A stretch of 64,000 nucleotides of DNA from Rubrivirga sp. SAORIC476. Its GTDB lineage: Bacteria; Bacteroidota; Rhodothermia; Rhodothermales; Rubricoccaceae. Below the pieces are notes generated by a model that worked only from the letters and a program-made list of their open reading frames with translations, ran no database searches and had not been told where the DNA came from. Location of the stretch: contig NZ_MVOI01000003.1 of the NCBI RefSeq assembly GCF_002283555.1, forward strand, positions 1,290,798 through 1,354,797, given 5' to 3'. The position numbers were made by a program, and so were the translations under genes. Shown here piece after piece: positions 1-64,000 of this stretch (the first letter of the stretch is position 1; every line of letters starts with the position of its first letter).

Positions 1-1
1 C

Positions 2-610
2 CAGGCCCTCGCGACGGCGCGGCGGCTGGGCGCGGTGACCTCCGCCTACGACGTTCGGGCAGCGGCCCGCGAGCAGGTCGAGTCGGTCGGCGCCGACTTC
101 GTGGAGTTGGACCTGGGCGCGGGCGACGCCGAGGACGCGAGCGGCTACGCGAAGGCGCTCACCGAGGACCAGCTCGTCCGCCAGCGCGCCCAGCTCGCCG
201 ACCTCGTGGCGAGCGTGGACGTGGTCATCACAACGGCCCTCATCCCCGGCCGCCCGGCGCCGCTGCTGCTCACCGAGGACGCGGTCGCGGCCATGCCGCC
301 CGGCTCGGTCATCGTGGACCTCGCGGCGCCCAACGGCGGCAACTGCGCGGCCACGGTCCCCGGCGAGACCACCGAGGTGAGCGGGGTCTCGATCCTCGCT
401 CCGCTCGACCTTGCCGCCGAGATGCCGCTCCACGCCAGCGACATGTACGGCCGCACCGTCGGCGCCCTCGTGCTGGACTTCATGACTGACGACGGCGCGT
501 TCCGGGTCGACCTGGAAGATGAGATCCTGGCCGGGGCGGTCGTCACGCACGGCGGGGTCGTCGTCCACCCGCGCGTGCTCTCGCTGCTGCCCGAGGCGGA
601 CTCCCCCTAG
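2..610 (+). CDS. pntAA: NAD(P) transhydrogenase subunit alpha part 1, C-terminal part (5' end outside window)
   Basis: This is the C-terminal 202 residues of the soluble NAD(H)-binding subunit (domain I) of proton-translocating transhydrogenase. The frame is open from the first bases of the window, so the start lies upstream. Visible family motifs are DVVITTALIPGRPAP and SVIVDLAAPNGGNCA, which belong to the nucleotide-binding lobe, and LHASDMYGRTVGAL near the end. There is no hydrophobic C-terminal segment: the membrane part is encoded separately by the next gene, as in the three-subunit enzymes of Rhodospirillum rubrum type. The enzyme couples hydride transfer from NADH to NADP+ to proton entry and so supplies NADPH. 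The gene is followed by pntAB and pntB in one direction, so the three are very likely one operon. Identification is confident; only the N-terminus is unseen. Confidence 0.93.
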   Translation, partial: QALATARRLGAVTSAYDVRAAAREQVESVGADFVELDLGAGDAEDASGYAKALTEDQLVRQRAQLADLVASVDVVITTALIPGRPAPLLLTEDAVAAMPPGSVIVDLAAPNGGNCAATVPGETTEVSGVSILAPLDLAAEMPLHASDMYGRTVGALVLDFMTDDGAFRVDLEDEILAGAVVTHGGVVVHPRVLSLLPEADSP

Positions 611-714
611 ACGCGCCAGATGCCCCTCAACGCCTCGCGCAGTTCGCGCATCGTCGTGCGTGGGGCCTCCGACTTCTCCCAGAGCAGGCCTACGCTCTAC
701 GCCCCCCTCTTCCG

Positions 715-1008
<294 letters not shown>

Positions 1009-1050
1009 CAGACGCCTCGCCTCACGCCTCACCGCTCACGCCTCTCCCCG

Positions 1051-2541
1051 ATGACCGACTCCCTCGTCACGCTCGCGTACCTCGTCGCGGCCTCGCTGTT
1101 CATCCTCGGCTTGAAGAAGCTGGGCTCGCCGCGGACGGCGCGGGCGGGCAACCGGCAGGCGGCGGCCGGCATGCTGGTCGGCGTCGTGGCGGCGCTGTTC
1201 GAGACCCAGATCCTGAACCCGGTCGAGCTGATCGCCGGGCTGGCGGTGGGCGGGCTGGTCGGCGTGTGGCTGGCGCGGCGGACGCCGCTGACGGAGATGC
1301 CGGAGCTGGTGGCCGTCTTCAACGGCTTCGGGGGCGCGGCCTCGGCGCTGGTCGCGGGTGCCGAGGCGCTCCGGCTGCTCACGCCCGAGACGACGTGGGC
1401 CGGCGAGATCGGGGTCTACCCCGGCCGCGTGGTCACCGAGGCGGGGAATGTGGCAGGCCAGGCGGCCTCGACGTTCGGCGTCGTCCCGGGCCTGATCGTG
1501 GCCGCCTCGGTGCTGATCGGGACGGTGACGCTGTCCGGCTCGTTCGTAGCCGTCGCCAAGCTGCGCGGCCGCGGGCCGGGCGCGTTCCCCGGCATCCGCC
1601 TCGCCTCGATCGTGGTCGGACTGGCGACGCTGGCGATGATCGCTGCGGCCGGGTGGGCCGCGGCGGTGTACCCGGCGGTGGGCTGGTTCGCCGTCGCGCT
1701 CGGCGCGCTGGCGGTGCTGTCGCTGGTGCTGGGCGTGCTGCTGGTGGCACCCATCGGCGGGGCCGACATGCCGGTCGTGGTGGCGCTCTTGAACGCGTAC
1801 TCCGGGCTGGCCGCCGCCGCGACGGGCTTCGTGCTGGGCAACTACGCGTTGATCGTGTCCGGCGCCCTCGTCGGCGCGAGCGGCCTGATCCTGACGCGGA
1901 TCATGTGCGAGGCCATGAACCGGTCGCTGGGCAACGTCCTGCTCGGCGGCTTCGGCGCGACCGCATCCGCCTCGGGCGGGTCCGGCGACGAGGAGGACCG
2001 GACGGTCCGCTCCACGACGCCCGACGACGCAGCCGTGATGATGGCCTATGCGCAGAAGGTGGTGATCGTCCCCGGCTACGGGCTGGCCGTCGCGCAGGCC
2101 CAGCACGAGGCCCGCGAGCTGGCCGACCTGCTCCAGAAGGAGGGTGTCGCGGTGAGCTACGCCATCCACCCGGTCGCGGGGCGGATGCCGGGCCACATGA
2201 ACGTGCTCCTGGCCGAGGCCAACGTGCCCTACGACCAGCTCGTCGAGATGGACGACATCAACCCGGAGTTTGGACAGACCGACGTGGTGCTGGTGGTCGG
2301 CGCCAACGACGTAGTCAACCCGGGCGCCCGCGACGACCCGGGGAGCCCGATCTACGGGATGCCGGTCCTCAACGTGGACGAGGCGCAGCAGGTGATCGTG
2401 ATGAAGCGGAGCATGAGCACGGGCTACGCGGGCATCCAGAACCCGCTCTTCTTCAAGGACAACACGGCCATGCTGTTCGGCGACGCGAAGGCGTCTCTGA
2501 AGGCCATCGTCGGTGAGTTGAAGACGCTGCAGGCGGCGTAG
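1051..2541 (+). CDS. pntB: NAD(P) transhydrogenase subunit beta
   Basis: The 496-residue beta subunit. The N-terminal two thirds is a multi-pass membrane domain with many Gly/Ala-rich helices. From about residue 335 the NADP(H)-binding domain III follows, with the fingerprint VIVPGYGLAVAQAQ and the downstream GRMPGHMNVLLAEANVPYD and MDDINPEF motifs. The C-terminal stretch MKRSMSTGYAGIQNPLFF is also characteristic. With PntAA and PntAB it makes the complete proton-translocating enzyme in the inner membrane. A linker of about 20 residues rich in Ser/Asp/Glu (SGGSGDEEDRTVRS) joins the two domains. An inverted repeat (CAGAGAG/CTCTCTG) just after the stop may end the operon, but this is weak. Confidence 0.95.
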   Translation: MTDSLVTLAYLVAASLFILGLKKLGSPRTARAGNRQAAAGMLVGVVAALFETQILNPVELIAGLAVGGLVGVWLARRTPLTEMPELVAVFNGFGGAASALVAGAEALRLLTPETTWAGEIGVYPGRVVTEAGNVAGQAASTFGVVPGLIVAASVLIGTVTLSGSFVAVAKLRGRGPGAFPGIRLASIVVGLATLAMIAAAGWAAAVYPAVGWFAVALGALAVLSLVLGVLLVAPIGGADMPVVVALLNAYSGLAAAATGFVLGNYALIVSGALVGASGLILTRIMCEAMNRSLGNVLLGGFGATASASGGSGDEEDRTVRSTTPDDAAVMMAYAQKVVIVPGYGLAVAQAQHEARELADLLQKEGVAVSYAIHPVAGRMPGHMNVLLAEANVPYDQLVEMDDINPEFGQTDVVLVVGANDVVNPGARDDPGSPIYGMPVLNVDEAQQVIVMKRSMSTGYAGIQNPLFFKDNTAMLFGDAKASLKAIVGELKTLQAA

Positions 2542-2646
2542 CACAGAGAGAGGGGGAGGCGTGCCGTCCTCTCTGCGCACGCCCGGCCTCGACGAGAGGA
2601 ACCCGGCACGAGGCGTGTGGTGAGCCCCTCCCTCGCCTCCGCTCTT

Positions 2647-3615
2647 ATGTCCCCGCACGGCATCCATCACCTCACCGCGGTTTCGGCTGCGATCCAGGCC
2701 AACTACCGGTTCTACACCGAGACGATGGGCATGCGCCTCGTCAAGCGGAGCGTCAACCAGGACGACGTCTCGGCCTACCACCTGTTCTACTCGGACGCGG
2801 TCGGCACGCCGGGCCACGACCTGACGTTCTTCGACTGGCCCGTGCCGCGGGAGCAGCGGGGCACGCGGTCCGTCACGCGGACCGGCCTGCGGGTCGCCGA
2901 GGCCAGCCTGCCGTTCTGGGCCGACCGCCTCGCCGAGGCGGGCATCGTCGCCGAGCCTGTCGCTGAGATCGACGGCCGGGCGACGCTCCGCTTCGAGGAC
3001 GCCGAGGGCCAGCGCCTCGCGCTCGTCGCCGACGGCGGCACGGGTGACGCGCCGACGCCGTGGGATCAGAGCCCGGTCCCGGCCGAGCACCAGATCCGCG
3101 GGCTGGGCCCGATCACGATGAGCGTGCCCGACCTGGAGAACACCGACCTCGTGCTCCGCGTGGTCCTGGGCATGACGCCCGTCCGCACCTACGCCGACCC
3201 GGACCGGCCCGAGGACACGGTCCACGTCTATGCGATGGGCGGCGACGCCACCGAGGCGGGGCCTCACGCCGAGCTCCACGTGGCCGTCCAGCCCGACCTG
3301 CCCGCCGCGCGGCAGGGTGCGGGCGCCGTCCACCACGTCGCCTTCCGCATCCCGGACGACCAGTACGACGCGTGGGCCGCCCGGCTCGGCCAGTTCGGCG
3401 TGCCGTCGAGCGGGCCGGTGGACCGCTACTACTTCCGGAGTCTCTACTTCCGCGAGCCCGGCGGCGTCCTGTTCGAGCTCGCCACCGACGGCCCCGGCTT
3501 CGCGGTCGACGAGGACGCGGCGACGCTGGGCGAGACGGTCGCCCTGCCGCCGTTCCTGGAGGGGCGTCGCGCGGAGATCGTCGCAGGCCTGAAGCCGCTC
3601 GGAGAGGAGGCGTGA
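2647..3615 (+). CDS. VOC-family ring-cleaving dioxygenase (MhqO-like)
   Basis: A 322-residue two-module vicinal-oxygen-chelate protein of the group annotated as ring-cleaving dioxygenase (MhqO/MhqA-like, acting on hydroquinone or catechol-type compounds). The N-terminal module opens with GIHHLTAV, whose second His is a typical metal ligand. The second module has VHHVAFRI and ends with [12 protein letters not shown], supplying the other His and Glu ligands. The ATG at 2647 is chosen because [10 protein letters not shown] is the usual family N-terminus. A GTG 30 bp upstream would add only ten unconserved residues. The gene stands alone between pntB and a MEMO-family gene. The substrate cannot be told from sequence; a role in quinone detoxification is inferred from the family. 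Confidence 0.85.
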
Positions 3616-3962
3616 TCGGGTGAGGAGTCGGCGCCCAGGGTCCGGCGGTCAGCACCTGTAGCGGCACGTCTGGTCAGGCTCGCCCCTCTCGCCATCGAGG
3701 TGGGCGAGGGCACCGAGCAGCCAGCGGGCGCCGGTTTCGTGTCTGGCACCGTGTTTGGGAGAGAGGCCGGACAGGCGTCCCCGCCGTGGCCGAGACGAAC
3801 ACTTCGTCCTGGCGGAATCAGACAGTGACGCGCGCCCCCCTTGATGTGTCTCACCTCCAGACCCGACCTTCCCCGCCCCGGCATCCCGCGCGCCCCTGGC
3901 GCGTAGTCCGGCGGCTGGGCTCGTCGCCCGGCGCGCTCCCCTCCCACACGCCGCCTCTTCCG
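3616..3962 (+). other. Intergenic stretch without a recognised gene
   Basis: About 350 bases between two same-strand genes. The frame of the following gene remains open for part of it, but the would-be peptide is Pro/Arg/Ser-rich and resembles neither neighbour. I see no tRNA, no clear hairpin terminator and no convincing promoter element. Confidence 0.4.
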
Positions 3963-4748
3963 ATGAGTCTCGCCACCCGCGCGGTCTACCCCTCGCAGCC
4001 GACCCCGCTCCGCTCCCACCTCGACGCCCTCCTCGCCGAGGCCGAGCTCCCCGCCGACCTCGACGCCGACGCGCTGATCGGCATCGTCGTCCCCGATTCC
4101 AACCGGGCGTCCGGTGGGGCCACGGCCGCGACGGCCTACCAGCTGCTCCGCGGCGCCTCGCTCGACACTGCGATCGTGATCTCGCCGAGCCACAACGGCG
4201 AGTTCGGGCGGCTCTCGATCTGCCAGACGGACACGTACCACACACCGCTCGGCGGGGTGCCGGTCAACGACCACCTCCGCAACGAGCTCTGCGACGAGGA
4301 CGACGACATCTTCCTCGACGACACCGGCCACTACCACACCGAGGGGGCCGACGTCCAGCTTCCCTTCCTCCAGGCCGCGCTCGCGGGCGACTTCGACGCC
4401 GTCCCGATCGTGATGGGCGAGGAGAGCCCGGCGTTCTGCCGCGAGCTTGGCGGCGCCGTCGGCGAGGTGATGTACGGCAAGCGCGCCGTGGTGGTCGGGT
4501 CCTGCGACCTGCTCGGCGGCGACGACGACGCCATCGCCCGCTTCCGCGAGGCCATCGAGAGCTTCGACGAGAGCGAGCTGATGCACCTGCTCGGCAGCGA
4601 GACGGTCCGCGTGGAAGGCATGGGCGCGCTCATCACCACCCTCATCGCCTCGAAGGCGCGCGGCGCGACCCACGCCCGCGTCCTCGCCCTCACGCCGCCC
4701 GATGGCGACGTCCCCGGCAGCCTCGCCGTCGCCTTCTGGAAGGGCTAG
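3963..4748 (+). CDS. Divergent MEMO1/AmmeMemoRadiSam protein B family protein
   Basis: A 261-residue protein with the overall MEMO fold signature: an IVVPDSNRASG strand-loop where active members have a PHAGY-type motif, then IVISPSHNGEFG, then HTEGADVQLPFLQ (family HSLEVQLPFL), then VVGSCDLLGG (family SSDFxHxG). Compared with human MEMO1, the equivalents of His49, His192 and Cys244 are not present and only the His81 equivalent (HTEGADVQ) is kept, so the metal site looks degenerate. The ATG at 3963 gives the normal family length. The frame continues upstream but with low-complexity residues. No AMMECR1 or radical-SAM partner is adjacent. The next gene, 69 bp downstream, is a DUF2520 Rossmann protein. 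Family membership is likely; function is unknown. Confidence 0.75.
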   Translation: MSLATRAVYPSQPTPLRSHLDALLAEAELPADLDADALIGIVVPDSNRASGGATAATAYQLLRGASLDTAIVISPSHNGEFGRLSICQTDTYHTPLGGVPVNDHLRNELCDEDDDIFLDDTGHYHTEGADVQLPFLQAALAGDFDAVPIVMGEESPAFCRELGGAVGEVMYGKRAVVVGSCDLLGGDDDAIARFREAIESFDESELMHLLGSETVRVEGMGALITTLIASKARGATHARVLALTPPDGDVPGSLAVAFWKG

Positions 4749-4817
4749 AGGCGTGAGCTGTGAGCCGTCAGGGCTCGCGGCTTTCCCCACGCCTGTCGCC
4801 CTCTGCTCTCGCCTCCT

Positions 4818-5801
4818 ATGGACACCTTCGCCTCCGCCTTCCCGACCCCGCGCCCCGCGGTCGCCCTCATCGGCGCCGGAGCGATGGCGCGCGCGCTCGG
4901 GCTGCGGCTGGCGGAGAGCGGCTATCCCATCGCCGCCGTCATCAGCCGACGGCGCGGTCCGGCCGAGGCCCTGGCGCAACTGCTCGGCGCCCCGTTCGCC
5001 TCCGACCGCCTCGGCGACGTGCCCGGGGTGCCCCTGGTGATCCTCGCCGTCCCGGACGACCAGATCGCGGACCTCGCCGACACGCTGACCGGCGCGCCGC
5101 GCTCGTGGCAGGGCGCCGTCGTGCTCCACACGTCGGGCGCGCAGACGGCCTCGCTGCTGGAGCCGCTCCGCCAGGAGGGCGCGCGGACGCTCTCCTTCCA
5201 CCCCCTCCAGACCGTCACGCGGGACGCCGACGCGACGACGCTCGCGGGCGTCAGCGTGGGCGTCGAGGGCGAGCCGCCGGGCGTCGCCGCGGGCATCGAG
5301 CTGGCAGTCGGGCTGGGGATGCGCTACCTCGTGCTCTCTGCCGAGGCCAAGCCGCGCTACCACCTCGCCGCCGCGATGGCGTCCAACCTGCTCGTGACCC
5401 TCATGGGCATGGTGCAGGAGGTGCTGGCGTCGATCGGCGTCGATCGCCGCGAGGCCATGGCGACGCTCGCGCCGCTGCTCCAGGGCACGCTCGACAACCT
5501 GACCGCGACCTCCCCCGAGGAAGCCCTCACCGGCCCTGTCGCCCGGGGCGACATCGGGACGCTGCGCGCCCACGGGCTCGCGCTCCGCAAGGACCTGCCG
5601 CACCTCGTCCCGGCCTACGCCGCGCTGTCCGTCGAGACGGTCCGCCTCGCGGTCCGCGCCGGAACGCTGGCGCCGGGACGCGCCGAGGACGTGCTCGCGC
5701 TCATGGAACGCATGGTGACGCTGCCGCTCCCCGGCACCGCGCCGAGGACGCCGGAGGGCCCGCGTCCGCCCGCGCCAGGACGCGCCGGGACGCCGTCGTA
5801 G
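4818..5801 (+). CDS. Rossmann-like and DUF2520 domain protein
   Basis: A 327-residue protein. The N-terminal Rossmann domain starts with VALIGAGAMARALGLRLAES and has the further nucleotide-fold strand VPLVILAVPDDQIADLA, typical of NADP/F420-type oxidoreductase folds. The C-terminal helical DUF2520 domain includes SFHPLQTV and ASNLLVTLMGM. Such proteins resemble pyrroline-5-carboxylate reductase-type dehydrogenases, but their reaction is not known. The last 25 residues are Pro/Arg-rich and unlikely to be part of the fold. The start ATG at 4818 fits the family N-terminus. The gene is probably co-transcribed with the MEMO-like gene upstream, judging from the short gap and same strand. Confidence 0.85.
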   Translation: MDTFASAFPTPRPAVALIGAGAMARALGLRLAESGYPIAAVISRRRGPAEALAQLLGAPFASDRLGDVPGVPLVILAVPDDQIADLADTLTGAPRSWQGAVVLHTSGAQTASLLEPLRQEGARTLSFHPLQTVTRDADATTLAGVSVGVEGEPPGVAAGIELAVGLGMRYLVLSAEAKPRYHLAAAMASNLLVTLMGMVQEVLASIGVDRREAMATLAPLLQGTLDNLTATSPEEALTGPVARGDIGTLRAHGLALRKDLPHLVPAYAALSVETVRLAVRAGTLAPGRAEDVLALMERMVTLPLPGTAPRTPEGPRPPAPGRAGTPS

Positions 5802-6007
5802 AGGCCTGTTTTCGAGAGCGCTACCTCGCGCGACCCATCCGTATCGCCAATGCGGAGCCCCGACGAAGGGACGGTGGAGGCACGGCGGCGGGACGGCAAA
5901 ACCTCCGCGGGAACGCTTCAGGTGGGGACCGAATGTGCCGATGTGTCCCGTTCTTTGCGCCTTCGCGCTGTATCGCTGAACGTCGGCTCGCCCGGCGCAC
6001 GCACCGT

Positions 6008-6589
6008 ATGCACACTGATCTTCCGATGGAAGGCATCGCTCCCGGCCTCACGGCCGAGTCCGTCGCGGCCCTGGCCGCGCGGAGCGTCTGCCGCGACTCG
6101 GCGTCCTCGTTCCAGGCGTTGCTGGCCGCCGCCGCCGCCGCCGTCCGCGCGACGCTGGCGCCGGTTCGGGAGGCCGAGACCGCCGCGCTGAGCCTTCGCC
6201 AGCGCGAGACCGTCGCCACGGTCGCCGCCGACCTGGAGGCCGCGCTGGAGGCCCTCGCCTCGGGCGTCTCCGCAGAGGCTCGATGCCTGGGCCGCCGCCG
6301 CCCGGCCGACCGCGTCCGCGCCGTGCTGCGGCCGTCGCCGGGCTGGCTGCCACGCCTCCGCGAGCGCGCCGCCGAGATGACCGCCGGCAGCACCGCCCCC
6401 GGCCCGACGTGGCTCGCCGCCACCGGGGCCGCCGTCGAGGCCCTCGGCCAGACCGCCGAGCACATCACCCTGCTCGCTTCGGCACAGCGGCCGGACTCCT
6501 CGGCCCGCCTCCTGGGCGACCGCGTCACCGAGGCGCTCCGGGTCGGCCGCGACGCCCTCCTGGCCGACATCGCCCGGCTGGTGGACTAG
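6008..6589 (+). CDS. Hypothetical alanine-rich helical protein
   Basis: A 193-residue protein that I do not recognise. It is Ala/Arg/Leu-rich, predicted to be mostly helical and soluble, with a run of seven alanines around residue 40 and no signal peptide or membrane segment. The ATG at 6008 (MHTDLPMEG) is preferred because the frame continues upstream only as Arg-rich nonsense; an internal ATG at 6026 is possible. Codon use resembles the neighbours, with third positions almost all G or C. It lies about 200 bp after the DUF2520 gene and 89 bp before the next gene. Moderately sure it is real, with no functional hint. Confidence 0.5.
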   Translation: MHTDLPMEGIAPGLTAESVAALAARSVCRDSASSFQALLAAAAAAVRATLAPVREAETAALSLRQRETVATVAADLEAALEALASGVSAEARCLGRRRPADRVRAVLRPSPGWLPRLRERAAEMTAGSTAPGPTWLAATGAAVEALGQTAEHITLLASAQRPDSSARLLGDRVTEALRVGRDALLADIARLVD

Positions 6590-6637
6590 CGCGGCGCCGG
6601 GCGGGTCGGAGCGCACGGGCAGGAACGGTCGCGTCTG

Positions 6638-6644
6638 TAGGTTG
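6638..6644 (+). promoter_or_regulatory. TAnnTTTG-like -7 promoter element
   Basis: TAGGTTG lies 34 bp before the ATG of the saccharopine-dehydrogenase-like gene. It resembles the Bacteroidota -7 consensus TAnnTTTG and recurs in similar form before several other genes of this window. Confidence 0.35.
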
Positions 6645-6678
6645 AGCCTCTGCTCCCTCTGACTCGACCGCGCCCGCC

Positions 6679-7812
6679 ATGCCCGCCTCTCGCCCCAGCG
6701 GCGCTCCCTCCATCCTCATCGTCGGCGCCGGAGGCATCGGCGAGGCCGTGGCCTACATGCTCCTCGACTGGGCCGACGTGCCCGTCGGACGCGTGATCCT
6801 GGCCGACGCCGACGCGGACCGGCTCGACCGCGCCCGTGCGTTCGTCGGCCACCCGAACCGACTCGGCACGATCCACGCGCCCGTCGCTGCCGAGCCCGCG
6901 CCCGACCTCGCCGACGCCTTCGCCGAGGCGACCGTGGTCCTGGACTGCCTGCCCGGCGGGCTGGCGCCGACCGTCGCCCGGCTCGCGCTCGACCACGGCT
7001 GCCACTACGCCAACCTGACCGAGTACGTCGCCGAGACGAACGCCATCACGGCGATGGCCGAGGGCGCGGAGACCGGCTTCCTGCTCCAGACCGGCCTCGC
7101 ACCCGGCGTCATCAACGTGCTCGGCCACCGGCTGATGCACCGCTTCGAGGCAGAGTTCGGCGGGTCCGTCGACGCCGTCGCCATGAAGGTAGGCGCGCTG
7201 ACGCGCCACGCCACCGGCCCGCACCACTACGGGTTCACATGGAGCCCGATCGGCGTCGCCACCGAGTACGTCAAGCCCGCCATCGTGCTGCGCGACGGCG
7301 AGGTCCGCGAGGTGCCGTCGCTGTCCGAGCGCGGGCGGATCGTGATCGACGGCGTCGTCTACGAGGACGACCTCACCTCGGGTGGCGCAGCCGACATGCC
7401 GGAGCACTTCGCCGGCACGCTGACGCGGCTCGACTACAAGACGCTCCGCTACCCCGGCCACTACGCCTGGGTAGACGGCATCCTGGACGAGACCGGCCGC
7501 GACCCGGACGCGCTCCAGGCGCGCATGGAGGCCGAGATCCCGCTCGTCGAGGACGACATCGTGGTGATGTACGCCGCCGTCGAGGGCACCGATGCCCAGG
7601 GCCACCGGCGCCGGCTCGACCGCGGCATCGTCGTCCGCCCCGTCGCCACCCCGAACGGACGGATGCGCGCCATCCAGGCGACGACCGCGGCCGGGCTGGC
7701 GGAATCCGCGAAGGCGCTGCTCTCGGGCCGTCACCGCGGCGTCGTGCTCCAGATGGACCTCGACCCGGAGGCGTTCCTGAACGGCGCGTTCGTCGGCCGC
7801 GTGTACCGGTAG
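6679..7812 (+). CDS. Saccharopine dehydrogenase-like NAD(P)-binding protein
   Basis: A 377-residue protein. The N-terminal Rossmann domain starts with SILIVGAGGIGEAVAYMLLD, followed by an acidic ADADADRL strand end and VLDCLPGGLAPTVARLALDHGCHYANLTEY, which is the saccharopine/lysine dehydrogenase family pattern. The C-terminal half matches the family's catalytic domain in its PGVINVLGHRLMHRF and TLRYPGHYAWVDG stretches. Family members oxidise saccharopine, lysine or related amino acids; the exact substrate cannot be assigned. The start ATG at 6679 leaves a short 10-residue leader before the Rossmann strand. A strong GC hairpin follows the stop, so the unit probably ends here, before lysS. Confidence 0.82.
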   Translation: MPASRPSGAPSILIVGAGGIGEAVAYMLLDWADVPVGRVILADADADRLDRARAFVGHPNRLGTIHAPVAAEPAPDLADAFAEATVVLDCLPGGLAPTVARLALDHGCHYANLTEYVAETNAITAMAEGAETGFLLQTGLAPGVINVLGHRLMHRFEAEFGGSVDAVAMKVGALTRHATGPHHYGFTWSPIGVATEYVKPAIVLRDGEVREVPSLSERGRIVIDGVVYEDDLTSGGAADMPEHFAGTLTRLDYKTLRYPGHYAWVDGILDETGRDPDALQARMEAEIPLVEDDIVVMYAAVEGTDAQGHRRRLDRGIVVRPVATPNGRMRAIQATTAAGLAESAKALLSGRHRGVVLQMDLDPEAFLNGAFVGRVYR

Positions 7813-7821
7813 AGACCCGCC

Positions 7822-7843
7822 CCCGCCTCGGCGTCGAGGCGGG
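7822..7843 (+). terminator. GC-rich hairpin terminator
   Basis: Perfect 9-bp stem CCCGCCTCG/CGAGGCGGG with a 4-base loop, 10 bp after the stop of the saccharopine-dehydrogenase-like gene. There is no U tract, so it may be only an RNA 3'-end stabiliser. The left arm is a copy of the recurring decamer CCCGCCTCGG. Confidence 0.5.
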
Positions 7844-7950
7844 CCTGCAGGAGCGCGAGCCCCGCCAAGCCTCGGCGCAGAATGCCCGCCTCGGGGACGC
7901 CATGGGCCCGGCACGCGTAGACTCGGCTCTCCCCGACCGCGCACGCCCCG

Positions 7951-9546
7951 ATGGCCCTCACCGAGCAGGAACAGATCCGCCGCGACCACCTCGCCGCCCT
8001 CCGCGACGCGGGCGTCGACCCGTACCCCGCCGTCGAGTGGGCCACGACCCACGGCGCGGCCGCCGTCCTCGACCAGTACGACGACGCCCGGCACGACCCC
8101 GAGGCCGAGGGCACCACCCCGCTGCGCGTGACCGTCGCCGGGCGGATGCTCACCAAGCGGGTCATGGGCAAGGCCGCCTTCTTCCACCTCGCCGACGAGT
8201 CGGGCCAGATCCAGATCTACGCCAAGCGCGACAACCTGCCCGAGGGCTTCTACAACGAGGTCTTCAAGCGACTGCTCGACCCCGGCGACTGGCTCGGCAT
8301 CGAGGGCACCGTCTTCCGGACGCGCATGGGCGAGGTCTCCATCGAGGCCGACCGGCTGGTGCTGCTGAGCAAGTCGCTCAAGCCGCTGCCCGTCGAGAAG
8401 ACCGTCACCGACGAGGAGACCGGCGAGACCCGGACCTTCAACGAGGTTTCGGACCCCGAATTCCGCTACCGCCAGCGCTACGCCGACCTGGCGCTCCACC
8501 CCGAGGTGCGCGAGGTGTTCAAGACGCGCCACCGGATCGTCCGCACCATCCAGCACTTCCTGGACGACGCGGGCTACGTCGAGGTCGAGACGCCCGCGCT
8601 CCAGCCGTTGTACGGCGGCGCCGCCGCGCGCCCGTTCACGACGCACCACAACGCGCTCGACATGCCGCTCTTCCTCCGCATCGCGGACGAGCTGTACCTC
8701 AAGCGCCTGCTCGTGGGTGGCTTCGAGGGCGTCTACGAGATCGCCAAGGACTTCCGGAACGAGGGCCTCTCGCGGTTCCACAACCCGGAGTTCACCATGC
8801 TGGAGCTCTACGTCGCGTTCAAGGACTACGACTGGATGATGGCGCTCGTAGAGCGGATGCTGGAGGCCGTCGCCGTCGCCGCGGTGGGCTCCACGGACGT
8901 GCCGCGCACGGTGGACGGGACGACGCACACGCTCGACTTCTCGGCCCCCTTCCGCCGCGTCCCCATCTTCGACGCCATCGCGGAGGCGACGGGCCACCAG
9001 CTCTACGACGCCGAGGCGGGCACGGTCGCCGACCGCGACACCATCGCTGCGGTGGCGAAGGAGGTCGGGATCGACGTGGACCCGAGCATGGGCGCGGGCA
9101 AGCTCATCGACGAGATCTTCGGCGAGGCCGTCGAGCCGACGCTGCTCCAACCGACGTTCATCACCGACTACCCGGTCGAGCTGTCGCCGCTCGCCAAGCG
9201 CCACCGGTCGAAGCCGGGGCTCGTGGAGCGCTTCGAGCTGATCGCGGGCGGCAAGGAGCTGTGCAACGCGTTCTCGGAGCTCAACGACCCACTCGACCAG
9301 CGCGCCCGCTTCGACGACCAGGTCTCGCTCGCGACCGCAGGCGACGACGAGGCCGTCAACACGGTCGACGAGGACTACCTCCGGGCGCTGGAGTACGGCA
9401 TGCCGCCCGCGGCCGGCCTCGGCGTCGGCATCGACCGGCTGGTGATGGCGATGACCGACCAGCCGTCCATCCGCGACGTGCTGCTGTTCCCGCTGCTCCG
9501 CCCGGAGACGTCTGCGTCCGCCGACGACGCGCCCGAGGCGGGATGA
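7951..9546 (+). CDS. lysS: Lysyl-tRNA synthetase (class II)
   Basis: A 531-residue class II lysine-tRNA ligase, which charges tRNA-Lys in the cytoplasm. An N-terminal OB-fold anticodon-binding domain (about residues 45-160, including RVTVAGRMLTKRVMGKAAFF) precedes the catalytic core. Motif 1 runs through the TRHRIVRTIQHFLDDAGYVEVETP region. Motif 2 is FRNEGLSRFHNPEFTMLE. Motif 3 is GLGVGIDRLVMAMTD. The length is slightly above the usual 490-510, with a short acidic C-terminal tail. The ATG at 7951 gives MALTEQEQIRRDHLAALRDAG, a normal family N-terminus. It is a single gene with about 140 bp of leader, in which one more copy of CCCGCCTCGG lies at 7885. Confidence 0.97.
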   Translation: MALTEQEQIRRDHLAALRDAGVDPYPAVEWATTHGAAAVLDQYDDARHDPEAEGTTPLRVTVAGRMLTKRVMGKAAFFHLADESGQIQIYAKRDNLPEGFYNEVFKRLLDPGDWLGIEGTVFRTRMGEVSIEADRLVLLSKSLKPLPVEKTVTDEETGETRTFNEVSDPEFRYRQRYADLALHPEVREVFKTRHRIVRTIQHFLDDAGYVEVETPALQPLYGGAAARPFTTHHNALDMPLFLRIADELYLKRLLVGGFEGVYEIAKDFRNEGLSRFHNPEFTMLELYVAFKDYDWMMALVERMLEAVAVAAVGSTDVPRTVDGTTHTLDFSAPFRRVPIFDAIAEATGHQLYDAEAGTVADRDTIAAVAKEVGIDVDPSMGAGKLIDEIFGEAVEPTLLQPTFITDYPVELSPLAKRHRSKPGLVERFELIAGGKELCNAFSELNDPLDQRARFDDQVSLATAGDDEAVNTVDEDYLRALEYGMPPAAGLGVGIDRLVMAMTDQPSIRDVLLFPLLRPETSASADDAPEAG

Positions 9547-9622
9547 GCGACGCGCGGACACTCGACGCGTGACGTGCGTAGAACGCGCTGAACCGACTCG
9601 AATTCCCAGCCCCGCCCGCCTC

Positions 9623-10342
9623 GTGATCGCCACCCCGCCCGCCGACCTCGCCCCGTTCCCCGGCCTCACCGAGGAGGGCTTCAGCTTCCTCAAGAGCCTC
9701 AAGCGCAACAACGACCGCGAGTGGTTCCAGGCCCGGAAGGAGACCTACCACGACGAACTCCGCGACCCGATGCGGATGCTCGTCGCCGACCTCAGCCGGC
9801 GCCTCCCCGACCGCGGCATCCCGCTCTCCGGTGACCCCAAGCGCGCCGTCTTCCGCATCTACCGCGACACGCGCTTCTCGAAGAACAAGGCCCCCTACAA
9901 GACGCACGTGGCCGCGGCGCTCCACCGCAACGGCGTCAAGGGCTCGCCGGGCGCGCTCTACATCCACGTCGAGCCCGGCGCCAACCGCGTCGGTGGGGGC
10001 TTCTGGCGGGCCGACCGCGACTTCCTCCGCCACTGGCGGACGCGGCTCTCGGAGGACCCGGACACGTTCCTCCGCATCGTCGAGGGCGTCGAGGGCGCAG
10101 GCCTGAAGATGGAGACCGCGGGCAGTCCGCTCACGCGCATGCCGCGCGGCTTCGAGGACCAGCGCGAGAACCCGGCCGTCGACTACTTCCAGTGGCGCGG
10201 CGGCTTCGCCGCCCTCCACGAGAGGATCGCGGACGAAGACGTGGCCTCGCCGGCGTTCGCCGACCTCGTGTTGGAGACCGCCGAGACGGTCCGCCCGCTC
10301 TTGGAATACGGCTGGTCCATCGCCGACGCCGCGGCCAAGTAG
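9623..10342 (+). CDS. DUF2461/TIGR02453 family protein
   Basis: A 239-residue cytoplasmic protein of the DUF2461 family. The conserved stretches are GFSFLKSLKRNNDREWFQARKE near the N-terminus, then KRAVFRIYRDTRFSKNKAPYKTH, and GALYIHVEPGANRVGGGFWRAD. The biochemical function of the family is not known. The GTG at 9623 is chosen because it starts shortly before the conserved region; another GTG at 9569 would add 18 unconserved residues. The gene follows lysS closely and could be read with it. It ends just before a palindrome and a hairpin. Confidence 0.85.
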   Translation: MIATPPADLAPFPGLTEEGFSFLKSLKRNNDREWFQARKETYHDELRDPMRMLVADLSRRLPDRGIPLSGDPKRAVFRIYRDTRFSKNKAPYKTHVAAALHRNGVKGSPGALYIHVEPGANRVGGGFWRADRDFLRHWRTRLSEDPDTFLRIVEGVEGAGLKMETAGSPLTRMPRGFEDQRENPAVDYFQWRGGFAALHERIADEDVASPAFADLVLETAETVRPLLEYGWSIADAAAK

Positions 10343-10373
10343 TCGACGGCGTCGGTCGACCGGAGAACTGAAA

Positions 10374-10391
10374 ATGGGCAAGACGGCCCAT
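10374..10391. promoter_or_regulatory. 18-bp palindrome ATGGGC-N6-GCCCAT, copy 1
   Basis: A perfect inverted repeat (ATGGGC aagacg GCCCAT) located 81 bp upstream of the histidine kinase gene. Two further copies with the same 6-base spacer occur at 14002 and 14073. The size and symmetry fit the operator of a dimeric HTH regulator, but its role is inferred. Confidence 0.45.
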
Positions 10392-10392
10392 G

Positions 10393-10426
10393 CGCTCCGA
10401 CTGCGGAGCGGCGTAGCGTCGGAGCG
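10393..10426 (+). other. Hairpin between the DUF2461 gene and the kinase gene
   Basis: A 9-bp perfect stem CGCTCCGAC/GTCGGAGCG with a 16-base loop, directly following the palindrome. It could be a terminator for the upstream gene or a leader structure of the kinase mRNA. A weaker CTCCGA/TCGGAG pair follows palindrome copy 2 near 14045-14070. Confidence 0.4.
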
Positions 10427-10471
10427 GCATGCCCTCCATGCGCCGCTCGCAGCGCGGTGCCCTTCTCCGCG

Positions 10472-12085
<1,614 letters not shown>

Positions 12086-12333
12086 GCCCACCCTGCATCC
12101 ATCAGGCGCATGCAGCACTCGGGGATGTGAAATCGTTCGCCCGGCCGAATGAGACGTTGGAACTGAGAATGGGACATCGTAGCGTGCGCCGCTCATCCGG
12201 ATGGGCGCAGGAAGAGCGAGCACCTCTGCCGGGCGCCGCCGCCCCCGTCGGCCCGGCGTGCCGTCGCTGCGCCCGCTGAAGACAGCCCCTTCCCGCGCGG
12301 AGGCGCCCGTGGCTTTCGCCTGCCGCCCTCGTC

Positions 12334-13437
12334 ATGACGCTCTCGTCGGACGACCTCGTGCGTCTGGAATCCGCCAGCCGGCTCCTCACGAGCCCCCTCG
12401 ACGCCCCCGATCCTGCGGCCTGGCTTCTCCGCGCGGGTGCGGCCGTCCGCGACCTCGTCGGCGGAGCTGCCGTCGTCCTTCAGGTGGACACGGGCACGGT
12501 CCCCTTCGTGAGCGAGGACGCCGACGATGTGGTCGACGGCCTGCTCTCGATGGTCGACCTCGTCCTCACAGAAGGGGTTCGCTTCACGGACCCAGTGACC
12601 GACCTGTGGAACCGGCTCCGCCGCGAGCAGAACCTCGCCACGTTCAGTTGGGACCTCAACCGCCGGATGGTCGAGGCGCATGGCGTGTCGATCAGCCAGG
12701 GCTACCTGATCGACCAGCTCCGTCGGCAGGGCTACCACGACTTCGTTGGCATGATGGGCCGGTCGCCGCGCGGCGAGTCGATGATCTGGGTGCTCCAGCG
12801 GACGCGCGACGCGTTCCCGTTCGGCGAGCGGACGGCCGCGCTTCTCGGCGCCCTGACCCCGTCGTTCCGAGCGGGTCTGGACACCCTCGCCCGGCTCGGC
12901 GCTCACCGGGCTGCCCTCGACGCCGTCACCGAGCCGCTGGCCGCGTTCGGACCCGACGGACGGGAGCTGTACCGCAACCCCGCGCTCATCCACACCCTCG
13001 CCGACGACCCCGAGGCGGCGGCCATCGGGCGACGTCTCGCACAGCTCGGCACCGACGGCACTCGACAGGCCCCGGGACCCGCTGGCCTTTTCCCCGCAGA
13101 AGCGACCGTGCGGACGGCACGAGGGACCTACACGCTCCGCCCGACAGTCCTGCCCCCCGGCCTGTTCGGCGCCGAGCCCGCCCTCCTGGTCACAGTCATG
13201 GCCCCTGCCGCGCCCGCGCTGCCCTCTCCCGAGTCCGTCCGCGAGCGGCATGGCCTGACCCGCCGGGAGGCCGAAGTCGCCCTTCTCCTCGCCGACGGCC
13301 TCTCGAACGCCGACCTCGCGGACCGGCTCTTCGTCAGTCCGCACACGGCCCGCCATCACGTCGAGAACGTGCTCGCGAAGTTGGAGCTGTCGAGCCGCGC
13401 TGCGGTAGCAGCGCGGCTCCTGTGCACGGTCGGCTAG
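12334..13437 (+). CDS. LuxR-family transcriptional regulator with novel N-terminal region
   Basis: A 367-residue protein with a clear LuxR/FixJ-type HTH at the C-terminus (about residues 300-362): HGLTRREAEVALLLADGLSNADLADRLFVSPHTARHHVENVLAKLEL. The first 290 residues have no receiver domain and no motif I can name. They contain DRRRLRREQNLATFSW-like and MMGRSPRGESMIWV segments and may be a GAF/PAS-like sensory region. The start ATG at 12334 follows a 248-bp gap in which ATGGGAC at 12169 resembles a half-site of the local palindrome. Its stop codon overlaps the convergent lipoprotein gene by 4 bp. Its position next to the kinase suggests a local signalling pair, but no phosphotransfer domain supports this. 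Confidence 0.82.
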   Translation: MTLSSDDLVRLESASRLLTSPLDAPDPAAWLLRAGAAVRDLVGGAAVVLQVDTGTVPFVSEDADDVVDGLLSMVDLVLTEGVRFTDPVTDLWNRLRREQNLATFSWDLNRRMVEAHGVSISQGYLIDQLRRQGYHDFVGMMGRSPRGESMIWVLQRTRDAFPFGERTAALLGALTPSFRAGLDTLARLGAHRAALDAVTEPLAAFGPDGRELYRNPALIHTLADDPEAAAIGRRLAQLGTDGTRQAPGPAGLFPAEATVRTARGTYTLRPTVLPPGLFGAEPALLVTVMAPAAPALPSPESVRERHGLTRREAEVALLLADGLSNADLADRLFVSPHTARHHVENVLAKLELSSRAAVAARLLCTVG

Positions 13438-13928
13438 GCGTCGGAGTCGACGTCACCGGGGTCCACGTCGCCGGGCTCTGCGTCGAACGTCCCGGAGACA
13501 GTCACGCGCTTCTTGGGATCGAGGAGGTGGATGCCCTCTGCTCTGAATCGCCCCGCAACGCGGTCTCCCGTCGCCCGGGTGATGGTGACCGTGCCCGCGT
13601 GCGCGACGTACACGTCTCCCTCCTCTCCCGACGTGAGGACCACGATGCCACCGGCTTGCTCGTCGCGAATGGCGAAGTCGCCCACGCGCGCACGCTCGGG
13701 CAGGACGAGCACGATCAAGTCCTGAGGGTCTCGTCGGTCGATGAGGCCGATGGCAGTGACGAGGTGGCCCTCCTCGGAGTCGGTGGCGAAGGCCGCCCGC
13801 CCGGTCAGGGTGGTGGAGACCGCGCCGGAGAGCGCGGCGTCGAAGACACCGAGGTCGTCGCCGGACGAGTCGCAGCCGAGGACGGCTGTCAGGAAGAGCG
13901 CCGTGAGCAGCGCGAAACGGAGAGTCAT
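13434..13928 (-). CDS. Small lipoprotein of unknown function
   Basis: A 164-residue protein with a lipoprotein signal peptide: MTLRFALLTALFLTAV followed by the lipobox VLGC (Cys19). The mature part (about 145 residues) is Val/Thr/Asp-rich, probably beta-sheet, and ends in an acidic tail (DVDPGDVDSDA). No family is recognised. It is divergent from the type IX-secreted protein gene; the 216 bp between their starts carries two palindromes. It is convergent with the LuxR-type gene, the two stop codons overlapping. An outer-membrane-anchored location is inferred from the signal. Confidence 0.7.
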   Translation of the reverse strand: MTLRFALLTALFLTAVLGCDSSGDDLGVFDAALSGAVSTTLTGRAAFATDSEEGHLVTAIGLIDRRDPQDLIVLVLPERARVGDFAIRDEQAGGIVVLTSGEEGDVYVAHAGTVTITRATGDRVAGRFRAEGIHLLDPKKRVTVSGTFDAEPGDVDPGDVDSDA

Positions 13929-14001
13929 GGTTGGGGAGGCTGATGGAGGACCGCAGAAGCGCGGACGGCATCCAACCTCCGCCGGCGGAGGGGCTCGTCA
14001 C

Positions 14002-14019
14002 ATGGGCAGAGTGGCCCAT
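14002..14019. promoter_or_regulatory. 18-bp palindrome ATGGGC-N6-GCCCAT, copy 2
   Basis: ATGGGC agagtg GCCCAT is a perfect inverted repeat in the divergent region between the lipoprotein gene (minus) and the type IX-secreted protein gene (plus). Spacer length and arms are identical to copy 1. Confidence 0.45.
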
Positions 14020-14072
14020 TCCTCACGGGCCCGGGCGACGGGACCTCCGAGTCCGACGTGGCCTTCGGAGAA

Positions 14073-14090
14073 ATGGGCACTTCGTCCCAT
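14073..14090. promoter_or_regulatory. 18-bp palindrome variant ATGGGC-N6-TCCCAT, copy 3
   Basis: ATGGGC acttcg TCCCAT, flanked by A and T so that the outer arms pair as AATGGG/CCCATT. It lies 55 bp before the ATG of the secreted-protein gene and 53 bp after copy 2. Confidence 0.4.
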
Positions 14091-14144
14091 TCACGGGGCA
14101 TCGGCGACAGGGGAACCTGTCGGCTCCTCCTCCCCTCCGCAACC

Positions 14145-15521
14145 ATGCGACCTCGCTACGCCCGCACACTCGTCGGCGCCCTCCTCCTCGCCGCCCCTTC
14201 CGTCCCCGTCCTCGCGGCCACGTGCACCTGGCTCGGTGGCACCACCAGTTGGGGTACACCCACAGCCTGGAGTTGCAGCGCCGTCCCGGGCGCGTCGGAC
14301 GATGTCGTGATTGCCTCCGGGACCGTCACGATGGATACGGGCTCGCGCATCACGATCCACGCCCTCACCTTCACCGGCGGCGTCCTCACCGGCCCCGACA
14401 GCCTCCGTATCACCGGCCCGCTTCTCTGGGAGTCGGGCGGTATGTCCGGCACGGGCGCGACGCTCGTGTCCGGGGCGGCGACGTTCCGCACGGCGGTCGC
14501 CAAGACCATCGGGCGCGAAGTCATCCTGGCAGGCGGCGCGGTGTGGTCCGACGGGACGTTGCAGATGGCCGACGGGGGTCTGCTCCGCAACCGGGCTCTG
14601 TTTCTCGACAATGCCGCAGGTACGCACTCCATCGCCCGCATCGGCGCGACCACGACCGCCCCCCTCGTCCAGAACCAGGGGCGCTGGCAGATCACATCGG
14701 CTGGGACGAACACGAACGTCGACTTCGTCAATGAGGGCGCGCTCGTGCTGGCCGGTGGCGGGTTCGACGTGAACGCACCGGCCCACTTCACTCACGCACC
14801 GGCGGCGAGCCTGTCGGGCGGCTCGCTGCTCGACCTCGCGAGCGGCGCCATCGCGACGATGGGCGGGCGTGTAGAGCCGGGCGGGCCGAACGTCATTGGG
14901 CTCTTCTCCGTCCGCGGTCCATACACCATGGGGCCGCAGCACGTGCTCGATGTCGATCTCGCCCCCAGCGTCCCGTCGAGCGATCTGCTCCAGACTTCCG
15001 ACGGGGACGTGTCGGTCGACGGTCGGCTCGTCCTCCGGCTCGCCTCGCTGTCGCTCCTCGGGCAGTCGGCCACCGTCCTCACGCACGGCGGCTCGGGCCG
15101 CGTGACCGGCTGCTACACCGCCGACGACATCGATGTCTTCGGCCCGGACGGGTTGCCCGCAGCCTACCCGGTCCGGGTCACCTGCACGGCGAGCGCCATC
15201 GAGGTCCAAGTGTTGGGGTCGACGGCCGCTGAGACGCCGCTCCCTGCGGCCGACGCGCTGGCACTGGCGGTCGAGTCGGCGACCCCGGCGCGTCGCGGAG
15301 ACCTCGTTGCCCTCCGCTTCACTCTGCCCGCCGCGGCCGAGACCCGGTTGGACGCCTTCGACGTGCTCGGCCGTCACGTCGCGACCCTCATGGAGGCACC
15401 GACGGGCGCGGGCACGCAGCGGGTCCTGTTCTCCACCACCGGGCTGACGCCGGGCGTCTACGTCGTCCGCCTCCAGACCCGCACCCGGACGGCCTCGCTC
15501 CGACTCACCGTCGCTGAGTGA
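14145..15521 (+). CDS. Type IX-secreted surface protein, function unknown
   Basis: A 458-residue protein with a Sec signal peptide (about residues 1-23, ending SVPVLAA) and a C-terminal Por-type sorting domain of about 75 residues (ETRLDAFDVLGRHVATL ... GLTPGVYVVRLQTRTRTASLRLTV), which in Bacteroidota directs export by the type IX system. The central region is Gly/Thr/Ser-rich with many short strands, suggesting a beta-helix or adhesin-like fold; motifs such as WLGGTTSWGTPTAW resemble passenger regions annotated G8 or autotransporter-like, but I do not assign a family. Three of its four cysteines may pair extracellularly. The ATG at 14145 gives a proper signal peptide. Two palindromes precede it. 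Confidence 0.8.
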   Translation: MRPRYARTLVGALLLAAPSVPVLAATCTWLGGTTSWGTPTAWSCSAVPGASDDVVIASGTVTMDTGSRITIHALTFTGGVLTGPDSLRITGPLLWESGGMSGTGATLVSGAATFRTAVAKTIGREVILAGGAVWSDGTLQMADGGLLRNRALFLDNAAGTHSIARIGATTTAPLVQNQGRWQITSAGTNTNVDFVNEGALVLAGGGFDVNAPAHFTHAPAASLSGGSLLDLASGAIATMGGRVEPGGPNVIGLFSVRGPYTMGPQHVLDVDLAPSVPSSDLLQTSDGDVSVDGRLVLRLASLSLLGQSATVLTHGGSGRVTGCYTADDIDVFGPDGLPAAYPVRVTCTASAIEVQVLGSTAAETPLPAADALALAVESATPARRGDLVALRFTLPAAAETRLDAFDVLGRHVATLMEAPTGAGTQRVLFSTTGLTPGVYVVRLQTRTRTASLRLTVAE

Positions 15522-15573
15522 CCCCACCTCGGGCCGTCGCCGAACGGTCGACGGCGGCCCTCTCTCTACCGTC

Positions 15574-15969
15574 ATGCGACACCCCACTGCGTGCCTCCTC
15601 GTCGGCCTGCTGATGTCGGCCTGCACGGCATCTACCCCGCTGCCCCCCGCGGGCAGCCCCTTGGTGCGCGGCACCATCGTCTCGATCCGCCACAGCGCGA
15701 CAGGCAGCGGATTCCTCGTAGAGCCTGGCGATGGGACCTGCGGCCTCCAGGCGGTCGCCGACGACCAGACGCACGTCGCGCGACGTACCGCCCCAGGGGA
15801 GACGCGAACGGTCGGCGTCGGCGCGGAGGGGGTCGGCACGTTGATCGAAGGCGACCGGGTCGAGGTGTACGTGGACGGGCCCGTGAGGGAGTCGTGCCCG
15901 CTCCAGGCCCACGCCACGGCCATCGTCGTGATGCCGTCGGCCGACCTCGGGCTGCGGCCACAGCGCTGA
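15574..15969 (+). CDS. Small lipoprotein of unknown function
   Basis: A 131-residue protein with a lipoprotein signal peptide: MRHPTACLLVGLLMSAC with lipobox MSAC (Cys17). The mature part contains RGTIVSIRHSATGSGFLVEPGDGTCG, and TLIEGDRVEVYVDG, giving the impression of a small OB- or SH3-like beta barrel. No family is recognised. It follows the type IX-secreted protein gene by 52 bp on the same strand and could be co-transcribed with it. Confidence 0.65.
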   Translation: MRHPTACLLVGLLMSACTASTPLPPAGSPLVRGTIVSIRHSATGSGFLVEPGDGTCGLQAVADDQTHVARRTAPGETRTVGVGAEGVGTLIEGDRVEVYVDGPVRESCPLQAHATAIVVMPSADLGLRPQR

Positions 15970-16101
15970 GTCCAGCCGGAAGGAAACCCGCGCCGAGGGC
16001 TCGCTCCCGCAGAACGCGGGCCTCTCTGACCCGCTGGCTTCACGTCGAACCTCGCTCGGCGCCCCCAGAGACCGCGCCGTCCTCCCGACGCCCGGCCCGG
16101 A

Positions 16102-17235
16102 TCAGTCGTCCCAGCGCTCGATGAGGTCGATCACGGCATCCGCGATCTCGCCCTGGTCGACCGTGCCGACGATCTCGCCGTGCTTGAAGAGGTGCGCCCG
16201 GCCGCGGCCGAGTGACACGCCGAGGTCCGCCCCGGCGGCCTCGCCCGGGCCGTTGACCGCGCAGCCCATCAGAGCCACGTTCAGGTCGCGCTCGAAGCCC
16301 TTCGCCGCGACGGCCTCCTCGACCTCGTCGACCACCGAGAACAGGTCGCCCGCGAGGCGCCCGCACGTCGGGCACGCGATCACGTTGACGCCGGGCCGCC
16401 CGAGGCGGAGCGACTTCAGGATCTGGTGTCCGATGCGGACCTCGTTGACCGAGTCGGCCGCGAGGCTGACGCGGATCGTGTCCCCGATGCCGTCGGCCAG
16501 CAGGCTCCCGATGCCGATGCTCGACTTGATGGGGCCGGTCTTCATCGACCCGGACTCCGTCACGCCGAGGTGGAGCGGGTAGTCGGTCTGCTCGGCCAAG
16601 AGGCGGTAGCTCTGGATCATGAAGTACACGTCCGAGTGCTTCACCGAGATGATCACGTCCTCGAAGCCCTCCCGGGCGCAGACCTCGGCGTGGCGCAGCG
16701 CGCTCTCGACGAGCGCCTCGGGGCGCGGGAAGCCGTACTTGTCCAGCAGGTCCTTCTCCAGCGAGCCCCCGTTGACGCCGATCCGGATGGGCACGCCCAG
16801 GTCCTTGGCCGCGCGCAGCACCTCGCGCTCCCACTCCGGCTTGCCGATGTTGCCGGGGTTGATGCGCACCTTCGCGACGCCCGCCTTGAGCGCCGTGAGC
16901 GCGTACTGATGATTGAAGTGGATGTCGGCCACGATCGGGACCGGGCTCCCGGCGACGATGGCCGCCAGCGCGTCGGCGTCCTCGGGGCGCGGCACGGCCA
17001 CGCGCACCACGTCCGCGCCCGCCTCGGCGAGTTCGCGGACCTCCGCGAGGCAACCCTCCACGTCGTGCGTCTTGCCGGTGGTCATGGACTGGACCGTGAT
17101 CGGGGCGCCGCCGCCGATCTTGGTCTCGTGCTCGACGCCGTCGACGGTGTGGCGCAGGGTGACCTGGCGGGAGTGGCGGCGGGGGCGCTGCGGCGCCTGC
17201 CCGGCCTGAGTCGACTCGGCGGTGGAGGTATCCAT
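16102..17235 (-). CDS. ispG: (E)-4-hydroxy-3-methylbut-2-enyl-diphosphate synthase
   Basis: A 377-residue iron-sulphur enzyme of the MEP isoprenoid pathway, converting MEcPP to HMBPP. Key stretches are GGGAPITVQSMTTGKTHD near the N-terminus, PIVADIHFNHQYAL, RINPGNIGK and RIGVNGGSLEKDLLDKYG. The [4Fe-4S] ligands are in IACPTCGRLAGDL and in ALMGCAVNGPGEA. The length is that of the compact bacterial form without the insertion domain of plant or some Bacteroidetes enzymes. The start ATG at 17235 leaves a 25-residue polar leader. A second gene of the pathway, ispE, lies at 35.4-36.3 kb. Confidence 0.96.
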   Translation of the reverse strand: MDTSTAESTQAGQAPQRPRRHSRQVTLRHTVDGVEHETKIGGGAPITVQSMTTGKTHDVEGCLAEVRELAEAGADVVRVAVPRPEDADALAAIVAGSPVPIVADIHFNHQYALTALKAGVAKVRINPGNIGKPEWEREVLRAAKDLGVPIRIGVNGGSLEKDLLDKYGFPRPEALVESALRHAEVCAREGFEDVIISVKHSDVYFMIQSYRLLAEQTDYPLHLGVTESGSMKTGPIKSSIGIGSLLADGIGDTIRVSLAADSVNEVRIGHQILKSLRLGRPGVNVIACPTCGRLAGDLFSVVDEVEEAVAAKGFERDLNVALMGCAVNGPGEAAGADLGVSLGRGRAHLFKHGEIVGTVDQGEIADAVIDLIERWDD

Positions 17236-17417
17236 CGGAAGCGGGGGGATGCGGGCGTCGTACCCGGCACAGTGTGAGACGTTCGGGGCGTGCCCGCTAC
17301 GATTCTACGAATCCGCAGCGGACGGTCCGGGACGTCCTGCCGTCCCGCCTCTGCGACGCCCCGCCGAGGTGGACGCCGCCTCGGAACCGAACCGCGCCGG
17401 GCCGGCGTTCGGCGCCA

Positions 17418-18713
17418 ATGAGCCTCACGCAGTCGATCCGGGCCCACCCGGTCCGGTCCCTCGCCCTCGCCGTCCTCGCGACCGTCCTCGTCGGGCTCGT
17501 GACCCTCAACGTCACCACCGGCGAGCAGCGCATCGACGAGAAGGTGGGGACCACGTTCGACCTCGACGACGGCCAGTTCCGGCGCGAGATGGGGGTCCTC
17601 CTCGGCCCCGCCATCGTCGGCGGCAACACGGTCACGGCGCTCCACAACGGCGACGAGATCTTCCCCGCCATGCTGGCGGCCATCGACAGCGCCCGGCAGA
17701 CGATCACGTTCGAGACCTACATCTACTGGGAGGGCGAGGTCGGCACGCAGTTCGCCGAGGCGCTCGCCGCGAAAGCCCGCGAAGGCGTCGACGTGCACGT
17801 GCTGGTCGACTGGGCGGGCGCGCTCAAAGTGGACGACGCGACCCTCGACCAGATGGAGGACGCGGGCGTTGAGGTGGAGCAGTACCGGCCGCTGGAGTGG
17901 TACCGCCTGGGCCGGATGAACAGCCGCACCCACCGCAAGCTGCTCGTGATCGACGGCGAGGTAGGCTTCACCGGCGGCGTCGGCATCGCGGACGTGTGGG
18001 ACGGGGACGCGCAGGACCCGGACCACTGGCGCGACATCCACTTCCAGGTCCAGGGGCCCGTCGTCGCCCAGATGCAGGCGGCGTTCCTCGACAACTGGAT
18101 CCAGACGACCGGCGACGTGCTCAACGGCCCGGCCTACTTCCCGCCGCTCGACTCGGTCGGCACGGTCGCCGCGCACGTGTTCACCAGCTCGCCCGAGGGC
18201 GGCAGCGACAGCATGCGCCTGATGTACCTGCTCGCGATCTCGTCCGCCTCCCGGTCGATCGCCCTGGAAGCCGCGTACTTCGTGCCGGACGCGGTGATGG
18301 TGCGCGCGCTCGTCGCGGCGGCCGAGCGCGGCGTCGAGGTCCGCGTGCTCGTGCCCGGCCCACACATCGACTCGGACCTGGTCCGCGTGTCGTCGCGGAA
18401 GATCTGGGGCGACCTGCTGGCGGCGGGCGCCGAGATCTCGGTCTACCAGCCGACCATGCTCCACACCAAGATGCTGATCGTGGACCGCCAGATGGTCTCG
18501 GTAGGGTCCACCAACTTCGACGTGCGCTCGTTCGAGTTGAACGACGAGGCGAGCCTCAACCTCTACGACGCCGACTTCGCCGAGGCCATGGCCGGAGTCT
18601 TTGAGCAAGACTGGGCGGAGGGCGAGCCCTACACGTACGAGATGTGGGCCTCCCGCCCCTGGACCGAACGCTTCGCCGAGACTGTCCTTCTGCCGCTCAA
18701 GTCGCAACTGTAG
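17418..18713 (+). CDS. Phospholipase D-like protein / cardiolipin synthase
   Basis: A 431-residue membrane-anchored protein with one N-terminal hydrophobic segment (about residues 12-31) and two HKD catalytic motifs: THRKLLVIDGEVGFTGG in the first half and LHTKMLIVDRQMVSVGSTNFD in the second. This is the pattern of bacterial cardiolipin synthase (ClsA/ClsB type), joining phosphatidyl groups to phosphatidylglycerol. The FETYIYWEGEVG and ALEAAYFVPD stretches also match that family. The single transmembrane helix rather than two resembles ClsB-like enzymes. The ATG at 17418 is chosen because MSLTQSIRAHPVRSLALAV gives a natural start. The gene is convergent with the following antiporter gene. Confidence 0.85.
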   Translation: MSLTQSIRAHPVRSLALAVLATVLVGLVTLNVTTGEQRIDEKVGTTFDLDDGQFRREMGVLLGPAIVGGNTVTALHNGDEIFPAMLAAIDSARQTITFETYIYWEGEVGTQFAEALAAKAREGVDVHVLVDWAGALKVDDATLDQMEDAGVEVEQYRPLEWYRLGRMNSRTHRKLLVIDGEVGFTGGVGIADVWDGDAQDPDHWRDIHFQVQGPVVAQMQAAFLDNWIQTTGDVLNGPAYFPPLDSVGTVAAHVFTSSPEGGSDSMRLMYLLAISSASRSIALEAAYFVPDAVMVRALVAAAERGVEVRVLVPGPHIDSDLVRVSSRKIWGDLLAAGAEISVYQPTMLHTKMLIVDRQMVSVGSTNFDVRSFELNDEASLNLYDADFAEAMAGVFEQDWAEGEPYTYEMWASRPWTERFAETVLLPLKSQL

Positions 18714-18740
18714 CGGCGACCGGGACCGCGCGGCCTGCCC

Positions 18741-19679
18741 TCAGCCGTGGTTCAGGGCGAGAGCCCCCATGTACGCCGCGTACCCTCCGAGCAGGAGCAC
18801 CGCCTCGGCACGGACGAGCCGCCGCCCCGTCCACAGCATGCCGCCGAGCGCGAGCGCGGACGCCACCAGCACGACCACGTCGATCCGCTCCAGCCCTGGC
18901 GACACGAGCGGGCGCACGAGCGCGGCCCCACCCAGGATGCCGAGCAGGTTGAACAGGTTCGAGCCGACCACATTCCCGACCGCGATCTCGCTCTCGCCAC
19001 GGAGCGCCGCCACCACGGTCGTCGCCAGTTCCGGGAGGCTCGTCCCGATGGCCACGACGGTCAGCCCGATCACAGCCGCCGAGACGCCGGCCGCCTCCGC
19101 GAGCCCGACGGCGCCGCCGACGAACCAGTCCGCCCCGAGCACGAGGCCGGCGAGGCCCGCCACCACGAGGGCCGCGTCGCGCCATGCCGGGCCCTCCGGA
19201 GCCTGCACCGGGAGGTCCACGACGGCCTGCTCGGCGTGTGCGGCCCGCACGCTCCAGATGAGGTACACCACAAGCCCACCGATCAGCAGCGCCCCCTCGA
19301 CCCGCCCGACGGCGCCGTCCAGCAAGAACGCAGAGGCGAGCACGGTCACCCCGAGCAACGCTGGCAGGTCCCGATGGAAGAGCGAGGGGTCGGCCAGGAT
19401 CGGGCGGATGAGGACCGCGACCCCCAGCACCAGCCCCACGTTCGCGATGTTCGACCCGACCACGTTGCCGATCGCGATGCCCCCGGCCCCGTCCAGCGCG
19501 GCGCGGACGCTCACCACGAGTTCGGGCGCGCTCGTCCCGAACGCCACCACCGTCAGCCCCACGACGAGAGGCGTCAGGCCCAGTCGTAGCGCGAGGGCGG
19601 CGGCGCCTCGAACCAGGAGGGTTGCCGCTCCTACGAGCAGGAGGAGCCCGCCCACGAGCGAGACGACGTCAGCGACCAT
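18741..19679 (-). CDS. Calcium/sodium antiporter, CaCA family (YrbG-like), paralogue 1
   Basis: A 312-residue integral membrane protein with about ten hydrophobic helices in two homologous halves. Each half carries an alpha repeat of the CaCA family: GLTVVAFGTSAPELVVSVRAAL with GNVVGSNIANVGLVLG in the first, and GLTVVAIGTSLPELATTVVAALRG with GNVVGSNLFNLLGILG in the second. The conserved acidic residues in SAPEL and SLPEL bind the cation. It is expected to exchange Ca2+ for Na+ or H+ in the inner membrane. A paralogue with the same architecture lies at 26402-27361. It is convergent with the phospholipase D gene. Confidence 0.92.
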   Translation of the reverse strand: MVADVVSLVGGLLLLVGAATLLVRGAAALALRLGLTPLVVGLTVVAFGTSAPELVVSVRAALDGAGGIAIGNVVGSNIANVGLVLGVAVLIRPILADPSLFHRDLPALLGVTVLASAFLLDGAVGRVEGALLIGGLVVYLIWSVRAAHAEQAVVDLPVQAPEGPAWRDAALVVAGLAGLVLGADWFVGGAVGLAEAAGVSAAVIGLTVVAIGTSLPELATTVVAALRGESEIAVGNVVGSNLFNLLGILGGAALVRPLVSPGLERIDVVVLVASALALGGMLWTGRRLVRAEAVLLLGGYAAYMGALALNHG

Positions 19680-19763
19680 GCCAGGGGTGAGAGGAGGGCC
19701 GCGTCAACGCTGCCCACGGGCGGCGGCTCCACCCGACACTCGGGCGAGGCAAAGTTCACCTGG

Positions 19764-19785
19764 CCCGCCTCGGGCGCCGAGGGCG
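19764..19785 (-). terminator. Hairpin after the SGNH-TPR gene
   Basis: CCTCGG-GCG-CCGAGG hairpin within 5 bp after the minus-strand stop at 19788. One arm is an exact copy of the recurring decamer CCCGCCTCGG. There is no U tract. Confidence 0.4.
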
Positions 19786-19787
19786 AC

Positions 19788-21797
19788 CTACCGCGTGGCC
19801 CCGGTGCCGCCCAGCAACGCCCGGTACTGGGGGTTGTCCGGCTGCATCTGAACGAGCCGCTCGGCCAGGGCCGCCGCCTCTCCGCGGCGGCCTTCCTGGA
19901 GGTAAGCCCCGCTCAGGTTGTAAAGCACCTGCGGCGTGTCCGGGGCGACGGCATGGGCGCGCTCGAGAAAGCGCATCGCGGCGGCGCGGTCGCCCGCCTG
20001 CAGGGCCATTGCGCCGAGGACGGCCAGCGCCGGGACGTGGTCCGGGTCGCGCGCCAGCGCCTCCTGGAACAGCCCCGCGACGTACGGCAGCCGGTCGGAC
20101 TGCCCGGACTGCTGGGCGCGCGTCAGCTCCAGCGAGGCCAGCCGCGACCACGAGCCGGGCAGGAACGGGTACCCCTGGAGGATGGCGCGGCGCGTGACGA
20201 GAGCATCCCGCACCCGCCCGTCGCGCTCGTAAAGGCCCGCCAGCGAGTCGGCGGCGGGCAGCCACGAGGAGCCCGCGATGACGGCCTGCGCCAGCTCCGC
20301 GACGTAGCGCGGCGTCCGCGACGTGTCGAGGCGTACCGGCTGCGCCTCCTCGGGGCGGAACGGCCAGCCCGCCGTCAGCTGCGCCACCCGGATGCGCCCG
20401 GCGAGCGAGTCCATCGGCGTCACGAGGCGGACCAGGCGACCCGGCGGCGTCGGCTCCGGGGTCCCGCCCAGCAGACCGTCGGCCACGAAGGCGTCGAAGA
20501 AGGCATCGGCGAGGACGCTGTAGCCGGTCAGGTTCGGGTGGAGGTGCTCCAGCATCAGCCGCCGCCCGACGATGCCGCCCGGGGACGCCGCCCGGAACGC
20601 CGCCTCCCCATCGACGAGGTGTGCGCCGTGACGCGCCGCCGCCGCCCGGATGAAGTCGCTGAACGCCTCCGGTGCCCGGAAGCGGAGCGCGTCGAGGTCG
20701 CGGGCCCGCTGGAAGGCCGCCCGCGCCTCGTCCGGCCGGTCGAGGGTCTCGTAGACGAAGCCGAGCACGTAGTGGGGGTCCGCCGCGAGCGTGTCGAGCG
20801 TCGTCGCCTGCTCCAGCAGCGGGAGCGCGTCCGCCGGGCGGCCGCCCTCATACGCGTCGATGCCCGCCTGCGCCGCGGCCACGAAGGCCGTCGAGTCGGT
20901 GCCCTCCCCCAGCGCCGAGATGAAGGGCCGCTGGTCGTGCTCGTTGGAGGCGAGCGTCGAGATGTAGACCGGGACGCCCGCCTCGGCGTAGCGCGCGAGC
21001 AGGAGGTCGAGGTTCTCCTCGAACTGGCGTCGCCCGGCCTCATAGATCTCGCCCCCGAACGGCACGTTCTGCTCACCGATCATGCGCGCCATCAGCGTGT
21101 TCGACGGCGGACGGCCGACCGGCGTTCGCTCGCTCCCCAGCGCCGCCAGCGAGCCGACCACGCCGCGCACCAGCTGCACCGTCCGGAAGCGCCGCAGGCG
21201 GAGGTAGGTCCGCACGAGCGCGGGCCAGCGCCCGAGCGACTCCGTCGACGCCGCGCCGAGGACGCCGTAGAACTCGTTGTGCCCGGCGTAGATGACCACC
21301 ACGTCCGGGTCCTGCGCGATCACCTCGTCCGCGAGGTCGAGCAGCGTGTACGAGTTGACCGCCGCCATCGCCGTGTTGACGACCTCGATCTCACGGCCGG
21401 GGTATGCCAGCCGAAGCCGCGTGGCGAGCACCTGCGGGAACGACGCGCCCCGGTAGAACGGGTAGCCCGCCGCCGACGAGCCGCCCTGCGCGAGGATGCG
21501 GAACGTGCCCTCGGCTTTCTCGGACCGGAAGATGTCCGGATTGGGGGTCGGGACCGTCGCCGAGGTCGCGAAGTAGCGCTTCGCCACCTCCCGGTTGGGC
21601 ACGAGCAGGCTGTCGGCCCCGTCTACGGGCACGAACAGCGGGTAGTCCTCGCCATAGCCGCCGAGCCGCAGGCCGGCCTCCAGCAGCACGAAGAACAGCA
21701 CCGGCAGCAGCACCAGCACCGCCGTGAACGCCCGCCGCCGACCGGGCGAGAGGGCGACCTCGGAGGGAGCGTCAGAGGACTCGGGGGGCGTCGGCAT
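19788..21797 (-). CDS. Membrane-anchored SGNH-hydrolase-like protein with TPR repeats
   Basis: A 669-residue protein. One N-terminal membrane helix (about residues 25-45, AVLVLLPVLFFVLLEAGL) is followed by an SGNH/GDSL-like domain: block I ILAQGGSSAAGYPF, then VVNTAMAAVNSYTLLDL, then block III VVIYAGHNEFYG, and a late HLHPNLTGYSVLADAFFDAF that supplies the catalytic His. A TPR helix pair is inserted before the last block (YVLGFVYETLDRPDEARAAFQRA), and a further TPR region ends the protein (PQVLYNLSGAYLQEGRRGEAAALAE). The architecture suggests a periplasmic or surface esterase/acyltransferase-like enzyme in a protein complex; its substrate is unknown. The ATG at 21797 is preferred because it directly precedes the membrane anchor. 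Confidence 0.78.
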   Translation of the reverse strand: MPTPPESSDAPSEVALSPGRRRAFTAVLVLLPVLFFVLLEAGLRLGGYGEDYPLFVPVDGADSLLVPNREVAKRYFATSATVPTPNPDIFRSEKAEGTFRILAQGGSSAAGYPFYRGASFPQVLATRLRLAYPGREIEVVNTAMAAVNSYTLLDLADEVIAQDPDVVVIYAGHNEFYGVLGAASTESLGRWPALVRTYLRLRRFRTVQLVRGVVGSLAALGSERTPVGRPPSNTLMARMIGEQNVPFGGEIYEAGRRQFEENLDLLLARYAEAGVPVYISTLASNEHDQRPFISALGEGTDSTAFVAAAQAGIDAYEGGRPADALPLLEQATTLDTLAADPHYVLGFVYETLDRPDEARAAFQRARDLDALRFRAPEAFSDFIRAAAARHGAHLVDGEAAFRAASPGGIVGRRLMLEHLHPNLTGYSVLADAFFDAFVADGLLGGTPEPTPPGRLVRLVTPMDSLAGRIRVAQLTAGWPFRPEEAQPVRLDTSRTPRYVAELAQAVIAGSSWLPAADSLAGLYERDGRVRDALVTRRAILQGYPFLPGSWSRLASLELTRAQQSGQSDRLPYVAGLFQEALARDPDHVPALAVLGAMALQAGDRAAAMRFLERAHAVAPDTPQVLYNLSGAYLQEGRRGEAAALAERLVQMQPDNPQYRALLGGTGATR

Positions 21798-21817
21798 CGG
21801 GGGCAGGTCGGGGCGCG

Positions 21818-21825
21818 CAAGAATA
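21818..21825 (-). promoter_or_regulatory. TAnnTTTG-like -7 promoter element
   Basis: On the minus strand TATTCTTG matches TAnnTTTG at 7 of 8 positions counting the free ones, 20 bp before the ATG of the SGNH-TPR gene. Confidence 0.4.
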
Positions 21826-22002
21826 CGCCGATGGCCGGAGCCCCTCCCGCACACCGAGGCCGATCCCCGCCCCGTGACCCGACGCCGACGGCAGCCTGTT
21901 CGCCAGGCTCGCCGAACGGACGATCACGCCGCCGCCGTATGCCTCCAGCCTTGACCTCCTGCTCGGCATTCCGGCGGAGGCACCGTGCCCTTCCTCCCGA
22001 CC

Positions 22003-22950
22003 ATGCGCCGCCTCCTGCTCGTCCTCCCCCTCCTCGCCCTACTCGGCTGCCCCCAGACGCCCTGGTGCGACCGCCTCAACCCGAAGCAAGCCGACGGACT
22101 CCAGACCTGCATCTACGCCGACGAGGTCCTGTCCGGAACCCGACCGGTCTCCACCGCGGACGGCGCCCCCGTCGACTTCATGCTCCAAGAGATCGACGCG
22201 GACGCGGGCCAGGACTCGCTGGCCGACGGAACGCGCCTGTCCGGACAACCCTGGGGCGTGGTCTGGTCGGTCGCTGACGGGGACCCGAACGCGACGGACC
22301 TCGTGGACCGGATCCGCCGCAGGACGATCCGTGCCGATAGCGTCGGGCAGGTCGTGACCGTCGAGGTCGCGCCCGACGAGAGCCGCTACGCCCTCGGCCT
22401 CGGCGACGGCCGGTTTCTCGTCCGCTCCGCCGACCACGAGACATTGCTCGACGGCCGCGTGCCGGACGGCGTCGACACGAGCTGGGGCATCGAGATCGTC
22501 AACGCCGTGGCCGAGTTTGCCTTCTCCGCCGACGCCCGACGCGTCGTCACCGGCGACCGCCAGCAGAACGTCGACCTGTGGGACCCAAACAGCGACGGGC
22601 ACCTGTGGCACGCGACGCTCGGCGAGGACATCCGCGCCCTCGCCGTGTCCGCCGACGGGCGCCTCGTGGCGGCCGGATCCAAGGACGGAACCGTGACCGT
22701 CTGGGACGCCACCAGCGACGCCAAGCTCGCCTCGTGGACGCACCCCCGTTCGGTCGGGCACCTCGCCTTCACCGACGACAGCCAGCATGTCGTCGTGCGG
22801 TTGCGCGGGACATACCACGCCCCGAGCCGCCCGACCGCGAGCCAGACCAACACGCTCCTCAACAGCGACGAGCAGGTCCGCCGCGCGCAGAACGCCGGCC
22901 ACGATGGCTACACCAGCGGCGAGGTCGTCGCCGTCTGGCGCCTGCCCTGA
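22003..22950 (+). CDS. WD40-repeat lipoprotein
   Basis: A 315-residue protein with a lipoprotein signal: MRRLLLVLPLLALLGC, lipobox LLGC (Cys16). The C-terminal half contains about four WD40-like units, best seen in EFAFSADARRVVTGDRQQNVDLWD and ALAVSADGRLVAAGSKDGTVTVWD, with a final LAFTDDSQHVVV strand group and a closing VVAVWRLP. Four units are too few for a full seven-bladed propeller, so the N-terminal 120 residues may complete the fold with diverged blades. It is likely a membrane-anchored scaffold or binding protein; partners are unknown. The ATG at 22003 is preferred to an upstream GTG at 21985 because it gives a clean signal peptide. Confidence 0.75.
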   Translation: MRRLLLVLPLLALLGCPQTPWCDRLNPKQADGLQTCIYADEVLSGTRPVSTADGAPVDFMLQEIDADAGQDSLADGTRLSGQPWGVVWSVADGDPNATDLVDRIRRRTIRADSVGQVVTVEVAPDESRYALGLGDGRFLVRSADHETLLDGRVPDGVDTSWGIEIVNAVAEFAFSADARRVVTGDRQQNVDLWDPNSDGHLWHATLGEDIRALAVSADGRLVAAGSKDGTVTVWDATSDAKLASWTHPRSVGHLAFTDDSQHVVVRLRGTYHAPSRPTASQTNTLLNSDEQVRRAQNAGHDGYTSGEVVAVWRLP

Positions 22951-22955
22951 CCCGC

Positions 22956-22991
22956 CCCGCCTCGGGCCTCCCACCGTCCTGCCGAGGCGGG
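22956..22991. terminator. Bidirectional hairpin terminator
   Basis: A perfect 10-bp inverted pair CCCGCCTCGG (22956-22965) and CCGAGGCGGG (22982-22991) with a 16-base loop, sitting between the convergent stops of the WD40 lipoprotein and the CPA2 antiporter genes. Both arms are exact copies of the recurring decamer. Confidence 0.6.
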
Positions 22992-22996
22992 CGCGG

Positions 22997-24997
22997 TCAG
23001 GGCGCCCGGAACAGGTCCGCCGACGCCGCGAACTGGCTCGCCTCGGCCACCATCACCAACCGGTCGCCCGGCTCGACGCGGAACTCGCCCGCCGGGCTCC
23101 CCACCGTCTCCCGGCCCCGGCGCACCGCCATCACCGTCAGCCCGTGGCGCTGGCGGAGGCCCAGCTCAGCGAGCGTCTTGCCCGCCGCCGGAGCACCCTC
23201 GCGGACCGCCACCGCACGCGTGTGGAGGCCCTCCTCGTCGAGCCCCTGGAGCACCATCAGGTGCGCCTCCTGGATGGAGCCGCGCAGCACGCCGTAGTCG
23301 TCCTGCCGCACCAGCGACGCCTGCCGCTCGATCTCGTCCTTCGGGATGAGGTACGCCCCGAGCACGTGCGCGAACAGGCGGACGGTCGTCTCCAGTTCCT
23401 CGGGCACCACCACGTCCGCGCCCGCCTTCGTGAGCGTCTCCACGTCCGCGATGAAGCGGGTCCGGGCGAAGATCTGGAGCGTCGGGTTGAGGTGCCGGGC
23501 GACCGCCACGATGCGCCGCGTCGCGTCGCGGTCGTTGATGGCGACGACCAGCAGCTTGGCGCGCGCGGCGCCGAGGCTCAGCAGGATCGGCTCGCGCGAG
23601 GCGTCGCCGTAGACCGTCTCCGCGCCGTCGGCATCGGCCGAGCGCAGGCTGTCCGGGTTGAGGTCGCTGACGGCGTACGGGATGCCGCTCTCGCCCAGCA
23701 CGCGCGCCAGCCGACGCCCCGCCGGTCCGTAGCCGACGACGATGGTGTGGTCCTCCAGGTCCACCCCGTGGCCGTGGCCGCCAGCCGGCTCGGCGTCGTT
23801 TTCGACCTGCCGGCCCAGGGCCGCGATGCGGGGCGCGAGCGCGATCAGGCCCGGCGTCGCCAGCATCAGCACGACCGTGACCGCGATGAGCCCCTGGCTG
23901 CCCACCTCGCCCAGGCCGGCGGGCGTCAGCCCGGACTCGGCGCCTGCGATGGCGAGCACGAACGAGAACTCGCCGATCTGCCCGAGCGCTAGCCCCGACG
24001 CCAGCGCGACGCCCAGCGGGTAGCCGAGCACGCGCGCGCCGAACGCCGCCAGCCCGCCCTTCAGGACTAACACGCCGAAGGCCGCCGCCGCCACCCAGAC
24101 CAAGTTGTCGAGCAGGAAGGCGGGGTCCAGAAGCATGCCGACCGACAGGAAGAAGGCGGCCGTGAACAGGGTCTGGAGCGGCAGGATCTCGCTCAGCGCG
24201 TGCTCCGCGTAGTCGCTCTCGGACACCAGCAGGCCCGCCAGAAAGGCGCCCAGCGCCAGGCTCACGCCCGCCAGCGACACGGCCCACGCCGTGCCCAGGC
24301 AGATGGCGGCGACGGCCAGCAGAAACAGCTCCGTGCGGCGCGTCTGCGCGATCCGCTCCAGCAGCATCGGTACCACGCGCCGCGCGCCGACGAGCACGGC
24401 GGCGATCACCAGCGCGGCCTTGCCCAGCGCGACCGCCACCTCGACCGGCGACCCGCCGTCGCCCGCGAGCACCGGCACCAGCAGCACCATCAGCACGATG
24501 GACAGGTCCTGGAACAGCAGCATCGCCAGTGCCACGCCGCCGACGGGCGTGTCCGTCTCGGCCCGCTCGGCCAGCACCTTGAGCACGATGGCCGTCGAGG
24601 ACAGCGCCACGAGGAAGCCCGTGAACACGGCCGCGCCGACGCCCACGCCGAGCACGATCAGCCCGCCCGCGACGGCCGCCACCGTCAGCGCCACCTGGAC
24701 GCCGCCGCCCAGGAAGATGGGCCGGGCCAGCCGCGCCATCTGGCCGAGCGAGAACTCGACGCCGATGGAGAACAGCAGCAGGATCACGCCCACCTCGGCC
24801 AGTTCGGCGACCAGTTCGATGTCGGTCACCAGTCCCAGCGCGTTCGGCCCGATGGCGACGCCCGCCAGCAGGAAGCCCGCGATGGGCACCAGCCGGACCC
24901 GGTAGCACAGGTACGCCACCAGCACGCCCGCCGCGAACAGCGCAGCCAGTTCGCCCACGAAGGGCAACGATCCGACGGCGAGGGGGAGGTCAGTCAT
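22997..24997 (-). CDS. CPA2 family monovalent cation:proton antiporter (KefB/KefC-like) with RCK domains
   Basis: A 666-residue inner-membrane antiporter. The first 395 residues form the Na+/H+ exchanger domain with about 12-13 helices; visible family motifs are IAGFLLAGVAIGPNALG, LLLFSIGVEFS, ALSSTAIVLKVL and LFQDLSIV. A cytoplasmic RCK_N (TrkA-N) domain follows from about residue 418, DHTIVVGYGPAGRRLARVL, binding NAD(H)-type nucleotides, and then an RCK_C domain (about 575-660, ending GDRLVMVAEASQF). It probably exchanges K+ or Na+ for H+ under nucleotide control. The length and domain order are normal for KefB/KefC or GerN-like members. It is convergent with the WD40 lipoprotein gene. Confidence 0.93.
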   Translation of the reverse strand: MTDLPLAVGSLPFVGELAALFAAGVLVAYLCYRVRLVPIAGFLLAGVAIGPNALGLVTDIELVAELAEVGVILLLFSIGVEFSLGQMARLARPIFLGGGVQVALTVAAVAGGLIVLGVGVGAAVFTGFLVALSSTAIVLKVLAERAETDTPVGGVALAMLLFQDLSIVLMVLLVPVLAGDGGSPVEVAVALGKAALVIAAVLVGARRVVPMLLERIAQTRRTELFLLAVAAICLGTAWAVSLAGVSLALGAFLAGLLVSESDYAEHALSEILPLQTLFTAAFFLSVGMLLDPAFLLDNLVWVAAAAFGVLVLKGGLAAFGARVLGYPLGVALASGLALGQIGEFSFVLAIAGAESGLTPAGLGEVGSQGLIAVTVVLMLATPGLIALAPRIAALGRQVENDAEPAGGHGHGVDLEDHTIVVGYGPAGRRLARVLGESGIPYAVSDLNPDSLRSADADGAETVYGDASREPILLSLGAARAKLLVVAINDRDATRRIVAVARHLNPTLQIFARTRFIADVETLTKAGADVVVPEELETTVRLFAHVLGAYLIPKDEIERQASLVRQDDYGVLRGSIQEAHLMVLQGLDEEGLHTRAVAVREGAPAAGKTLAELGLRQRHGLTVMAVRRGRETVGSPAGEFRVEPGDRLVMVAEASQFAASADLFRAP

Positions 24998-25099
24998 CGG
25001 TCAGGAAAGGGGGCGTAGGCGGTCGGCGAGAGAGCCAGAGAGCTGTCGCCGCAGCGTATCGCGGCACGCCGATGCCGAACCCGGGCGCGCAGAAATGGG

Positions 25100-25134
25100 C
25101 CGCCCCGCCCCGGCTGGTCACCGAGGCGGGGCGG
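25100..25134 (-). terminator. GC-rich hairpin terminator
   Basis: Perfect 10-bp stem CCGCCCCGCC/GGCGGGGCGG with a 15-base loop, 20 bp downstream of the L,D-transpeptidase stop on the minus strand. It includes one exact CCGAGGCGGG decamer (25121-25130). Confidence 0.55.
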
Positions 25135-25154
25135 ATGCCGCTCGACGGGGCAGG

Positions 25155-26141
25155 TTACGACGACGCCTGCTGGCGGCGGAGCCGGTCGAACCGCACCTGC
25201 TGGTCGGTGCCCGGGCGGACGCTGTAGGGATCGTCGGGCAGGTCCACCCGGATCAGTTCCGGCGTCCCGTCCACGTCGCGGAAGCGCTGGGGGGCACCGT
25301 CGGGGGCCTCGCCGAGCACCAGCACGGTCGTGCCCTGCTCGAGAATGCGGCCGCGCGAGGCCATCGCCCGCTCGGCCCCGCCGTTGGTCGTCCGCCAGCC
25401 GTCGGCCCAGTTGTAGATCCACTGCGCGTCGGCCGTCATCAGGCGGACGCAGCCGTGGCTCGCCGCGCCCGTCGTCGGGAGCGCGTAGTACTGGTGGACG
25501 TGGATGCCGCGAGCATCGTGGAAGTTGAACACCCACCGCATGTCCCAGCTCTGACCGGGCGGCGAGAGCGTGCTCACGCGGTGCAGCTCCTTCCAGTTGA
25601 AGTTGAAGCGCCCGTTGGGCGTCTCCGAGCCCTCGGCGCCCGTCGAGACGAGCCCCCAGCGCGCCAGGCGACCGTTCTCGTATCCGGCCCACGCCTGCAC
25701 CGACTTGTCGATCACGAACAGCTTGTCGAAGTCGCGCGCACCGGGGTAGTCGCGTGGGAACGGGCTGAAGGCGCGGGGGTCGACGTCGGTCTGGCTCGGC
25801 AGCACGATCGTGTCCCCGGTGCGGAGGTCTGAAATGAACACGCCGTTGAGGAACGCCACCATGCCGTTGAGTCGGTCGCGGCCCTCGCGCGCGTCCCCGT
25901 CTCCGACCTCCTCGTAGAGCATGTGACGGGCGAGAATCGAATTGCCGCTCTCGTGGGCGAGCGTGTGGTACCGATACGAGACCACCGGCACCTCGGCGAT
26001 GTCGTCGACGCGGTTGGCGTAGAGCAGCTCGGCGAGCCGGTCCTGGTTGTACAGCGAGCGCTCGCTCTGAGCCTGCGACGTCGGGACAGCCGCGAGCCCC
26101 ACCAGGGCGACCGCGGCGAGGAGGAGGAATCGGAGAGGCAT
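25155..26141 (-). CDS. L,D-transpeptidase (YkuD domain), secreted
   Basis: A 328-residue protein with a Sec signal peptide (MPLRFLLLAAVALVGLAA, cleavage near TSQAQ). The YkuD catalytic motif is HVHQYYALPTTGAASHGCVRL; the nucleophile is Cys231. The preceding DKSVQAWAGYENGRLARWGLVSTGAEGSETPNGRF stretch is the typical first half of the domain. Such enzymes make 3-3 cross-links in peptidoglycan or attach proteins to it in the periplasm. The ATG at 26141 gives a standard signal peptide; an in-frame codon 33 bp upstream would spoil it. A GC hairpin follows the stop, so the gene is probably monocistronic. Confidence 0.9.
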   Translation of the reverse strand: MPLRFLLLAAVALVGLAAVPTSQAQSERSLYNQDRLAELLYANRVDDIAEVPVVSYRYHTLAHESGNSILARHMLYEEVGDGDAREGRDRLNGMVAFLNGVFISDLRTGDTIVLPSQTDVDPRAFSPFPRDYPGARDFDKLFVIDKSVQAWAGYENGRLARWGLVSTGAEGSETPNGRFNFNWKELHRVSTLSPPGQSWDMRWVFNFHDARGIHVHQYYALPTTGAASHGCVRLMTADAQWIYNWADGWRTTNGGAERAMASRGRILEQGTTVLVLGEAPDGAPQRFRDVDGTPELIRVDLPDDPYSVRPGTDQQVRFDRLRRQQASS

Positions 26142-26318
26142 GGGGAAGAGGCGGGAGAGACACCAAGAACGCACCAGAGCCCCGGCTAGTTCGAGTCGGG
26201 TCTGGGGATCCGCCTCGAATCCGCGCCCAGGTGCTCATCCTCAGGCAATCCTCAGCGGTCAGCCGTCAGGAAGACGTGCCCTGGAAGCCCCCGCAGAGCG
26301 CAGCCCGTCGCGCCTGCC

Positions 26319-26339
26319 CCCGCCTCGGACCCGAGGCGG
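26319..26339 (-). terminator. GC-rich hairpin terminator
   Basis: CCGCCTCGG/CCGAGGCGG, a 9-bp perfect stem with a 2-base nominal loop, about 60 bp after the minus-strand stop of antiporter paralogue 2. The left arm (26319-26328) is an exact CCCGCCTCGG decamer. Confidence 0.5.
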
Positions 26340-26401
26340 CCGGATGTCCCGTGACGTGCTTCCGTTGCGCTGCTCCCGCTTCCGTGAGCGAAACGAGCCT
26401 C

Positions 26402-27361
26402 TCACTGCACCAGCCACCAGATGTAGCCCAGGTACCCGAGCAGCAACACCGCGCCCTCCCAGCGCCGCGTCTTGCCGCCGGTGTAGAGGAACAGCAGCGT
26501 CACCAGCCCGAAGCCGACCATGATGGACAGCACGTCCGCCCCGATGCCGACCGATGCGATGGGCGCGGCGAGTGCCGCCGGGCCGAGCACGCTGAACACG
26601 TTGAAGATGTTGGACCCGATGGCGTTGCCGAGCGCGATCTCGGCCTCCCCCCGCCGCGCCGCCACGATGGTCGTCGCCAACTCCGGGAGGCTCGTCCCGA
26701 GCGCGACCAGGGTCAGCCCGATCACCGCCTCGCTGACGCCCAGTTGGGTCGCCGCGACCACGGCGCCCGCCAGCAGCCGGTCCGCCCCGAACACGAGCAG
26801 GGCCACCCCGCCGACGACCAGCAAGATGTGGCGCTTGAACCCCGCCTCCACCTCCACGAGCGCCTCGGTCACCTCGGGCGGCAGCTTCGCGTTCGCCTCG
26901 CGCACCTCCCGCCGCGACGTCCGGATGCCGTCGACGGTGTAGAGGACCGCTGCTGCCAGGAGCACCCCGCCCTCCCAACGCTCCAGCGTGCCATCGAGGA
27001 GAAACACCACGAGGGCCGCCATCGAGACCAGCATGATCGGCACGTCGTGGCGGACGAGCTTCCGGTCCACCGTCATCGGCGTCAGCACGGCCGCCACGCC
27101 GACGATCAGGCCGAGGTTGGCGATGTTCGAGCCGACCACGTTGCCCAGCGCCACACCGCCCTCGCCCGCCAGCGCGGCCTGGATGCTCACCACCAGCTCC
27201 GGGCTCGACGTGCCGATGGCGACCACCGTCAGTCCGACCACCAGCGGTGTGATGCCTATCCGCAGCGCCAGCGCCGATGCCCCGCGCACAAGCCCCTCGG
27301 CGCCCGCCAGCAGCAGCAGCACGCCGCCTCCCATGGAGAGCAGGCTTTGAGTCAGGGTCAT
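26402..27361 (-). CDS. Calcium/sodium antiporter, CaCA family (YrbG-like), paralogue 2
   Basis: A 319-residue ten-helix membrane protein with the two CaCA alpha repeats: GLTVVAIGTSSPELVVSIQAAL with GNVVGSNIANLGLIVG, and GLTLVALGTSLPELATTIVAARRG with GNAIGSNIFNVFSVLG. It is the same architecture as the gene at 18741-19679, though the central loop here is more charged (EVREANAKLPPEVTEALVEVEAGFKRH). Two paralogues within 8 kb suggest an old duplication with separate roles or ions. It lies downstream of the EEP-fold and rhomboid genes on the same strand, 58 bp after the EEP stop, and may belong to their operon. Confidence 0.92.
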   Translation of the reverse strand: MTLTQSLLSMGGGVLLLLAGAEGLVRGASALALRIGITPLVVGLTVVAIGTSSPELVVSIQAALAGEGGVALGNVVGSNIANLGLIVGVAAVLTPMTVDRKLVRHDVPIMLVSMAALVVFLLDGTLERWEGGVLLAAAVLYTVDGIRTSRREVREANAKLPPEVTEALVEVEAGFKRHILLVVGGVALLVFGADRLLAGAVVAATQLGVSEAVIGLTLVALGTSLPELATTIVAARRGEAEIALGNAIGSNIFNVFSVLGPAALAAPIASVGIGADVLSIMVGFGLVTLLFLYTGGKTRRWEGAVLLLGYLGYIWWLVQ

Positions 27362-27419
27362 GCGGGTCGCGGGAATCGTGGGCCGTCCTCACCCGATCGA
27401 GGCGCCCCGCGTTCCCGAG

Positions 27420-28571
27420 TCACTCCGCCTCGGCGCCCCAGCGGAGGCCGACGCGGACCGGGCGATGGTCCGAGAACCCGACCGGGGTGGTCTGAGCGGA
27501 GGTGACCTCCAGGGCCGGATCCACGAACACGAAGTCGATGCGCACGAACGGGTGCTGCGCGTGGTACGTCCGCCCCCACCCGTCCCCAGCCGCGCGCACG
27601 GCGTCGGTGCGGTCCACCCCGCCCGCGGTGCGGAGGCGGCGCGTGCTCCAGTTGTCGGCCGTCGAGTTGAAGTCGCCCGCCACGATCACCGGCAGCGTCT
27701 CCTCCGCGATCCGGTCTGCGATCTGCGCCGCCTCCTCGCCGCGCTTGGCGTAGACCGTCCGGTACTGGCGCAGGTAGGGCACCCAGGTGGACGGGCGGAA
27801 CAGGCGGACGTTCTCGTCCTGCCACGGCTTCGGCGAGCCGAACGACCGCAGGTGAACGTTGTAGACGACCACGTCGCGGTCCTCCCAGCGGAGGTGCGAC
27901 CGGAGCGCGAGCGACACGTCGGGGTCGCGCTCGACGCCCAGGATCAGCACCTCCTGCTCGACCACCTCGACGTCGGAGCCGATGCGCACGAAGAACGGCA
28001 CGTCGGTCGAGTTGACCAGCCAGCCGGGGTGGCTCGCCAGTCGCGCCGGCAGGCGCAGCGCGTAGGGCAGCCGCGTGCGGACGGCCTCCACCTGGACCAC
28101 CTCGCCGGCGCGCCGCCGGCGCTCGCTGCGTGCGACCACCCGGGCGTCCTGCATCAGCAACACGTCCGGCTCGGTCGCGCCGACGTACGCCACCACGGAG
28201 TCGCCAAGGGCCTCGCGCTGCCCCGCCTCGGGCACGTTGAACGTCGTCAGCACCAGGCCGTCCGGCCCGTCGGCAGGCTCGCCGAGGCGGGCCGGGCCGC
28301 CCGCACGGACCCCCACGATGAGGAGCAGGACGGCGTGGAAGGCCACCGCCCGCCAGCGCCGACCGAGCAGCCACAGCACGGCGAACACCGCCAGCGCCCA
28401 TGACGCGTACGGCAACCCGATCGCCACGAGCTGCGCCCACCAGTACGGCCCCGGCCGTAGATAGGCCGCCATCAGCCCGACGAGGACGGCCCCGAGAACC
28501 GGCGCCTCCACAAGCCACAGGAGCACGCGGCCGACCGACGACCGGCGTTTGGAGGGGGCGTCGTCAGTCAC
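27420..28571 (-). CDS. Membrane-anchored endonuclease/exonuclease/phosphatase-family protein
   Basis: A 383-residue protein with three hydrophobic N-terminal segments (about residues 15-90) and an EEP domain from about residue 105: LTTFNVPEA, EPDVLLMQDA (family PDVVxLQE), VYNVHLRSFG, VIVAGDFNSTADN and DFVFVDPALEV, ending FSDHRPVRVGL. The N-terminal Asn, Asp-Phe-Asn and terminal Ser-Asp-His are the usual catalytic positions; Glu of the LQE motif is replaced by Asp. Such membrane-tethered EEP proteins act on phosphodiesters of unknown identity. It starts with GTG at 28571, overlapping the upstream rhomboid-like gene by 8 bp, so the two are translationally linked. Confidence 0.85.
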   Translation of the reverse strand: MTDDAPSKRRSSVGRVLLWLVEAPVLGAVLVGLMAAYLRPGPYWWAQLVAIGLPYASWALAVFAVLWLLGRRWRAVAFHAVLLLIVGVRAGGPARLGEPADGPDGLVLTTFNVPEAGQREALGDSVVAYVGATEPDVLLMQDARVVARSERRRRAGEVVQVEAVRTRLPYALRLPARLASHPGWLVNSTDVPFFVRIGSDVEVVEQEVLILGVERDPDVSLALRSHLRWEDRDVVVYNVHLRSFGSPKPWQDENVRLFRPSTWVPYLRQYRTVYAKRGEEAAQIADRIAEETLPVIVAGDFNSTADNWSTRRLRTAGGVDRTDAVRAAGDGWGRTYHAQHPFVRIDFVFVDPALEVTSAQTTPVGFSDHRPVRVGLRWGAEAE

Positions 28572-29466
28572 GGCTGGCCCGGTCGAGGGCGTCCCGCTCC
28601 TCCGGGGTCAAGCTGTCGTAGCCCTTCTCGAGGATCTTGTCGAGGATCTGGTCCACGCTGAGCGTCGGCGAGGCCGCCCCGCCCCGCCTCGGCGACGCCG
28701 AGCGGCTGGTCGCGCGCCCCGCGGTCTTGGTCGCGGGCTCAGACCGGGCGAACGGGTTGCGGAAGGCCGTCCCCGCCGACCGTCCGCCGCGCCGCCCGAA
28801 GAACGGAGACGCCCACGCGCCAGGGCTCATCCCGGCCCGCTGCGCCCGTGCGAACAGGACGCCGCCGAGCGCGGCACCCAGCACCGTCATGTCCTGCGAG
28901 AAGACGAAGCTCAGCACCACGAAGCCGACCGCGATCCACTTCATCGGCACCACGCCGAGCAGGAACAGGCCGATGCCACGGTTCGGAGTCAGCGTGCCCA
29001 CCGCGCACAGGATCGCGGTGACGGGCGTCCAGATGCCGAAGTAGACGCCGCGCGGCGCCAGCCCGACCGCCCCGAGCGCCAGTGCGAGCGCCGCCCCAGC
29101 CAACCCGCCGAGCAGGTAGAGCGCGAACAGGTGGCCCGAGCCGTACGTCTCCTCGTAGTCGCGCCCCATCCACTGGAGCCAGTAGAAGCCGAACACGAAC
29201 GAGATCAGCCCGAAGAAGCCCCCGAAGGCGTTCACGAAGCCGTACGTCAGCGGCGTCCACGGTCGCGTGAGGACCGTCGCCGGGTCGGCGGAGAGCCACA
29301 GGTACTCCAGCACGACCATCGTCGGCGCGCCGAAGGCGGCGACCAGCGCCAGCAGCACGAACGCGAGGTACGTGACGAGGTTGACCGTCAGCAGCAGCCG
29401 CAGGGTCGGCGGGAGCGCGGCCCGCCAGATCTGGAAACGGAAGAGCGGGGAGTCAGCGGCGGCCAT
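28564..29466 (-). CDS. Rhomboid-like membrane protein lacking the catalytic dyad
   Basis: A 300-residue protein with about six hydrophobic helices in the first 200 residues. Rhomboid-like features are RPWTPLTYGFVNAFGGFF after helix 1-2 and YLLGGLAGAALALALGAVG. The catalytic GxSG motif is absent: the expected position reads YFGIWTPVTAILCAVG. No His is found in the last membrane helix (TVLGAALGGVLFARAQ). It is therefore probably a non-proteolytic relative (pseudo-rhomboid). The C-terminal tail (residues 210-300) is Arg/Ser-rich and ends in a short helical domain, ILDKILEKGYDSLTPEERDAL, that recurs at the end of rhomboid-like proteins in this phylum. It follows the active rhomboid by 18 bp. Confidence 0.8.
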   Translation of the reverse strand: MAAADSPLFRFQIWRAALPPTLRLLLTVNLVTYLAFVLLALVAAFGAPTMVVLEYLWLSADPATVLTRPWTPLTYGFVNAFGGFFGLISFVFGFYWLQWMGRDYEETYGSGHLFALYLLGGLAGAALALALGAVGLAPRGVYFGIWTPVTAILCAVGTLTPNRGIGLFLLGVVPMKWIAVGFVVLSFVFSQDMTVLGAALGGVLFARAQRAGMSPGAWASPFFGRRGGRSAGTAFRNPFARSEPATKTAGRATSRSASPRRGGAASPTLSVDQILDKILEKGYDSLTPEERDALDRASRD

Positions 29467-29484
29467 GCCTGGGGCGGTCGGGGC

Positions 29485-30204
29485 TCAGGAGAGGAGCGTT
29501 CGGGGGCGCACCGGCAGCCGCCCCAGCCAGTACAAGATCAGCACGGCGCCGGTCACCATGCCGCCCAAGTGCGCGAAGTGTGCCACCCCCGCCTGCGTGC
29601 CCGTGAACCCGGCGAACAGGCTGAACGCCGCATACCCGAGCACGAACCACTTGGCGGGGATCGGGACGGGCAGAAACAGCAGGTAGATCGGCGAATTGGG
29701 ATAGAGCAGTCCGAACGCGGCGAGCACGCCCAGCACACCACCCGAGGCCCCCAGCGTCGGAATGGGGATGACGCCCGACGGGTCGCCCATCAGGAACGGC
29801 CACGAGGTCACGCCCAACTGGAGCAGGCTCGCGCCGAGCACGCAGACGATGTAGAACCCCAGGAACCGCCTCGACCCCAGCTCGCGCTCGATGGCCCCGC
29901 CGAACATCCACAACCCGAACATATTGAACAGGATGTGGCTGAAGCTGCCGTGGAGGAACGCGCTCGTCAGGACCTGCCACGGCTGGAACCTCCCGAAGGC
30001 GACCACGCCGTCCGAGAACTGAATGGCCTCGGGGCCGCCGATGGGCCACAGCGCGAACAACCGCTCGATCAGGTCGAACGGCTCGGGCGACCGGGCCTGG
30101 AAGATCATCTGCGCCAGAAACGCCAGCCCGTTGAGGATCAGGAGGTTCTTGACGACCGGCGGAAACAGGCCGAGCGAGGTCGGGGGGCGGTATGCGTTCT
30201 GCAC
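29485..30204 (-). CDS. Rhomboid family intramembrane serine protease
   Basis: A 239-residue membrane protease with six helices. The catalytic serine lies in PTLGASGGVLGVLAAFG (Ser154) and the catalytic histidine in VAHFAHLGGMVTGAV (His212). The LTSAFLHGSFSHILFNMFGLWMFG segment before them is the family HxxxHxxxN-type region. It cleaves transmembrane substrates within the bilayer. The GTG at 30204 (VQNAYRPPTSLG) is chosen as start; the frame continues upstream for 57 codons but with Arg/Pro-rich residues not seen in rhomboids. It forms a unit with the pseudo-rhomboid and EEP genes, and is divergent from the LpxH-like gene. Confidence 0.9.
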   Translation of the reverse strand: MQNAYRPPTSLGLFPPVVKNLLILNGLAFLAQMIFQARSPEPFDLIERLFALWPIGGPEAIQFSDGVVAFGRFQPWQVLTSAFLHGSFSHILFNMFGLWMFGGAIERELGSRRFLGFYIVCVLGASLLQLGVTSWPFLMGDPSGVIPIPTLGASGGVLGVLAAFGLLYPNSPIYLLFLPVPIPAKWFVLGYAAFSLFAGFTGTQAGVAHFAHLGGMVTGAVLILYWLGRLPVRPRTLLS

Positions 30205-30434
30205 AGAGTCGAGGGAGACGCCGGGGCGGGGGCCGCGAACGGAGGCCGGTCGGGGGAAGTTGCGGACCGGTGGGACCGCCGGAGGGCAGTGGGCGCAAGA
30301 TCGCAGGCGCGCGAGAGCGCAGGACCGGTCAGTCTGCCTGCGTTCCGGCCCCTCGGCCTGCTCCGCATTTCCCACGAAGAGGAGACCAGCCCCCCACGCG
30401 CGCCGTTTCTTGCCCGCTCTGCCCCCGCTTTCGT

Positions 30435-31232
30435 CTGCTCCTCCTCCTCTCGGACCTCCACCTCGGCCGCGGGTCGCGCGATGCCACGCGCGACGCCGAA
30501 CGCGACGCCGTGGCGATGCTCCGAGCCCACGAGCGCGAGATCCTCGACGGGGGCACCCTCGTGCTCCTGGGCGACGTCTACGACCAGTACATCGAGTACC
30601 GGCACCTCGTGCCCAAGAGCGGGCCCCGGCTCGTCGGCCTGCTGGCCGAGTGGGCCGACGCGGGCGCCGAGGTGGTGTACGTCGTCGGCAACCGCGACCC
30701 GTGGCACGAGACGTTCTTCGCCGACGACATCGGCGTCACGCTCGTGCGCGGCGCGTGGGAATCGCGACGCGACGGGAGGGCCCTGTATATTGCCCACGGC
30801 GACGGTCACGGCCGCCCCGCGTCCCTCGCCGACCGGCTCTCGCATCGCCTCCGTCCGCTCCTCCGAGCTCCTTTCATAACCCGCCTTTACCGCATGGGTC
30901 TGCCCGGCGACACCGGCTTCGGCCTCGCCCGCCAGTTCGCCCGCCGGTTCGGCACCGACGGCGAGCCCGACCCGGCCGCCCACCGCGCCCTCGCCGAGGC
31001 CGCCTGTGAGCGCCTCGAAGGCACCGACGCCGACCTCGTCGCGTTCGGACACTCCCACCGCGAGGCGCTCCAGACGACGCCGCACGGCACCTACCTGAAC
31101 CCCGGCTACTGGTTCGGCGCCCGCACCTTCGCCCGCATCGACGCGGACGGGCCCGCCCTCTACCGCTGGCGCTCCGGCGCCGCGGAGCCGCTCCCCGCGG
31201 CCCGGCCCCTCGCGGCCACCTCCTCCCTCTGA
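30435..31232 (+). CDS. LpxH-like metallophosphoesterase (start uncertain)
   Basis: A calcineurin-like phosphoesterase of about 265 residues. Metal-binding motifs are LLLLSDLHLGRG, VLLGDVYDQYIEYR, VYVVGNRDPWHE, ALYIAHGDGHGRP and LVAFGHSHRE. The GNRD form of the third motif is that of UDP-2,3-diacylglucosamine hydrolase LpxH, a lipid A enzyme, so an envelope-lipid role is plausible. The start is a problem: no ATG, GTG or TTG lies close before the first motif. I place it at the CTG at 30435. An in-frame GTG at 30270 would add 55 Arg/Pro/Gly-rich residues and an ATG at 30192 would overlap the divergent rhomboid gene. Confidence 0.75.
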   Translation: MLLLLSDLHLGRGSRDATRDAERDAVAMLRAHEREILDGGTLVLLGDVYDQYIEYRHLVPKSGPRLVGLLAEWADAGAEVVYVVGNRDPWHETFFADDIGVTLVRGAWESRRDGRALYIAHGDGHGRPASLADRLSHRLRPLLRAPFITRLYRMGLPGDTGFGLARQFARRFGTDGEPDPAAHRALAEAACERLEGTDADLVAFGHSHREALQTTPHGTYLNPGYWFGARTFARIDADGPALYRWRSGAAEPLPAARPLAATSSL

Positions 31233-31267
31233 GCCCTGGCCACCTGGCGCCCCCTCCCTCCGGCCCC

Positions 31268-34057
31268 ATGGACGACACGCAGTACCCCGACGACGACCTC
31301 GCGACCTTCTTCGGATCGCCCGACGCCCGGCACGCCGCCCTGGACGCCCAGCGCGCGGCGGACACGGCGTCCGGCGACGGCGGCCCTGCGCAGGCTCCCG
31401 CCACGCGCGTCTCCCCGGCCGACGCCGAGTTGGCGTCGTTCTTCGACTCGCCCGACGCCCCCGCGGGCGACGGCGCCGCGCGCGAGGCCCGGCTGATGCC
31501 GCCGCCGCCGGTCGGCCCCTCCGCCCCGCCCCCGCCGACCGGCCCCGAGGCCGTGCGTCGCCGTCGCGTCGGCCGCGCGCTGGCCGTCATCCTCGGTCTG
31601 ATCGGCCTCGGCGTCTTCGCCGGCCTGGGCGTGGTTGCGTGGCTGAGCCAGGGCCTCCCCTCCCTCGACCAGATCGAGAACCCGCGCAACCTGCTCGCCA
31701 CCGAGGTCCTCACGGCCGACGGCATGGAGCTGGCCCGCTACTACGACGGCGAGAACCGCACCTGGGTCTCGCTCGACGAGATGAGCCACTTCGTTCCGGA
31801 CGCCTTGATCGCGACCGAGGACCGGCGCTTCTACCAGCACTGGGGCGTCGACGCGTACGCCATCGGCGCCATCATCAAGGACGCCCTGACCGGGCGCGGC
31901 ACGCGCGGCGCATCCACGATCACGATGCAGCTCGCGCGCAACCTCTACCGCGACGCGACCGGCTTCCAGGTCGGCGAGCGGTCCATCGTGCGCAAGGCCA
32001 AGGAGATCCTGATCGCCGTCCGCATCGAGCGGACCTACACCAAGCCGGAGGTGCTGGAGGCCTACCTCAACACGGTCCCCTTCCTGTACAACGCGTACGG
32101 CATCGAGGCAGCGTCCCAGACGTTCTTCTCGAAGACCGCCGCCGAGCTCGATGCCAGCGAGGCCGCCACGCTCGTCGGCATGCTGGCGGCCAACAGCCGC
32201 TTCAACCCGTGCCTCGCCGAGGGCGGCACGTCCGCCGAGTGCCTCGGTGCCGACGGCGAGGTGCTGACGGAGAGCGTCAACCAGGCATCCATCGACCGCC
32301 GCAACGTGGTACTGACCAACATGCGGGCCCAGGGGGTTCTCGACGAGGCGGCCTACCAGGAGGCCCGCGCGGCGCCCATCCGCCTCGCCTTCGACGTCTA
32401 CAGCCACGAGGACAACATCGCGCCGCACTTCGCGGAGGTGCTGCGGCTCTGGTTCAAGGACTGGGCCGAGGCCAACGGCTACGACCCGTACAAGGACGGC
32501 CTCGTCATCCACACGACCATCGACAGCCGCATGCAGGCGCTCGCCGCGCAGGCCGTCGAGGAGGAGATGGACCGCCTTCAGGGCATCGTGAACCGCGGCT
32601 GGGGCTCGTCGGCCAACCCGTTCTCGTTCTGGTGGAGCCGCAACACGGCCGTCGTCAACGAATACATCCGCGAAACCGACCGCTTCCGGTCGCTCACCGC
32701 GGGGGACAACACCTCGGCCGAGGACGCGGTCGCCCAGCTGCGCCAGAACAGCGCGTTCATGGACTCGCTGAAGACGGCCCGGACGCGCCTCGAGGCGGGC
32801 CTCATCGCGATGGATCCCGCCTCGGGCCAAGTCAAGGCCTGGGTCGGCGGCCGCGACTTCGTGCTCAACAAGTACGACCACGGCGGGCAGGCCCGCCGCC
32901 AGCCGGGCTCCACGTTCAAGCTGTTCGCCTACACGACGGCGTTCAACAACGGCTACTCGCCCCAGTCGGGCGTCTTCGACAGCCCCTTCCGCTGGGGCGA
33001 CTGGGCGCCTCAGAACTCGGGCGGCGGCTACGCGGGCTACACGACGCTCGCCGAGGGCCTCCGAGCCTCCCGCAACGTCGTCGCGGCCCGCATCACGAAG
33101 CACTTCGGCACGTCCGAGATCGCGCGGACGGCCTACCAGATGGGAATCCGCACCCCCCTCGAACTGCCCGAGTTCGACGCCGCGACCTGCCCGCCCTTCC
33201 AGGCGCGCAAGAACGACTGCTACCCGCGCTCGATCGCCCTCGGCACGCAGGACGTGTCGCTTCTGGAGATGGTCACCGCCTACGCGACCATCGCCAACTA
33301 CGGCGTCTACCACGGCCCGACGCTGGAGGAGGAGCGCCCCGCCAACGCCGACGTGCCGCCCCAGATCGTGCTGGCGGTGGACCGCATCGAGGACCGCTAC
33401 GGCAACGTGATCGCGGACTTCACGCCGGTCGCCCGCGAGGTCCTCAATCCCTCCACGGCGTACACCACCTTCGACGCCATGCGCGCGGTCGTCCGCGCGG
33501 GCACGGGCCGCGGGCTCGGCGGCTTCCGCGGCGTCTCCGCGCTCGACGTGGCCGGCAAGACGGGCACCACGCAGGAAAACGCCGACGGCTGGTTCATCGG
33601 CATGACGCCCCAGTTGGTGGTCGGCTCGTGGACGGGCTTCGACGACCGCCGGATCACGTACCCGTCCACCTCGGTGGGTCAGGGCGGTCGGACCGGCCTC
33701 CGCAACGTCGGCGCGTTCCTGAGCAAGCTCCAGACCGAGGGCGACGAGGAGATCAAGCTGGATGCGGACCTCCGCTTCGAGCGGCCGGAGAACTTCCAGC
33801 CGCCCAGCCGCCGCAGCCGGATCGGCGACGCGGGCTACTGGCCGGGCGACGCGCGACGCGGGGGCGGGTCTAGCCGCCGGGGAGGCAGTTCGGCGGGTGG
33901 CAACCGTCAGAACCGCACCGCCGACCGACCCGCGCGCGACGCGCTGAACAACTTCAACAACCGGAACCGTGGCGGCTCCGGCGGAGGCAGCGCGCCCGCC
34001 GCCGAGCCCCGTCCGCAGACCCAGGGCGGCGGCTCCGGCGGACGCATCGGCTGGTAG
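31268..34057 (+). CDS. Class A penicillin-binding protein (PBP1A-like)
   Basis: A 929-residue bifunctional peptidoglycan synthase. After a 95-residue Pro/Asp-rich cytoplasmic region and one membrane helix (about 101-122) comes the GT51 glycosyltransferase domain with the catalytic Glu184 in ALIATEDRRFYQHWG and the GASTITMQLARNLY motif. The transpeptidase domain has SxxK at Ser548 (QPGSTFKLF), SxN in LRASRNVVA, and KTG at Lys764 (VAGKTGTTQEN). The 80-residue C-terminal tail is Gly/Arg/Asn-rich and disordered. Its long acidic N-terminus with the repeated DLATFFGSPDA / ELASFFDSPDA motif is unusual and may bind a partner. A perfect 13-bp hairpin follows the stop. Confidence 0.95.
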   Translation: MDDTQYPDDDLATFFGSPDARHAALDAQRAADTASGDGGPAQAPATRVSPADAELASFFDSPDAPAGDGAAREARLMPPPPVGPSAPPPPTGPEAVRRRRVGRALAVILGLIGLGVFAGLGVVAWLSQGLPSLDQIENPRNLLATEVLTADGMELARYYDGENRTWVSLDEMSHFVPDALIATEDRRFYQHWGVDAYAIGAIIKDALTGRGTRGASTITMQLARNLYRDATGFQVGERSIVRKAKEILIAVRIERTYTKPEVLEAYLNTVPFLYNAYGIEAASQTFFSKTAAELDASEAATLVGMLAANSRFNPCLAEGGTSAECLGADGEVLTESVNQASIDRRNVVLTNMRAQGVLDEAAYQEARAAPIRLAFDVYSHEDNIAPHFAEVLRLWFKDWAEANGYDPYKDGLVIHTTIDSRMQALAAQAVEEEMDRLQGIVNRGWGSSANPFSFWWSRNTAVVNEYIRETDRFRSLTAGDNTSAEDAVAQLRQNSAFMDSLKTARTRLEAGLIAMDPASGQVKAWVGGRDFVLNKYDHGGQARRQPGSTFKLFAYTTAFNNGYSPQSGVFDSPFRWGDWAPQNSGGGYAGYTTLAEGLRASRNVVAARITKHFGTSEIARTAYQMGIRTPLELPEFDAATCPPFQARKNDCYPRSIALGTQDVSLLEMVTAYATIANYGVYHGPTLEEERPANADVPPQIVLAVDRIEDRYGNVIADFTPVAREVLNPSTAYTTFDAMRAVVRAGTGRGLGGFRGVSALDVAGKTGTTQENADGWFIGMTPQLVVGSWTGFDDRRITYPSTSVGQGGRTGLRNVGAFLSKLQTEGDEEIKLDADLRFERPENFQPPSRRSRIGDAGYWPGDARRGGGSSRRGGSSAGGNRQNRTADRPARDALNNFNNRNRGGSGGGSAPAAEPRPQTQGGGSGGRIGW

Positions 34058-34074
34058 GCTCTTCGCTTCGAGAC

Positions 34075-34112
34075 CTGCGGGGGTGACGGGCACGCGCCTG
34101 TCACCCCCGCAG
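34075..34112 (+). terminator. Strong hairpin terminator after the PBP gene
   Basis: A perfect 13-bp stem CTGCGGGGGTGAC/GTCACCCCCGCAG with a 12-base loop, 18 bp after the stop. It is followed at once by the sbcD promoter-like element. Confidence 0.6.
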
Positions 34113-34115
34113 TCG

Positions 34116-34122
34116 TAGTCTG
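34116..34122 (+). promoter_or_regulatory. TAnnTTTG-like -7 element before the SbcD-like gene
   Basis: TAGTCTG lies 5 bp before the ATG at 34128. If used, the transcript would be almost leaderless. Confidence 0.3.
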
Positions 34123-34127
34123 CGGAC

Positions 34128-35390
34128 ATGAAGATCCTCCACTGTGCCGACCTCCACCTCGGCTACGAGACGCACGGGCGCCTCGACCCGGCGACCGGCC
34201 TCAATACACGGCTGCTCGACTTCCGCCGGTCCTTCGACGTGCTCGCGGCGCGCGCCATCGCGGAGGACGTGGACCTGTTCCTGTTCGCGGGCGACGCCTA
34301 CCGCACCGCCGACCCCACGCCGACCCAGCAGCGCCAGTTCGCCGAGGCGCTTCGCCCGGTGCTGGAGGCAGGCATCCCGGTCGCCATGATCGTGGGCAAC
34401 CACGACCACCCGGTCAGCTTCGGCAAGGCCTCGTCGGTTGACATCTTCGGGGTCCTCGACGGCGCCGTGGAGGTGTTCTCGCAGCCCTCGTTTCGCGGCA
34501 AGGACAACCCGATCCGGACCAAAAGCGGGCCGCTCCAACTGATCGCCCTGCCCTGGCCCATCCGCTCGAAGATCCTCGCCACCGACCAGTACCGGGGCAA
34601 GACGCCGCACGAGATCCGGGAGCTGATCGAGTCCTACTACGCCACGTTCGCTCGCCAGTGCGCCGAGGCGGCCGACCCCGCGGTCCCGCTGGTCGTCTGC
34701 GCCCATCTGACCGTGCAGGGCTCGGAGCTGAGCGGCAGCGAGCGCGCCAGCCTCATCGCCCACGAGCCCACGTTCACCGTGCCCCAGCTCGCGCCGCCCG
34801 GCGTGGACTACGTGGCGCTCGGCCACATCCACCGGTTCCAGGACCGCAACGCGGAGGCGTTCGCCGCGGGCGAAGGGCCGCCTGTCGTGTACTCCTCATC
34901 CATCGAGCGCATCTCGTTCAAGGAGCACGACGCTGAGAAGGGCTTCGTGCTGGTCGACATCGACCCGGCCGGGGTGCCCGGTCGCCGAACCTCCTTCGAG
35001 TTCGTCGCCACCCCCGCGCGCCGCTTCGTGCCCATCCAGGTGGACGCGGCCGAGGCCGAAGACCCGACCGCGGCCGTGCTCGCCGCCATCGGCGCCCACG
35101 ACATCGCCGACGCGGTCGTCCGCGTGCGGTACCGCGTCGGGGAGGAGCAGCCCGCCGTCGACGAGGCCGCCGTGCGCGAGGCGCTCGCCTCGGCCGACAC
35201 CATCGCGGCCATCGAGCGCGACCTGGACGCCGTCGAGCGCCGCCAGCGGACGGTCGTCCGCAGCGACACGACGCTGAAGGACGCCATGGAGCGCTACGTG
35301 GACCAGCACGAGACGCTCGCCAGGATCAAGGACGACCTCGTGGCGGCGGCCCTGGAAATCGAGCGCGAGGTGGACGCCGCGACGCGCTGA
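34128..35390 (+). CDS. SbcD-like exonuclease subunit (metallophosphoesterase)
   Basis: A 420-residue DNA-repair nuclease of the SbcD/Mre11 type. The phosphoesterase motifs in order are ILHCADLHLGYE, DLFLFAGDAYR, VAMIVGNHDHP, VVCAHLTVQG and YVALGHIHRFQ. The position FAGDAYR carries Ala in place of the usual Val/Leu and no Asn, as in GDLFDR-like relatives. The C-terminal 150 residues contain a capping domain and a helical end. SbcD normally works with the SMC-like ATPase SbcC, whose gene usually follows; here the next gene is ispE on the other strand and no SbcC is in the window. The start ATG at 34128 gives the classical MKILHCADLHLG. Confidence 0.82.
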   Translation: MKILHCADLHLGYETHGRLDPATGLNTRLLDFRRSFDVLAARAIAEDVDLFLFAGDAYRTADPTPTQQRQFAEALRPVLEAGIPVAMIVGNHDHPVSFGKASSVDIFGVLDGAVEVFSQPSFRGKDNPIRTKSGPLQLIALPWPIRSKILATDQYRGKTPHEIRELIESYYATFARQCAEAADPAVPLVVCAHLTVQGSELSGSERASLIAHEPTFTVPQLAPPGVDYVALGHIHRFQDRNAEAFAAGEGPPVVYSSSIERISFKEHDAEKGFVLVDIDPAGVPGRRTSFEFVATPARRFVPIQVDAAEAEDPTAAVLAAIGAHDIADAVVRVRYRVGEEQPAVDEAAVREALASADTIAAIERDLDAVERRQRTVVRSDTTLKDAMERYVDQHETLARIKDDLVAAALEIEREVDAATR

Positions 35391-35403
35391 GCCTCGGAGA
35401 GGG

Positions 35404-36255
35404 TCAGGAGGCCGGCGCCTCGACCCAGACGCGGCAGGTCTTCCCGAGCCTCCGCTTCGCCGTCCTCGCCACGTCCTCCTGTTCGAAGACGCCGACGACG
35501 GCGGAGCCGGTGCCCGAGAGCACGGCGTGGCCAGCGCCCTCCGCCAGCAGCGCCTCGCGGGTCCTGCCGATGGTCGGCTCGGCCGCCTCGACCGACGCCT
35601 GGAAGTCGTTCGTCACCTCGGCGCGCCAGCGGGAGAGGTCGTTCGAGGCGACCGCCGCGGCGAGATCGGGGCGGCGATGGTCGGCGGGGGTGACGCGTGC
35701 GAACGCGTCGGCGGTGGAGACGTGGACGGGGGGGACTGCCACCACGAGCCAGAACGGACACCGGTACGGCGCCCCATCGGTGCCGACGAGGGGTGCGAGG
35801 CGCTCGCCACGACCGGTGCCGTGGGCCGGAACGCCGTCGAGGAAGAACGGCACGTCGGAGCCGAGGCCGAGCGCGAGCGCGTGCAGGTCCGCCTCGGGGA
35901 TGTCGACCGCCCACAGCTCGGCCAGCAGGCGGAGGGCCGCCGCCGCGTCGGACGAGCCGCCGCCTAGCCCGGCGCCGTAGGGGACGTTCTTCTCCAGCCG
36001 GAGGGTAGCGCCGCGGGCCGAGTCGCCCATCCACAGCCGGAGCGCCATCGCCGCGCGGACCACGAGGTTGCTCGCGCCCGTGGGCAGGTGCGGGTCGTCG
36101 GACGAGAAGGCCAGCCGCCGCGCCGGGCCCGCCGAGAGCCGGTCGGCCCACCCGATGGGCAGGAACACGGTGGCGAGATCGTGGAACCCGTCCGGCCGGC
36201 GGCGAAGGACGTGGAGGCCGAGATTGACCTTGGCAGGGGCGAGGCGAGCGGGCAC
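35404..36255 (-). CDS. ispE: 4-diphosphocytidyl-2-C-methyl-D-erythritol kinase
   Basis: A 283-residue GHMP kinase of the MEP pathway, phosphorylating CDP-ME. Conserved stretches are LAPAKVNLGLHVLRRRPDGFHDL, with the catalytic Lys, the ATP-binding glycine-rich VPYGAGLGGGSSDAAAALR, and LGSDVPFFLDGVPAHGTGRGE. The GTG at 36255 is chosen because MPARLAPAKVNLGL is the standard family N-terminus. A longer start at 36366 would add 37 unconserved residues and run into the promoter region of the divergent polysaccharide gene. It is convergent with the SbcD-like gene, the two stops 13 bp apart. Confidence 0.93.
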   Translation of the reverse strand: MPARLAPAKVNLGLHVLRRRPDGFHDLATVFLPIGWADRLSAGPARRLAFSSDDPHLPTGASNLVVRAAMALRLWMGDSARGATLRLEKNVPYGAGLGGGSSDAAAALRLLAELWAVDIPEADLHALALGLGSDVPFFLDGVPAHGTGRGERLAPLVGTDGAPYRCPFWLVVAVPPVHVSTADAFARVTPADHRRPDLAAAVASNDLSRWRAEVTNDFQASVEAAEPTIGRTREALLAEGAGHAVLSGTGSAVVGVFEQEDVARTAKRRLGKTCRVWVEAPAS

Positions 36256-36340
36256 AGGCAAAGCGCAGGGACCCCCGTCGGACCCCGGAGCGATGCGCGA
36301 GGGTCCGCCGGATTCCCCCAGGGCTTCGCACACATCGGCG

Positions 36341-36347
36341 TACCTTC
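36341..36347 (+). promoter_or_regulatory. TAnnTTTG-like -7 element before the Wza-like gene
   Basis: TACCTTC, followed by G at the next base but one, lies 39 bp before the ATG of the polysaccharide export gene, in the divergent region shared with ispE. Confidence 0.3.
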
Positions 36348-36386
36348 GGCGACGGTTGCTACGCACGTTCTCCCTCCGGCACCCCC

Positions 36387-38168
36387 ATGCCCCTTCCCGT
36401 TCGCGGGATCGCTCTGTCTGTGCTCGCCGCGCTGTGCCTCTGCGCGAGCCCGGACGCAGCCGCGCAGTACGTCCCCCCCTCCTCCGCCTCGGTGCGCGTG
36501 CCGACGTTCAGCACCGGCATCCGTCCCGCCACGGTCGGCGACGACGCGCTGGCGCTCGGCGGCCCCGTCGACCCTGCGGAATACCTCGTCGGGCCGGGCG
36601 ACGTGTTCGTGGTGTCCGTCGGCGGCGGCTCCGTGTCGAGTCCGCCGCGGCAGACCGAGACCACCGTCACCGCCGACGGCCTGCTGATCGTGGCCGAGGC
36701 GGGCACCTTCCGCGCCGCCGGGCGGACGCTGGCCGCCGTCCGCGCCGAGGCCCGCGCCGCGCTCGCGCGCCGCTACACCAACCTCCCGACGGATGTCGCG
36801 CTCGCCGTTCCGCGCCGGTTCTCGGTGTACGTCTCCGGCGCGGTCCCCCAGCCGGGCCGCCAGGTGGTGACGGCACTCGGCCGCGTCGAGGACGCCATCG
36901 CTGAGACGACCGACCGGGGCAGCCCGCTGGACCTGGCCGACTACGCCACGCCCGCCCGGTTCGAGGTCGAGCGCCGCGTCGCGCTCCGCAACGTGCGCGT
37001 GACCGACCGCGACGGCTCGGAGAGCCGCGTCGACCTGCTGCGCTACTACGCCACCGGCGACCTCGCCTTCAACCCGCTCCTCACCGACGGCGCGGCCGTC
37101 TTCGTGCCCACCTTCGACCCGACGCGTGAAGGCGTCTCGGTCGACGGCGACGTGGACCGCCCGGGCACCTACGACTGGCGCCCCGACGACACCGCCGCGG
37201 CGCTCGCCGCCGTCGCGGGCGGCCCCGGACTCGACCTGTCGGGAGCGACGATCCGGCGGACGCGCACCACGGCTGGGCGCGTCGAGAGCGTCGAGGTTTC
37301 GCTCTCCGAGGCGAGTACGCTCCCGCTCGCGCCACGCGACCAGCTGTTCCTCCGCGCCGCGTCTCCGACGGCCGGGCAGGCGAGCGTCGTCGGCGAGGTC
37401 GCCTACCCCGGCACCTACCCCATCGAGTCTGGCCAGACGACGCTGCGCCAACTCGTCGAGGCCGCGGGCGGGCTCACCACCGACGCCCTCATCCGCGGCG
37501 CGTACCTGGAGCGGACGGCCCGCTCGGAGCCCCAGGCTGCGCTCGACCCGCTCGCCTACCCCTCCGATCAGCCCATCACCATCGCCACGTTCGACTCGAC
37601 CGTGACGACGCTCGGGCGGCTGAGCGGCCTCGGGCTCGTCGGGCGCCGGTACTACGTCCAGGAGTACGTCTCCACGCCGCGGCTCTCGGTCGACGTGCCG
37701 GGCGCGCTCCGAGGCGACGCAGATCTGGTGTTGCAGCCGGGAGACCGGCTCGTGGTGCCGCGCGACCTCGGCACGGTGCGCGTCTTCGGGCAGGTCTCCG
37801 AGCCCGGCTACGTTCCCTTCACGGCAGGCCTGACCGCGGCGGACTACGTCGAGCGCGCCGGGGGCCTCGGGCCAGCTGGCACCACGTTCTTCACCGTCGA
37901 CGCCCGCACAGGCCGCTTTACCGCCGGCCCCGAGGTCCAGGTCCAGGCCGGCGACGCCGTCTTCGTCGACCGGCCGCCGACCTCCGATTCGCCTCAGTTC
38001 GAGAGCCTGGCCCTCCAGCAGGAGAACATCCGGCTTCAGGAAGAGCGTTCCGAGCGAGACGCCGAGCGGGACCGCCGACAGTTCCTGCTCCAGACGATCA
38101 CCACCACCATCTCGACCGTCGGCTTCCTGATCTCGACCTACTTCCTGATCCGGGACAACGCCAACTAG
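36387..38168 (+). CDS. Polysaccharide export protein with SLBB domains (Wza-like)
   Basis: A 593-residue outer-membrane export protein. The signal peptide is about residues 1-27 (ends SPDAAAQ), without a lipobox Cys at the cleavage site. The Poly_export domain starts with YLVGPGDVFVVSVGGGS. At least three SLBB domains follow, seen in VSVDGDVDRPGTYDW, ASVVGEVAYPGTYPI and VRVFGQVSEPGYVPF. The C-terminus has a helical stretch and a last hydrophobic segment (TTTISTVGFLISTYFLI). It opens the polysaccharide locus and should form the export channel for the product. It is longer than E. coli Wza (about 380), as in other Bacteroidota where extra SLBB domains are common. Confidence 0.88.
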   Translation: MPLPVRGIALSVLAALCLCASPDAAAQYVPPSSASVRVPTFSTGIRPATVGDDALALGGPVDPAEYLVGPGDVFVVSVGGGSVSSPPRQTETTVTADGLLIVAEAGTFRAAGRTLAAVRAEARAALARRYTNLPTDVALAVPRRFSVYVSGAVPQPGRQVVTALGRVEDAIAETTDRGSPLDLADYATPARFEVERRVALRNVRVTDRDGSESRVDLLRYYATGDLAFNPLLTDGAAVFVPTFDPTREGVSVDGDVDRPGTYDWRPDDTAAALAAVAGGPGLDLSGATIRRTRTTAGRVESVEVSLSEASTLPLAPRDQLFLRAASPTAGQASVVGEVAYPGTYPIESGQTTLRQLVEAAGGLTTDALIRGAYLERTARSEPQAALDPLAYPSDQPITIATFDSTVTTLGRLSGLGLVGRRYYVQEYVSTPRLSVDVPGALRGDADLVLQPGDRLVVPRDLGTVRVFGQVSEPGYVPFTAGLTAADYVERAGGLGPAGTTFFTVDARTGRFTAGPEVQVQAGDAVFVDRPPTSDSPQFESLALQQENIRLQEERSERDAERDRRQFLLQTITTTISTVGFLISTYFLIRDNAN

Positions 38169-38383
38169 CCGACGCGGCCCCGACCCTCGGCCCGCTCTTC
38201 GAGCGCGGCTCGGCGCCCATCGAGTCCGCGACACAGGCTGAAGCCCTCTCCTCCCTCGCAGCGACGCCGGCCGCGACGACTACGCAGAGCCGGCACGCCC
38301 CCGTTCTGAAGCCCCTCGCGACGACGATTTCGGCTGTGAGTACCGCCATCTTCGCCCACAGCGCTCTGACCCCCTAGCCTGAC

Positions 38384-39646
38384 ATGGCGTCTCCCTCCGA
38401 CATCGGCCCGGCCGTGTCCTCCGACTCCGGCGACGGCGCGGAGGTCTCCACCGCCCCTCTCCTCGCGCCCTCCCCCCTGACCGACGCCGAGCGCCAGGCT
38501 CGGCTGGAGGGCGCCATCTGGCACGGCGCGAGCCTTCTGTTCCGGAGGAAGTGGTGGATCATGGTCTTCTGCTTCCTGATCGCGGTCGCCGCGGCGGCGA
38601 TCAGCCTTCAGATCCCGAACCGCTACGCAGCGTCGGCGCGGCTGCTGATCCCGGACAGCTCCGGCGGCGGCCTGGGCGCCCTCATCGGCGACCTCTCCCC
38701 ACTCGCGCGAGGCGTGCTGGGCGGCGGCGGCGGCGGCGACTACAGCCGCTACATCGCCATCCTGACCAGCCGGACGGTGATGGAGGACATGGTGGACCAG
38801 TTCGACCTCGTCCAGGTGTACGACCTCGGCGAGAAGGAGCACCCGAAGCAGGACGCGGTCTCCCAGCTGGCCTCGAACGTGGACTTCACCGTCGACATCG
38901 AACTCGAGTTCCTGGAGATCAGCGTCATCGACGAGGACCCGCAGCGCGCTGCCGCGATGGCGAACGCGCTCACGGCGCAACTCAACGAGCGCAACGCGGC
39001 GCTCGCGACCCAGAGCGCGCGGGCGTTCCGGGAGTACGTCGAGACACGGTATCAGGAGGCGGAAGACGCGCTGGACTCGGCCCGCGTCGCGCTCCAGCAG
39101 TTTCAGGAGCGCAACGGCGTCGTCGAGTTGGAGACGATGGCGCAGGCGTACGTCGAGGCCCTCGCGACCCAGCGCGCCGAGCAGGCGACCCTGGAGATTC
39201 AGTACGAGGCCCTCCGCAGCCAGTACGGCGACGAGAACCCGGACGTCGCCGCCGCCGCTGCCGCCCTCCAGACGGCCCGCCGGAATGAAGAGACGCTGCT
39301 CCAGGGAGGCGACCGCGCCGTCCCCCTCTCCTACCGCAGCCTCCCGTCGCTCGGGAGCCGCTACGCGGCCCTCTACCAGGAGATCCTGATCCAGGCCCAG
39401 GTGCTCGAAGCGTCGCGGCCCCTGCTCGAACAGGCGCGCTTCGACGAAGCCCGCGAGCGCGTCGCCGTCCAGGTCGTCGACGAGGCCGTCCCGCCGGTCA
39501 GGAAGGCCGAGCCCCGGCGGACCATCATCGTGCTCGTGAGCGCGTTCTCCGCCTTCCTGCTGGTCTGCGCGTTCCTGCTCGCCCTCGACTGGTTCAACCG
39601 GAATGGGGAGGCGCTGTTCGCTCGCCTCCGCCGGACCGCGGCGTGA
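38384..39646 (+). CDS. Wzz/Wzc-like polysaccharide copolymerase without kinase domain
   Basis: A 420-residue chain-length determinant protein. Two membrane helices (about residues 56-74 and 383-403) flank a periplasmic domain of about 300 residues with the Wzz-like start RYAASARLLIPDSSGG and long coiled-coil helices rich in Glu/Gln/Arg (YQEAEDALDSARVALQQFQERNG). A Pro-containing motif (AVPPVRKAEPRR) precedes the second helix as in the family. There is no tyrosine-kinase domain. It should control polymer length together with the polymerase encoded next. The 215-bp gap before it holds no gene. Its stop codon overlaps the next GTG start (GTGA). Confidence 0.85.
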   Translation: MASPSDIGPAVSSDSGDGAEVSTAPLLAPSPLTDAERQARLEGAIWHGASLLFRRKWWIMVFCFLIAVAAAAISLQIPNRYAASARLLIPDSSGGGLGALIGDLSPLARGVLGGGGGGDYSRYIAILTSRTVMEDMVDQFDLVQVYDLGEKEHPKQDAVSQLASNVDFTVDIELEFLEISVIDEDPQRAAAMANALTAQLNERNAALATQSARAFREYVETRYQEAEDALDSARVALQQFQERNGVVELETMAQAYVEALATQRAEQATLEIQYEALRSQYGDENPDVAAAAAALQTARRNEETLLQGGDRAVPLSYRSLPSLGSRYAALYQEILIQAQVLEASRPLLEQARFDEARERVAVQVVDEAVPPVRKAEPRRTIIVLVSAFSAFLLVCAFLLALDWFNRNGEALFARLRRTAA

Positions 39647-41121
39647 CGCCCGCAGCCCCCCCCGTGCCTGCCTCGTGGATGCGGCTGGGCCGCCTCGGGC
39701 TGGGGGCGCTCCTGCTCGTCGCAGTGGCCGCGAGCGTCGCGCTGGCGTTCGAGTCCCCGGTATACGCCCTCGTGGTGCCGGGGCTGCTGATCGGTGGGGG
39801 GATGCTGAGCGCCATGTCCCGGTTTCCGCTCGGGCAGCTGTGCGGCGTCATGGTGCTCTTCGGCGTCACGGCGCGGCTCAAGGAGGGCCTTCAGGTCGAG
39901 GAGGTGGTGTACGCCGTCTACTACCTGAGCTACCTCGGCAGCTGGTTCGCGACCCGACTCTGGGTCTACCGCGAGCGGGTGTTCGACACTCCCCTGGACA
40001 TCGCCCTCGGCCTGTTCCTCGCCTACATGACGGCCTCGCTCGGGCTGACCGTGCTCTTCGGGGGCAGCCTGTCGCTCGCCCGAGGCGACTGGATCGCGCT
40101 CTCGGCCTTCGCCTTCTACTTCCCCATCAAGGAAGCGTGCGCGCGGTACCGGTGGGGCCCGTGGGTGGTGATCGGGATCGTGATCTACCTGGGGCTGTTC
40201 TCGTTCATCCGCAACCTGCTCACGTTCTCAGCAGCGATTCAGGACGCGGAGTACGCCTGGCAGATCGCGCGCGGGAGGGTCCCGATGAACGAGATGCTGC
40301 TGTTCGTGCCCGCGCTGGGCTGCCTCGGCTTCGCGGCGCGAGCCTCCGGCTGGACCACCCGCATCGTGCTGACGGGTGGCTTCGCGCTGTTCTCTGTGGG
40401 CGTCATCCTCACCCAGTGGCGCGCGTACTACGTGGACCTCGCCTTCGGCGTGATGCTGTTCGTGCTGCTGCTGGAGTGGCGGGGCCGGGGGCGCCTGGTC
40501 GTGCTGGTCGGCCTCAGCGGCTTGCTCGGGATGGGGCTGGGCTACCTGCTCTTTCCCGGGGCGATGGAGCTCATCGTGGTCGGCATCTTCGACCGCATCC
40601 TGAGCATCGGCACCGCGTCGACGGCAGACGTCTCGTTGCTGAACCGCTTCCTGGAGTCACGCAGTGCCTGGGAGCTCATCAAGCAGAACCCCATCGCGGG
40701 CTACGGCATCGGGACCACGTTCGGCTTCTTCGACACGATCTACAACGCCACCTGGGTCAAGTCCTACATCCACAATGGCTACCTGCTGCTGTGGTTCAAG
40801 TTCGGGGTCGTGGGGCTGCTGCTGGTGCTGTTCGCGTGGGCCCGCGCGATCCTGGCCGCGCACCGCGTCTGGCGGCGGCGCGAAATCGCGGACTGGGAGC
40901 GGACGCTCGGCCTCACGGTCGCCATCATCCTGATCTCGCTGATCCCCTCCCACTTCGTCTCGGCGCCGTTCACGACCTCCGACACGGTGCTCACGTTCGC
41001 GCTGCTGATGGGGACGGCCGCCGGCCTCGCGAAGCGCGTCGGCGACCCTAGCGCCGCACCCACCGCCACAGACGGTACACGTGAGGCTGGTGGACGAGCG
41101 CCGAGAGCAGACGCTGCTTGA
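39643..41121 (+). CDS. O-antigen polymerase/ligase family membrane protein
   Basis: A 492-residue protein with about 11-12 membrane helices, fitting the O-antigen polymerase (Wzy) or ligase (WaaL) family. A large loop follows helix 9-10 and contains ESRSAWELIKQNPIAGYGIGTTFGFF, the Wzy_C-type region. The GTG start at 39643 overlaps the stop of the copolymerase gene, so translation is coupled. The last 25 codons overlap in antiparallel with the 3' end of the convergent GT4 gene (41048-41121), giving an Ala/Arg/Gly-rich tail. The true functional end probably lies before it. Whether it polymerises or ligates cannot be told from sequence. Confidence 0.82.
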   Translation: MTPAAPPVPASWMRLGRLGLGALLLVAVAASVALAFESPVYALVVPGLLIGGGMLSAMSRFPLGQLCGVMVLFGVTARLKEGLQVEEVVYAVYYLSYLGSWFATRLWVYRERVFDTPLDIALGLFLAYMTASLGLTVLFGGSLSLARGDWIALSAFAFYFPIKEACARYRWGPWVVIGIVIYLGLFSFIRNLLTFSAAIQDAEYAWQIARGRVPMNEMLLFVPALGCLGFAARASGWTTRIVLTGGFALFSVGVILTQWRAYYVDLAFGVMLFVLLLEWRGRGRLVVLVGLSGLLGMGLGYLLFPGAMELIVVGIFDRILSIGTASTADVSLLNRFLESRSAWELIKQNPIAGYGIGTTFGFFDTIYNATWVKSYIHNGYLLLWFKFGVVGLLLVLFAWARAILAAHRVWRRREIADWERTLGLTVAIILISLIPSHFVSAPFTTSDTVLTFALLMGTAAGLAKRVGDPSAAPTATDGTREAGGRAPRADAA

Positions 41122-42334
41122 CGGGCGTCCGGCCGAGGATCGGCGCGAGGAGGGCGCGGATGTCGCGGTCCGACACAGTCGTCGTGAACCCCAGCGCGCG
41201 GAGCCGCTCGCGCAAGGCATCGGGCGACGACGACGCGCGGACGGCCTCGACGGCTCGAACGAGATCGGGCACCACCCGCTCGCCCGCGTAGCGTTCGCGG
41301 ACCCGCTGGGCCGCGCCTTGCCCCAGTCGGCGGCGGCGCTCCGGGTCGGCCCGGAGCGCGTCGAGGGCTTCCTCGAACGCCTCGGCGTCGGCCGCGAGGA
41401 GCCCCCCCACGTCGTGCCCGACGACCTCGATCTGGCTGTTGTCGTGGGCCGGACGGCTCAGCGCCACCACCGGCGTCTCGCAGAGCATCGACTCCACGAG
41501 CACCATGCCGAAGCTCTCGCCCTTGTGCGCGGCGTGCGCGAACACGTCGATGGCGCTGTAGGCCGCCCGGAGCGCAGCATCGCCCTTGAGGAACGTGACG
41601 TCGTGCACGCGCCGGCGGATGTCCTCGGGCAGATGCGCGAGCGCGCCCTGGCGGAGTTCCTCGGGCAGCCCCACCACCAGCAGGTGGCTTCGAGGGTCCC
41701 GCTCTGCGACCGCCGCGAAGGCGTCGAACAGGAGCGGCATCCACTTCGCCTCCATGGCCTGCCCGATCCGGCCGAACAGGACCGCGTCGTCCGGCACCCC
41801 GAGGTCGGCGCGGAAGGCCGCCCCGGCCTCGGGGTCCGGGTAGAAGGCCTCGGCGTCGATGAGGTACGGCAGCACGATCCCGACCGGCCGCGGGCGGACG
41901 AAGCGCGTCCACTTCTGCCACTTCCACAGACACCACCGCGACAGGTGAAAGTGCAGGTCGAACATCCGGCCCGTGTCGGTCACGTCGGCGCGGGAGAACA
42001 CGTTCGTCTCGACCATCGACGCCTGGGGGAGGGCCGCCCGCAGGCGGCGCAGCACGCCCCCGACGACCGGGTGCGCGTCCCCCTCCCGGTGCACATGGAC
42101 CACGTCCGGGGCCCAGGCGACGGCGCGGTCGAGCGCGTCCGGCGCGGCGCCCTGGGGCTCGTCCACGAACACCTCGACGCCGCGCTCGCGCAGGATCTCG
42201 GCCCGCGGGCCGCTCCCCTCATGCCCGAGCACCGCCGACGCGAACCCGGCGCGGGCGTACCCGACCGCGTAGTTCTGGGCCACTCGCTGTGTCCCTCCGG
42301 GTCCCAGGTGATCGACGACGGTCAGAATTCTCAT
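41048..42334 (-). CDS. Glycosyltransferase family 4
   Basis: A 428-residue GT-B glycosyltransferase. The N-terminal domain starts MRILTVVDHLGPGGTQRVAQNYA, and the C-terminal nucleotide-sugar domain has DAVLFGRIGQAMEAKWMPLLFDAF, then the EX7E-type region HKGESFGMVLVESMLCETPVVA. It transfers a sugar from an activated donor during polysaccharide repeat assembly in the cytoplasm. It is translated after the flippase through an ATGA overlap (42331-42334). Its 3' end overlaps the convergent polymerase gene by 74 bp. The ATG at 42334 gives the standard family start. Confidence 0.88.
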   Translation of the reverse strand: MRILTVVDHLGPGGTQRVAQNYAVGYARAGFASAVLGHEGSGPRAEILRERGVEVFVDEPQGAAPDALDRAVAWAPDVVHVHREGDAHPVVGGVLRRLRAALPQASMVETNVFSRADVTDTGRMFDLHFHLSRWCLWKWQKWTRFVRPRPVGIVLPYLIDAEAFYPDPEAGAAFRADLGVPDDAVLFGRIGQAMEAKWMPLLFDAFAAVAERDPRSHLLVVGLPEELRQGALAHLPEDIRRRVHDVTFLKGDAALRAAYSAIDVFAHAAHKGESFGMVLVESMLCETPVVALSRPAHDNSQIEVVGHDVGGLLAADAEAFEEALDALRADPERRRRLGQGAAQRVRERYAGERVVPDLVRAVEAVRASSSPDALRERLRALGFTTTVSDRDIRALLAPILGRTPVKQRLLSALVHQPHVYRLWRWVRR

Positions 42335-43647
42335 GGGGCCGGAGACCTGCGGGGGATCAGAAACAGCAGGACCGTCAGCGCCTCCGAGATCACGGTCGTG
42401 ACGGACGCCCCGACGATCCCGTAGCGGGGAATCGCCCACAGGTTCATGGCGACGTTCAGCGCGACCGCTGCTCCGAAGATGACGACCGGGGTACGGTACT
42501 GCTGGCGCGAGAGGGACGTGATGAAGAAGAGGTCCTTGAGGCAGGTCAGGGGAAAGGCCCAGACCAGCACGCGGAGCGCGCTCGCCGCCGGGTCGAACGC
42601 GGCGTCGCCCGTCAGGACGCGGATGAGGAGCGGAGCGGCGACCCACAGCAGCACCGAAACGCCGATGCCGCTCGCCGTGAGGAAGACGCCGGTCCGCACG
42701 GCGAGGCGGCGGGCCTCGGCCAGCCCGCCTTCGGCCCGGAGCCGCGTCAGCCGGGGAAAGAGGGCCCCCTGCACGACGATGGCGGGCAGCAGGCTGAGGG
42801 CCTCCAGAATGCGGTAGGCCTGCCCGTACTGTCCGGCCGCGGCATCGCCGGCCATGGCCTCGACCATCACCTGGTCGGCCCGGTAGTAGAGGCCCAGGAG
42901 CAGGTCGGCGATGCCGAGCGGGACGGCCAGCCACGCGGCCTGGCGGATGAACGCCACGCTCACGCTCCCAGCGTCGAAGCGGGCGAGGTGGCGGGAGATC
43001 CAGACGATCTGGGTAAGGCCCACGACGCCCGCCCCGAGCGCCATGCCGCCCAGCGTCCAGGCCGGCGACCGCGTCGTGACCAGGAAGGTGCTCCCGACCG
43101 CGATCACGAGGGCGCGCTCCGCGACGGTCGAGACGGCCTCGTAGCGGAGGTTCTCGGCGGCGCGGAAGAACACGCGGGAGAAGCCGATCAGGTACTGAGC
43201 CAGCAGGTAGGCGCACGCCGCCGCGACGGTGAGCAGCGCGAGGCGGTCGTAGTCGAGCAGGACCGCCGCCAGGAGCGCGCCCAGGATGCAGACGGCCGCG
43301 AGCACCCCGCGCAGGACCAGGATGTTCGACAGGTAGCGGACCGCCTCGCCCGGCTGGGCCGCCACTTCGCGGAGCGTCAGGTTGGACGTCCCCATGTCGG
43401 AGACCATCAGGATCATGGCTGCCAGCGCGAGCGCCGACTGCATCGTTCCGTACGCCTCCACCCCGAGCAGGCGCGGGCAGGCCGCCACGATGAACAGGAT
43501 CCAGAGCGGCTTGACCAGGATGCTGCCCCCGCTCAGCCACGCGATGTTGCGGACCATCCCCTGCTTCGGGATCGGTGGCGGCCCGTCGGCGGCGGTCGGG
43601 GAGCGGGGGGCTTCCGGCACGTCGGGGGGCGGGGGCGGGGCGTCCAT
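42331..43647 (-). CDS. Polysaccharide flippase, Wzx/MATE-like
   Basis: A 438-residue membrane protein with about 12-14 helices after a Pro-rich cytoplasmic N-terminus of 30 residues (MDAPPPPPDVPEAP). Family hallmarks are GMVRNIAWLSGGSILVKPLWILF at helix 1, LGVEAYGTMQSALALAAM, and the repeated short charged loops of the polysaccharide synthesis (RfbX/Wzx) family such as DMGTSNLTLREVA. It is expected to flip lipid-linked repeat units across the inner membrane. An excellent promoter-like TAGTTTTC lies 8 bp upstream. The region between its start and the divergent GT4 start is only 42 bp. Confidence 0.87.
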   Translation of the reverse strand: MDAPPPPPDVPEAPRSPTAADGPPPIPKQGMVRNIAWLSGGSILVKPLWILFIVAACPRLLGVEAYGTMQSALALAAMILMVSDMGTSNLTLREVAAQPGEAVRYLSNILVLRGVLAAVCILGALLAAVLLDYDRLALLTVAAACAYLLAQYLIGFSRVFFRAAENLRYEAVSTVAERALVIAVGSTFLVTTRSPAWTLGGMALGAGVVGLTQIVWISRHLARFDAGSVSVAFIRQAAWLAVPLGIADLLLGLYYRADQVMVEAMAGDAAAGQYGQAYRILEALSLLPAIVVQGALFPRLTRLRAEGGLAEARRLAVRTGVFLTASGIGVSVLLWVAAPLLIRVLTGDAAFDPAASALRVLVWAFPLTCLKDLFFITSLSRQQYRTPVVIFGAAVALNVAMNLWAIPRYGIVGASVTTVISEALTVLLFLIPRRSPAP

Positions 43648-43655
43648 TGCGAATC

Positions 43656-43663
43656 GAAAACTA
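43656..43663 (-). promoter_or_regulatory. TAnnTTTG-like -7 element before the flippase gene
   Basis: On the minus strand TAGTTTTC, one mismatch from TAnnTTTG, ends 8 bp before the ATG at 43647. In a region of such high GC this A/T-rich octamer is conspicuous. Initiation from it would leave almost no leader. Confidence 0.4.
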
Positions 43664-43689
43664 CGTCTCGGTGCCAGCGCCCTCCGGGC

Positions 43690-44988
43690 ATGGCGCGATC
43701 TTCCCACCGTGCTTCCTCCGTCTCGTTGCCCTCTCCCCTGCCCTCTCGTGTCGTTGTCCAGTGGTCTCGCCTGGGGCCGTATCACGTGACGCGGCTGCGG
43801 GCCGCCCACGCCTTCTTCGCCGAGCGGGGCGTCCAGGTGGTGGCCCTGGAGACCGCGGGCGACAACGCTGTCTACGCCTGGGACGACGCAGGGACGGCGC
43901 ACGCCTTCGAGCACGTCCAGGTGTTCCCGGACGCCGTCTTCGAGGCGCTCCCGCCCCGCGCCATCGTAGATGCCGTGACGGCCGCGCTCGACCGGCTGGA
44001 CCCGGGTGCGGTCGTGATCAACAGCTACAGCGCACCGGACGCGCAGGCAGCGCTGCTCTGGTGCCGCCGGAACCGCCGCGTGGCCGTCTGCCTCATGGAG
44101 AGCAAGGCCGACGATGCCGACCGGACCGCCGCCCGCGAATGGGTCAAGGCCCGCCTGGTCCGCCAGTTCGACGCGGCGCTGGCGGGCGGCACGCCGCAGG
44201 TGGCCTACCTCCGCCAGCTCGGCTTCCCGACCGAGGCGGCCTTCCTGACCTGCGACGCGGTCGACAACGACTTCTTCCACCTCGGCGCCGAGGCGGCCCG
44301 TGACGCGCCGGAGGCGGTGCGGCATCTCCCGGGGCTCCACTCTCCGGAGCCCTTCTTCCTCGCCTCCAACCGGTTCGTGGCGCGCAAGAACCTCGACCGG
44401 CTGCTCCGAGCCTACGCCCGCTACCGCCAGCGCGCCGCCGCCCCCTGGCGCCTCGTGATGCTCGGCGACGGAGACCAGCGCGACGCCCTCGAACGGATCG
44501 TGGCCGACGACGACATCGACGGCGTCACGTTCGCCGGCTTCCGCCAGATCGCCGAGCTTCCGGCGTACTACGGCCTCGCCTCCGCCTTCGTCCACACGGC
44601 GCTCGTGGAGCAGTGGGGGCTGGTCGTGAACGAGGCGCTGGCAGCGGGCCTGCCGGTGATCGTGTCGGAGCGCGTCGGGAGCGCGACCGACCTGGTTCGG
44701 GACGGGGAGACGGGCTACACGTTCGACCCGACCGACCTCGACGCGCTGGCCGACCGCCTCGTCCAGGTCGCCGCGATGTCGGCCGAGGCGCGGGCCAGGA
44801 TGGGGCAGCGCGGGCAGACGGTCGTCGAGGGATGGTCGCCCGAGCAGTTCGCCCGGGGCATGTGGGAGGCGGTGAGCGCCGGCCGCGCGCGGTCGGGCCG
44901 AGGCCCCAGCCTCGCGCTCCGGGCGATCTTGACCGCCATGTGGGGCCTGTCGCGCGAGGTCGGGAGCTACTACGCGATTCCGGAATGA
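43690..44988 (+). CDS. Glycosyltransferase family 4
   Basis: A 432-residue GT-B enzyme. The N-terminal domain begins RVVVQWSRLGPYHVTRLRAAHAFF. The C-terminal donor domain carries FFLASNRFVARKNLDRLLRAYARYR, LVMLGDGDQRDALE and the EX7E motif region VEQWGLVVNEALAAGLPVIVSERVGS. It belongs to the polysaccharide locus and is likely cytoplasmic. The ATG at 43690 leaves a 20-residue Ser/Arg-rich leader before the first strand. Its stop overlaps the next start by 4 bp (ATGA). It is divergent from the flippase gene. Confidence 0.87.
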   Translation: MARSSHRASSVSLPSPLPSRVVVQWSRLGPYHVTRLRAAHAFFAERGVQVVALETAGDNAVYAWDDAGTAHAFEHVQVFPDAVFEALPPRAIVDAVTAALDRLDPGAVVINSYSAPDAQAALLWCRRNRRVAVCLMESKADDADRTAAREWVKARLVRQFDAALAGGTPQVAYLRQLGFPTEAAFLTCDAVDNDFFHLGAEAARDAPEAVRHLPGLHSPEPFFLASNRFVARKNLDRLLRAYARYRQRAAAPWRLVMLGDGDQRDALERIVADDDIDGVTFAGFRQIAELPAYYGLASAFVHTALVEQWGLVVNEALAAGLPVIVSERVGSATDLVRDGETGYTFDPTDLDALADRLVQVAAMSAEARARMGQRGQTVVEGWSPEQFARGMWEAVSAGRARSGRGPSLALRAILTAMWGLSREVGSYYAIPE

Positions 44989-46106
44989 CCCTCCCCGCCG
45001 AGGTCGCCGTCGTCGGCCGCTTCCCTCCCCCGCTGGATGGCCAGACGCTCGCCACGGCCCGTCTCGCCGAGCTGGTGGGCACGGCCCGCCCGGTCGTGAC
45101 CGTGTCCACCTCGGCGCCCGAGGGGGACCGACTGGTGTCGACGGAGGCGCGCTGGAGCTGGCGCCGTGCGGCCCACTACCTCGGGACGGGACGGCGCCTT
45201 CGGCGCGAGCTGGCGGCCGTGCCGGAGGCGCCCGTCCTCTGGGCGTCGATCTCGCCCCACCCGCTCGGCCACGCCCGCGACGTGCTGACGACGCTGCCCG
45301 CGTTCGGCCCGACGCGGCCCGTCGTGGCGGTCGTCCACCGGGCGTACTTCGACCGGATGTTCGCGGGCATCACGTCGGCGACCGCGCGGCGTGTCGTCGA
45401 GCGGTGCGCGGCGGTCGTGTTCCTGACCGAGGGGCTGGCAGAGCGCGCGGCGCCGTACGTCCCGGCCGAGAAGCGCGTCGTGATTCCCAACACGGTCGGC
45501 GCCGACGTGCTCTGCACGGACGCCGAGGTGGAGGCGGCCCGCGCGGCGCGGCGCGGCCGTACCGGCCTGCGGCTCCTCTTCCTCGGCAACCTGATGCCGG
45601 AGAAGGGCTACGACCTCGCGCTCGACGCCGCCGCCCGGCTAGCCCGAACGCACGACGTGCGGCTCGACCTCGTCGGCCGCTGGCCGTCGGCCGACGCCGA
45701 GGCGGCGTTCGCCGGGCGGCTCCAGAGTCTGGGCCTGGAGGGCCGCGTCGTCGCGCATGGCGGCGTGCCCCACGCGCACGTCAAGGGATTCGTGCTCGAC
45801 GCCGACCTGCTCCTCTTCCCGTCCACCCACCCGAGCGAGGCGCTGCCGGTGGCGGTCCTCGAAGCACTCAACGCCGGAACGCCGGTCGTCGGCGTCGCCC
45901 ACGCCGCACTCCCGGAGATCGTCCGCGACGGGGCGGGCACCCTCGTCCCCCCCGACGCCGACGCCCTCGCCGACGCGGCCGAGGCGCTCGCCGACCCCGG
46001 CGCCTGGGCCCACGCCTCCCGCGCGGCCCGCGCCCGCTTCGACGCCGCCTACAGCCCCGACGCGGTCCGGCAGATGTGGCTGTCGCTGCTCGACCGCGTC
46101 GCCTAG
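44985..46106 (+). CDS. Glycosyltransferase family 4
   Basis: A 373-residue GT-B glycosyltransferase. It starts with AEVAVVGRFPPPLDGQTLATARLAEL, a pattern seen in GT4 enzymes of capsule and O-antigen loci. The donor domain has LRLLFLGNLMPEKGYDLALDA, VRLDLVGRWPS and the EX7E region PSEALPVAVLEALNAGTPVVG. The start ATG at 44985 overlaps the previous stop. It ends convergently with the GT-A-like gene; both stop codons lie within the palindromic CTAG at 46103-46106. Confidence 0.87.
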   Translation: MTLPAEVAVVGRFPPPLDGQTLATARLAELVGTARPVVTVSTSAPEGDRLVSTEARWSWRRAAHYLGTGRRLRRELAAVPEAPVLWASISPHPLGHARDVLTTLPAFGPTRPVVAVVHRAYFDRMFAGITSATARRVVERCAAVVFLTEGLAERAAPYVPAEKRVVIPNTVGADVLCTDAEVEAARAARRGRTGLRLLFLGNLMPEKGYDLALDAAARLARTHDVRLDLVGRWPSADAEAAFAGRLQSLGLEGRVVAHGGVPHAHVKGFVLDADLLLFPSTHPSEALPVAVLEALNAGTPVVGVAHAALPEIVRDGAGTLVPPDADALADAAEALADPGAWAHASRAARARFDAAYSPDAVRQMWLSLLDRVA

Positions 46107-47128
46107 CCCAGCCGCGCGCGGGCCTTGTCGCGGAGGGCGGCGCTCACGTCGAGGAGCGCCTTGGTGGGCGTCCGCCGCGGCACGCCGAGGACGCGGCCGA
46201 GGCGGTGGCGCCAGGCGGCGTCCGGCGTCCCCGTCCAGAACCACGAGGCAGGGTCCATCACGTCCGGGAAGAGCCGCCGGAGACCATAGCGCTTCTCGTT
46301 GGGCAGATGCCAGAGCATCAGGCCGAGGTGCTCCGGGGCGACGTTCTTGCCGTCTTTGAGGCTCGTGTAGATGCGCTCGATGAAGGGGTTGGCCGTGCCC
46401 TCCGCGATGCCGAGGCGGCGGTAGAGGTAGCTCAGCAGGTGCGCCTCCTCGTTGAACTTCGGCAGCCCCTCGGCGTGGCGGCGCAGCATCTCCTCCCACA
46501 CGGGCCGGGCCGCCTCGGCCAGCGCGCGGGCCGTCGTGCCGGTCGTCGCCATCAACTCGCCCCCGATGTACGGAGGGGGTGGGTCGACCGGTGCCCCGTC
46601 GAGGTCGGCGTAGATCGCGCCCATCTCGCGACGCGTGAGGCCGTTCTGCCACTCGTCCGGGCCCAGCCCCACGTCGAACGTCAGCGCCCCATGCCGACGG
46701 GCCGCTGCGACGAGGGCGTCGGCGGGTTGGGTCCAGACGCAGTCCGAGTCGAGGAGCACGCCCACGTCGTCGTCGCCTAGAGTCTCCGCGAAGGCGTCGA
46801 GCAGGTCGAGCACGTAGAACTGGTTCCGCCAGGACCCATAGTAGCCGACCGGCGGCACGTAGGTGAACGGGCGCACCACGACCTCCACCCCCAGCGCCTC
46901 CAGAAACGCTCCGAGGTCGTGGCTGTCCACGTCCGGCACGGTCGGCACGTTGGTGTAGAGCACGCGCCGCGCATCGGGCGAGGTGCGGGCGGCGGAGGCG
47001 AAGAAGATGGCCACGCACCGCCAGTAGACCGCCTGGAACCACGTCGACGAGGAGCGCCCGCCGACCTGGGGGTAGACGCTCTCCTCGCCCTCGCGCTCGG
47101 CGTAGAGCCACGTCGCCTGGACCGTCAT
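46103..47128 (-). CDS. Glycosyltransferase-like protein with DxD-type motif
   Basis: A protein of about 341 residues with no close family I can name. A probable GT-A motif is VGVLLDSDCVWTQP (Asp-Ser-Asp). Before it is SWRNQFYVLDLLDAFAETLG, and after it a region with YIGGELMATTG and KFNEEAHLLSYLYRRLG, a layout reminiscent of nucleotide-diphospho-sugar transferases that act on short acceptors. It is soluble, with no signal peptide. The ATG at 47128 is used; a GTG at 47143 that overlaps the FkbM stop (GTGA) is equally possible. It shares a unit with the FkbM methyltransferase gene, which favours a role in polysaccharide synthesis. Confidence 0.65.
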   Translation of the reverse strand: MTVQATWLYAEREGEESVYPQVGGRSSSTWFQAVYWRCVAIFFASAARTSPDARRVLYTNVPTVPDVDSHDLGAFLEALGVEVVVRPFTYVPPVGYYGSWRNQFYVLDLLDAFAETLGDDDVGVLLDSDCVWTQPADALVAAARRHGALTFDVGLGPDEWQNGLTRREMGAIYADLDGAPVDPPPPYIGGELMATTGTTARALAEAARPVWEEMLRRHAEGLPKFNEEAHLLSYLYRRLGIAEGTANPFIERIYTSLKDGKNVAPEHLGLMLWHLPNEKRYGLRRLFPDVMDPASWFWTGTPDAAWRHRLGRVLGVPRRTPTKALLDVSAALRDKARARLG

Positions 47129-47139
47129 GGGGGCGGGGG

Positions 47140-47907
47140 TCACGAGGCGCGGCGCCAGAGCTGGCGGATCGCGTCCTCACTCACGTCGAGGTCCTCGGCC
47201 ACGTAGCCGCGCTCCCGCATCAGCGTCAGCAGGTCGTCGGCCTCGACGCCCTCGGGCTGCCAGCGCGGGTGCACCTCCAGCATGACGCGCGGCGCTCCGG
47301 CTTCGAGCATCCCGAGCGCGCCCTTCAGCACGTACACCTCGGCGCCCTCCACGTCCACCTTGAGCAGGGCGGGGCGGACGCCGAGGCCGGCCACGAGCCC
47401 GTCGAGCGTCACGCTCCGGTCCCGGTCGTCCCCCTCCACCGCCTCGAACCGGGGGTGCCCATCGGTGCCGTACGGGTAGACCGGGCGTACGCACGACCCG
47501 TCGCCGGCGGCCTTCGTCACGACGCAGTAGTGCAGGTCGGGGAACGTCTGCGCCAGCGCCCCGACGATCCGCAGCAGCGTGGGGATGGCGGACGCGTCGG
47601 GCTCGACGAGCACGAACGTGTCGCCCGGCCGGGCCTTCGGCGAGAGCAGGGCCGCATACCAGCCGTGGAAGGCCCCGATGTCGACCACGTCGCCGCCGTC
47701 GTACGCCGCGAACACGGCCGTCGACTCGGCCGCCGTCTCGGCGCCCCGGCGCCAGAGGCGGAAAAGCTGAGCGACGCCCTCGGTGGCCGGGCGGTCGACG
47801 CCGTCCCAGAAGCGGACCTGCCGCGGCAGCGGCGCGGCCGCACGACGGGCCACGTGCACGAGCGACGAGGCGAACGGCAGGGAGCGGACGGCAGAACGGA
47901 GCGACAT
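47140..47907 (-). CDS. FkbM family methyltransferase
   Basis: A 255-residue S-adenosylmethionine-dependent methyltransferase. The SAM-binding motif I is GGDVVDIGAFHGWYAALLS, followed by TFVLVEPDASAIPTLLR. The conserved FkbM stretch ALLKVDVEGAEVYVLKGAL is present, with EVHPRW near the end. Members O-methylate sugars or polyketides; next to glycosyltransferases it most likely caps or decorates the polysaccharide. It lies 19 bp upstream of dut in the order of reading on the minus strand, and its stop overlaps or nearly touches the start of the GT-A-like gene. Confidence 0.85.
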   Translation of the reverse strand: MSLRSAVRSLPFASSLVHVARRAAAPLPRQVRFWDGVDRPATEGVAQLFRLWRRGAETAAESTAVFAAYDGGDVVDIGAFHGWYAALLSPKARPGDTFVLVEPDASAIPTLLRIVGALAQTFPDLHYCVVTKAAGDGSCVRPVYPYGTDGHPRFEAVEGDDRDRSVTLDGLVAGLGVRPALLKVDVEGAEVYVLKGALGMLEAGAPRVMLEVHPRWQPEGVEADDLLTLMRERGYVAEDLDVSEDAIRQLWRRAS

Positions 47908-47925
47908 GGTGGGGCCAGGGAGAGG

Positions 47926-48387
47926 CTACGCGGTGCCGGTCGAGCCGAAGCCGCCCGCCCCGCGCTCGGTCGCGTCGAGGTCGGCGACGGGCACGAGCCG
48001 CACCGGCAGGTAGCGCGCCACGACCAGTTGGGCGATCCGCTCACCGCGCTCGACCACGAACGGCTCCGCGCCGTGGTTGATGAGCAGCACGCCCACCTCG
48101 CCGCGGTAGCTGGAGTCGATGGTGCCCGGGCTGTTGAGCACCGTGACGCCCTTCTTGTAGGCCAGACCGGACCGCGGCCGAACCTGCCCCTCGGTCCCGT
48201 CGGGCAGCGCGATCTGGAGGCCCGTCGGCACGAGCGCGTGGGCGCCCGGAGCGAGCGTCAGCGGCGCGTCCGCGGGGACGGCCGCGCGGAGGTCCAGGCC
48301 CGCCGCGTGCGGCTCGGCGTGGGCGGGGAGGTCCAGGCCCTCGCCGTGCGGGAGGACGGTGACGCGGACGTCGGTGAGGTCGATCAT
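47926..48387 (-). CDS. dut: dUTP diphosphatase
   Basis: A 153-residue trimeric dUTPase that hydrolyses dUTP to dUMP, keeping uracil out of DNA and feeding thymidylate synthesis. The family motifs are [12 protein letters not shown] (motif 1), [20 protein letters not shown] with the catalytic SGLA (motif 2), [19 protein letters not shown] (motif 3), [10 protein letters not shown] (motif 4) and the mobile [11 protein letters not shown]-terminus (motif 5). It is the first gene of the minus-strand group that continues into the FkbM gene (18-bp gap), an unusual partnership that is probably only positional. Confidence 0.96.
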
Positions 48388-48399
48388 GCGGACAAGAAA

Positions 48400-48435
48400 A
48401 CGCCCCGCCGACAGCGCGTGCCATCGGCGGGGCGT
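48400..48435 (-). terminator. Intrinsic terminator of the peptide transporter gene
   Basis: A perfect 12-bp GC-rich stem ACGCCCCGCCGA/TCGGCGGGGCGT with a 12-base loop. On the minus strand it is followed by TTTTCTTG, a short U tract. It lies 15 bp beyond the transporter stop and just before dut. Confidence 0.75.
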
Positions 48436-48450
48436 GAAGAGCGAGGCAGG

Positions 48451-50049
48451 CTAGGCGCGCTCGGCGGACGCCATCATCCGCTTCATCGGGCCAGCCAGGA
48501 AGAAGAAGCCGATGCCCGCGATGATCGCGATGGCGGCGACCAAGCCCATGAACGACGGCAGGTTGAGCGTGTCGTAGAAGCCCGCGATCGAGCCCGCGAT
48601 GAAGTTGCCGACCGAGGCGCCCAGGAACCAGACGCCCATCATCAGCGACGAGACGCGCTGCGGGGCCAGCTTCGTGGTCGCGCTCAGGCCGACCGGCGAC
48701 AGCGTCAGCTCGCCCAGCGTGTGGAAGAGGTACGTCAGCACCAGCCACCACGGCGAGGCCTGGCCGCCGTCGGCGGAGACCAGCCCGGCGCCGACCATCG
48801 TCACGAAGCCGAGGCCGAGCAGCACGAGGCCCATCCCGAACTTGGTGGCCGTCGACGGGTCCCGACCGCTCCGCCCGAGGTACACCCAGATCATCGCGAC
48901 GAACGGCGCGATGGTGAAGATGAAGAAGGCATTCAGCGACTGGAACCAGGCCGCCGGGACCATGGTGCCGTTCTCCAACCCGGGGATCCACTGGAGCCAG
49001 TCGCCCAGGGTCCGGTCGGTGGATTGCTCGGCGAACAGGTTGAGGCTGGAGCCGGCCTGCTCGAAGGCGGCCAGGAAGATGGCGTAGCCCGCGAACAGCA
49101 GGATGATCATCCAGAGCCGCTTCTTCTCGCCGTCGGTCCAGTAGGGCCGCGTGAGCAGCCAGCCGAACAGCCCGAACGTGATCGTGAACAGGAGCACGAT
49201 GTAGATGCCCTGGATCCAGGCCTGGGTGGCCGGGATCACGCCGCCCACCATGAGGCCGGCGACGCCGCCGAAGAACACGAGCGTTCCCGCGAGACCCTTC
49301 CAGAACATGCTCAGCGAGGCGGCCTTCTCGGCCTGCGCCTCAGCCGTCAGCTTGCCGATCTCGCCGAGCTGGTTGCCCGTCAGCAGGTACACGATCACGC
49401 CAATCGCCATGCCGACGCCCGCCGCAGCGAAGCCGTAATGCCAGCCGTAGTTCACGGCCAGCGCGCCACAGATCAGCGGCGCCGCGAACGCGCCGATGTT
49501 GATGCCCATGTAGAACAGCGTGAACCCGGCGTCGCGCCGCGGGTCCTCCTGGCTGTAGAGCTGCCCGACCATCACCGAGATGTTGGGCTTCAGCATGCCC
49601 GTGCCCAGGATGATGAGCCCCAGCCCGCCGTAGAAGGCCGCGATCATCTCGAAGGCCATCGTGAAGTGGCCCAGCGCGATCAGGATGCCGCCCAGGAGCA
49701 CGCTCCGCCGCTGCCCCATGAGGCGGTCCGCGATCCAGCCGCCCGGCAGGTTGGCCAGGTACACCAGCGACGTGTAGAGCCCGTAGACCAGCGCCGACTT
49801 GCCGACGTCGTAGCCCAGGCCGCCGTCGACCGTCTCGGCGGTCATGTAGAGGATGAGCAGGGCCCGCATCCCGTAGTAGGACGCGCGCTCGAAGAGCTCC
49901 GTAAAGAAGAGGTTCGAGAGCCCGAGCGGATGCCCGAAGAAGCGCGTGTCCTCGGTGCTGAGCGCGCCGGTGGCCGTGCCGCCTCCGGCCGCGGCGATCT
50001 GATGGGCCGCGAGGTCGCTGGCGCCCTCGGCATCGGGTCCTTTGCTCAT
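48451..50049 (-). CDS. POT/PTR2 family proton-coupled peptide transporter
   Basis: A 532-residue inner-membrane symporter with about 14 helices. It imports di- and tripeptides with protons. Hallmarks are ELFERASYYGMRALLILYM (the ExxERxxYY motif in helix 1), NLPGGWIADRLMGQRRSVLLGG, and the PTR2 signature FYMGINIGAFAAPLICGAL. The C-terminal half has the long ELTLSPVGLSATTKLAP motif. The 45-residue cytoplasmic N-terminus is Gly/Ala-rich. It is flanked by a TATCTTCG element 34 bp upstream and by a strong intrinsic terminator downstream, so it is a monocistronic unit. Confidence 0.95.
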   Translation of the reverse strand: MSKGPDAEGASDLAAHQIAAAGGGTATGALSTEDTRFFGHPLGLSNLFFTELFERASYYGMRALLILYMTAETVDGGLGYDVGKSALVYGLYTSLVYLANLPGGWIADRLMGQRRSVLLGGILIALGHFTMAFEMIAAFYGGLGLIILGTGMLKPNISVMVGQLYSQEDPRRDAGFTLFYMGINIGAFAAPLICGALAVNYGWHYGFAAAGVGMAIGVIVYLLTGNQLGEIGKLTAEAQAEKAASLSMFWKGLAGTLVFFGGVAGLMVGGVIPATQAWIQGIYIVLLFTITFGLFGWLLTRPYWTDGEKKRLWMIILLFAGYAIFLAAFEQAGSSLNLFAEQSTDRTLGDWLQWIPGLENGTMVPAAWFQSLNAFFIFTIAPFVAMIWVYLGRSGRDPSTATKFGMGLVLLGLGFVTMVGAGLVSADGGQASPWWLVLTYLFHTLGELTLSPVGLSATTKLAPQRVSSLMMGVWFLGASVGNFIAGSIAGFYDTLNLPSFMGLVAAIAIIAGIGFFFLAGPMKRMMASAERA

Positions 50050-50082
50050 GTCGGTGGGGTCTGGGAAGAAGTGAACGACGGG

Positions 50083-50090
50083 CGAAGATA
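50083..50090 (-). promoter_or_regulatory. TAnnTTTG-like -7 element before the peptide transporter
   Basis: On the minus strand TATCTTCG ends 33 bp before the ATG at 50049. The same hexamer TATCTT occurs at 57554 before the DUF2723 gene, at a very similar distance. Confidence 0.4.
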
Positions 50091-50156
50091 GCGGAAGCCC
50101 GTTCCGTTCCCCACAGCCGCACCTCCGGCCGGTGGCGTCACGAACGCGTCAGGCCC

Positions 50157-50201
50157 CGCGGACAGGCCGGCCCACCTCGGGCCCGAGGCGGGGAGTCCGC
50201 G
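50157..50201 (+). other. Nested hairpin in the helicase leader region
   Basis: Within the 314-bp gap between the divergent transporter and helicase genes an outer stem CGCGGAC/GTCCGCG (50157-50163 with 50195-50201) encloses the perfect palindrome CCTCGGGCCCGAGG (50175-50188). The rest of this gap shows no gene. Confidence 0.4.
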
Positions 50202-50363
50202 AAGGGCACGCAGAGGCGCCCGGGCGGTCCTGCCCCGACCTTGGGGCTCCCCCCCGCATTCGGCCGGAGGCGCCCGGCGCCGTCGTGACTCTCGGAAGCG
50301 GACCCTCTTCGCTTCTCGCGCGCATCCGCTGGACTCGCTAGCGCAGGCCGCCCACGACGACCC

Positions 50364-51680
50364 ATGCCCACCCCCTCCCCCGCCGACTCGTTCGACGCCT
50401 TCGACTTCGCCCCGGCCGTCCGCCGCGGCATCGCGGACGCGGGCTACACGACGCCCACGCCGGTCCAGGCGGCCACGCTCCCCTACGCGCTCGACGGCGT
50501 CGACGTGGTCGGCGTGGCGCAGACGGGCACCGGCAAGACGGCCGCCTTCGTGCTGCCCATCCTCGACTACCTCGTCAAGGAGCCGTCTGGCGGCAAGAAG
50601 CGCCCGATCCGCGCGCTCGTCGTCACGCCCACGCGTGAGTTGGCCATCCAGGTGACGGAGGCTGCGGCCCAGTACGGGAAGTACACCAAGCTGCGCGTCG
50701 CGACCATCTACGGCGGCGTCGGCAAGGGCAACCAGCGGACCGCCCTCCGCAACGGCATCGACATCGTCGTCGCCACGCCGGGCCGCCTGCTCGACTTCAT
50801 GGGCGAGGGCGTCCTCGACCTGTCGTACGTGGACGTGCTCGTGCTCGACGAGGCCGACCGGATGTTCGACATGGGCTTCATCCGTGACATCCGCAAGATC
50901 GTGGCTGCCGTCCCGGAGCAGCGCCAGACGCTCCTGTTCTCGGCGACGATGCCGCCGCCCATCCAGGACCTCGCCAAGAGCATCCTCTACAAGCCCGAGA
51001 CCATCGAGATCGGCGAGCGCCGCGACCCGGCGGCGACGGTCACCCAGCGCGCCATCCGCGTGGCGGAGTCCGAGAAGCAGGCCCTCCTGGAGCGCCTCAT
51101 CCAGACCGAGGACGTCGACCGGATGATCGTGTTCTCGCGCACCAAGTACCGCGCCGACCGGATCAAGAAGAAGCTCGACCGCGCCGGGTTCAGCGCCGTC
51201 GCCATCCACTCGAACCGGACGCAGGGCCAGCGCCAGCGCGCCCTCAAGGGCTTCGAGGCGGGCCAGTACCAGATCATGGTCGCCACCGACATCGCGGCCC
51301 GCGGTATCGACGTGGACAGCGTCACGCACGTCATCAACTTCGACGCGCCCAACATGCCGGAGGACTACATCCACCGCATCGGGCGGACCGGCCGCGCGGA
51401 GTCGACGGGCGACGCGATCACGTTCGTCTCGGCGGAGGAGTCGGCCTACTTCGACGGCATCGAGAAGCACATCGGGCGGCCCATCGAGCAGATCCGGGTC
51501 GACGGCTTCGAGCCGCCCGCGATGGCGGCGGCGCTCCAGAACGCGGGCGGCGGCAAGAAGCGCTCCAACCCGAGCGGCCACCGGTCGCGCCAGAAGTCCG
51601 GCGGGCAGGGCCAGCGCAACGGAAAGGGCCGCGCGGGCTCCGGCGGGCGCGGGCGCAACGGCGGGCGCGGGCAGCGGTAG
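50364..51680 (+). CDS. DEAD-box RNA helicase (RhlE-like)
   Basis: A 438-residue ATP-dependent RNA helicase. The Q motif region is PTPVQAATLP; motif I AQTGTGKTAAF; motif Ia TPTRELAIQ; motif II VLDEADRMFD; motif III LFSATMP; then in the second RecA domain TDIAARGIDVDSV and motif VI HRIGRTGRAES. The C-terminal 60 residues are Gly/Arg/Lys-rich (KKRSNPSGHRSRQKSGGQGQRN), typical of RhlE-type RNA-binding tails. It remodels RNA duplexes, commonly in ribosome assembly or at low temperature. The upstream leader contains a nested hairpin that could be a target of self-regulation. Confidence 0.94.
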   Translation: MPTPSPADSFDAFDFAPAVRRGIADAGYTTPTPVQAATLPYALDGVDVVGVAQTGTGKTAAFVLPILDYLVKEPSGGKKRPIRALVVTPTRELAIQVTEAAAQYGKYTKLRVATIYGGVGKGNQRTALRNGIDIVVATPGRLLDFMGEGVLDLSYVDVLVLDEADRMFDMGFIRDIRKIVAAVPEQRQTLLFSATMPPPIQDLAKSILYKPETIEIGERRDPAATVTQRAIRVAESEKQALLERLIQTEDVDRMIVFSRTKYRADRIKKKLDRAGFSAVAIHSNRTQGQRQRALKGFEAGQYQIMVATDIAARGIDVDSVTHVINFDAPNMPEDYIHRIGRTGRAESTGDAITFVSAEESAYFDGIEKHIGRPIEQIRVDGFEPPAMAAALQNAGGGKKRSNPSGHRSRQKSGGQGQRNGKGRAGSGGRGRNGGRGQR

Positions 51681-51702
51681 CACGAGGCCGACCCGACATG
51701 CC

Positions 51703-52143
51703 TCAGGCCCCGTCCCCTCCGCCTCGGAGCGTCGGCCGCGGCACGAACGCGGCGCGGACGGCGGCGGCGGTCACCATCACGGACAGCAGCGCCACCGGCG
51801 AGCCGCCCACGATCACCCCGACCGCGATGTCCTCGTAGACGGTCGACTGTCCGGCGGCGGCGCGCACGCCGTTCCAGGCGGCGACCGCCCACACGGCGGC
51901 CGTCAGCACCCACCCGATGCCCATCGCCAGGCGAACGCTCGACCAGGGGCGCCGCGTGAAGAGGGCCAGCGCGGCGAGCGCCACGAACGGCATCGCGGCC
52001 CAGGCCATCTTGCCCACCAGTACGCCCGCCCCGGCCGGATCGGAGGCCGGGCCGACCACCTGAACGACGCCGTGCGCGACCAGCGGCATCGCGGCTGCCA
52101 GCAGCGCCGGGGCCGCCCACCGGAGGCGCTCGCGCGCCGTCAC
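51703..52143 (-). CDS. Hypothetical four-helix membrane protein
   Basis: A 146-residue protein with four hydrophobic helices (about residues 9-28, 44-61, 70-90 and 103-130) and short charged loops. No family is recognised. It starts with GTG at 52143, overlapping the stop of the MBL-hydrolase gene (GTGA), so it is translated after it. The C-terminus is a short Arg/Gly tail. A membrane protein of unknown role; its pairing with the hydrolase is the only hint. Confidence 0.6.
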   Translation of the reverse strand: MTARERLRWAAPALLAAAMPLVAHGVVQVVGPASDPAGAGVLVGKMAWAAMPFVALAALALFTRRPWSSVRLAMGIGWVLTAAVWAVAAWNGVRAAAGQSTVYEDIAVGVIVGGSPVALLSVMVTAAAVRAAFVPRPTLRGGGDGA

Positions 52144-52799
52144 CGGAGGTCCTGCAGGAACGGGTTCGTCCGCCGCTCGGCGCCGACGGTGGTCCGCGCG
52201 CCGTGTCCCGACAGGACCACCGTCTCGTCGGGCAGGGTGAGGACCTCGTCGCGGATGGAGGCCAGCAGCGTGTCGAGGTCGCCCTCCCAGAGGTCAGTCC
52301 GCCCGATGGAGCCCTGGAAGAGCACGTCGCCGCCGATCAGGAGGCCGCCCGCCTCGTCGTAGAAGGCGACCGAGCCGGGCGAGTGGCCGGGCACGTGGAG
52401 CACCCGGAGCGCCACGTCGCCGAGGCGGACGGTGTCGCCGGCGGCCAGGGCGTGCGCGGCCGGCGGCGGCGGGTCCACGCGGACGCCGAACAGCTCGCCC
52501 TGGATGACCGCGTTGGCCAACAGCGGGTCGTCGGCAGGATGCATCTGCCAGCCGCCGTGCTCCGCCTCGGGGAAGCGCCGGGCGAAGTGGGCGCAGCCGA
52601 ACACGTGGTCCAGGTGACCGTGCGTGAGCAGCAGGTGCCGGACCGTCAGCCCGGCGGCCTCCAGGTACGCCTCGACCGCCTGGCGCTCGGCGCGCGACGC
52701 CGTGCCCGGGTCCACGATCGCGGCCTCGCCCTGCGAGGAGAGCACGTACGTGTTCTCGGCGAACGGGCTGACGACGAAGGACTGGACGGTGAGGGGCAT
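52140..52799 (-). CDS. MBL-fold metallo-hydrolase (glyoxalase II-like)
   Basis: A 219-residue metallo-beta-lactamase-fold hydrolase. The metal motif is LLLTHGHLDHVFG (THxHxDH), with further ligands in LHVPGHSPGSVAFYD, GGDVLFQGSIGRTD and the closing LSGHGARTTVG. The start FVVSPFAENTYVLSSQGEAAIVDPG is that of the glyoxalase II / YcbL subgroup, which hydrolyses thioesters or similar small substrates. The ATG at 52799 fits this N-terminus. It is divergent from the LptF/G permease gene and coupled by GTGA overlap to a small membrane protein. Confidence 0.92.
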   Translation of the reverse strand: MPLTVQSFVVSPFAENTYVLSSQGEAAIVDPGTASRAERQAVEAYLEAAGLTVRHLLLTHGHLDHVFGCAHFARRFPEAEHGGWQMHPADDPLLANAVIQGELFGVRVDPPPPAAHALAAGDTVRLGDVALRVLHVPGHSPGSVAFYDEAGGLLIGGDVLFQGSIGRTDLWEGDLDTLLASIRDEVLTLPDETVVLSGHGARTTVGAERRTNPFLQDLR

Positions 52800-52912
52800 G
52801 GCGGACAGAGCGAAGGAGGACGCGAACGGGACAGAGTCATCCGGTCGGCTGTGCGAATCGTGCGGGCGTGCATGCGTTCCGGCGCGCGCGCGTTCCCCTC
52901 GTCCTCCCCGGG

Positions 52913-52919
52913 TAGCTTG
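52913..52919 (+). promoter_or_regulatory. TAnnTTTG-like -7 element before the LptF/G gene
   Basis: TAGCTTG lies 6 bp before the ATG at 52926. The identical heptamer occurs at 55142 upstream of the thioredoxin-like lipoprotein gene. Usage would give a nearly leaderless mRNA. Confidence 0.4.
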
Positions 52920-52925
52920 CCGCCG

Positions 52926-54356
52926 ATGCTGACACGTCTCCACCGCCAGATCCTGAAGGGCCTGCCGCTGCCGTTCGTGGCGGCGCTGCTGACGCTGCTG
53001 TTCCTGCTGCTGATGCAGTTCCTGATCCACTACCTGCCCGACTTGGTCGGGCGCGGGCTGCCGCCGGTCGCCGTGGCCGAGCTGATCGCGTACAGCCTCG
53101 CCTACATGGTGACGCTGGCCGTCCCGATGGCGTGGCTGGTGGCGCTGCTGGCGTCGTTCGGGCGGCTGGCCGAGAGCCGGGGCTACCTCGTCGCCAAGAG
53201 CGCGGGCATCTCGCTGCCGCGGCTGGCGTGGCCCGCGCTGGCGGTCGGCCTCGTGCTGACAGGCGGGATGGTCTACTTCAACAACCAGATGCTGCCCGAG
53301 GCGAACTACCGCCTCAATGGGCTCTGGCGCGACATCCGCGTCAGCCGTCCCGGCTTCGCGCTGACGCCCGGCGAGTTCTACACCGACGTCAACGGGTACG
53401 CCATCCGCGCCGACGCCATCCCGCCGGACTCGGCCGGGCTGCTCCTCGGCGTGACGGTCTTCGAGAGCGGCACCGGCGGCGACACGGCCACGCTGACCGC
53501 GGCCCGCGCGCGCCTCCAGAGCCAGTACGGCGGCCAGCGCCTGACCATGCTCCTGGAGGATGGGGCCATCCACCGCCGCGCACCCGACGACGGCGCCGAC
53601 CGCTACGAGCGCCTCACCTTCGACCGGCACCGGATGGCGTTCGACCTCTCAGGCCTGAGCGGCTTCGAGCGCCGCGACACCGACAACGGCGGCAGCCGCA
53701 CGGACCGCTCCATGCGCACGACCGACATGCTGGCCGTCGTCGACTCCCTCGACCAGCTCACGGCCAGCCAGGCGGACTCGATCCGCTCGGCGCTCGACCG
53801 CTGGTACGAGCCGCCGGTGGCCTCGGCCGTGCTCCGCTTCGCCACCGACTCCACGCAGACGGCCGAGAACGCCCGCATCGGTGCCGACCGGCCGGCCCTG
53901 GCCGGGCTGGCCGACCCCGACCGCGAGGCGATCTACGACGAGGCGCTCCAGCGCGCCCGTTCCATCCGCGGACGCGCCGAGAGCGCGGTCTCGGCGCTCG
54001 CCTACGACCGCCAGCGGGCCGACCGCTTCCGGGTCGAGATCTACAAAAAGAACTCCATCGCGCTGGCCTGCCTCGTGTTCGTGCTGGTGGGCGTGCCGCT
54101 GGGGCTGGCTGTGCCCCGCGCGGGCGTCGGGCTGGTGGCGGCGCTGGCCGTGTTCGTGTTCCTGTTCTACTGGATCTCGCTGGTCGGCGGCGAGAAGCTG
54201 GCCGACCGCGAGATGCTGCCGCCCGAGATCGGCATGTGGATGGCGAACGTCATCATCGGCCTGCTGGGGACCTACCTCGTCGTCCGCGAGGCGCGCGACC
54301 CGGCCTGGGGCGACCCGGTGCGAGCGCTGGCCGGGCGGTTCAAGCGGCGGGAGTAG
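52926..54356 (+). CDS. LptF/LptG family lipopolysaccharide export permease
   Basis: A 476-residue permease of the LPS transport ABC system. Three N-terminal membrane helices (about residues 12-130) with LTRLHRQILKGLPLPFVAALLTL and LVAKSAGISLPRL (the coupling helix that meets LptB) are followed by a periplasmic jellyroll-like domain and three C-terminal helices (about 375-460) with KKNSIALACLVFVLVGVPLGLAV. The periplasmic part is larger than in E. coli (about 360 total) and includes a helical insert around SMRTTDMLAVVDSLDQLTAS. The partner permease, LptB and LptA are not in the window. Which of LptF or LptG it is cannot be decided here. Confidence 0.9.
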   Translation: MLTRLHRQILKGLPLPFVAALLTLLFLLLMQFLIHYLPDLVGRGLPPVAVAELIAYSLAYMVTLAVPMAWLVALLASFGRLAESRGYLVAKSAGISLPRLAWPALAVGLVLTGGMVYFNNQMLPEANYRLNGLWRDIRVSRPGFALTPGEFYTDVNGYAIRADAIPPDSAGLLLGVTVFESGTGGDTATLTAARARLQSQYGGQRLTMLLEDGAIHRRAPDDGADRYERLTFDRHRMAFDLSGLSGFERRDTDNGGSRTDRSMRTTDMLAVVDSLDQLTASQADSIRSALDRWYEPPVASAVLRFATDSTQTAENARIGADRPALAGLADPDREAIYDEALQRARSIRGRAESAVSALAYDRQRADRFRVEIYKKNSIALACLVFVLVGVPLGLAVPRAGVGLVAALAVFVFLFYWISLVGGEKLADREMLPPEIGMWMANVIIGLLGTYLVVREARDPAWGDPVRALAGRFKRRE

Positions 54357-54435
54357 GGGCTCGCTGCGCTCGCGGGGATGGGGACAGGGAGAAGCGAGGC
54401 ACGCCCGCGCGCTGGAACCTTTCAGAAGGCGCGGT

Positions 54436-54477
54436 CGAACTCCGAACTCCGAACTCCGAACTCCGAACTCCGAACTC
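54436..54477 (+). repeat. Heptanucleotide tandem repeat (CGAACTC)x6 abutting the rsmI start
   Basis: Six perfect, uninterrupted copies of CGAACTC in 42 bases, ending 1 bp before the GTG start of rsmI. Such arrays are prone to change in copy number by slippage, and a 7-bp unit is not a multiple of three. Confidence 0.95.
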
Positions 54478-54478
54478 C

Positions 54479-55144
54479 GTGCTCGTCCTCGTCCCTACCC
54501 CTGTCGGCAACCTGGAAGACCTGACCTTCCGCGCGCTCCGCATCCTGCAGGAGGCCGACGTGGTCGCGTGCGAGGACACGCGGACGTCCGGCAAGCTGTT
54601 CGCCCACTACGGCATCGAGACGCCGCGGCTGAGCTTCCACATCCACAACGAGCACGGCCGCGTGACGCAACTCGTGGAGCGGATGCAGGCGGGCGAGACG
54701 GTCGCCCTGATCTCGGACGCCGGGACACCGGGCATTTCGGACCCGGGCTTCCTGCTGGTCCGCGCCGCCGCCGAGGCGGGCGTCCGCGTGGAGGCGCTGC
54801 CGGGGGCGACGGCCTTCGTCCCGGCCCTCGTCGCCAGCGGCCTGCCCACCGACCGGTTCGTGTTCGAGGGCTTCCTGCCCCACAAGAAGGGCCGCCACAC
54901 GCGGCTGACGGCGCTCCAGGAGGAGACGCGGACTATCGTGCTCTACGAGAGCCCCCACCGCCTCGTGAAGCTGCTCGGCCAGCTCGCCGAGTACCTCGGC
55001 GCCGACCGTCCCGCCGCGGTCGGCCGGGAGCTGACGAAGCTGCACGAGGAGGTCCGCCGCGGGACGGTGACCGAACTGGCCGCCCACTACGGCGCGCAGG
55101 CCAAGGTGCGCGGCGAGATCGTGGTCGTGGTCGGCGGCGCCTAG
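54479..55144 (+). CDS. rsmI: 16S rRNA (cytidine(1402)-2'-O)-methyltransferase
   Basis: A 221-residue tetrapyrrole-methylase-fold enzyme that 2'-O-methylates C1402 of 16S rRNA. Conserved motifs are LVPTPVGNLEDLTFRALRIL, VVACEDTRTSGKLFAHYGI, LISDAGTPGISDPGFLLVRAA, and FVFEGFLPHKKGRHTRL. The GTG at 54479 gives VLVLVPTPVGNLED, the normal N-terminus. No ATG, GTG or TTG in this frame lies in the 120 bp upstream, where the frame runs through the heptanucleotide repeat. The length is somewhat shorter than E. coli RsmI (286) because the C-terminal extension is absent, as in many Bacteroidota. It follows the LptF/G gene by 122 bp. Confidence 0.93.
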   Translation: MLVLVPTPVGNLEDLTFRALRILQEADVVACEDTRTSGKLFAHYGIETPRLSFHIHNEHGRVTQLVERMQAGETVALISDAGTPGISDPGFLLVRAAAEAGVRVEALPGATAFVPALVASGLPTDRFVFEGFLPHKKGRHTRLTALQEETRTIVLYESPHRLVKLLGQLAEYLGADRPAAVGRELTKLHEEVRRGTVTELAAHYGAQAKVRGEIVVVVGGA

Positions 55145-55148
55145 CTTG
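55142..55148 (+). promoter_or_regulatory. TAnnTTTG-like -7 element overlapping the rsmI stop
   Basis: TAGCTTG overlaps the TAG stop of rsmI and lies 21 bp before the ATG at 55170. It is identical to the element at 52913. Confidence 0.35.
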
Positions 55149-55169
55149 TCGGCCTCGACGCTCCCCGCC

Positions 55170-55733
55170 ATGCGACTGCTCCTCCTCGCCGCTCTCGCCG
55201 CCTCCGCCTGCGCCCCGACGGCGCCCGCGCCCGCCTCGGCCGACTCGTCGGCGGCGGCGATAGCCAGCGCCCCGGCCGACTCGCTCGCCGACCGTACCGA
55301 GGTGGAGGCGGCCGTCGCGGCCACCATCGAGCAGGAGGGCATCCACGTGGTCCACTTCTGGGCGCCGTGGTGCGGCAACTCGCGCGCGGAGTTCGAGGGC
55401 GGCCTCTACGAGGTCGTCGAGGCACACCCCGACGTGACGTTCTCGTTCGTCACCATCTGGACCGACGGCCGCGACAGCGCCGACCGCCTCGCGCGCTACG
55501 GCATCGAGGCGTCCGACCGCGTCTTCGTCTACGGGCAGCCCGACCGCGGGCCGTCGGCCGACCGCGACCTCCGCCGCCGCTCCTTCCTCGGCCTGCCGCT
55601 CAGCTGGACGCCGACGACGTGGGTCTTCAACCGCGAGGGCACGCTGGCCTATGCGTTCAACTACGGCGAGGTCTCGAACGAGATGCTGGCGCTGGCCATC
55701 GAGCACGCCCGTGACGAGTGGATGCACGAGTAG
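55170..55733 (+). CDS. Thioredoxin-fold lipoprotein with CxxS active site
   Basis: A 187-residue protein with a lipoprotein signal (MRLLLLAALAASAC, lipobox ASAC, Cys14), an Ala/Ser/Asp-rich linker and a thioredoxin-like domain. The active-site segment is VVHFWAPWCGNSRAEFEGG: the second Cys of CxxC is Ser, so it is monothiol. The cis-Pro region is SWTPTTWVFNREGTLAYAFNYGEVS. A CxxS site cannot cycle as a normal disulphide reductase but can form mixed disulphides. The next gene is a cytosolic paralogue with the same site. It probably sits in the periplasm or outer membrane. Confidence 0.8.
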   Translation: MRLLLLAALAASACAPTAPAPASADSSAAAIASAPADSLADRTEVEAAVAATIEQEGIHVVHFWAPWCGNSRAEFEGGLYEVVEAHPDVTFSFVTIWTDGRDSADRLARYGIEASDRVFVYGQPDRGPSADRDLRRRSFLGLPLSWTPTTWVFNREGTLAYAFNYGEVSNEMLALAIEHARDEWMHE

Positions 55734-55764
55734 CAATCAGGTGTCAGGAAACAGGAATCAGCCG

Positions 55765-56199
55765 ATGCCCCCCATGATCCCGTCCCTCTCCGCCGTCGAC
55801 GCGGCGCTCCGCGAGACCGTCGCCGCCGACGGCGTCCACGTGGTCCACGTCTGGGCGCCGTGGTGCGACAACTCGCTGAACGAGCACGCGCCCGTCTGGT
55901 CCGACCTCGCCCGCCTCGGAGCCGACTCGGTGACCTTCGTGACGGTCTGGAACGAGGGCGAGAGCGGTGCCGACACGCTGGCCGAGAGCGGCGTCACGGG
56001 CGTCCGCGAACTGGTCGTCGAAGGCCCCAAACCTGAGAAGCCGGACCGGCGGCTGACGCTCCTCGGCCTGCCCGTCTCGTGGATCCCGACCACCTGGGTA
56101 TTCAACCGCAACGGGCTCCTGGCGACGGCCTTCAACTACGGCGAGGTGTCGGCCGAGCGGCTCGCCGAGGCGGTCGAGGGCGCGCGGAGCGGTTGGTAG
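55765..56199 (+). CDS. Thioredoxin-fold protein with CxxS active site, signal-less paralogue
   Basis: A 144-residue thioredoxin-like protein without a signal peptide. The active site is VVHVWAPWCDNSLNEHAPV, again CxxS, and the C-terminal half repeats the paralogue's LGLPVSWIPTTWVFNRNGLLATAFNYGEVS almost residue for residue. The middle part has VTFVTVWNEGESGADTLAESGV. With the lipoprotein before it, it forms a tandem pair from an evident duplication, one copy secreted and one retained in the cytoplasm. The ATG at 55765 is used; a second ATG follows three codons later. The two genes are 31 bp apart. Confidence 0.78.
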   Translation: MPPMIPSLSAVDAALRETVAADGVHVVHVWAPWCDNSLNEHAPVWSDLARLGADSVTFVTVWNEGESGADTLAESGVTGVRELVVEGPKPEKPDRRLTLLGLPVSWIPTTWVFNRNGLLATAFNYGEVSAERLAEAVEGARSGW

Positions 56200-56217
56200 G
56201 ACGGGGGCGCCTCCCCG

Positions 56218-56892
56218 CTACGCCAGCCGCTGCACGCCCGCCGCGGAGACGAACGCCGCCAGCTTGTCCGCGTCCAGCGCGCCATCGGTGCGGACGCCCG
56301 TGCACAGGTCGACGCCGAACGGGCCGACGACCCGGACCGCCTCGGCGACGTTGCCGGGGATCAGCCCGCCCGCCAGGATCACGGGCACGCCGAGTTGCTC
56401 CCGGATGGTCTTCGACACGCGCCAGTCGTGGACGCGGCCCGTGCCGCCGAGCGTCTTGACGGCCGCCGTCGGGTCGCCCGAGTCCAGCAGCACCGCATCC
56501 ACGTGGCGCGCGACCCGCTCGGCCTCGGCCAGCGCCTCGGGGCCGGTCACGTGGACCACCTGCCAGAGCGACCGCCCCGGCAGCGCCACCCGGAGCCGCG
56601 CGTAGACCGCCGGCCCGACGCCGTCGACGATCTGGACGGCCGAGACGCCCGCAGCGTCGGCCTGCCGGGCGATGGTGTCGGCGTCGGTGGCGCTCGTCAG
56701 CAAGACCGACATGACGGGAGGCGGCGTGGCCCGCGCGATCTCGGCGATGGCCTCGTCCGGGATCGTGCCCGGCCCGCTGGGCATCGGACCGACGAGCCCC
56801 ACCGCATCGGCCCCGAGGCGGACGGCGAGGCGCATCTCCTCCACGGAGCGGATGCAGCAGACCTTGAGGCGGGGGAAGGCGGGAGCATTCAT
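56218..56892 (-). CDS. Divergent phosphoribosylanthranilate isomerase-like protein
   Basis: A 224-residue TIM-barrel protein related to TrpF. The catalytic Cys is in LKVCCIRSVEEM (Cys12; family KxCGI), the catalytic Asp in AVLLDSGDP, and phosphate-binding loops in VILAGGLIPGNVAEAV and GVDLCTGVRTDG. The substrate-binding Arg motif of genuine TrpF (SPRxV) is missing: the corresponding loop reads LVGPMPSGPGTIPDE. The CC pair and MPSGPG loop suggest a separate subgroup with another substrate. No other trp gene is in the window. It starts at ATG 56892, overlapping the stop of the rhodanese gene (ATGA), so the two are coupled. Confidence 0.75.
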   Translation of the reverse strand: MNAPAFPRLKVCCIRSVEEMRLAVRLGADAVGLVGPMPSGPGTIPDEAIAEIARATPPPVMSVLLTSATDADTIARQADAAGVSAVQIVDGVGPAVYARLRVALPGRSLWQVVHVTGPEALAEAERVARHVDAVLLDSGDPTAAVKTLGGTGRVHDWRVSKTIREQLGVPVILAGGLIPGNVAEAVRVVGPFGVDLCTGVRTDGALDADKLAAFVSAAGVQRLA

Positions 56893-57434
56893 GGCAGGTC
56901 GGCACGTCGCTCCGGCACCAGCAGCCGCCCCCACACGGCGTCGTACGGGTGAACGGCCTCCACCTCGCGCCCGTCGCGGACGACCGGGCGGCCCTCGTTG
57001 GCCCACTCGAAGATGGAGCCCCGCAGGTTCTCGACGTGCGCGAAGCCCGCCTCCCGCAGCCGCGCCGTCACCGTCGCCGAGCGGACGCCGACGGAGCAGT
57101 AGACCACGATCTCGCGCTCCGGGTCGACGTCCGCCAGCGCTGCCGCGAGGGCGCCCGCCTCGGCGTCGGGGTCGACGTGCCGGGCACCGGGAAGGTGCGA
57201 GACCGCGAACTCGGCCTCGGTGCGGGCGTCGAGGAGGAGCGGCGGGTCGGGCGCGTCGAGGCGGTCGGCCAGCGCAGCCGTCGTGGTCGAGGGGAGGTCC
57301 GGAAAGCGGGACGCGAGGTCCCGGTCGACCGCGCGCCACGCCAGCGAGTCGGGCCGGTAGGCGCGGTCGGACCGGAGCCAGACGACGGCGCCGACGGCGA
57401 CGGCCAGGAGCACGAGCGGGCGGAGGAGGCGCAT
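56889..57434 (-). CDS. Membrane-anchored rhodanese-domain protein
   Basis: A 181-residue protein with one N-terminal hydrophobic segment (MRLLRPLVLLAVAVGAVVWL) acting as signal or anchor, and a rhodanese domain (about residues 55-155). Key stretches are LLLDARTEAEFAVSHLPGARHVD and the active-site loop VVYCSVGVRSATVTARL with the catalytic Cys, then VENLRGSIFEWANEGRPVV. Rhodaneses transfer sulphane sulphur or act in sulphide and thiol chemistry. It is co-transcribed with the TrpF-like gene through an ATGA overlap. A single CCGAGGCGGG decamer at 57481 lies in the region shared with the divergent DUF2723 gene. Confidence 0.85.
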   Translation of the reverse strand: MRLLRPLVLLAVAVGAVVWLRSDRAYRPDSLAWRAVDRDLASRFPDLPSTTTAALADRLDAPDPPLLLDARTEAEFAVSHLPGARHVDPDAEAGALAAALADVDPEREIVVYCSVGVRSATVTARLREAGFAHVENLRGSIFEWANEGRPVVRDGREVEAVHPYDAVWGRLLVPERRADLP

Positions 57435-57553
57435 GGGTGGAGACTACGCGGCGGCCGGCCGCGAGGTGCCCGGCGCGTCGCCGAGGCGGGCGCACCCGAA
57501 ACGCACGGGTGGCCTCGTTGGGCCGACCCCCGGAGCCGACGCCGCACCGGGCT

Positions 57554-57560
57554 ATCTTCC
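57554..57560 (+). promoter_or_regulatory. TAnnTTTG-like -7 element before the DUF2723 gene
   Basis: TATCTTC, followed by CG, lies 34 bp before the ATG at 57595. It shares TATCTTC with the element before the peptide transporter at 50083. Confidence 0.4.
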
Positions 57561-57594
57561 GCGTCCGCCCTCCGCTCCCGTTCGGCCCCCCTGC

Positions 57595-60516
57595 ATGTCC
57601 GGCAAACTGATCGACCGCCTCGTCGCCGCCGCGGTCTTCGTCTACGCCCTCGTCATCTACCTGGCCACGATGGCCGAGACGACGCCGTTCTGGGACTCGG
57701 GCGAGTTCATCGCCATCTCGAACGGGCTTCAGGTGAGCCACCCGCCGGGGGCGCCGTTCTACATGCTCGTCGGGCGGCTCTTCGCGATGGCCGCGCCGCT
57801 GTTCGGCGGGCTGAGTCCCGAGCCCATCGCCTACGCCGTCAACCTCGTTTCCGTGCTGTGCAGCGCGCTGACGGTGCTGCTGACGCACCTCGTGATCGTG
57901 CGCCTGGTGCGCATCTGGCAGGGTCACCCGAGCACGTGGACGCCCGTCCAGCGCGTCGGCGCGAACGCGGGCGGCGTGATCGGCGCGCTCACGTTCGCCG
58001 TCACCGACTCGTTCTGGTTCAACGCCGTCGAAGCCGAGGTCTACGCCATGTCGATGCTGTTCACGGCGCTCGTCGTGTGGCTGGCGCTGATCTGGCGCGA
58101 TGCGACCCGCGCCGAGGAGGCCGAGTTGGCCCGCCGCGGCGAGCACCCGTTCGGGCTCCACGCCGACCGCTACTTGGTGGCCATCGCGTACCTGTTCGGC
58201 CTCGCCATCGGGGTCCACTTGCTGAACGTGCTGACGCTGTTCTTCCTCGCGCTGATCGTCTTCTTCCAGAAGGTCGACCGCGACCACTGGACGACGGCCG
58301 ACCGCGTGAAGGGGCTCCTCATCACGGGCGTTATCTCGGTGGTGGCGTTCGGTCTCATCTACCCCGGCATCGTCCAGATCCTGCCGACGCTGGCGGGCGC
58401 GTCCGGCGCCCCAACGCTGTTCATGATCGCGCTCGTGGCGGTGCTCGTGGGCGGCGTCTGGTGGACCCAGAAGAACGGCCGCCCGATCCTCAACCTGATC
58501 GCGCTCGTCATCACGACGGTCATGATCGGGTACTCGTCGTACGCGCTCATCTTCGTCCGCTCGGCGGCCAACCCGCCGATCGACGAGAACGACCCGGAGA
58601 ACGCGGAGGCCATCGTGAGCTACCTCAAGCGCGAGCAGTACGGCTCGACGCCGCTGCTCACGGGCGAGAGCTACGACAACCGCACGCGCCAGGTGGACGA
58701 CGACAAGACGTTCCCGCGCCGCCACTCGTCGGCCCCGCAGCACACCCAGGTCTACGCCCAGTACGACTCCGACTGGGACTTCTTCTGGCGCTACCAGATG
58801 GGCCACATGTACGGCCGGTACTTCATGTGGCAGTTCGTCGGGAAGGCGTCCGACGTGCAGGACGCGGGCTGGTACAGCGGCCTCGGCAACGCACCGACGA
58901 CGGGCGAGACGCCCTCTGAACGGTCCGGGCAGAACGCCTATTTCTGGTTACCACTCCTCCTGGGGTTGATCGGTCTGGCGGTCCACGTCCAACGCGACTG
59001 GCGGCGGGCGCTCGCGGTCGGGGTGCTGTTCCTGATCACGGGCGTCGGCATCATCCTCTACCTAAACCAGACGCCCTTCCAACCCCGAGAGCGGGACTAC
59101 TCATACGTGGCGTCGTTCTTCGCCTTCGCGCTGTGGATCGGCATCGGCGCGACGGGGCTCGTCGAGATGGTGTCCGAGGCGCTCACCTCGAAGGGCGCCG
59201 CGCTGAAGAAGACCGTCGGCATCGCGCTGGCGGCGCTCGTGTTCGCGGCCGTGCCGGGCTGGATGGCCGTCGAGAACTACGCCGACCACGACCGCTCCGG
59301 TCGCCGCATCGCGACCGACTTCGCCCGCAACCTGCTGGAGAGCACCGCGCCCAACGCGATCCTGTTCACCAACGGCGACAACGACACCTTCCCGCTGTGG
59401 TACCTGCAGGAGGTGGAGGGCATCCGCCGCGACGTGCGGGTCGTGAACCTGTCGCTGCTCAACACGCCGTGGTACATCCGGCAGCTGCGCGACCAGTTCA
59501 GCCGCGAGAGCGCGCCGATCCCGATGTCGATCACCGACGCGGATCTGGCGGGCATCAGTGGTCCGCCCGAGCAGCGGGCGACGGGCGCGCTGGCGCCGCG
59601 CCTGATCGAGGACACCGAGGTGGCCCTCCCGGTCGACGCCCGCGCCTTCTCGGACGACCGCGTGGCAGGTCGCGTGGACCCGGCCACCATCCCGGACCGC
59701 ATGACGTGGACGCTCAGCGGCCAGGCCGTCGGGCAGGGCCAGAGCGCGCTCTACACCGCCGACCTCGCCGTGCTCGACATCCTCCGGTCGGTCGCCGAGG
59801 GCGGCTGGCAGCGGCCGGTCTACTTCGCCGGAACCGTCGCCCAGTCGTCGGAGCTCGGCCTCCAGCCGTTCTTCCAGAACGAGGGCCTCGCCCGCCGCGT
59901 GGTGCCGCTGACCCGCTCCGGCGGCGACGCCGACGGCGTGGTCGTGCCCTCGGTCGCGCTCGACCGCCTCGGCAAGTTCGAGTTCCGCGGCCTCGCTGAC
60001 CCCAACGTCTACCACGACGAGAACGCGCGCAACATGGCCGACGGCTACCGCATCCGCGTCGGCTCGATCGCCCGCGCGCTCGCTGAAGGCGGCCGGCCCG
60101 ACGAGGCCCGCGCCCTCCTGACGCGCCTCACGGAGCAGGTCCCGGCCTCGACCATCCCGACCAGCTTCGGCTCGCTCCTCACCCTCGCCGACGCGTACCA
60201 GGCCGCGGGCGACACGACGGCCTCGCTGGGCGTCTTCCGCCAGGCCGAGACGGTCGCCATCGACCAGATCCAGGCCGCCCGCACGTCGGCGGCGCAGGAC
60301 CAGGCGTTCCAGTTCGTGCAGTACATCCAGTCGGCCTACGTGCTCGGCGGGCAGTACGAGGCGGCCTCGGCGTTCATGGACCGGATCGCGACGGCGCTGG
60401 GGGACCCGAGCCTCCGGCGCACGGCCGACGAGATCCGCCGCGAGGCGGAGGCCATGATGGGTTCGCAGCCGGGCCGCGGGCGACCAACGCCGGCGGACAC
60501 CACGAATCCCTCCTGA
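57595..60516 (+). CDS. DUF2723 family membrane protein (GT-C-like)
   Basis: A 973-residue protein. The DUF2723 domain at the N-terminus has ETTPFWDSGEFIAISNGLQVSHPPGAPFYMLVGRLF, whose Asp-Ser-Gly-Glu motif in the first external loop resembles the catalytic loop of GT-C glycosyltransferases. About 12 membrane helices span residues 10-560. A large soluble domain follows with NAILFTNGDNDTFPLWYLQEVEGIRRDVRVVN, and the last 130 residues form TPR-like helices (GRPDEARALLTRLTEQ). Such proteins are widespread in Bacteroidota and proposed to glycosylate secreted proteins or glycans; this is inference. Upstream there is a good promoter-like element. Confidence 0.87.
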   Translation: MSGKLIDRLVAAAVFVYALVIYLATMAETTPFWDSGEFIAISNGLQVSHPPGAPFYMLVGRLFAMAAPLFGGLSPEPIAYAVNLVSVLCSALTVLLTHLVIVRLVRIWQGHPSTWTPVQRVGANAGGVIGALTFAVTDSFWFNAVEAEVYAMSMLFTALVVWLALIWRDATRAEEAELARRGEHPFGLHADRYLVAIAYLFGLAIGVHLLNVLTLFFLALIVFFQKVDRDHWTTADRVKGLLITGVISVVAFGLIYPGIVQILPTLAGASGAPTLFMIALVAVLVGGVWWTQKNGRPILNLIALVITTVMIGYSSYALIFVRSAANPPIDENDPENAEAIVSYLKREQYGSTPLLTGESYDNRTRQVDDDKTFPRRHSSAPQHTQVYAQYDSDWDFFWRYQMGHMYGRYFMWQFVGKASDVQDAGWYSGLGNAPTTGETPSERSGQNAYFWLPLLLGLIGLAVHVQRDWRRALAVGVLFLITGVGIILYLNQTPFQPRERDYSYVASFFAFALWIGIGATGLVEMVSEALTSKGAALKKTVGIALAALVFAAVPGWMAVENYADHDRSGRRIATDFARNLLESTAPNAILFTNGDNDTFPLWYLQEVEGIRRDVRVVNLSLLNTPWYIRQLRDQFSRESAPIPMSITDADLAGISGPPEQRATGALAPRLIEDTEVALPVDARAFSDDRVAGRVDPATIPDRMTWTLSGQAVGQGQSALYTADLAVLDILRSVAEGGWQRPVYFAGTVAQSSELGLQPFFQNEGLARRVVPLTRSGGDADGVVVPSVALDRLGKFEFRGLADPNVYHDENARNMADGYRIRVGSIARALAEGGRPDEARALLTRLTEQVPASTIPTSFGSLLTLADAYQAAGDTTASLGVFRQAETVAIDQIQAARTSAAQDQAFQFVQYIQSAYVLGGQYEAASAFMDRIATALGDPSLRRTADEIRREAEAMMGSQPGRGRPTPADTTNPS

Positions 60517-60568
60517 CCCCGGCGCAACCCGGACGGCCTCGGGCCGTGCACGGCGCCCTCCCGCGCCC

Positions 60569-61753
60569 ATGCCGCTCTCGCTCTCCGACCTCCGCGGCGC
60601 CGCCCGCCTCGCCTCCGGCGCCGTCGTCGGCGTGACCGACGTGGTGGAGGCGACGCACGCGACCATTGCCCGGCCGTTCGGTCGGCCGAAGCGGACGCGC
60701 GGCATCACCGGCTTCGTCTACCGCATGATCCGGGCCGTGACGCGACAGGCCGCCCGGCTTCTCGACCACGGGCTGACGATCGCCGGAGCCCCCACCTCCC
60801 CCGAGGTCACCACAGCCGCCCGCGGCGCAGCCGTCGCGGCTCTGAACGGCGTCGTCGGCGACGCGCTGGCGTCGGAGGGCAACCCGCTGGCGATCCGCGC
60901 CCAGGTCCGCCTCGGCGACCGCGCGCTCGCCCTCACCCCGGACGCGCTGGCCCGCGGCGTGACCGACCCGTCGGACGTGCTGCTGGTGCACGTCCACGGC
61001 CTGTGCATGAACGACCGCCAGTGGGGCGACGCCGCCCATGACCCGCGCGAGACGCTGGCGTCGGCACTCGGCGCGACGGCCCTCACGGTCCGCTACAACA
61101 GCGGGCGGCACGTCGCCGAGACCGGCCGCGACCTCGCGGACCTGCTCGACCCGTTGGTGGCGAACTGGCCGCGCCCCGTGCGGCGGCTCGTGCTCGTCGG
61201 CCACAGCATGGGCGGGCTGGTGCTCCGTAGCGCCCTCCACCTCGGCGCGAAGGCGGGGCACGCGTGGCCCGGCGCCGACGTGTCGCTGGTGTGCCTCGGC
61301 ACGCCGCACCACGGCGCTCCGCTGGAGCGCATCGGCAGCGTAACGGATGGACTGCTGGAGGCGACCCGGTACGCCGCCCCGCTCGCCCGGGTCGGCCAGA
61401 TCCGGAGTGCGGGCGTGACCGACCTCCGCTACGGCAGCGTCGCCGAGGCGGACTGGCGCGACCGGGACCGCTTCGAGCGCGGCCCCGACGACCGCCAGCC
61501 GATCCCCCTCCCCGACGTGCCGGTCTACCTCGTCGCCGCGACGACGGGCGACGGGCGCGGCGGCGTCCGCGACCAGACCCTAGGCGACGGGCTCGTCCCG
61601 CTCGACAGCGCGCTCGGCCGCCACGCCGACCTGGCCCGTGACCTGGGCGTCCCGCCCGAGCGGACGGCCGTCTTCCCGCGGATGCACCACTTCGAACTGC
61701 TCCGCGCGCCCGACGTGACCGATCAGCTGGTCCGCTGGCTCGCCCCTGGCTGA
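60569..61753 (+). CDS. Alpha/beta hydrolase (lipase/PGAP1-like)
   Basis: A 394-residue alpha/beta hydrolase without signal peptide. The nucleophile elbow is LVLVGHSMGGLVLRSA (Ser in GHSMG). The oxyanion strand is DVLLVHVHGLCMNDRQWGD, and the likely catalytic His is in FPRMHHFELLRAPDV near the end. LGTPHHGAPLERIG is the lipase-family loop after the nucleophile. The N-terminal 120 residues are a helical region (VEATHATIARPFGRPKRTRGITGFVYRMIR) seen in esterases annotated as PGAP1-like. Substrate unknown, likely a lipid or ester. It follows DUF2723 by 52 bp on the same strand. Confidence 0.83.
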   Translation: MPLSLSDLRGAARLASGAVVGVTDVVEATHATIARPFGRPKRTRGITGFVYRMIRAVTRQAARLLDHGLTIAGAPTSPEVTTAARGAAVAALNGVVGDALASEGNPLAIRAQVRLGDRALALTPDALARGVTDPSDVLLVHVHGLCMNDRQWGDAAHDPRETLASALGATALTVRYNSGRHVAETGRDLADLLDPLVANWPRPVRRLVLVGHSMGGLVLRSALHLGAKAGHAWPGADVSLVCLGTPHHGAPLERIGSVTDGLLEATRYAAPLARVGQIRSAGVTDLRYGSVAEADWRDRDRFERGPDDRQPIPLPDVPVYLVAATTGDGRGGVRDQTLGDGLVPLDSALGRHADLARDLGVPPERTAVFPRMHHFELLRAPDVTDQLVRWLAPG

Positions 61754-61834
61754 TCCACCCCGGCCCCGAGGCGGACGGGTGCATGACAGCGAGGTGCGGC
61801 ATTTTCAGTAGTTGAGGCCCACATCTTCCCCGAC

Positions 61835-63877
61835 ATGCTCCGCCTCCTCGCCGCCCTCCTCGTCTGCGCGACTGCCGCGTCTCAGGCCCCACCCGTCCTG
61901 ATCCTCGACGCCAACCCTACGGGGGGCGACCAGATCGTGAGCACGAACTATGGCGTCAGCGACGACGCCACGCTCACCTTCGGGGGGCCTGTCGACCAGC
62001 ACCTCGTGGAGTACCGCGGCGAACTGTACTTCACCGTCACCGGCGCGGACGGCAACCGCGAGGTGTGGGTCTCGAACGGGACTGCCGAGGGCACCGCGCC
62101 GCTCCTCGTCGGCCCCCGACCGTCCGCACCCAACCTGTTCGTCCGAACCCACGGGCGGCTGTACTTCTCGGGCCTCGTGGGCTCGCGGCAAAACACCTAC
62201 GTCACCGACGGCCACGACATCCGCTTGCTACTTGAGGACGTCGTGCCGCAGCGACGGCTGGAGTCGACGACCACGCCCGCGCTCCTCCTGCGCGGGACGC
62301 TGGACGATGCCCCCGCGATCCTGGGCAACTGCCGCCGCGACGGCTCGGGCGGACCGATCTGTGCCGCGGGCCCCTTCGCCACCACGTCGGGCGCCATTCA
62401 GCTTACCGAGGACGCCACCCAGCTGTTCTTCCGCGCCAGCAGCGACGGCGACCTCTACAAGTCGTTCGGCAACGAGACCTCGACGGAGTCCATCCTGGGC
62501 GGCCAGTTGGGCGAGGACCTCGAGCAGCCGTCCGCGCCGATGGCCACGTCGGACCGCGTCTTCTTCAGCTGCCGGTGGACGCAGGGCGGCATCGACCGCG
62601 GCCGGGAGATGTGCACGAGCCAGGGCTTGGCCGGCCAGGCGAGCCTCGCGGCCGACATCCGCCCGGGCCAGCCGTCCTCCAGCCCCGTGCTCCTCGGCGT
62701 CTATGGCGACCGCGTCTACTTCCGCGCGCGGACCGACGACAGCCCCACGCGCGACGTGGTGTTCCGCACGACGGACGCGGGCACCGTCGAGCGCCTGAGC
62801 GACCCCGGCGGGGTCGAGCCGGACTTCGGCTTCAACGTCCGATTCTTTGAGCTTCGGGGCGAGGTCTACTACAGCGGGTTCACGTCCGCGGGCGGCGCCC
62901 GCGTCTGGCGCGACGGCGAGGTGGTGGCCTCGCTCCCGGACCTCCGCAACGGACACTCGGACGGGGAGACGGCCTACTTCGTCGGGCGGGAAGCCAGCAG
63001 CGACCCCTTCCAGATCTACACCTTCGACGGCACCACCCTCCAGGCCGTCGCCGACGTGCCGCCCGAGGGGTTCACCTTCAGCCACCCGACGCCCTACAAC
63101 GGGGGCCTGGTCTACTCCAACGGCGACAACCTCTACAGCTACGACGTGCGGCCGCGCGCCGCGCGCCGGACCGTGGCTGATGCACCAGCCGGAGGCGTCG
63201 TGTTCGAGGTGTTCGCGGGCGAGACGGCTCAGCCGGCTAGGTTCGTCCCGACGGCGGGCGTGGCGGCGGGCCAGCTCCGCGTCTCCCGTCTGTCGGCGGC
63301 TCGGGAGTCGATCCCTGCCCCCAACCCGTCGCTCCTCCCGCTGGACGGGTACTACCACCTCGGCGTCGACCCTGGGCTGGAGGGCCTGCGCGGGGACCTG
63401 ACGCTCGCGTACACCGCAGCGGACCTCGCCGAGGCGGGCGCGGACGCCGCCGGGCTGGGCGTCTGGCAGTGGAGCGTCGACGGTCAGGACTGGGTCGCCC
63501 GGCCGGTCACGGCCCGCGCCGACGGCACGGTCACCGTCTCCGACGTCACGCCAGTCGACTTCTTCGTGCTCGGCTCCGACCAGCCGGTCTCCGCTACCGA
63601 CCGCCCTCGGGCCGACGGCTCCGTGCTGCACGCGCCCGCGCCCAACCCCACATCCGGGCGCAGCGTCGTCCGCTACGACCTCGCCGTCGCGGGGCCGGTT
63701 CGCCTGACGGTCCACGACCTGTTGGGACGCGAGGTGGCCGTCGTCGCCGAGGGTCACCACGCCGCGGGGGCGCACCGGGCCTCGCTGGAGGCGTCCGCGC
63801 TGGCACCGGGCCTCTACCTGCTCCGCCTCGACGCGCCAGACGGCGCACACACGACGCGCCTGACGCTGGCTCGCTGA
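61835..63877 (+). CDS. Type IX-secreted protein with ELWxxDGT-like repeats
   Basis: A 680-residue secreted protein: signal peptide about residues 1-17 (MLRLLAALLVCATAASQ), a long beta-rich region, then a C-terminal sorting domain of about 80 residues starting PNPTSGRSVVRYDLAVAGPV and ending GLYLLRLDAPDGAHTTRLTLAR. Repeated units of the ELWxxDGT type are visible, e.g. GELYFTVTGADGNREVWVSNGTAEGTAPL and GRLYFSGLVGSRQNTYVTDG, suggesting a propeller. TAGTTG at 61809 is a possible promoter element, 20 bp upstream. Function unknown; surface location or release by the type IX system is expected. Confidence 0.82.
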   Translation: MLRLLAALLVCATAASQAPPVLILDANPTGGDQIVSTNYGVSDDATLTFGGPVDQHLVEYRGELYFTVTGADGNREVWVSNGTAEGTAPLLVGPRPSAPNLFVRTHGRLYFSGLVGSRQNTYVTDGHDIRLLLEDVVPQRRLESTTTPALLLRGTLDDAPAILGNCRRDGSGGPICAAGPFATTSGAIQLTEDATQLFFRASSDGDLYKSFGNETSTESILGGQLGEDLEQPSAPMATSDRVFFSCRWTQGGIDRGREMCTSQGLAGQASLAADIRPGQPSSSPVLLGVYGDRVYFRARTDDSPTRDVVFRTTDAGTVERLSDPGGVEPDFGFNVRFFELRGEVYYSGFTSAGGARVWRDGEVVASLPDLRNGHSDGETAYFVGREASSDPFQIYTFDGTTLQAVADVPPEGFTFSHPTPYNGGLVYSNGDNLYSYDVRPRAARRTVADAPAGGVVFEVFAGETAQPARFVPTAGVAAGQLRVSRLSAARESIPAPNPSLLPLDGYYHLGVDPGLEGLRGDLTLAYTAADLAEAGADAAGLGVWQWSVDGQDWVARPVTARADGTVTVSDVTPVDFFVLGSDQPVSATDRPRADGSVLHAPAPNPTSGRSVVRYDLAVAGPVRLTVHDLLGREVAVVAEGHHAAGAHRASLEASALAPGLYLLRLDAPDGAHTTRLTLAR

Positions 63878-63901
63878 CCCCGCACGGCCCCCGAGGCCGG
63901 T

Positions 63902-64000
63902 CTACCCGGTCCGGACGAGGGCGAGGAACGACGCGTAGACGCCCTGGAAGTCGGGGTCGAAGGGCACCCGGTTGTGGCCCGCATCCGCGAACACCGCCAG
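63902..64000 (-). CDS. C-terminal end of an alpha/beta hydrolase (continues beyond window)
   Basis: The last 32 codons of a minus-strand gene whose start lies outside the window. The readable peptide ends ADAGHNRVPFDPDFQGVYAS, followed by about ten residues to the stop. GHN preceded by a small residue is the usual catalytic-His segment of alpha/beta hydrolases. It is convergent with the type IX-secreted protein gene, 24 bp apart. Confidence 0.55.
   Translation of the reverse strand: MAVFADAGHNRVPFDPDFQGVYASFLALVRTG

Follow-up and report, generated by a model that had tools for sequence, protein, structure and literature searches.

What does a trpF-like gene do when it lies away from the other trp genes and its start codon overlaps the end of a rhodanese gene? 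The question is raised by the window, the whole 64,000-nucleotide stretch of DNA that was analysed here, in which a minus-strand ORF of 224 aa (P0001) runs from an ATG at 56892 to a stop codon at 56218-56220. A first-pass annotation had picked out the motifs KVCC, MPSGPGTI and LLDSGD in this protein and an ATGA overlap with the rhodanese gene, all of which are present in the ORFs (KVCC with C12-C13, MPSGPGTI at residues 37-44, LLDSGD at 135-140). We refer to the proteins that share the altered loop as the MPSGPG family. The features of the locus are listed below, with the equivalent residues of Thermotoga maritima TrpF (TmTrpF) in brackets.

56218..56892, minus strand: TrpF-like (PRAI-fold) protein of 224 aa, MPSGPG family member (ORF, Pfam, alignment and tree)
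56854..56859, minus strand: codons of C12-C13 in KVCC (TmTrpF Cys7-Gly8; alignment)
56767..56784, minus strand: MPSGPG loop after strand 2 (TmTrpF Y31-R36), with Gly42 in place of Arg36 (alignment)
56476..56490, minus strand: LLDSG (TmTrpF LLDTK; Asp126 corresponds to D137; alignment)
56428..56430, minus strand: codon of H155 (TmTrpF Phe139; alignment)
56290..56304, minus strand: C197 to R201 at the end of strand 8 (TmTrpF S180 to E184; alignment)
56889..57434, minus strand: rhodanese of 181 aa with a hydrophobic N-terminus (ORF and Pfam), judged a local neighbour and not a partner

The TrpF-like protein and its invariant residues

P0001 belongs to the PRAI superfamily by Pfam (PF00697, 77.2 bits with a cut-off of 22.7). 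It matched 12 NCBIfam models for TrpF or TrpC/F but stayed below the cut-off of each, its best score with a TrpF-type equivalog being 116.4 bits versus a cut-off of 215. The AlphaFold model (mean pLDDT 86, with block means of 74 and 75 at residues 31-50, where the MPSGPG loop lies, and values < 50 at 143-153) is nearest to TrpF (1nsj, Z 27.4, rmsd 1.8 over 203 residues), while the best non-TrpF family reached Z 20.5. No close relative of the family has been solved among PDB entries, of which the best scored 90.7 bits with the family profile, compared with at least 301.8 bits for the 35 genome matches.

Like TrpF (EC 5.3.1.24; T. maritima structures 1nsj and 1lbm), the family has the fold, the equivalents of Cys7, Asp126 and Asp178 and the glycine-rich phosphate loops. 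It differs from TrpF by Arg36 to Gly within MPSGPG, Gly8 to Cys, Phe139 to His, Ser180 to Cys, Glu184 to Arg and Lys102 to Gln, and by insertions near strand 3 and after strand 6. The methanofuran/methanopterin biosynthesis enzyme MJ1099 (MfnB; 4u9p, 4rc1) has a similar barrel (Z 19.1-19.4) but is 15-17% identical to P0001, far below TrpF; P0001 also weakly matches NCBIfam NF002574 (15.9 bits), which covers the family of MJ1099. Phosphoribosyl isomerase copies that lie away from his and trp clusters have been described before, for HisA/PriA and the PriA subfamilies SubTrpF2 and AdeK (PMC13055916). SubTrpF2 and AdeK are HisA homologues, however, whereas the MPSGPG family is nearest to TrpF by both sequence and fold.

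We aligned 51 members of the family, leaving out L080, which shares its protein accession with L079, and L165, which is the same locus as L003. The MPSGPG loop is unchanged in 51/51, as is the second Cys (C13) in place of the TrpF glycine, so that neither of these first-pass observations reflects chance. Equally invariant are K10, T66, Q111, H114, D137-S138-G139, LGGTG (148-152), H155, W157, D195, C197 and R201. Of C13, MPSGPG (37-42), T66, H114, D137, H155, C197 and R201, the canonical TrpF group retains only D137. Comparison of 49 canonical sequences with the 51 family members gave fixed changes (49/49 versus 51/51) of Gly8 to Cys13, Ser34 to Gly40, Arg36 to Gly42, Phe60 to Thr66, Glu184 to Arg201 and Lys190 to Leu206, and near-fixed changes of Lys102 to Gln111 (Lys in 48/49 canonical sequences), Phe139 to His155 (Phe in 48/49) and Ser180 to Cys197 (Ser in 45/49). 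The position of H114 is occupied by mixed residues in canonical TrpF, with His in 10/49.

Common to both groups are K10, Q87, D137, G175, G176 and D195, together with Cys12 in 50/51 family members; in TmTrpF terms, Lys5, Cys7 (50/51), Asp126, Asp178 and the phosphate-loop glycines are retained. Cys7 and Asp126, the catalytic residues of TrpF, have their equivalents in 50/51 and 51/51 members, respectively, and both are found in P0001. The one exception carries Arg at position 12 (L010, the same locus as L039) and retains C13 even so; this weakens the view that a Cys7-type base is strictly needed, and makes that need less than absolute. In contrast, Arg36, which contacts the anthranilate carboxylate in TrpF, is Arg in 49/49 canonical sequences and Gly in 51/51 family members. 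Its loss suggests that the aglycone pocket has been rebuilt and the phosphosugar end retained.

Spread of the family and independence from tryptophan synthesis

The family is patchily distributed. It occurs in 12 of 60 genomes, the window's own included, with identities of 51-100%; further PRAI matches in this set are 25-37% identical, except for a partial one (45% over 73 residues). One further genome (G028) was scored as a non-carrier because it holds two matching fragments only (G028:C159:2507-2691; 66% and 58% identity), probably the remnant of a lost copy. In the phylum sample, 35/296 genomes carry the family at E 1e-40. L004 comes from a Lysobacterales genome, and in the phylum to which that genome belongs the count was 3/398, that genome being one of the three. 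Named carriers include MAGs of Ignavibacteriae, Lysobacterales and Betaproteobacteria and plasmids of Sphingomonas aliaeris, Sphingobium cloacae and Acaryochloris marina, and one member lies on an IMG/VR contig. All three plasmid copies bear the annotation phosphoribosylanthranilate isomerase; through such labels, automated pathway prediction could assign a tryptophan step to an organism that does not have it.

An unrooted tree of 110 proteins placed the 51 family members, 49 canonical TrpF proteins and 10 proteins of a third PRAI lineage each on one side of a branch, with supports of 100/99, 98/97 and 100/99 respectively. Two joins within the MPSGPG family, each with support of 100/98, cross phyla: L041, from the family of genomes that includes the window's, pairs with L169 of the Lysobacterales phylum, and L045, from the same order as the window, pairs with the Sphingomonas plasmid copy L079. 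These strongly supported joins across phyla point to horizontal transfer as the way in which the family spread. By sequence, its members form a distinct subfamily of the known PRAI/TrpF superfamily, with a substrate that is probably new. We found no publication on the family among the matches listed in a search of the open-access literature.

Several of the mobile copies have a context of their own. The Sphingomonas and Sphingobium plasmid copies (L079 and L080, at ~9004-9681) share one protein accession; each has a DUF4403 gene as its neighbour, and recombinase and VapC toxin-antitoxin genes lie close by. The phage-like contig L078:1-9746 encodes a terminase large subunit, a replication initiation protein and an HNH nuclease by PHROGs; between its terminase and HNH genes lie the family gene and a gene that looks cyclase-like by eye, possibly as phage cargo. 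A search of phage records with the L078 family protein returned nine records, the best of 33% identity, and the window protein had no match in PHROGs at E 0.001. The genome of an Ignavibacteriae MAG (G327) holds two family copies (L165 and L166).

Is the TrpF-like gene simply the trpF of its organism? The window's own assembly (G000) contains two PRAI matches at E 0.001, the second of which is a canonical trpF (G000:C3:684079-684678, 161.9 bits) with TrpC directly upstream and TrpA ~2 kb downstream, as found by family searches, and with trpD and trpB also near by, as judged by eye. The TrpF-like gene is thus not the only trpF in its genome, a point on which the first-pass annotation had staked its reading, and the statement that it is not near any other trp gene is correct, the trp cluster lying elsewhere.

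To place this in a wider context, we searched 46 genomes for PRAI proteins, 45 of them carriers of the MPSGPG family. The family member was the sole PRAI match in 5/45 carriers (G108, G285, G147, G303 and G008), and at least one further match was present in 40/45, so that most carriers retain some TrpF. TrpC (PF00218) and TrpA (PF00290) were then sought in 11 of the 45 carriers, namely eight suspected cases, chosen for an absent or weak second PRAI match, and three controls. Seven of the eight suspected carriers had neither TrpC nor TrpA: G108, G147, G303 and G221 (each 100% complete), G266 (99%), G285 (98%) and G008 (88%). Both were present in the eighth (G291) and in the three controls. Among the five carriers with a single PRAI match, three are rated 100% complete, one 98% and one 88%; G221 and G266 encode another divergent PRAI protein besides the family member.

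Gene position gave the same picture. TrpC or TrpB relatives were near 1/52 family loci versus 48/48 canonical loci, although the family stretches were up to 18.6 kb each (642 kb in total) and the canonical ones ~3.6 kb or less each (169 kb), the latter being drawn from the best matches and not a random sample. The one exception among the family loci (L104 of G266) has a TrpB match of 32% identity ~0.8 kb away. Hence, neither position nor co-occurrence links the family to the trp pathway, as either would be expected to do for TrpF. The gene is nevertheless under purifying selection: dN/dS was 0.057 between G108 and G285, two trp-less genomes of one genus, and 0.206 between the window gene and that of its closest relative, G003. 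CdRP, the product of TrpF, is consumed by TrpC (PMC5919458), and TrpF activity would be without known use in the carriers that lack TrpC. Considering the trp-less carriers, the rarity of TrpC or TrpB neighbours and the low dN/dS in the trp-less pair, tryptophan synthesis is not the role of the MPSGPG family. Strict conservation over phyla, plasmids and a phage-like contig, combined with retention in genomes that lack the trp pathway, points to an uncharacterized single-gene function of real selective value.

Neighbouring genes and candidate functions

The rhodanese gene ends in the ATGA at 56892-56889, where its stop overlaps the ATG of the TrpF-like gene. Its product is a rhodanese by Pfam (72.6 bits, cut-off 22.2), with a YCSVGVRS motif and a hydrophobic N-terminus by eye; it resembles NCBIfam NF045521 ('rhoda_near_glyco'), scoring 109.6 bits, under the cut-off of 145, and its other flank is a TMEM260-like (O-mannosyl-transferase-like) gene. 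Such a glyco-gene context could explain the position of the rhodanese. The first-pass annotation had seen in this arrangement a hint of a functional tie between the two proteins, which the family loci do not bear out. A rhodanese relative is present in 2/49 of them, those of the window and of G003, and is adjacent in the window only; in G003, where the TrpF-like protein is 86% identical, the relative (71% identity) lies ~0.9 kb upstream. We therefore rejected a partnership with the rhodanese, and the ATGA overlap looks like a local accident of gene order.

All-against-all clustering of the neighbours of 49 family loci, once the family and its antisense shadow ORFs were set aside, revealed no gene at a fixed place beyond a syntenic run in 7-8 loci (with ClpX-like and Trm112-like genes, among others, as named by eye), which come mostly from one family of genomes. 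The widest other clusters, spanning 9 loci in one case and 5 in the other (ABC-transporter-like), are at scattered positions. Likewise, 28 selected nearby ORFs read by eye had no common theme. Neither the clustering nor these ORFs gave an independent hint of a pathway or a recurring redox or sulphur gene. Convergent with the TrpF-like gene, the window contains two tandem plus-strand ORFs (55146-55733 and 55651-56199) that look thioredoxin-like, with Pfam Thioredoxin scores (20.7 and 19 bits) that fall short of the 23.5-bit cut-off and with a single-Cys motif, WAPWC[GD]NS.

What reaction, then, might the family catalyse? We consider its members a distinct and apparently isofunctional group outside tryptophan synthesis, and most likely a stand-alone aldose-ketose isomerase of a ribose-5-phosphate derivative, a reading to which we give an even chance. 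An Amadori-type isomerization is suggested by the retained isomerase core. The enzyme would work alone, and its substrate would be a ribose-5-phosphate derivative other than PRA. The retained glycine-rich loops (strands 7 and 8) would bind the phosphate, and the retained Asp (D137) would share the acid-base chemistry with the strand-1 thiols C12 and C13. The anthranilate-binding Arg of TrpF is replaced within the MPSGPG loop, and H114, H155, C197 and R201 may line a new pocket that accepts a different substituent at C1. The comparison of sequences also favours the first-pass proposal of a TrpF relative whose changed substrate loop probably serves another phosphosugar.

Four other readings deserve weighing. 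That the protein is a redundant TrpF isozyme, still making CdRP, would fit its Pfam PRAI score well above the cut-off, the near-universal Cys7 and Asp126 equivalents and a fold nearest to TrpF; we nonetheless regard it as very improbable, because Arg36 is Gly throughout, all 12 matched NCBIfam models score it below their cut-offs (116.4 versus 215 bits at best), and the gene lies outside trp clusters and is kept, at a dN/dS of 0.057 in one pair, in genomes where the lack of TrpC leaves CdRP without known use. We give even less credence to a coupled thiol or persulphide pair with the rhodanese, for which the ATGA overlap and the relative in G003 speak: the two genes are apart in G003, no rhodanese relative was found in the stretches of the other 47 of 49 family loci, and the rhodanese itself resembles a family named for its glyco-gene neighbours.

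A more serious contender, if still rather unlikely, is a thiol- or metal-dependent phosphosugar enzyme in which C13 (end of strand 1) and C197 (end of strand 8) together with H114 and H155 form a metal site or a redox or persulphide pair, the reaction being no longer a plain acid-base isomerization. All four residues are invariant, as expected of such a site, at positions where canonical TrpF has Gly (49/49), Ser (45/49), His in 10/49 only and Phe (48/49), and C13 is kept where position 12 is Arg; this Arg and the invariance of C13 and C197 make a thiol or metal centre possible. On the other hand, the isomerase Asp and the phosphate loops are retained, and no redox or sulphur gene recurs among the neighbours. 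The bolder version, a widespread and horizontally moving family annotated as TrpF that carries out an undescribed phosphoribosyl reaction with C13, C197, H114 and H155 as a metal or thiol centre at the barrel mouth, is one that we put forward tentatively, as doubtful. Finally, an enzyme that repairs or detoxifies spontaneous ribose-5-phosphate adducts of amines would explain single-gene transfer and the absence of partners. It would agree with a stand-alone, patchy gene that also occurs on plasmids and a phage-like contig, and with the retained isomerase core, but its substrate is putative and it is a special case of the stand-alone isomerase rather than a test of it; we judge it improbable.

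A third PRAI lineage

The third lineage of the tree (L152-L161) comes from ten genomes (e.g. G134:C138:60336-60959), all of which also carry the MPSGPG family and nine of which have a canonical TrpF. It is joined to the MPSGPG family with support of 98/97, to be read with a long-branch warning, and shares T66, H155 and S160 with it. Unlike that family, it has Ala at the strand-1 Cys, Gly at C13, Glu at the Arg36 position and His at the position of C197 (Ser180 of TmTrpF), each in 10/10 members. No conserved neighbour was found in its 10 loci. The two diverged PRAI lineages together offer a natural case of substrate change on the TrpF barrel. Further divergent PRAI proteins unlike the MPSGPG family are encoded in G266 (L162), one of the genomes with neither TrpC nor TrpA, and in G130 (L163).
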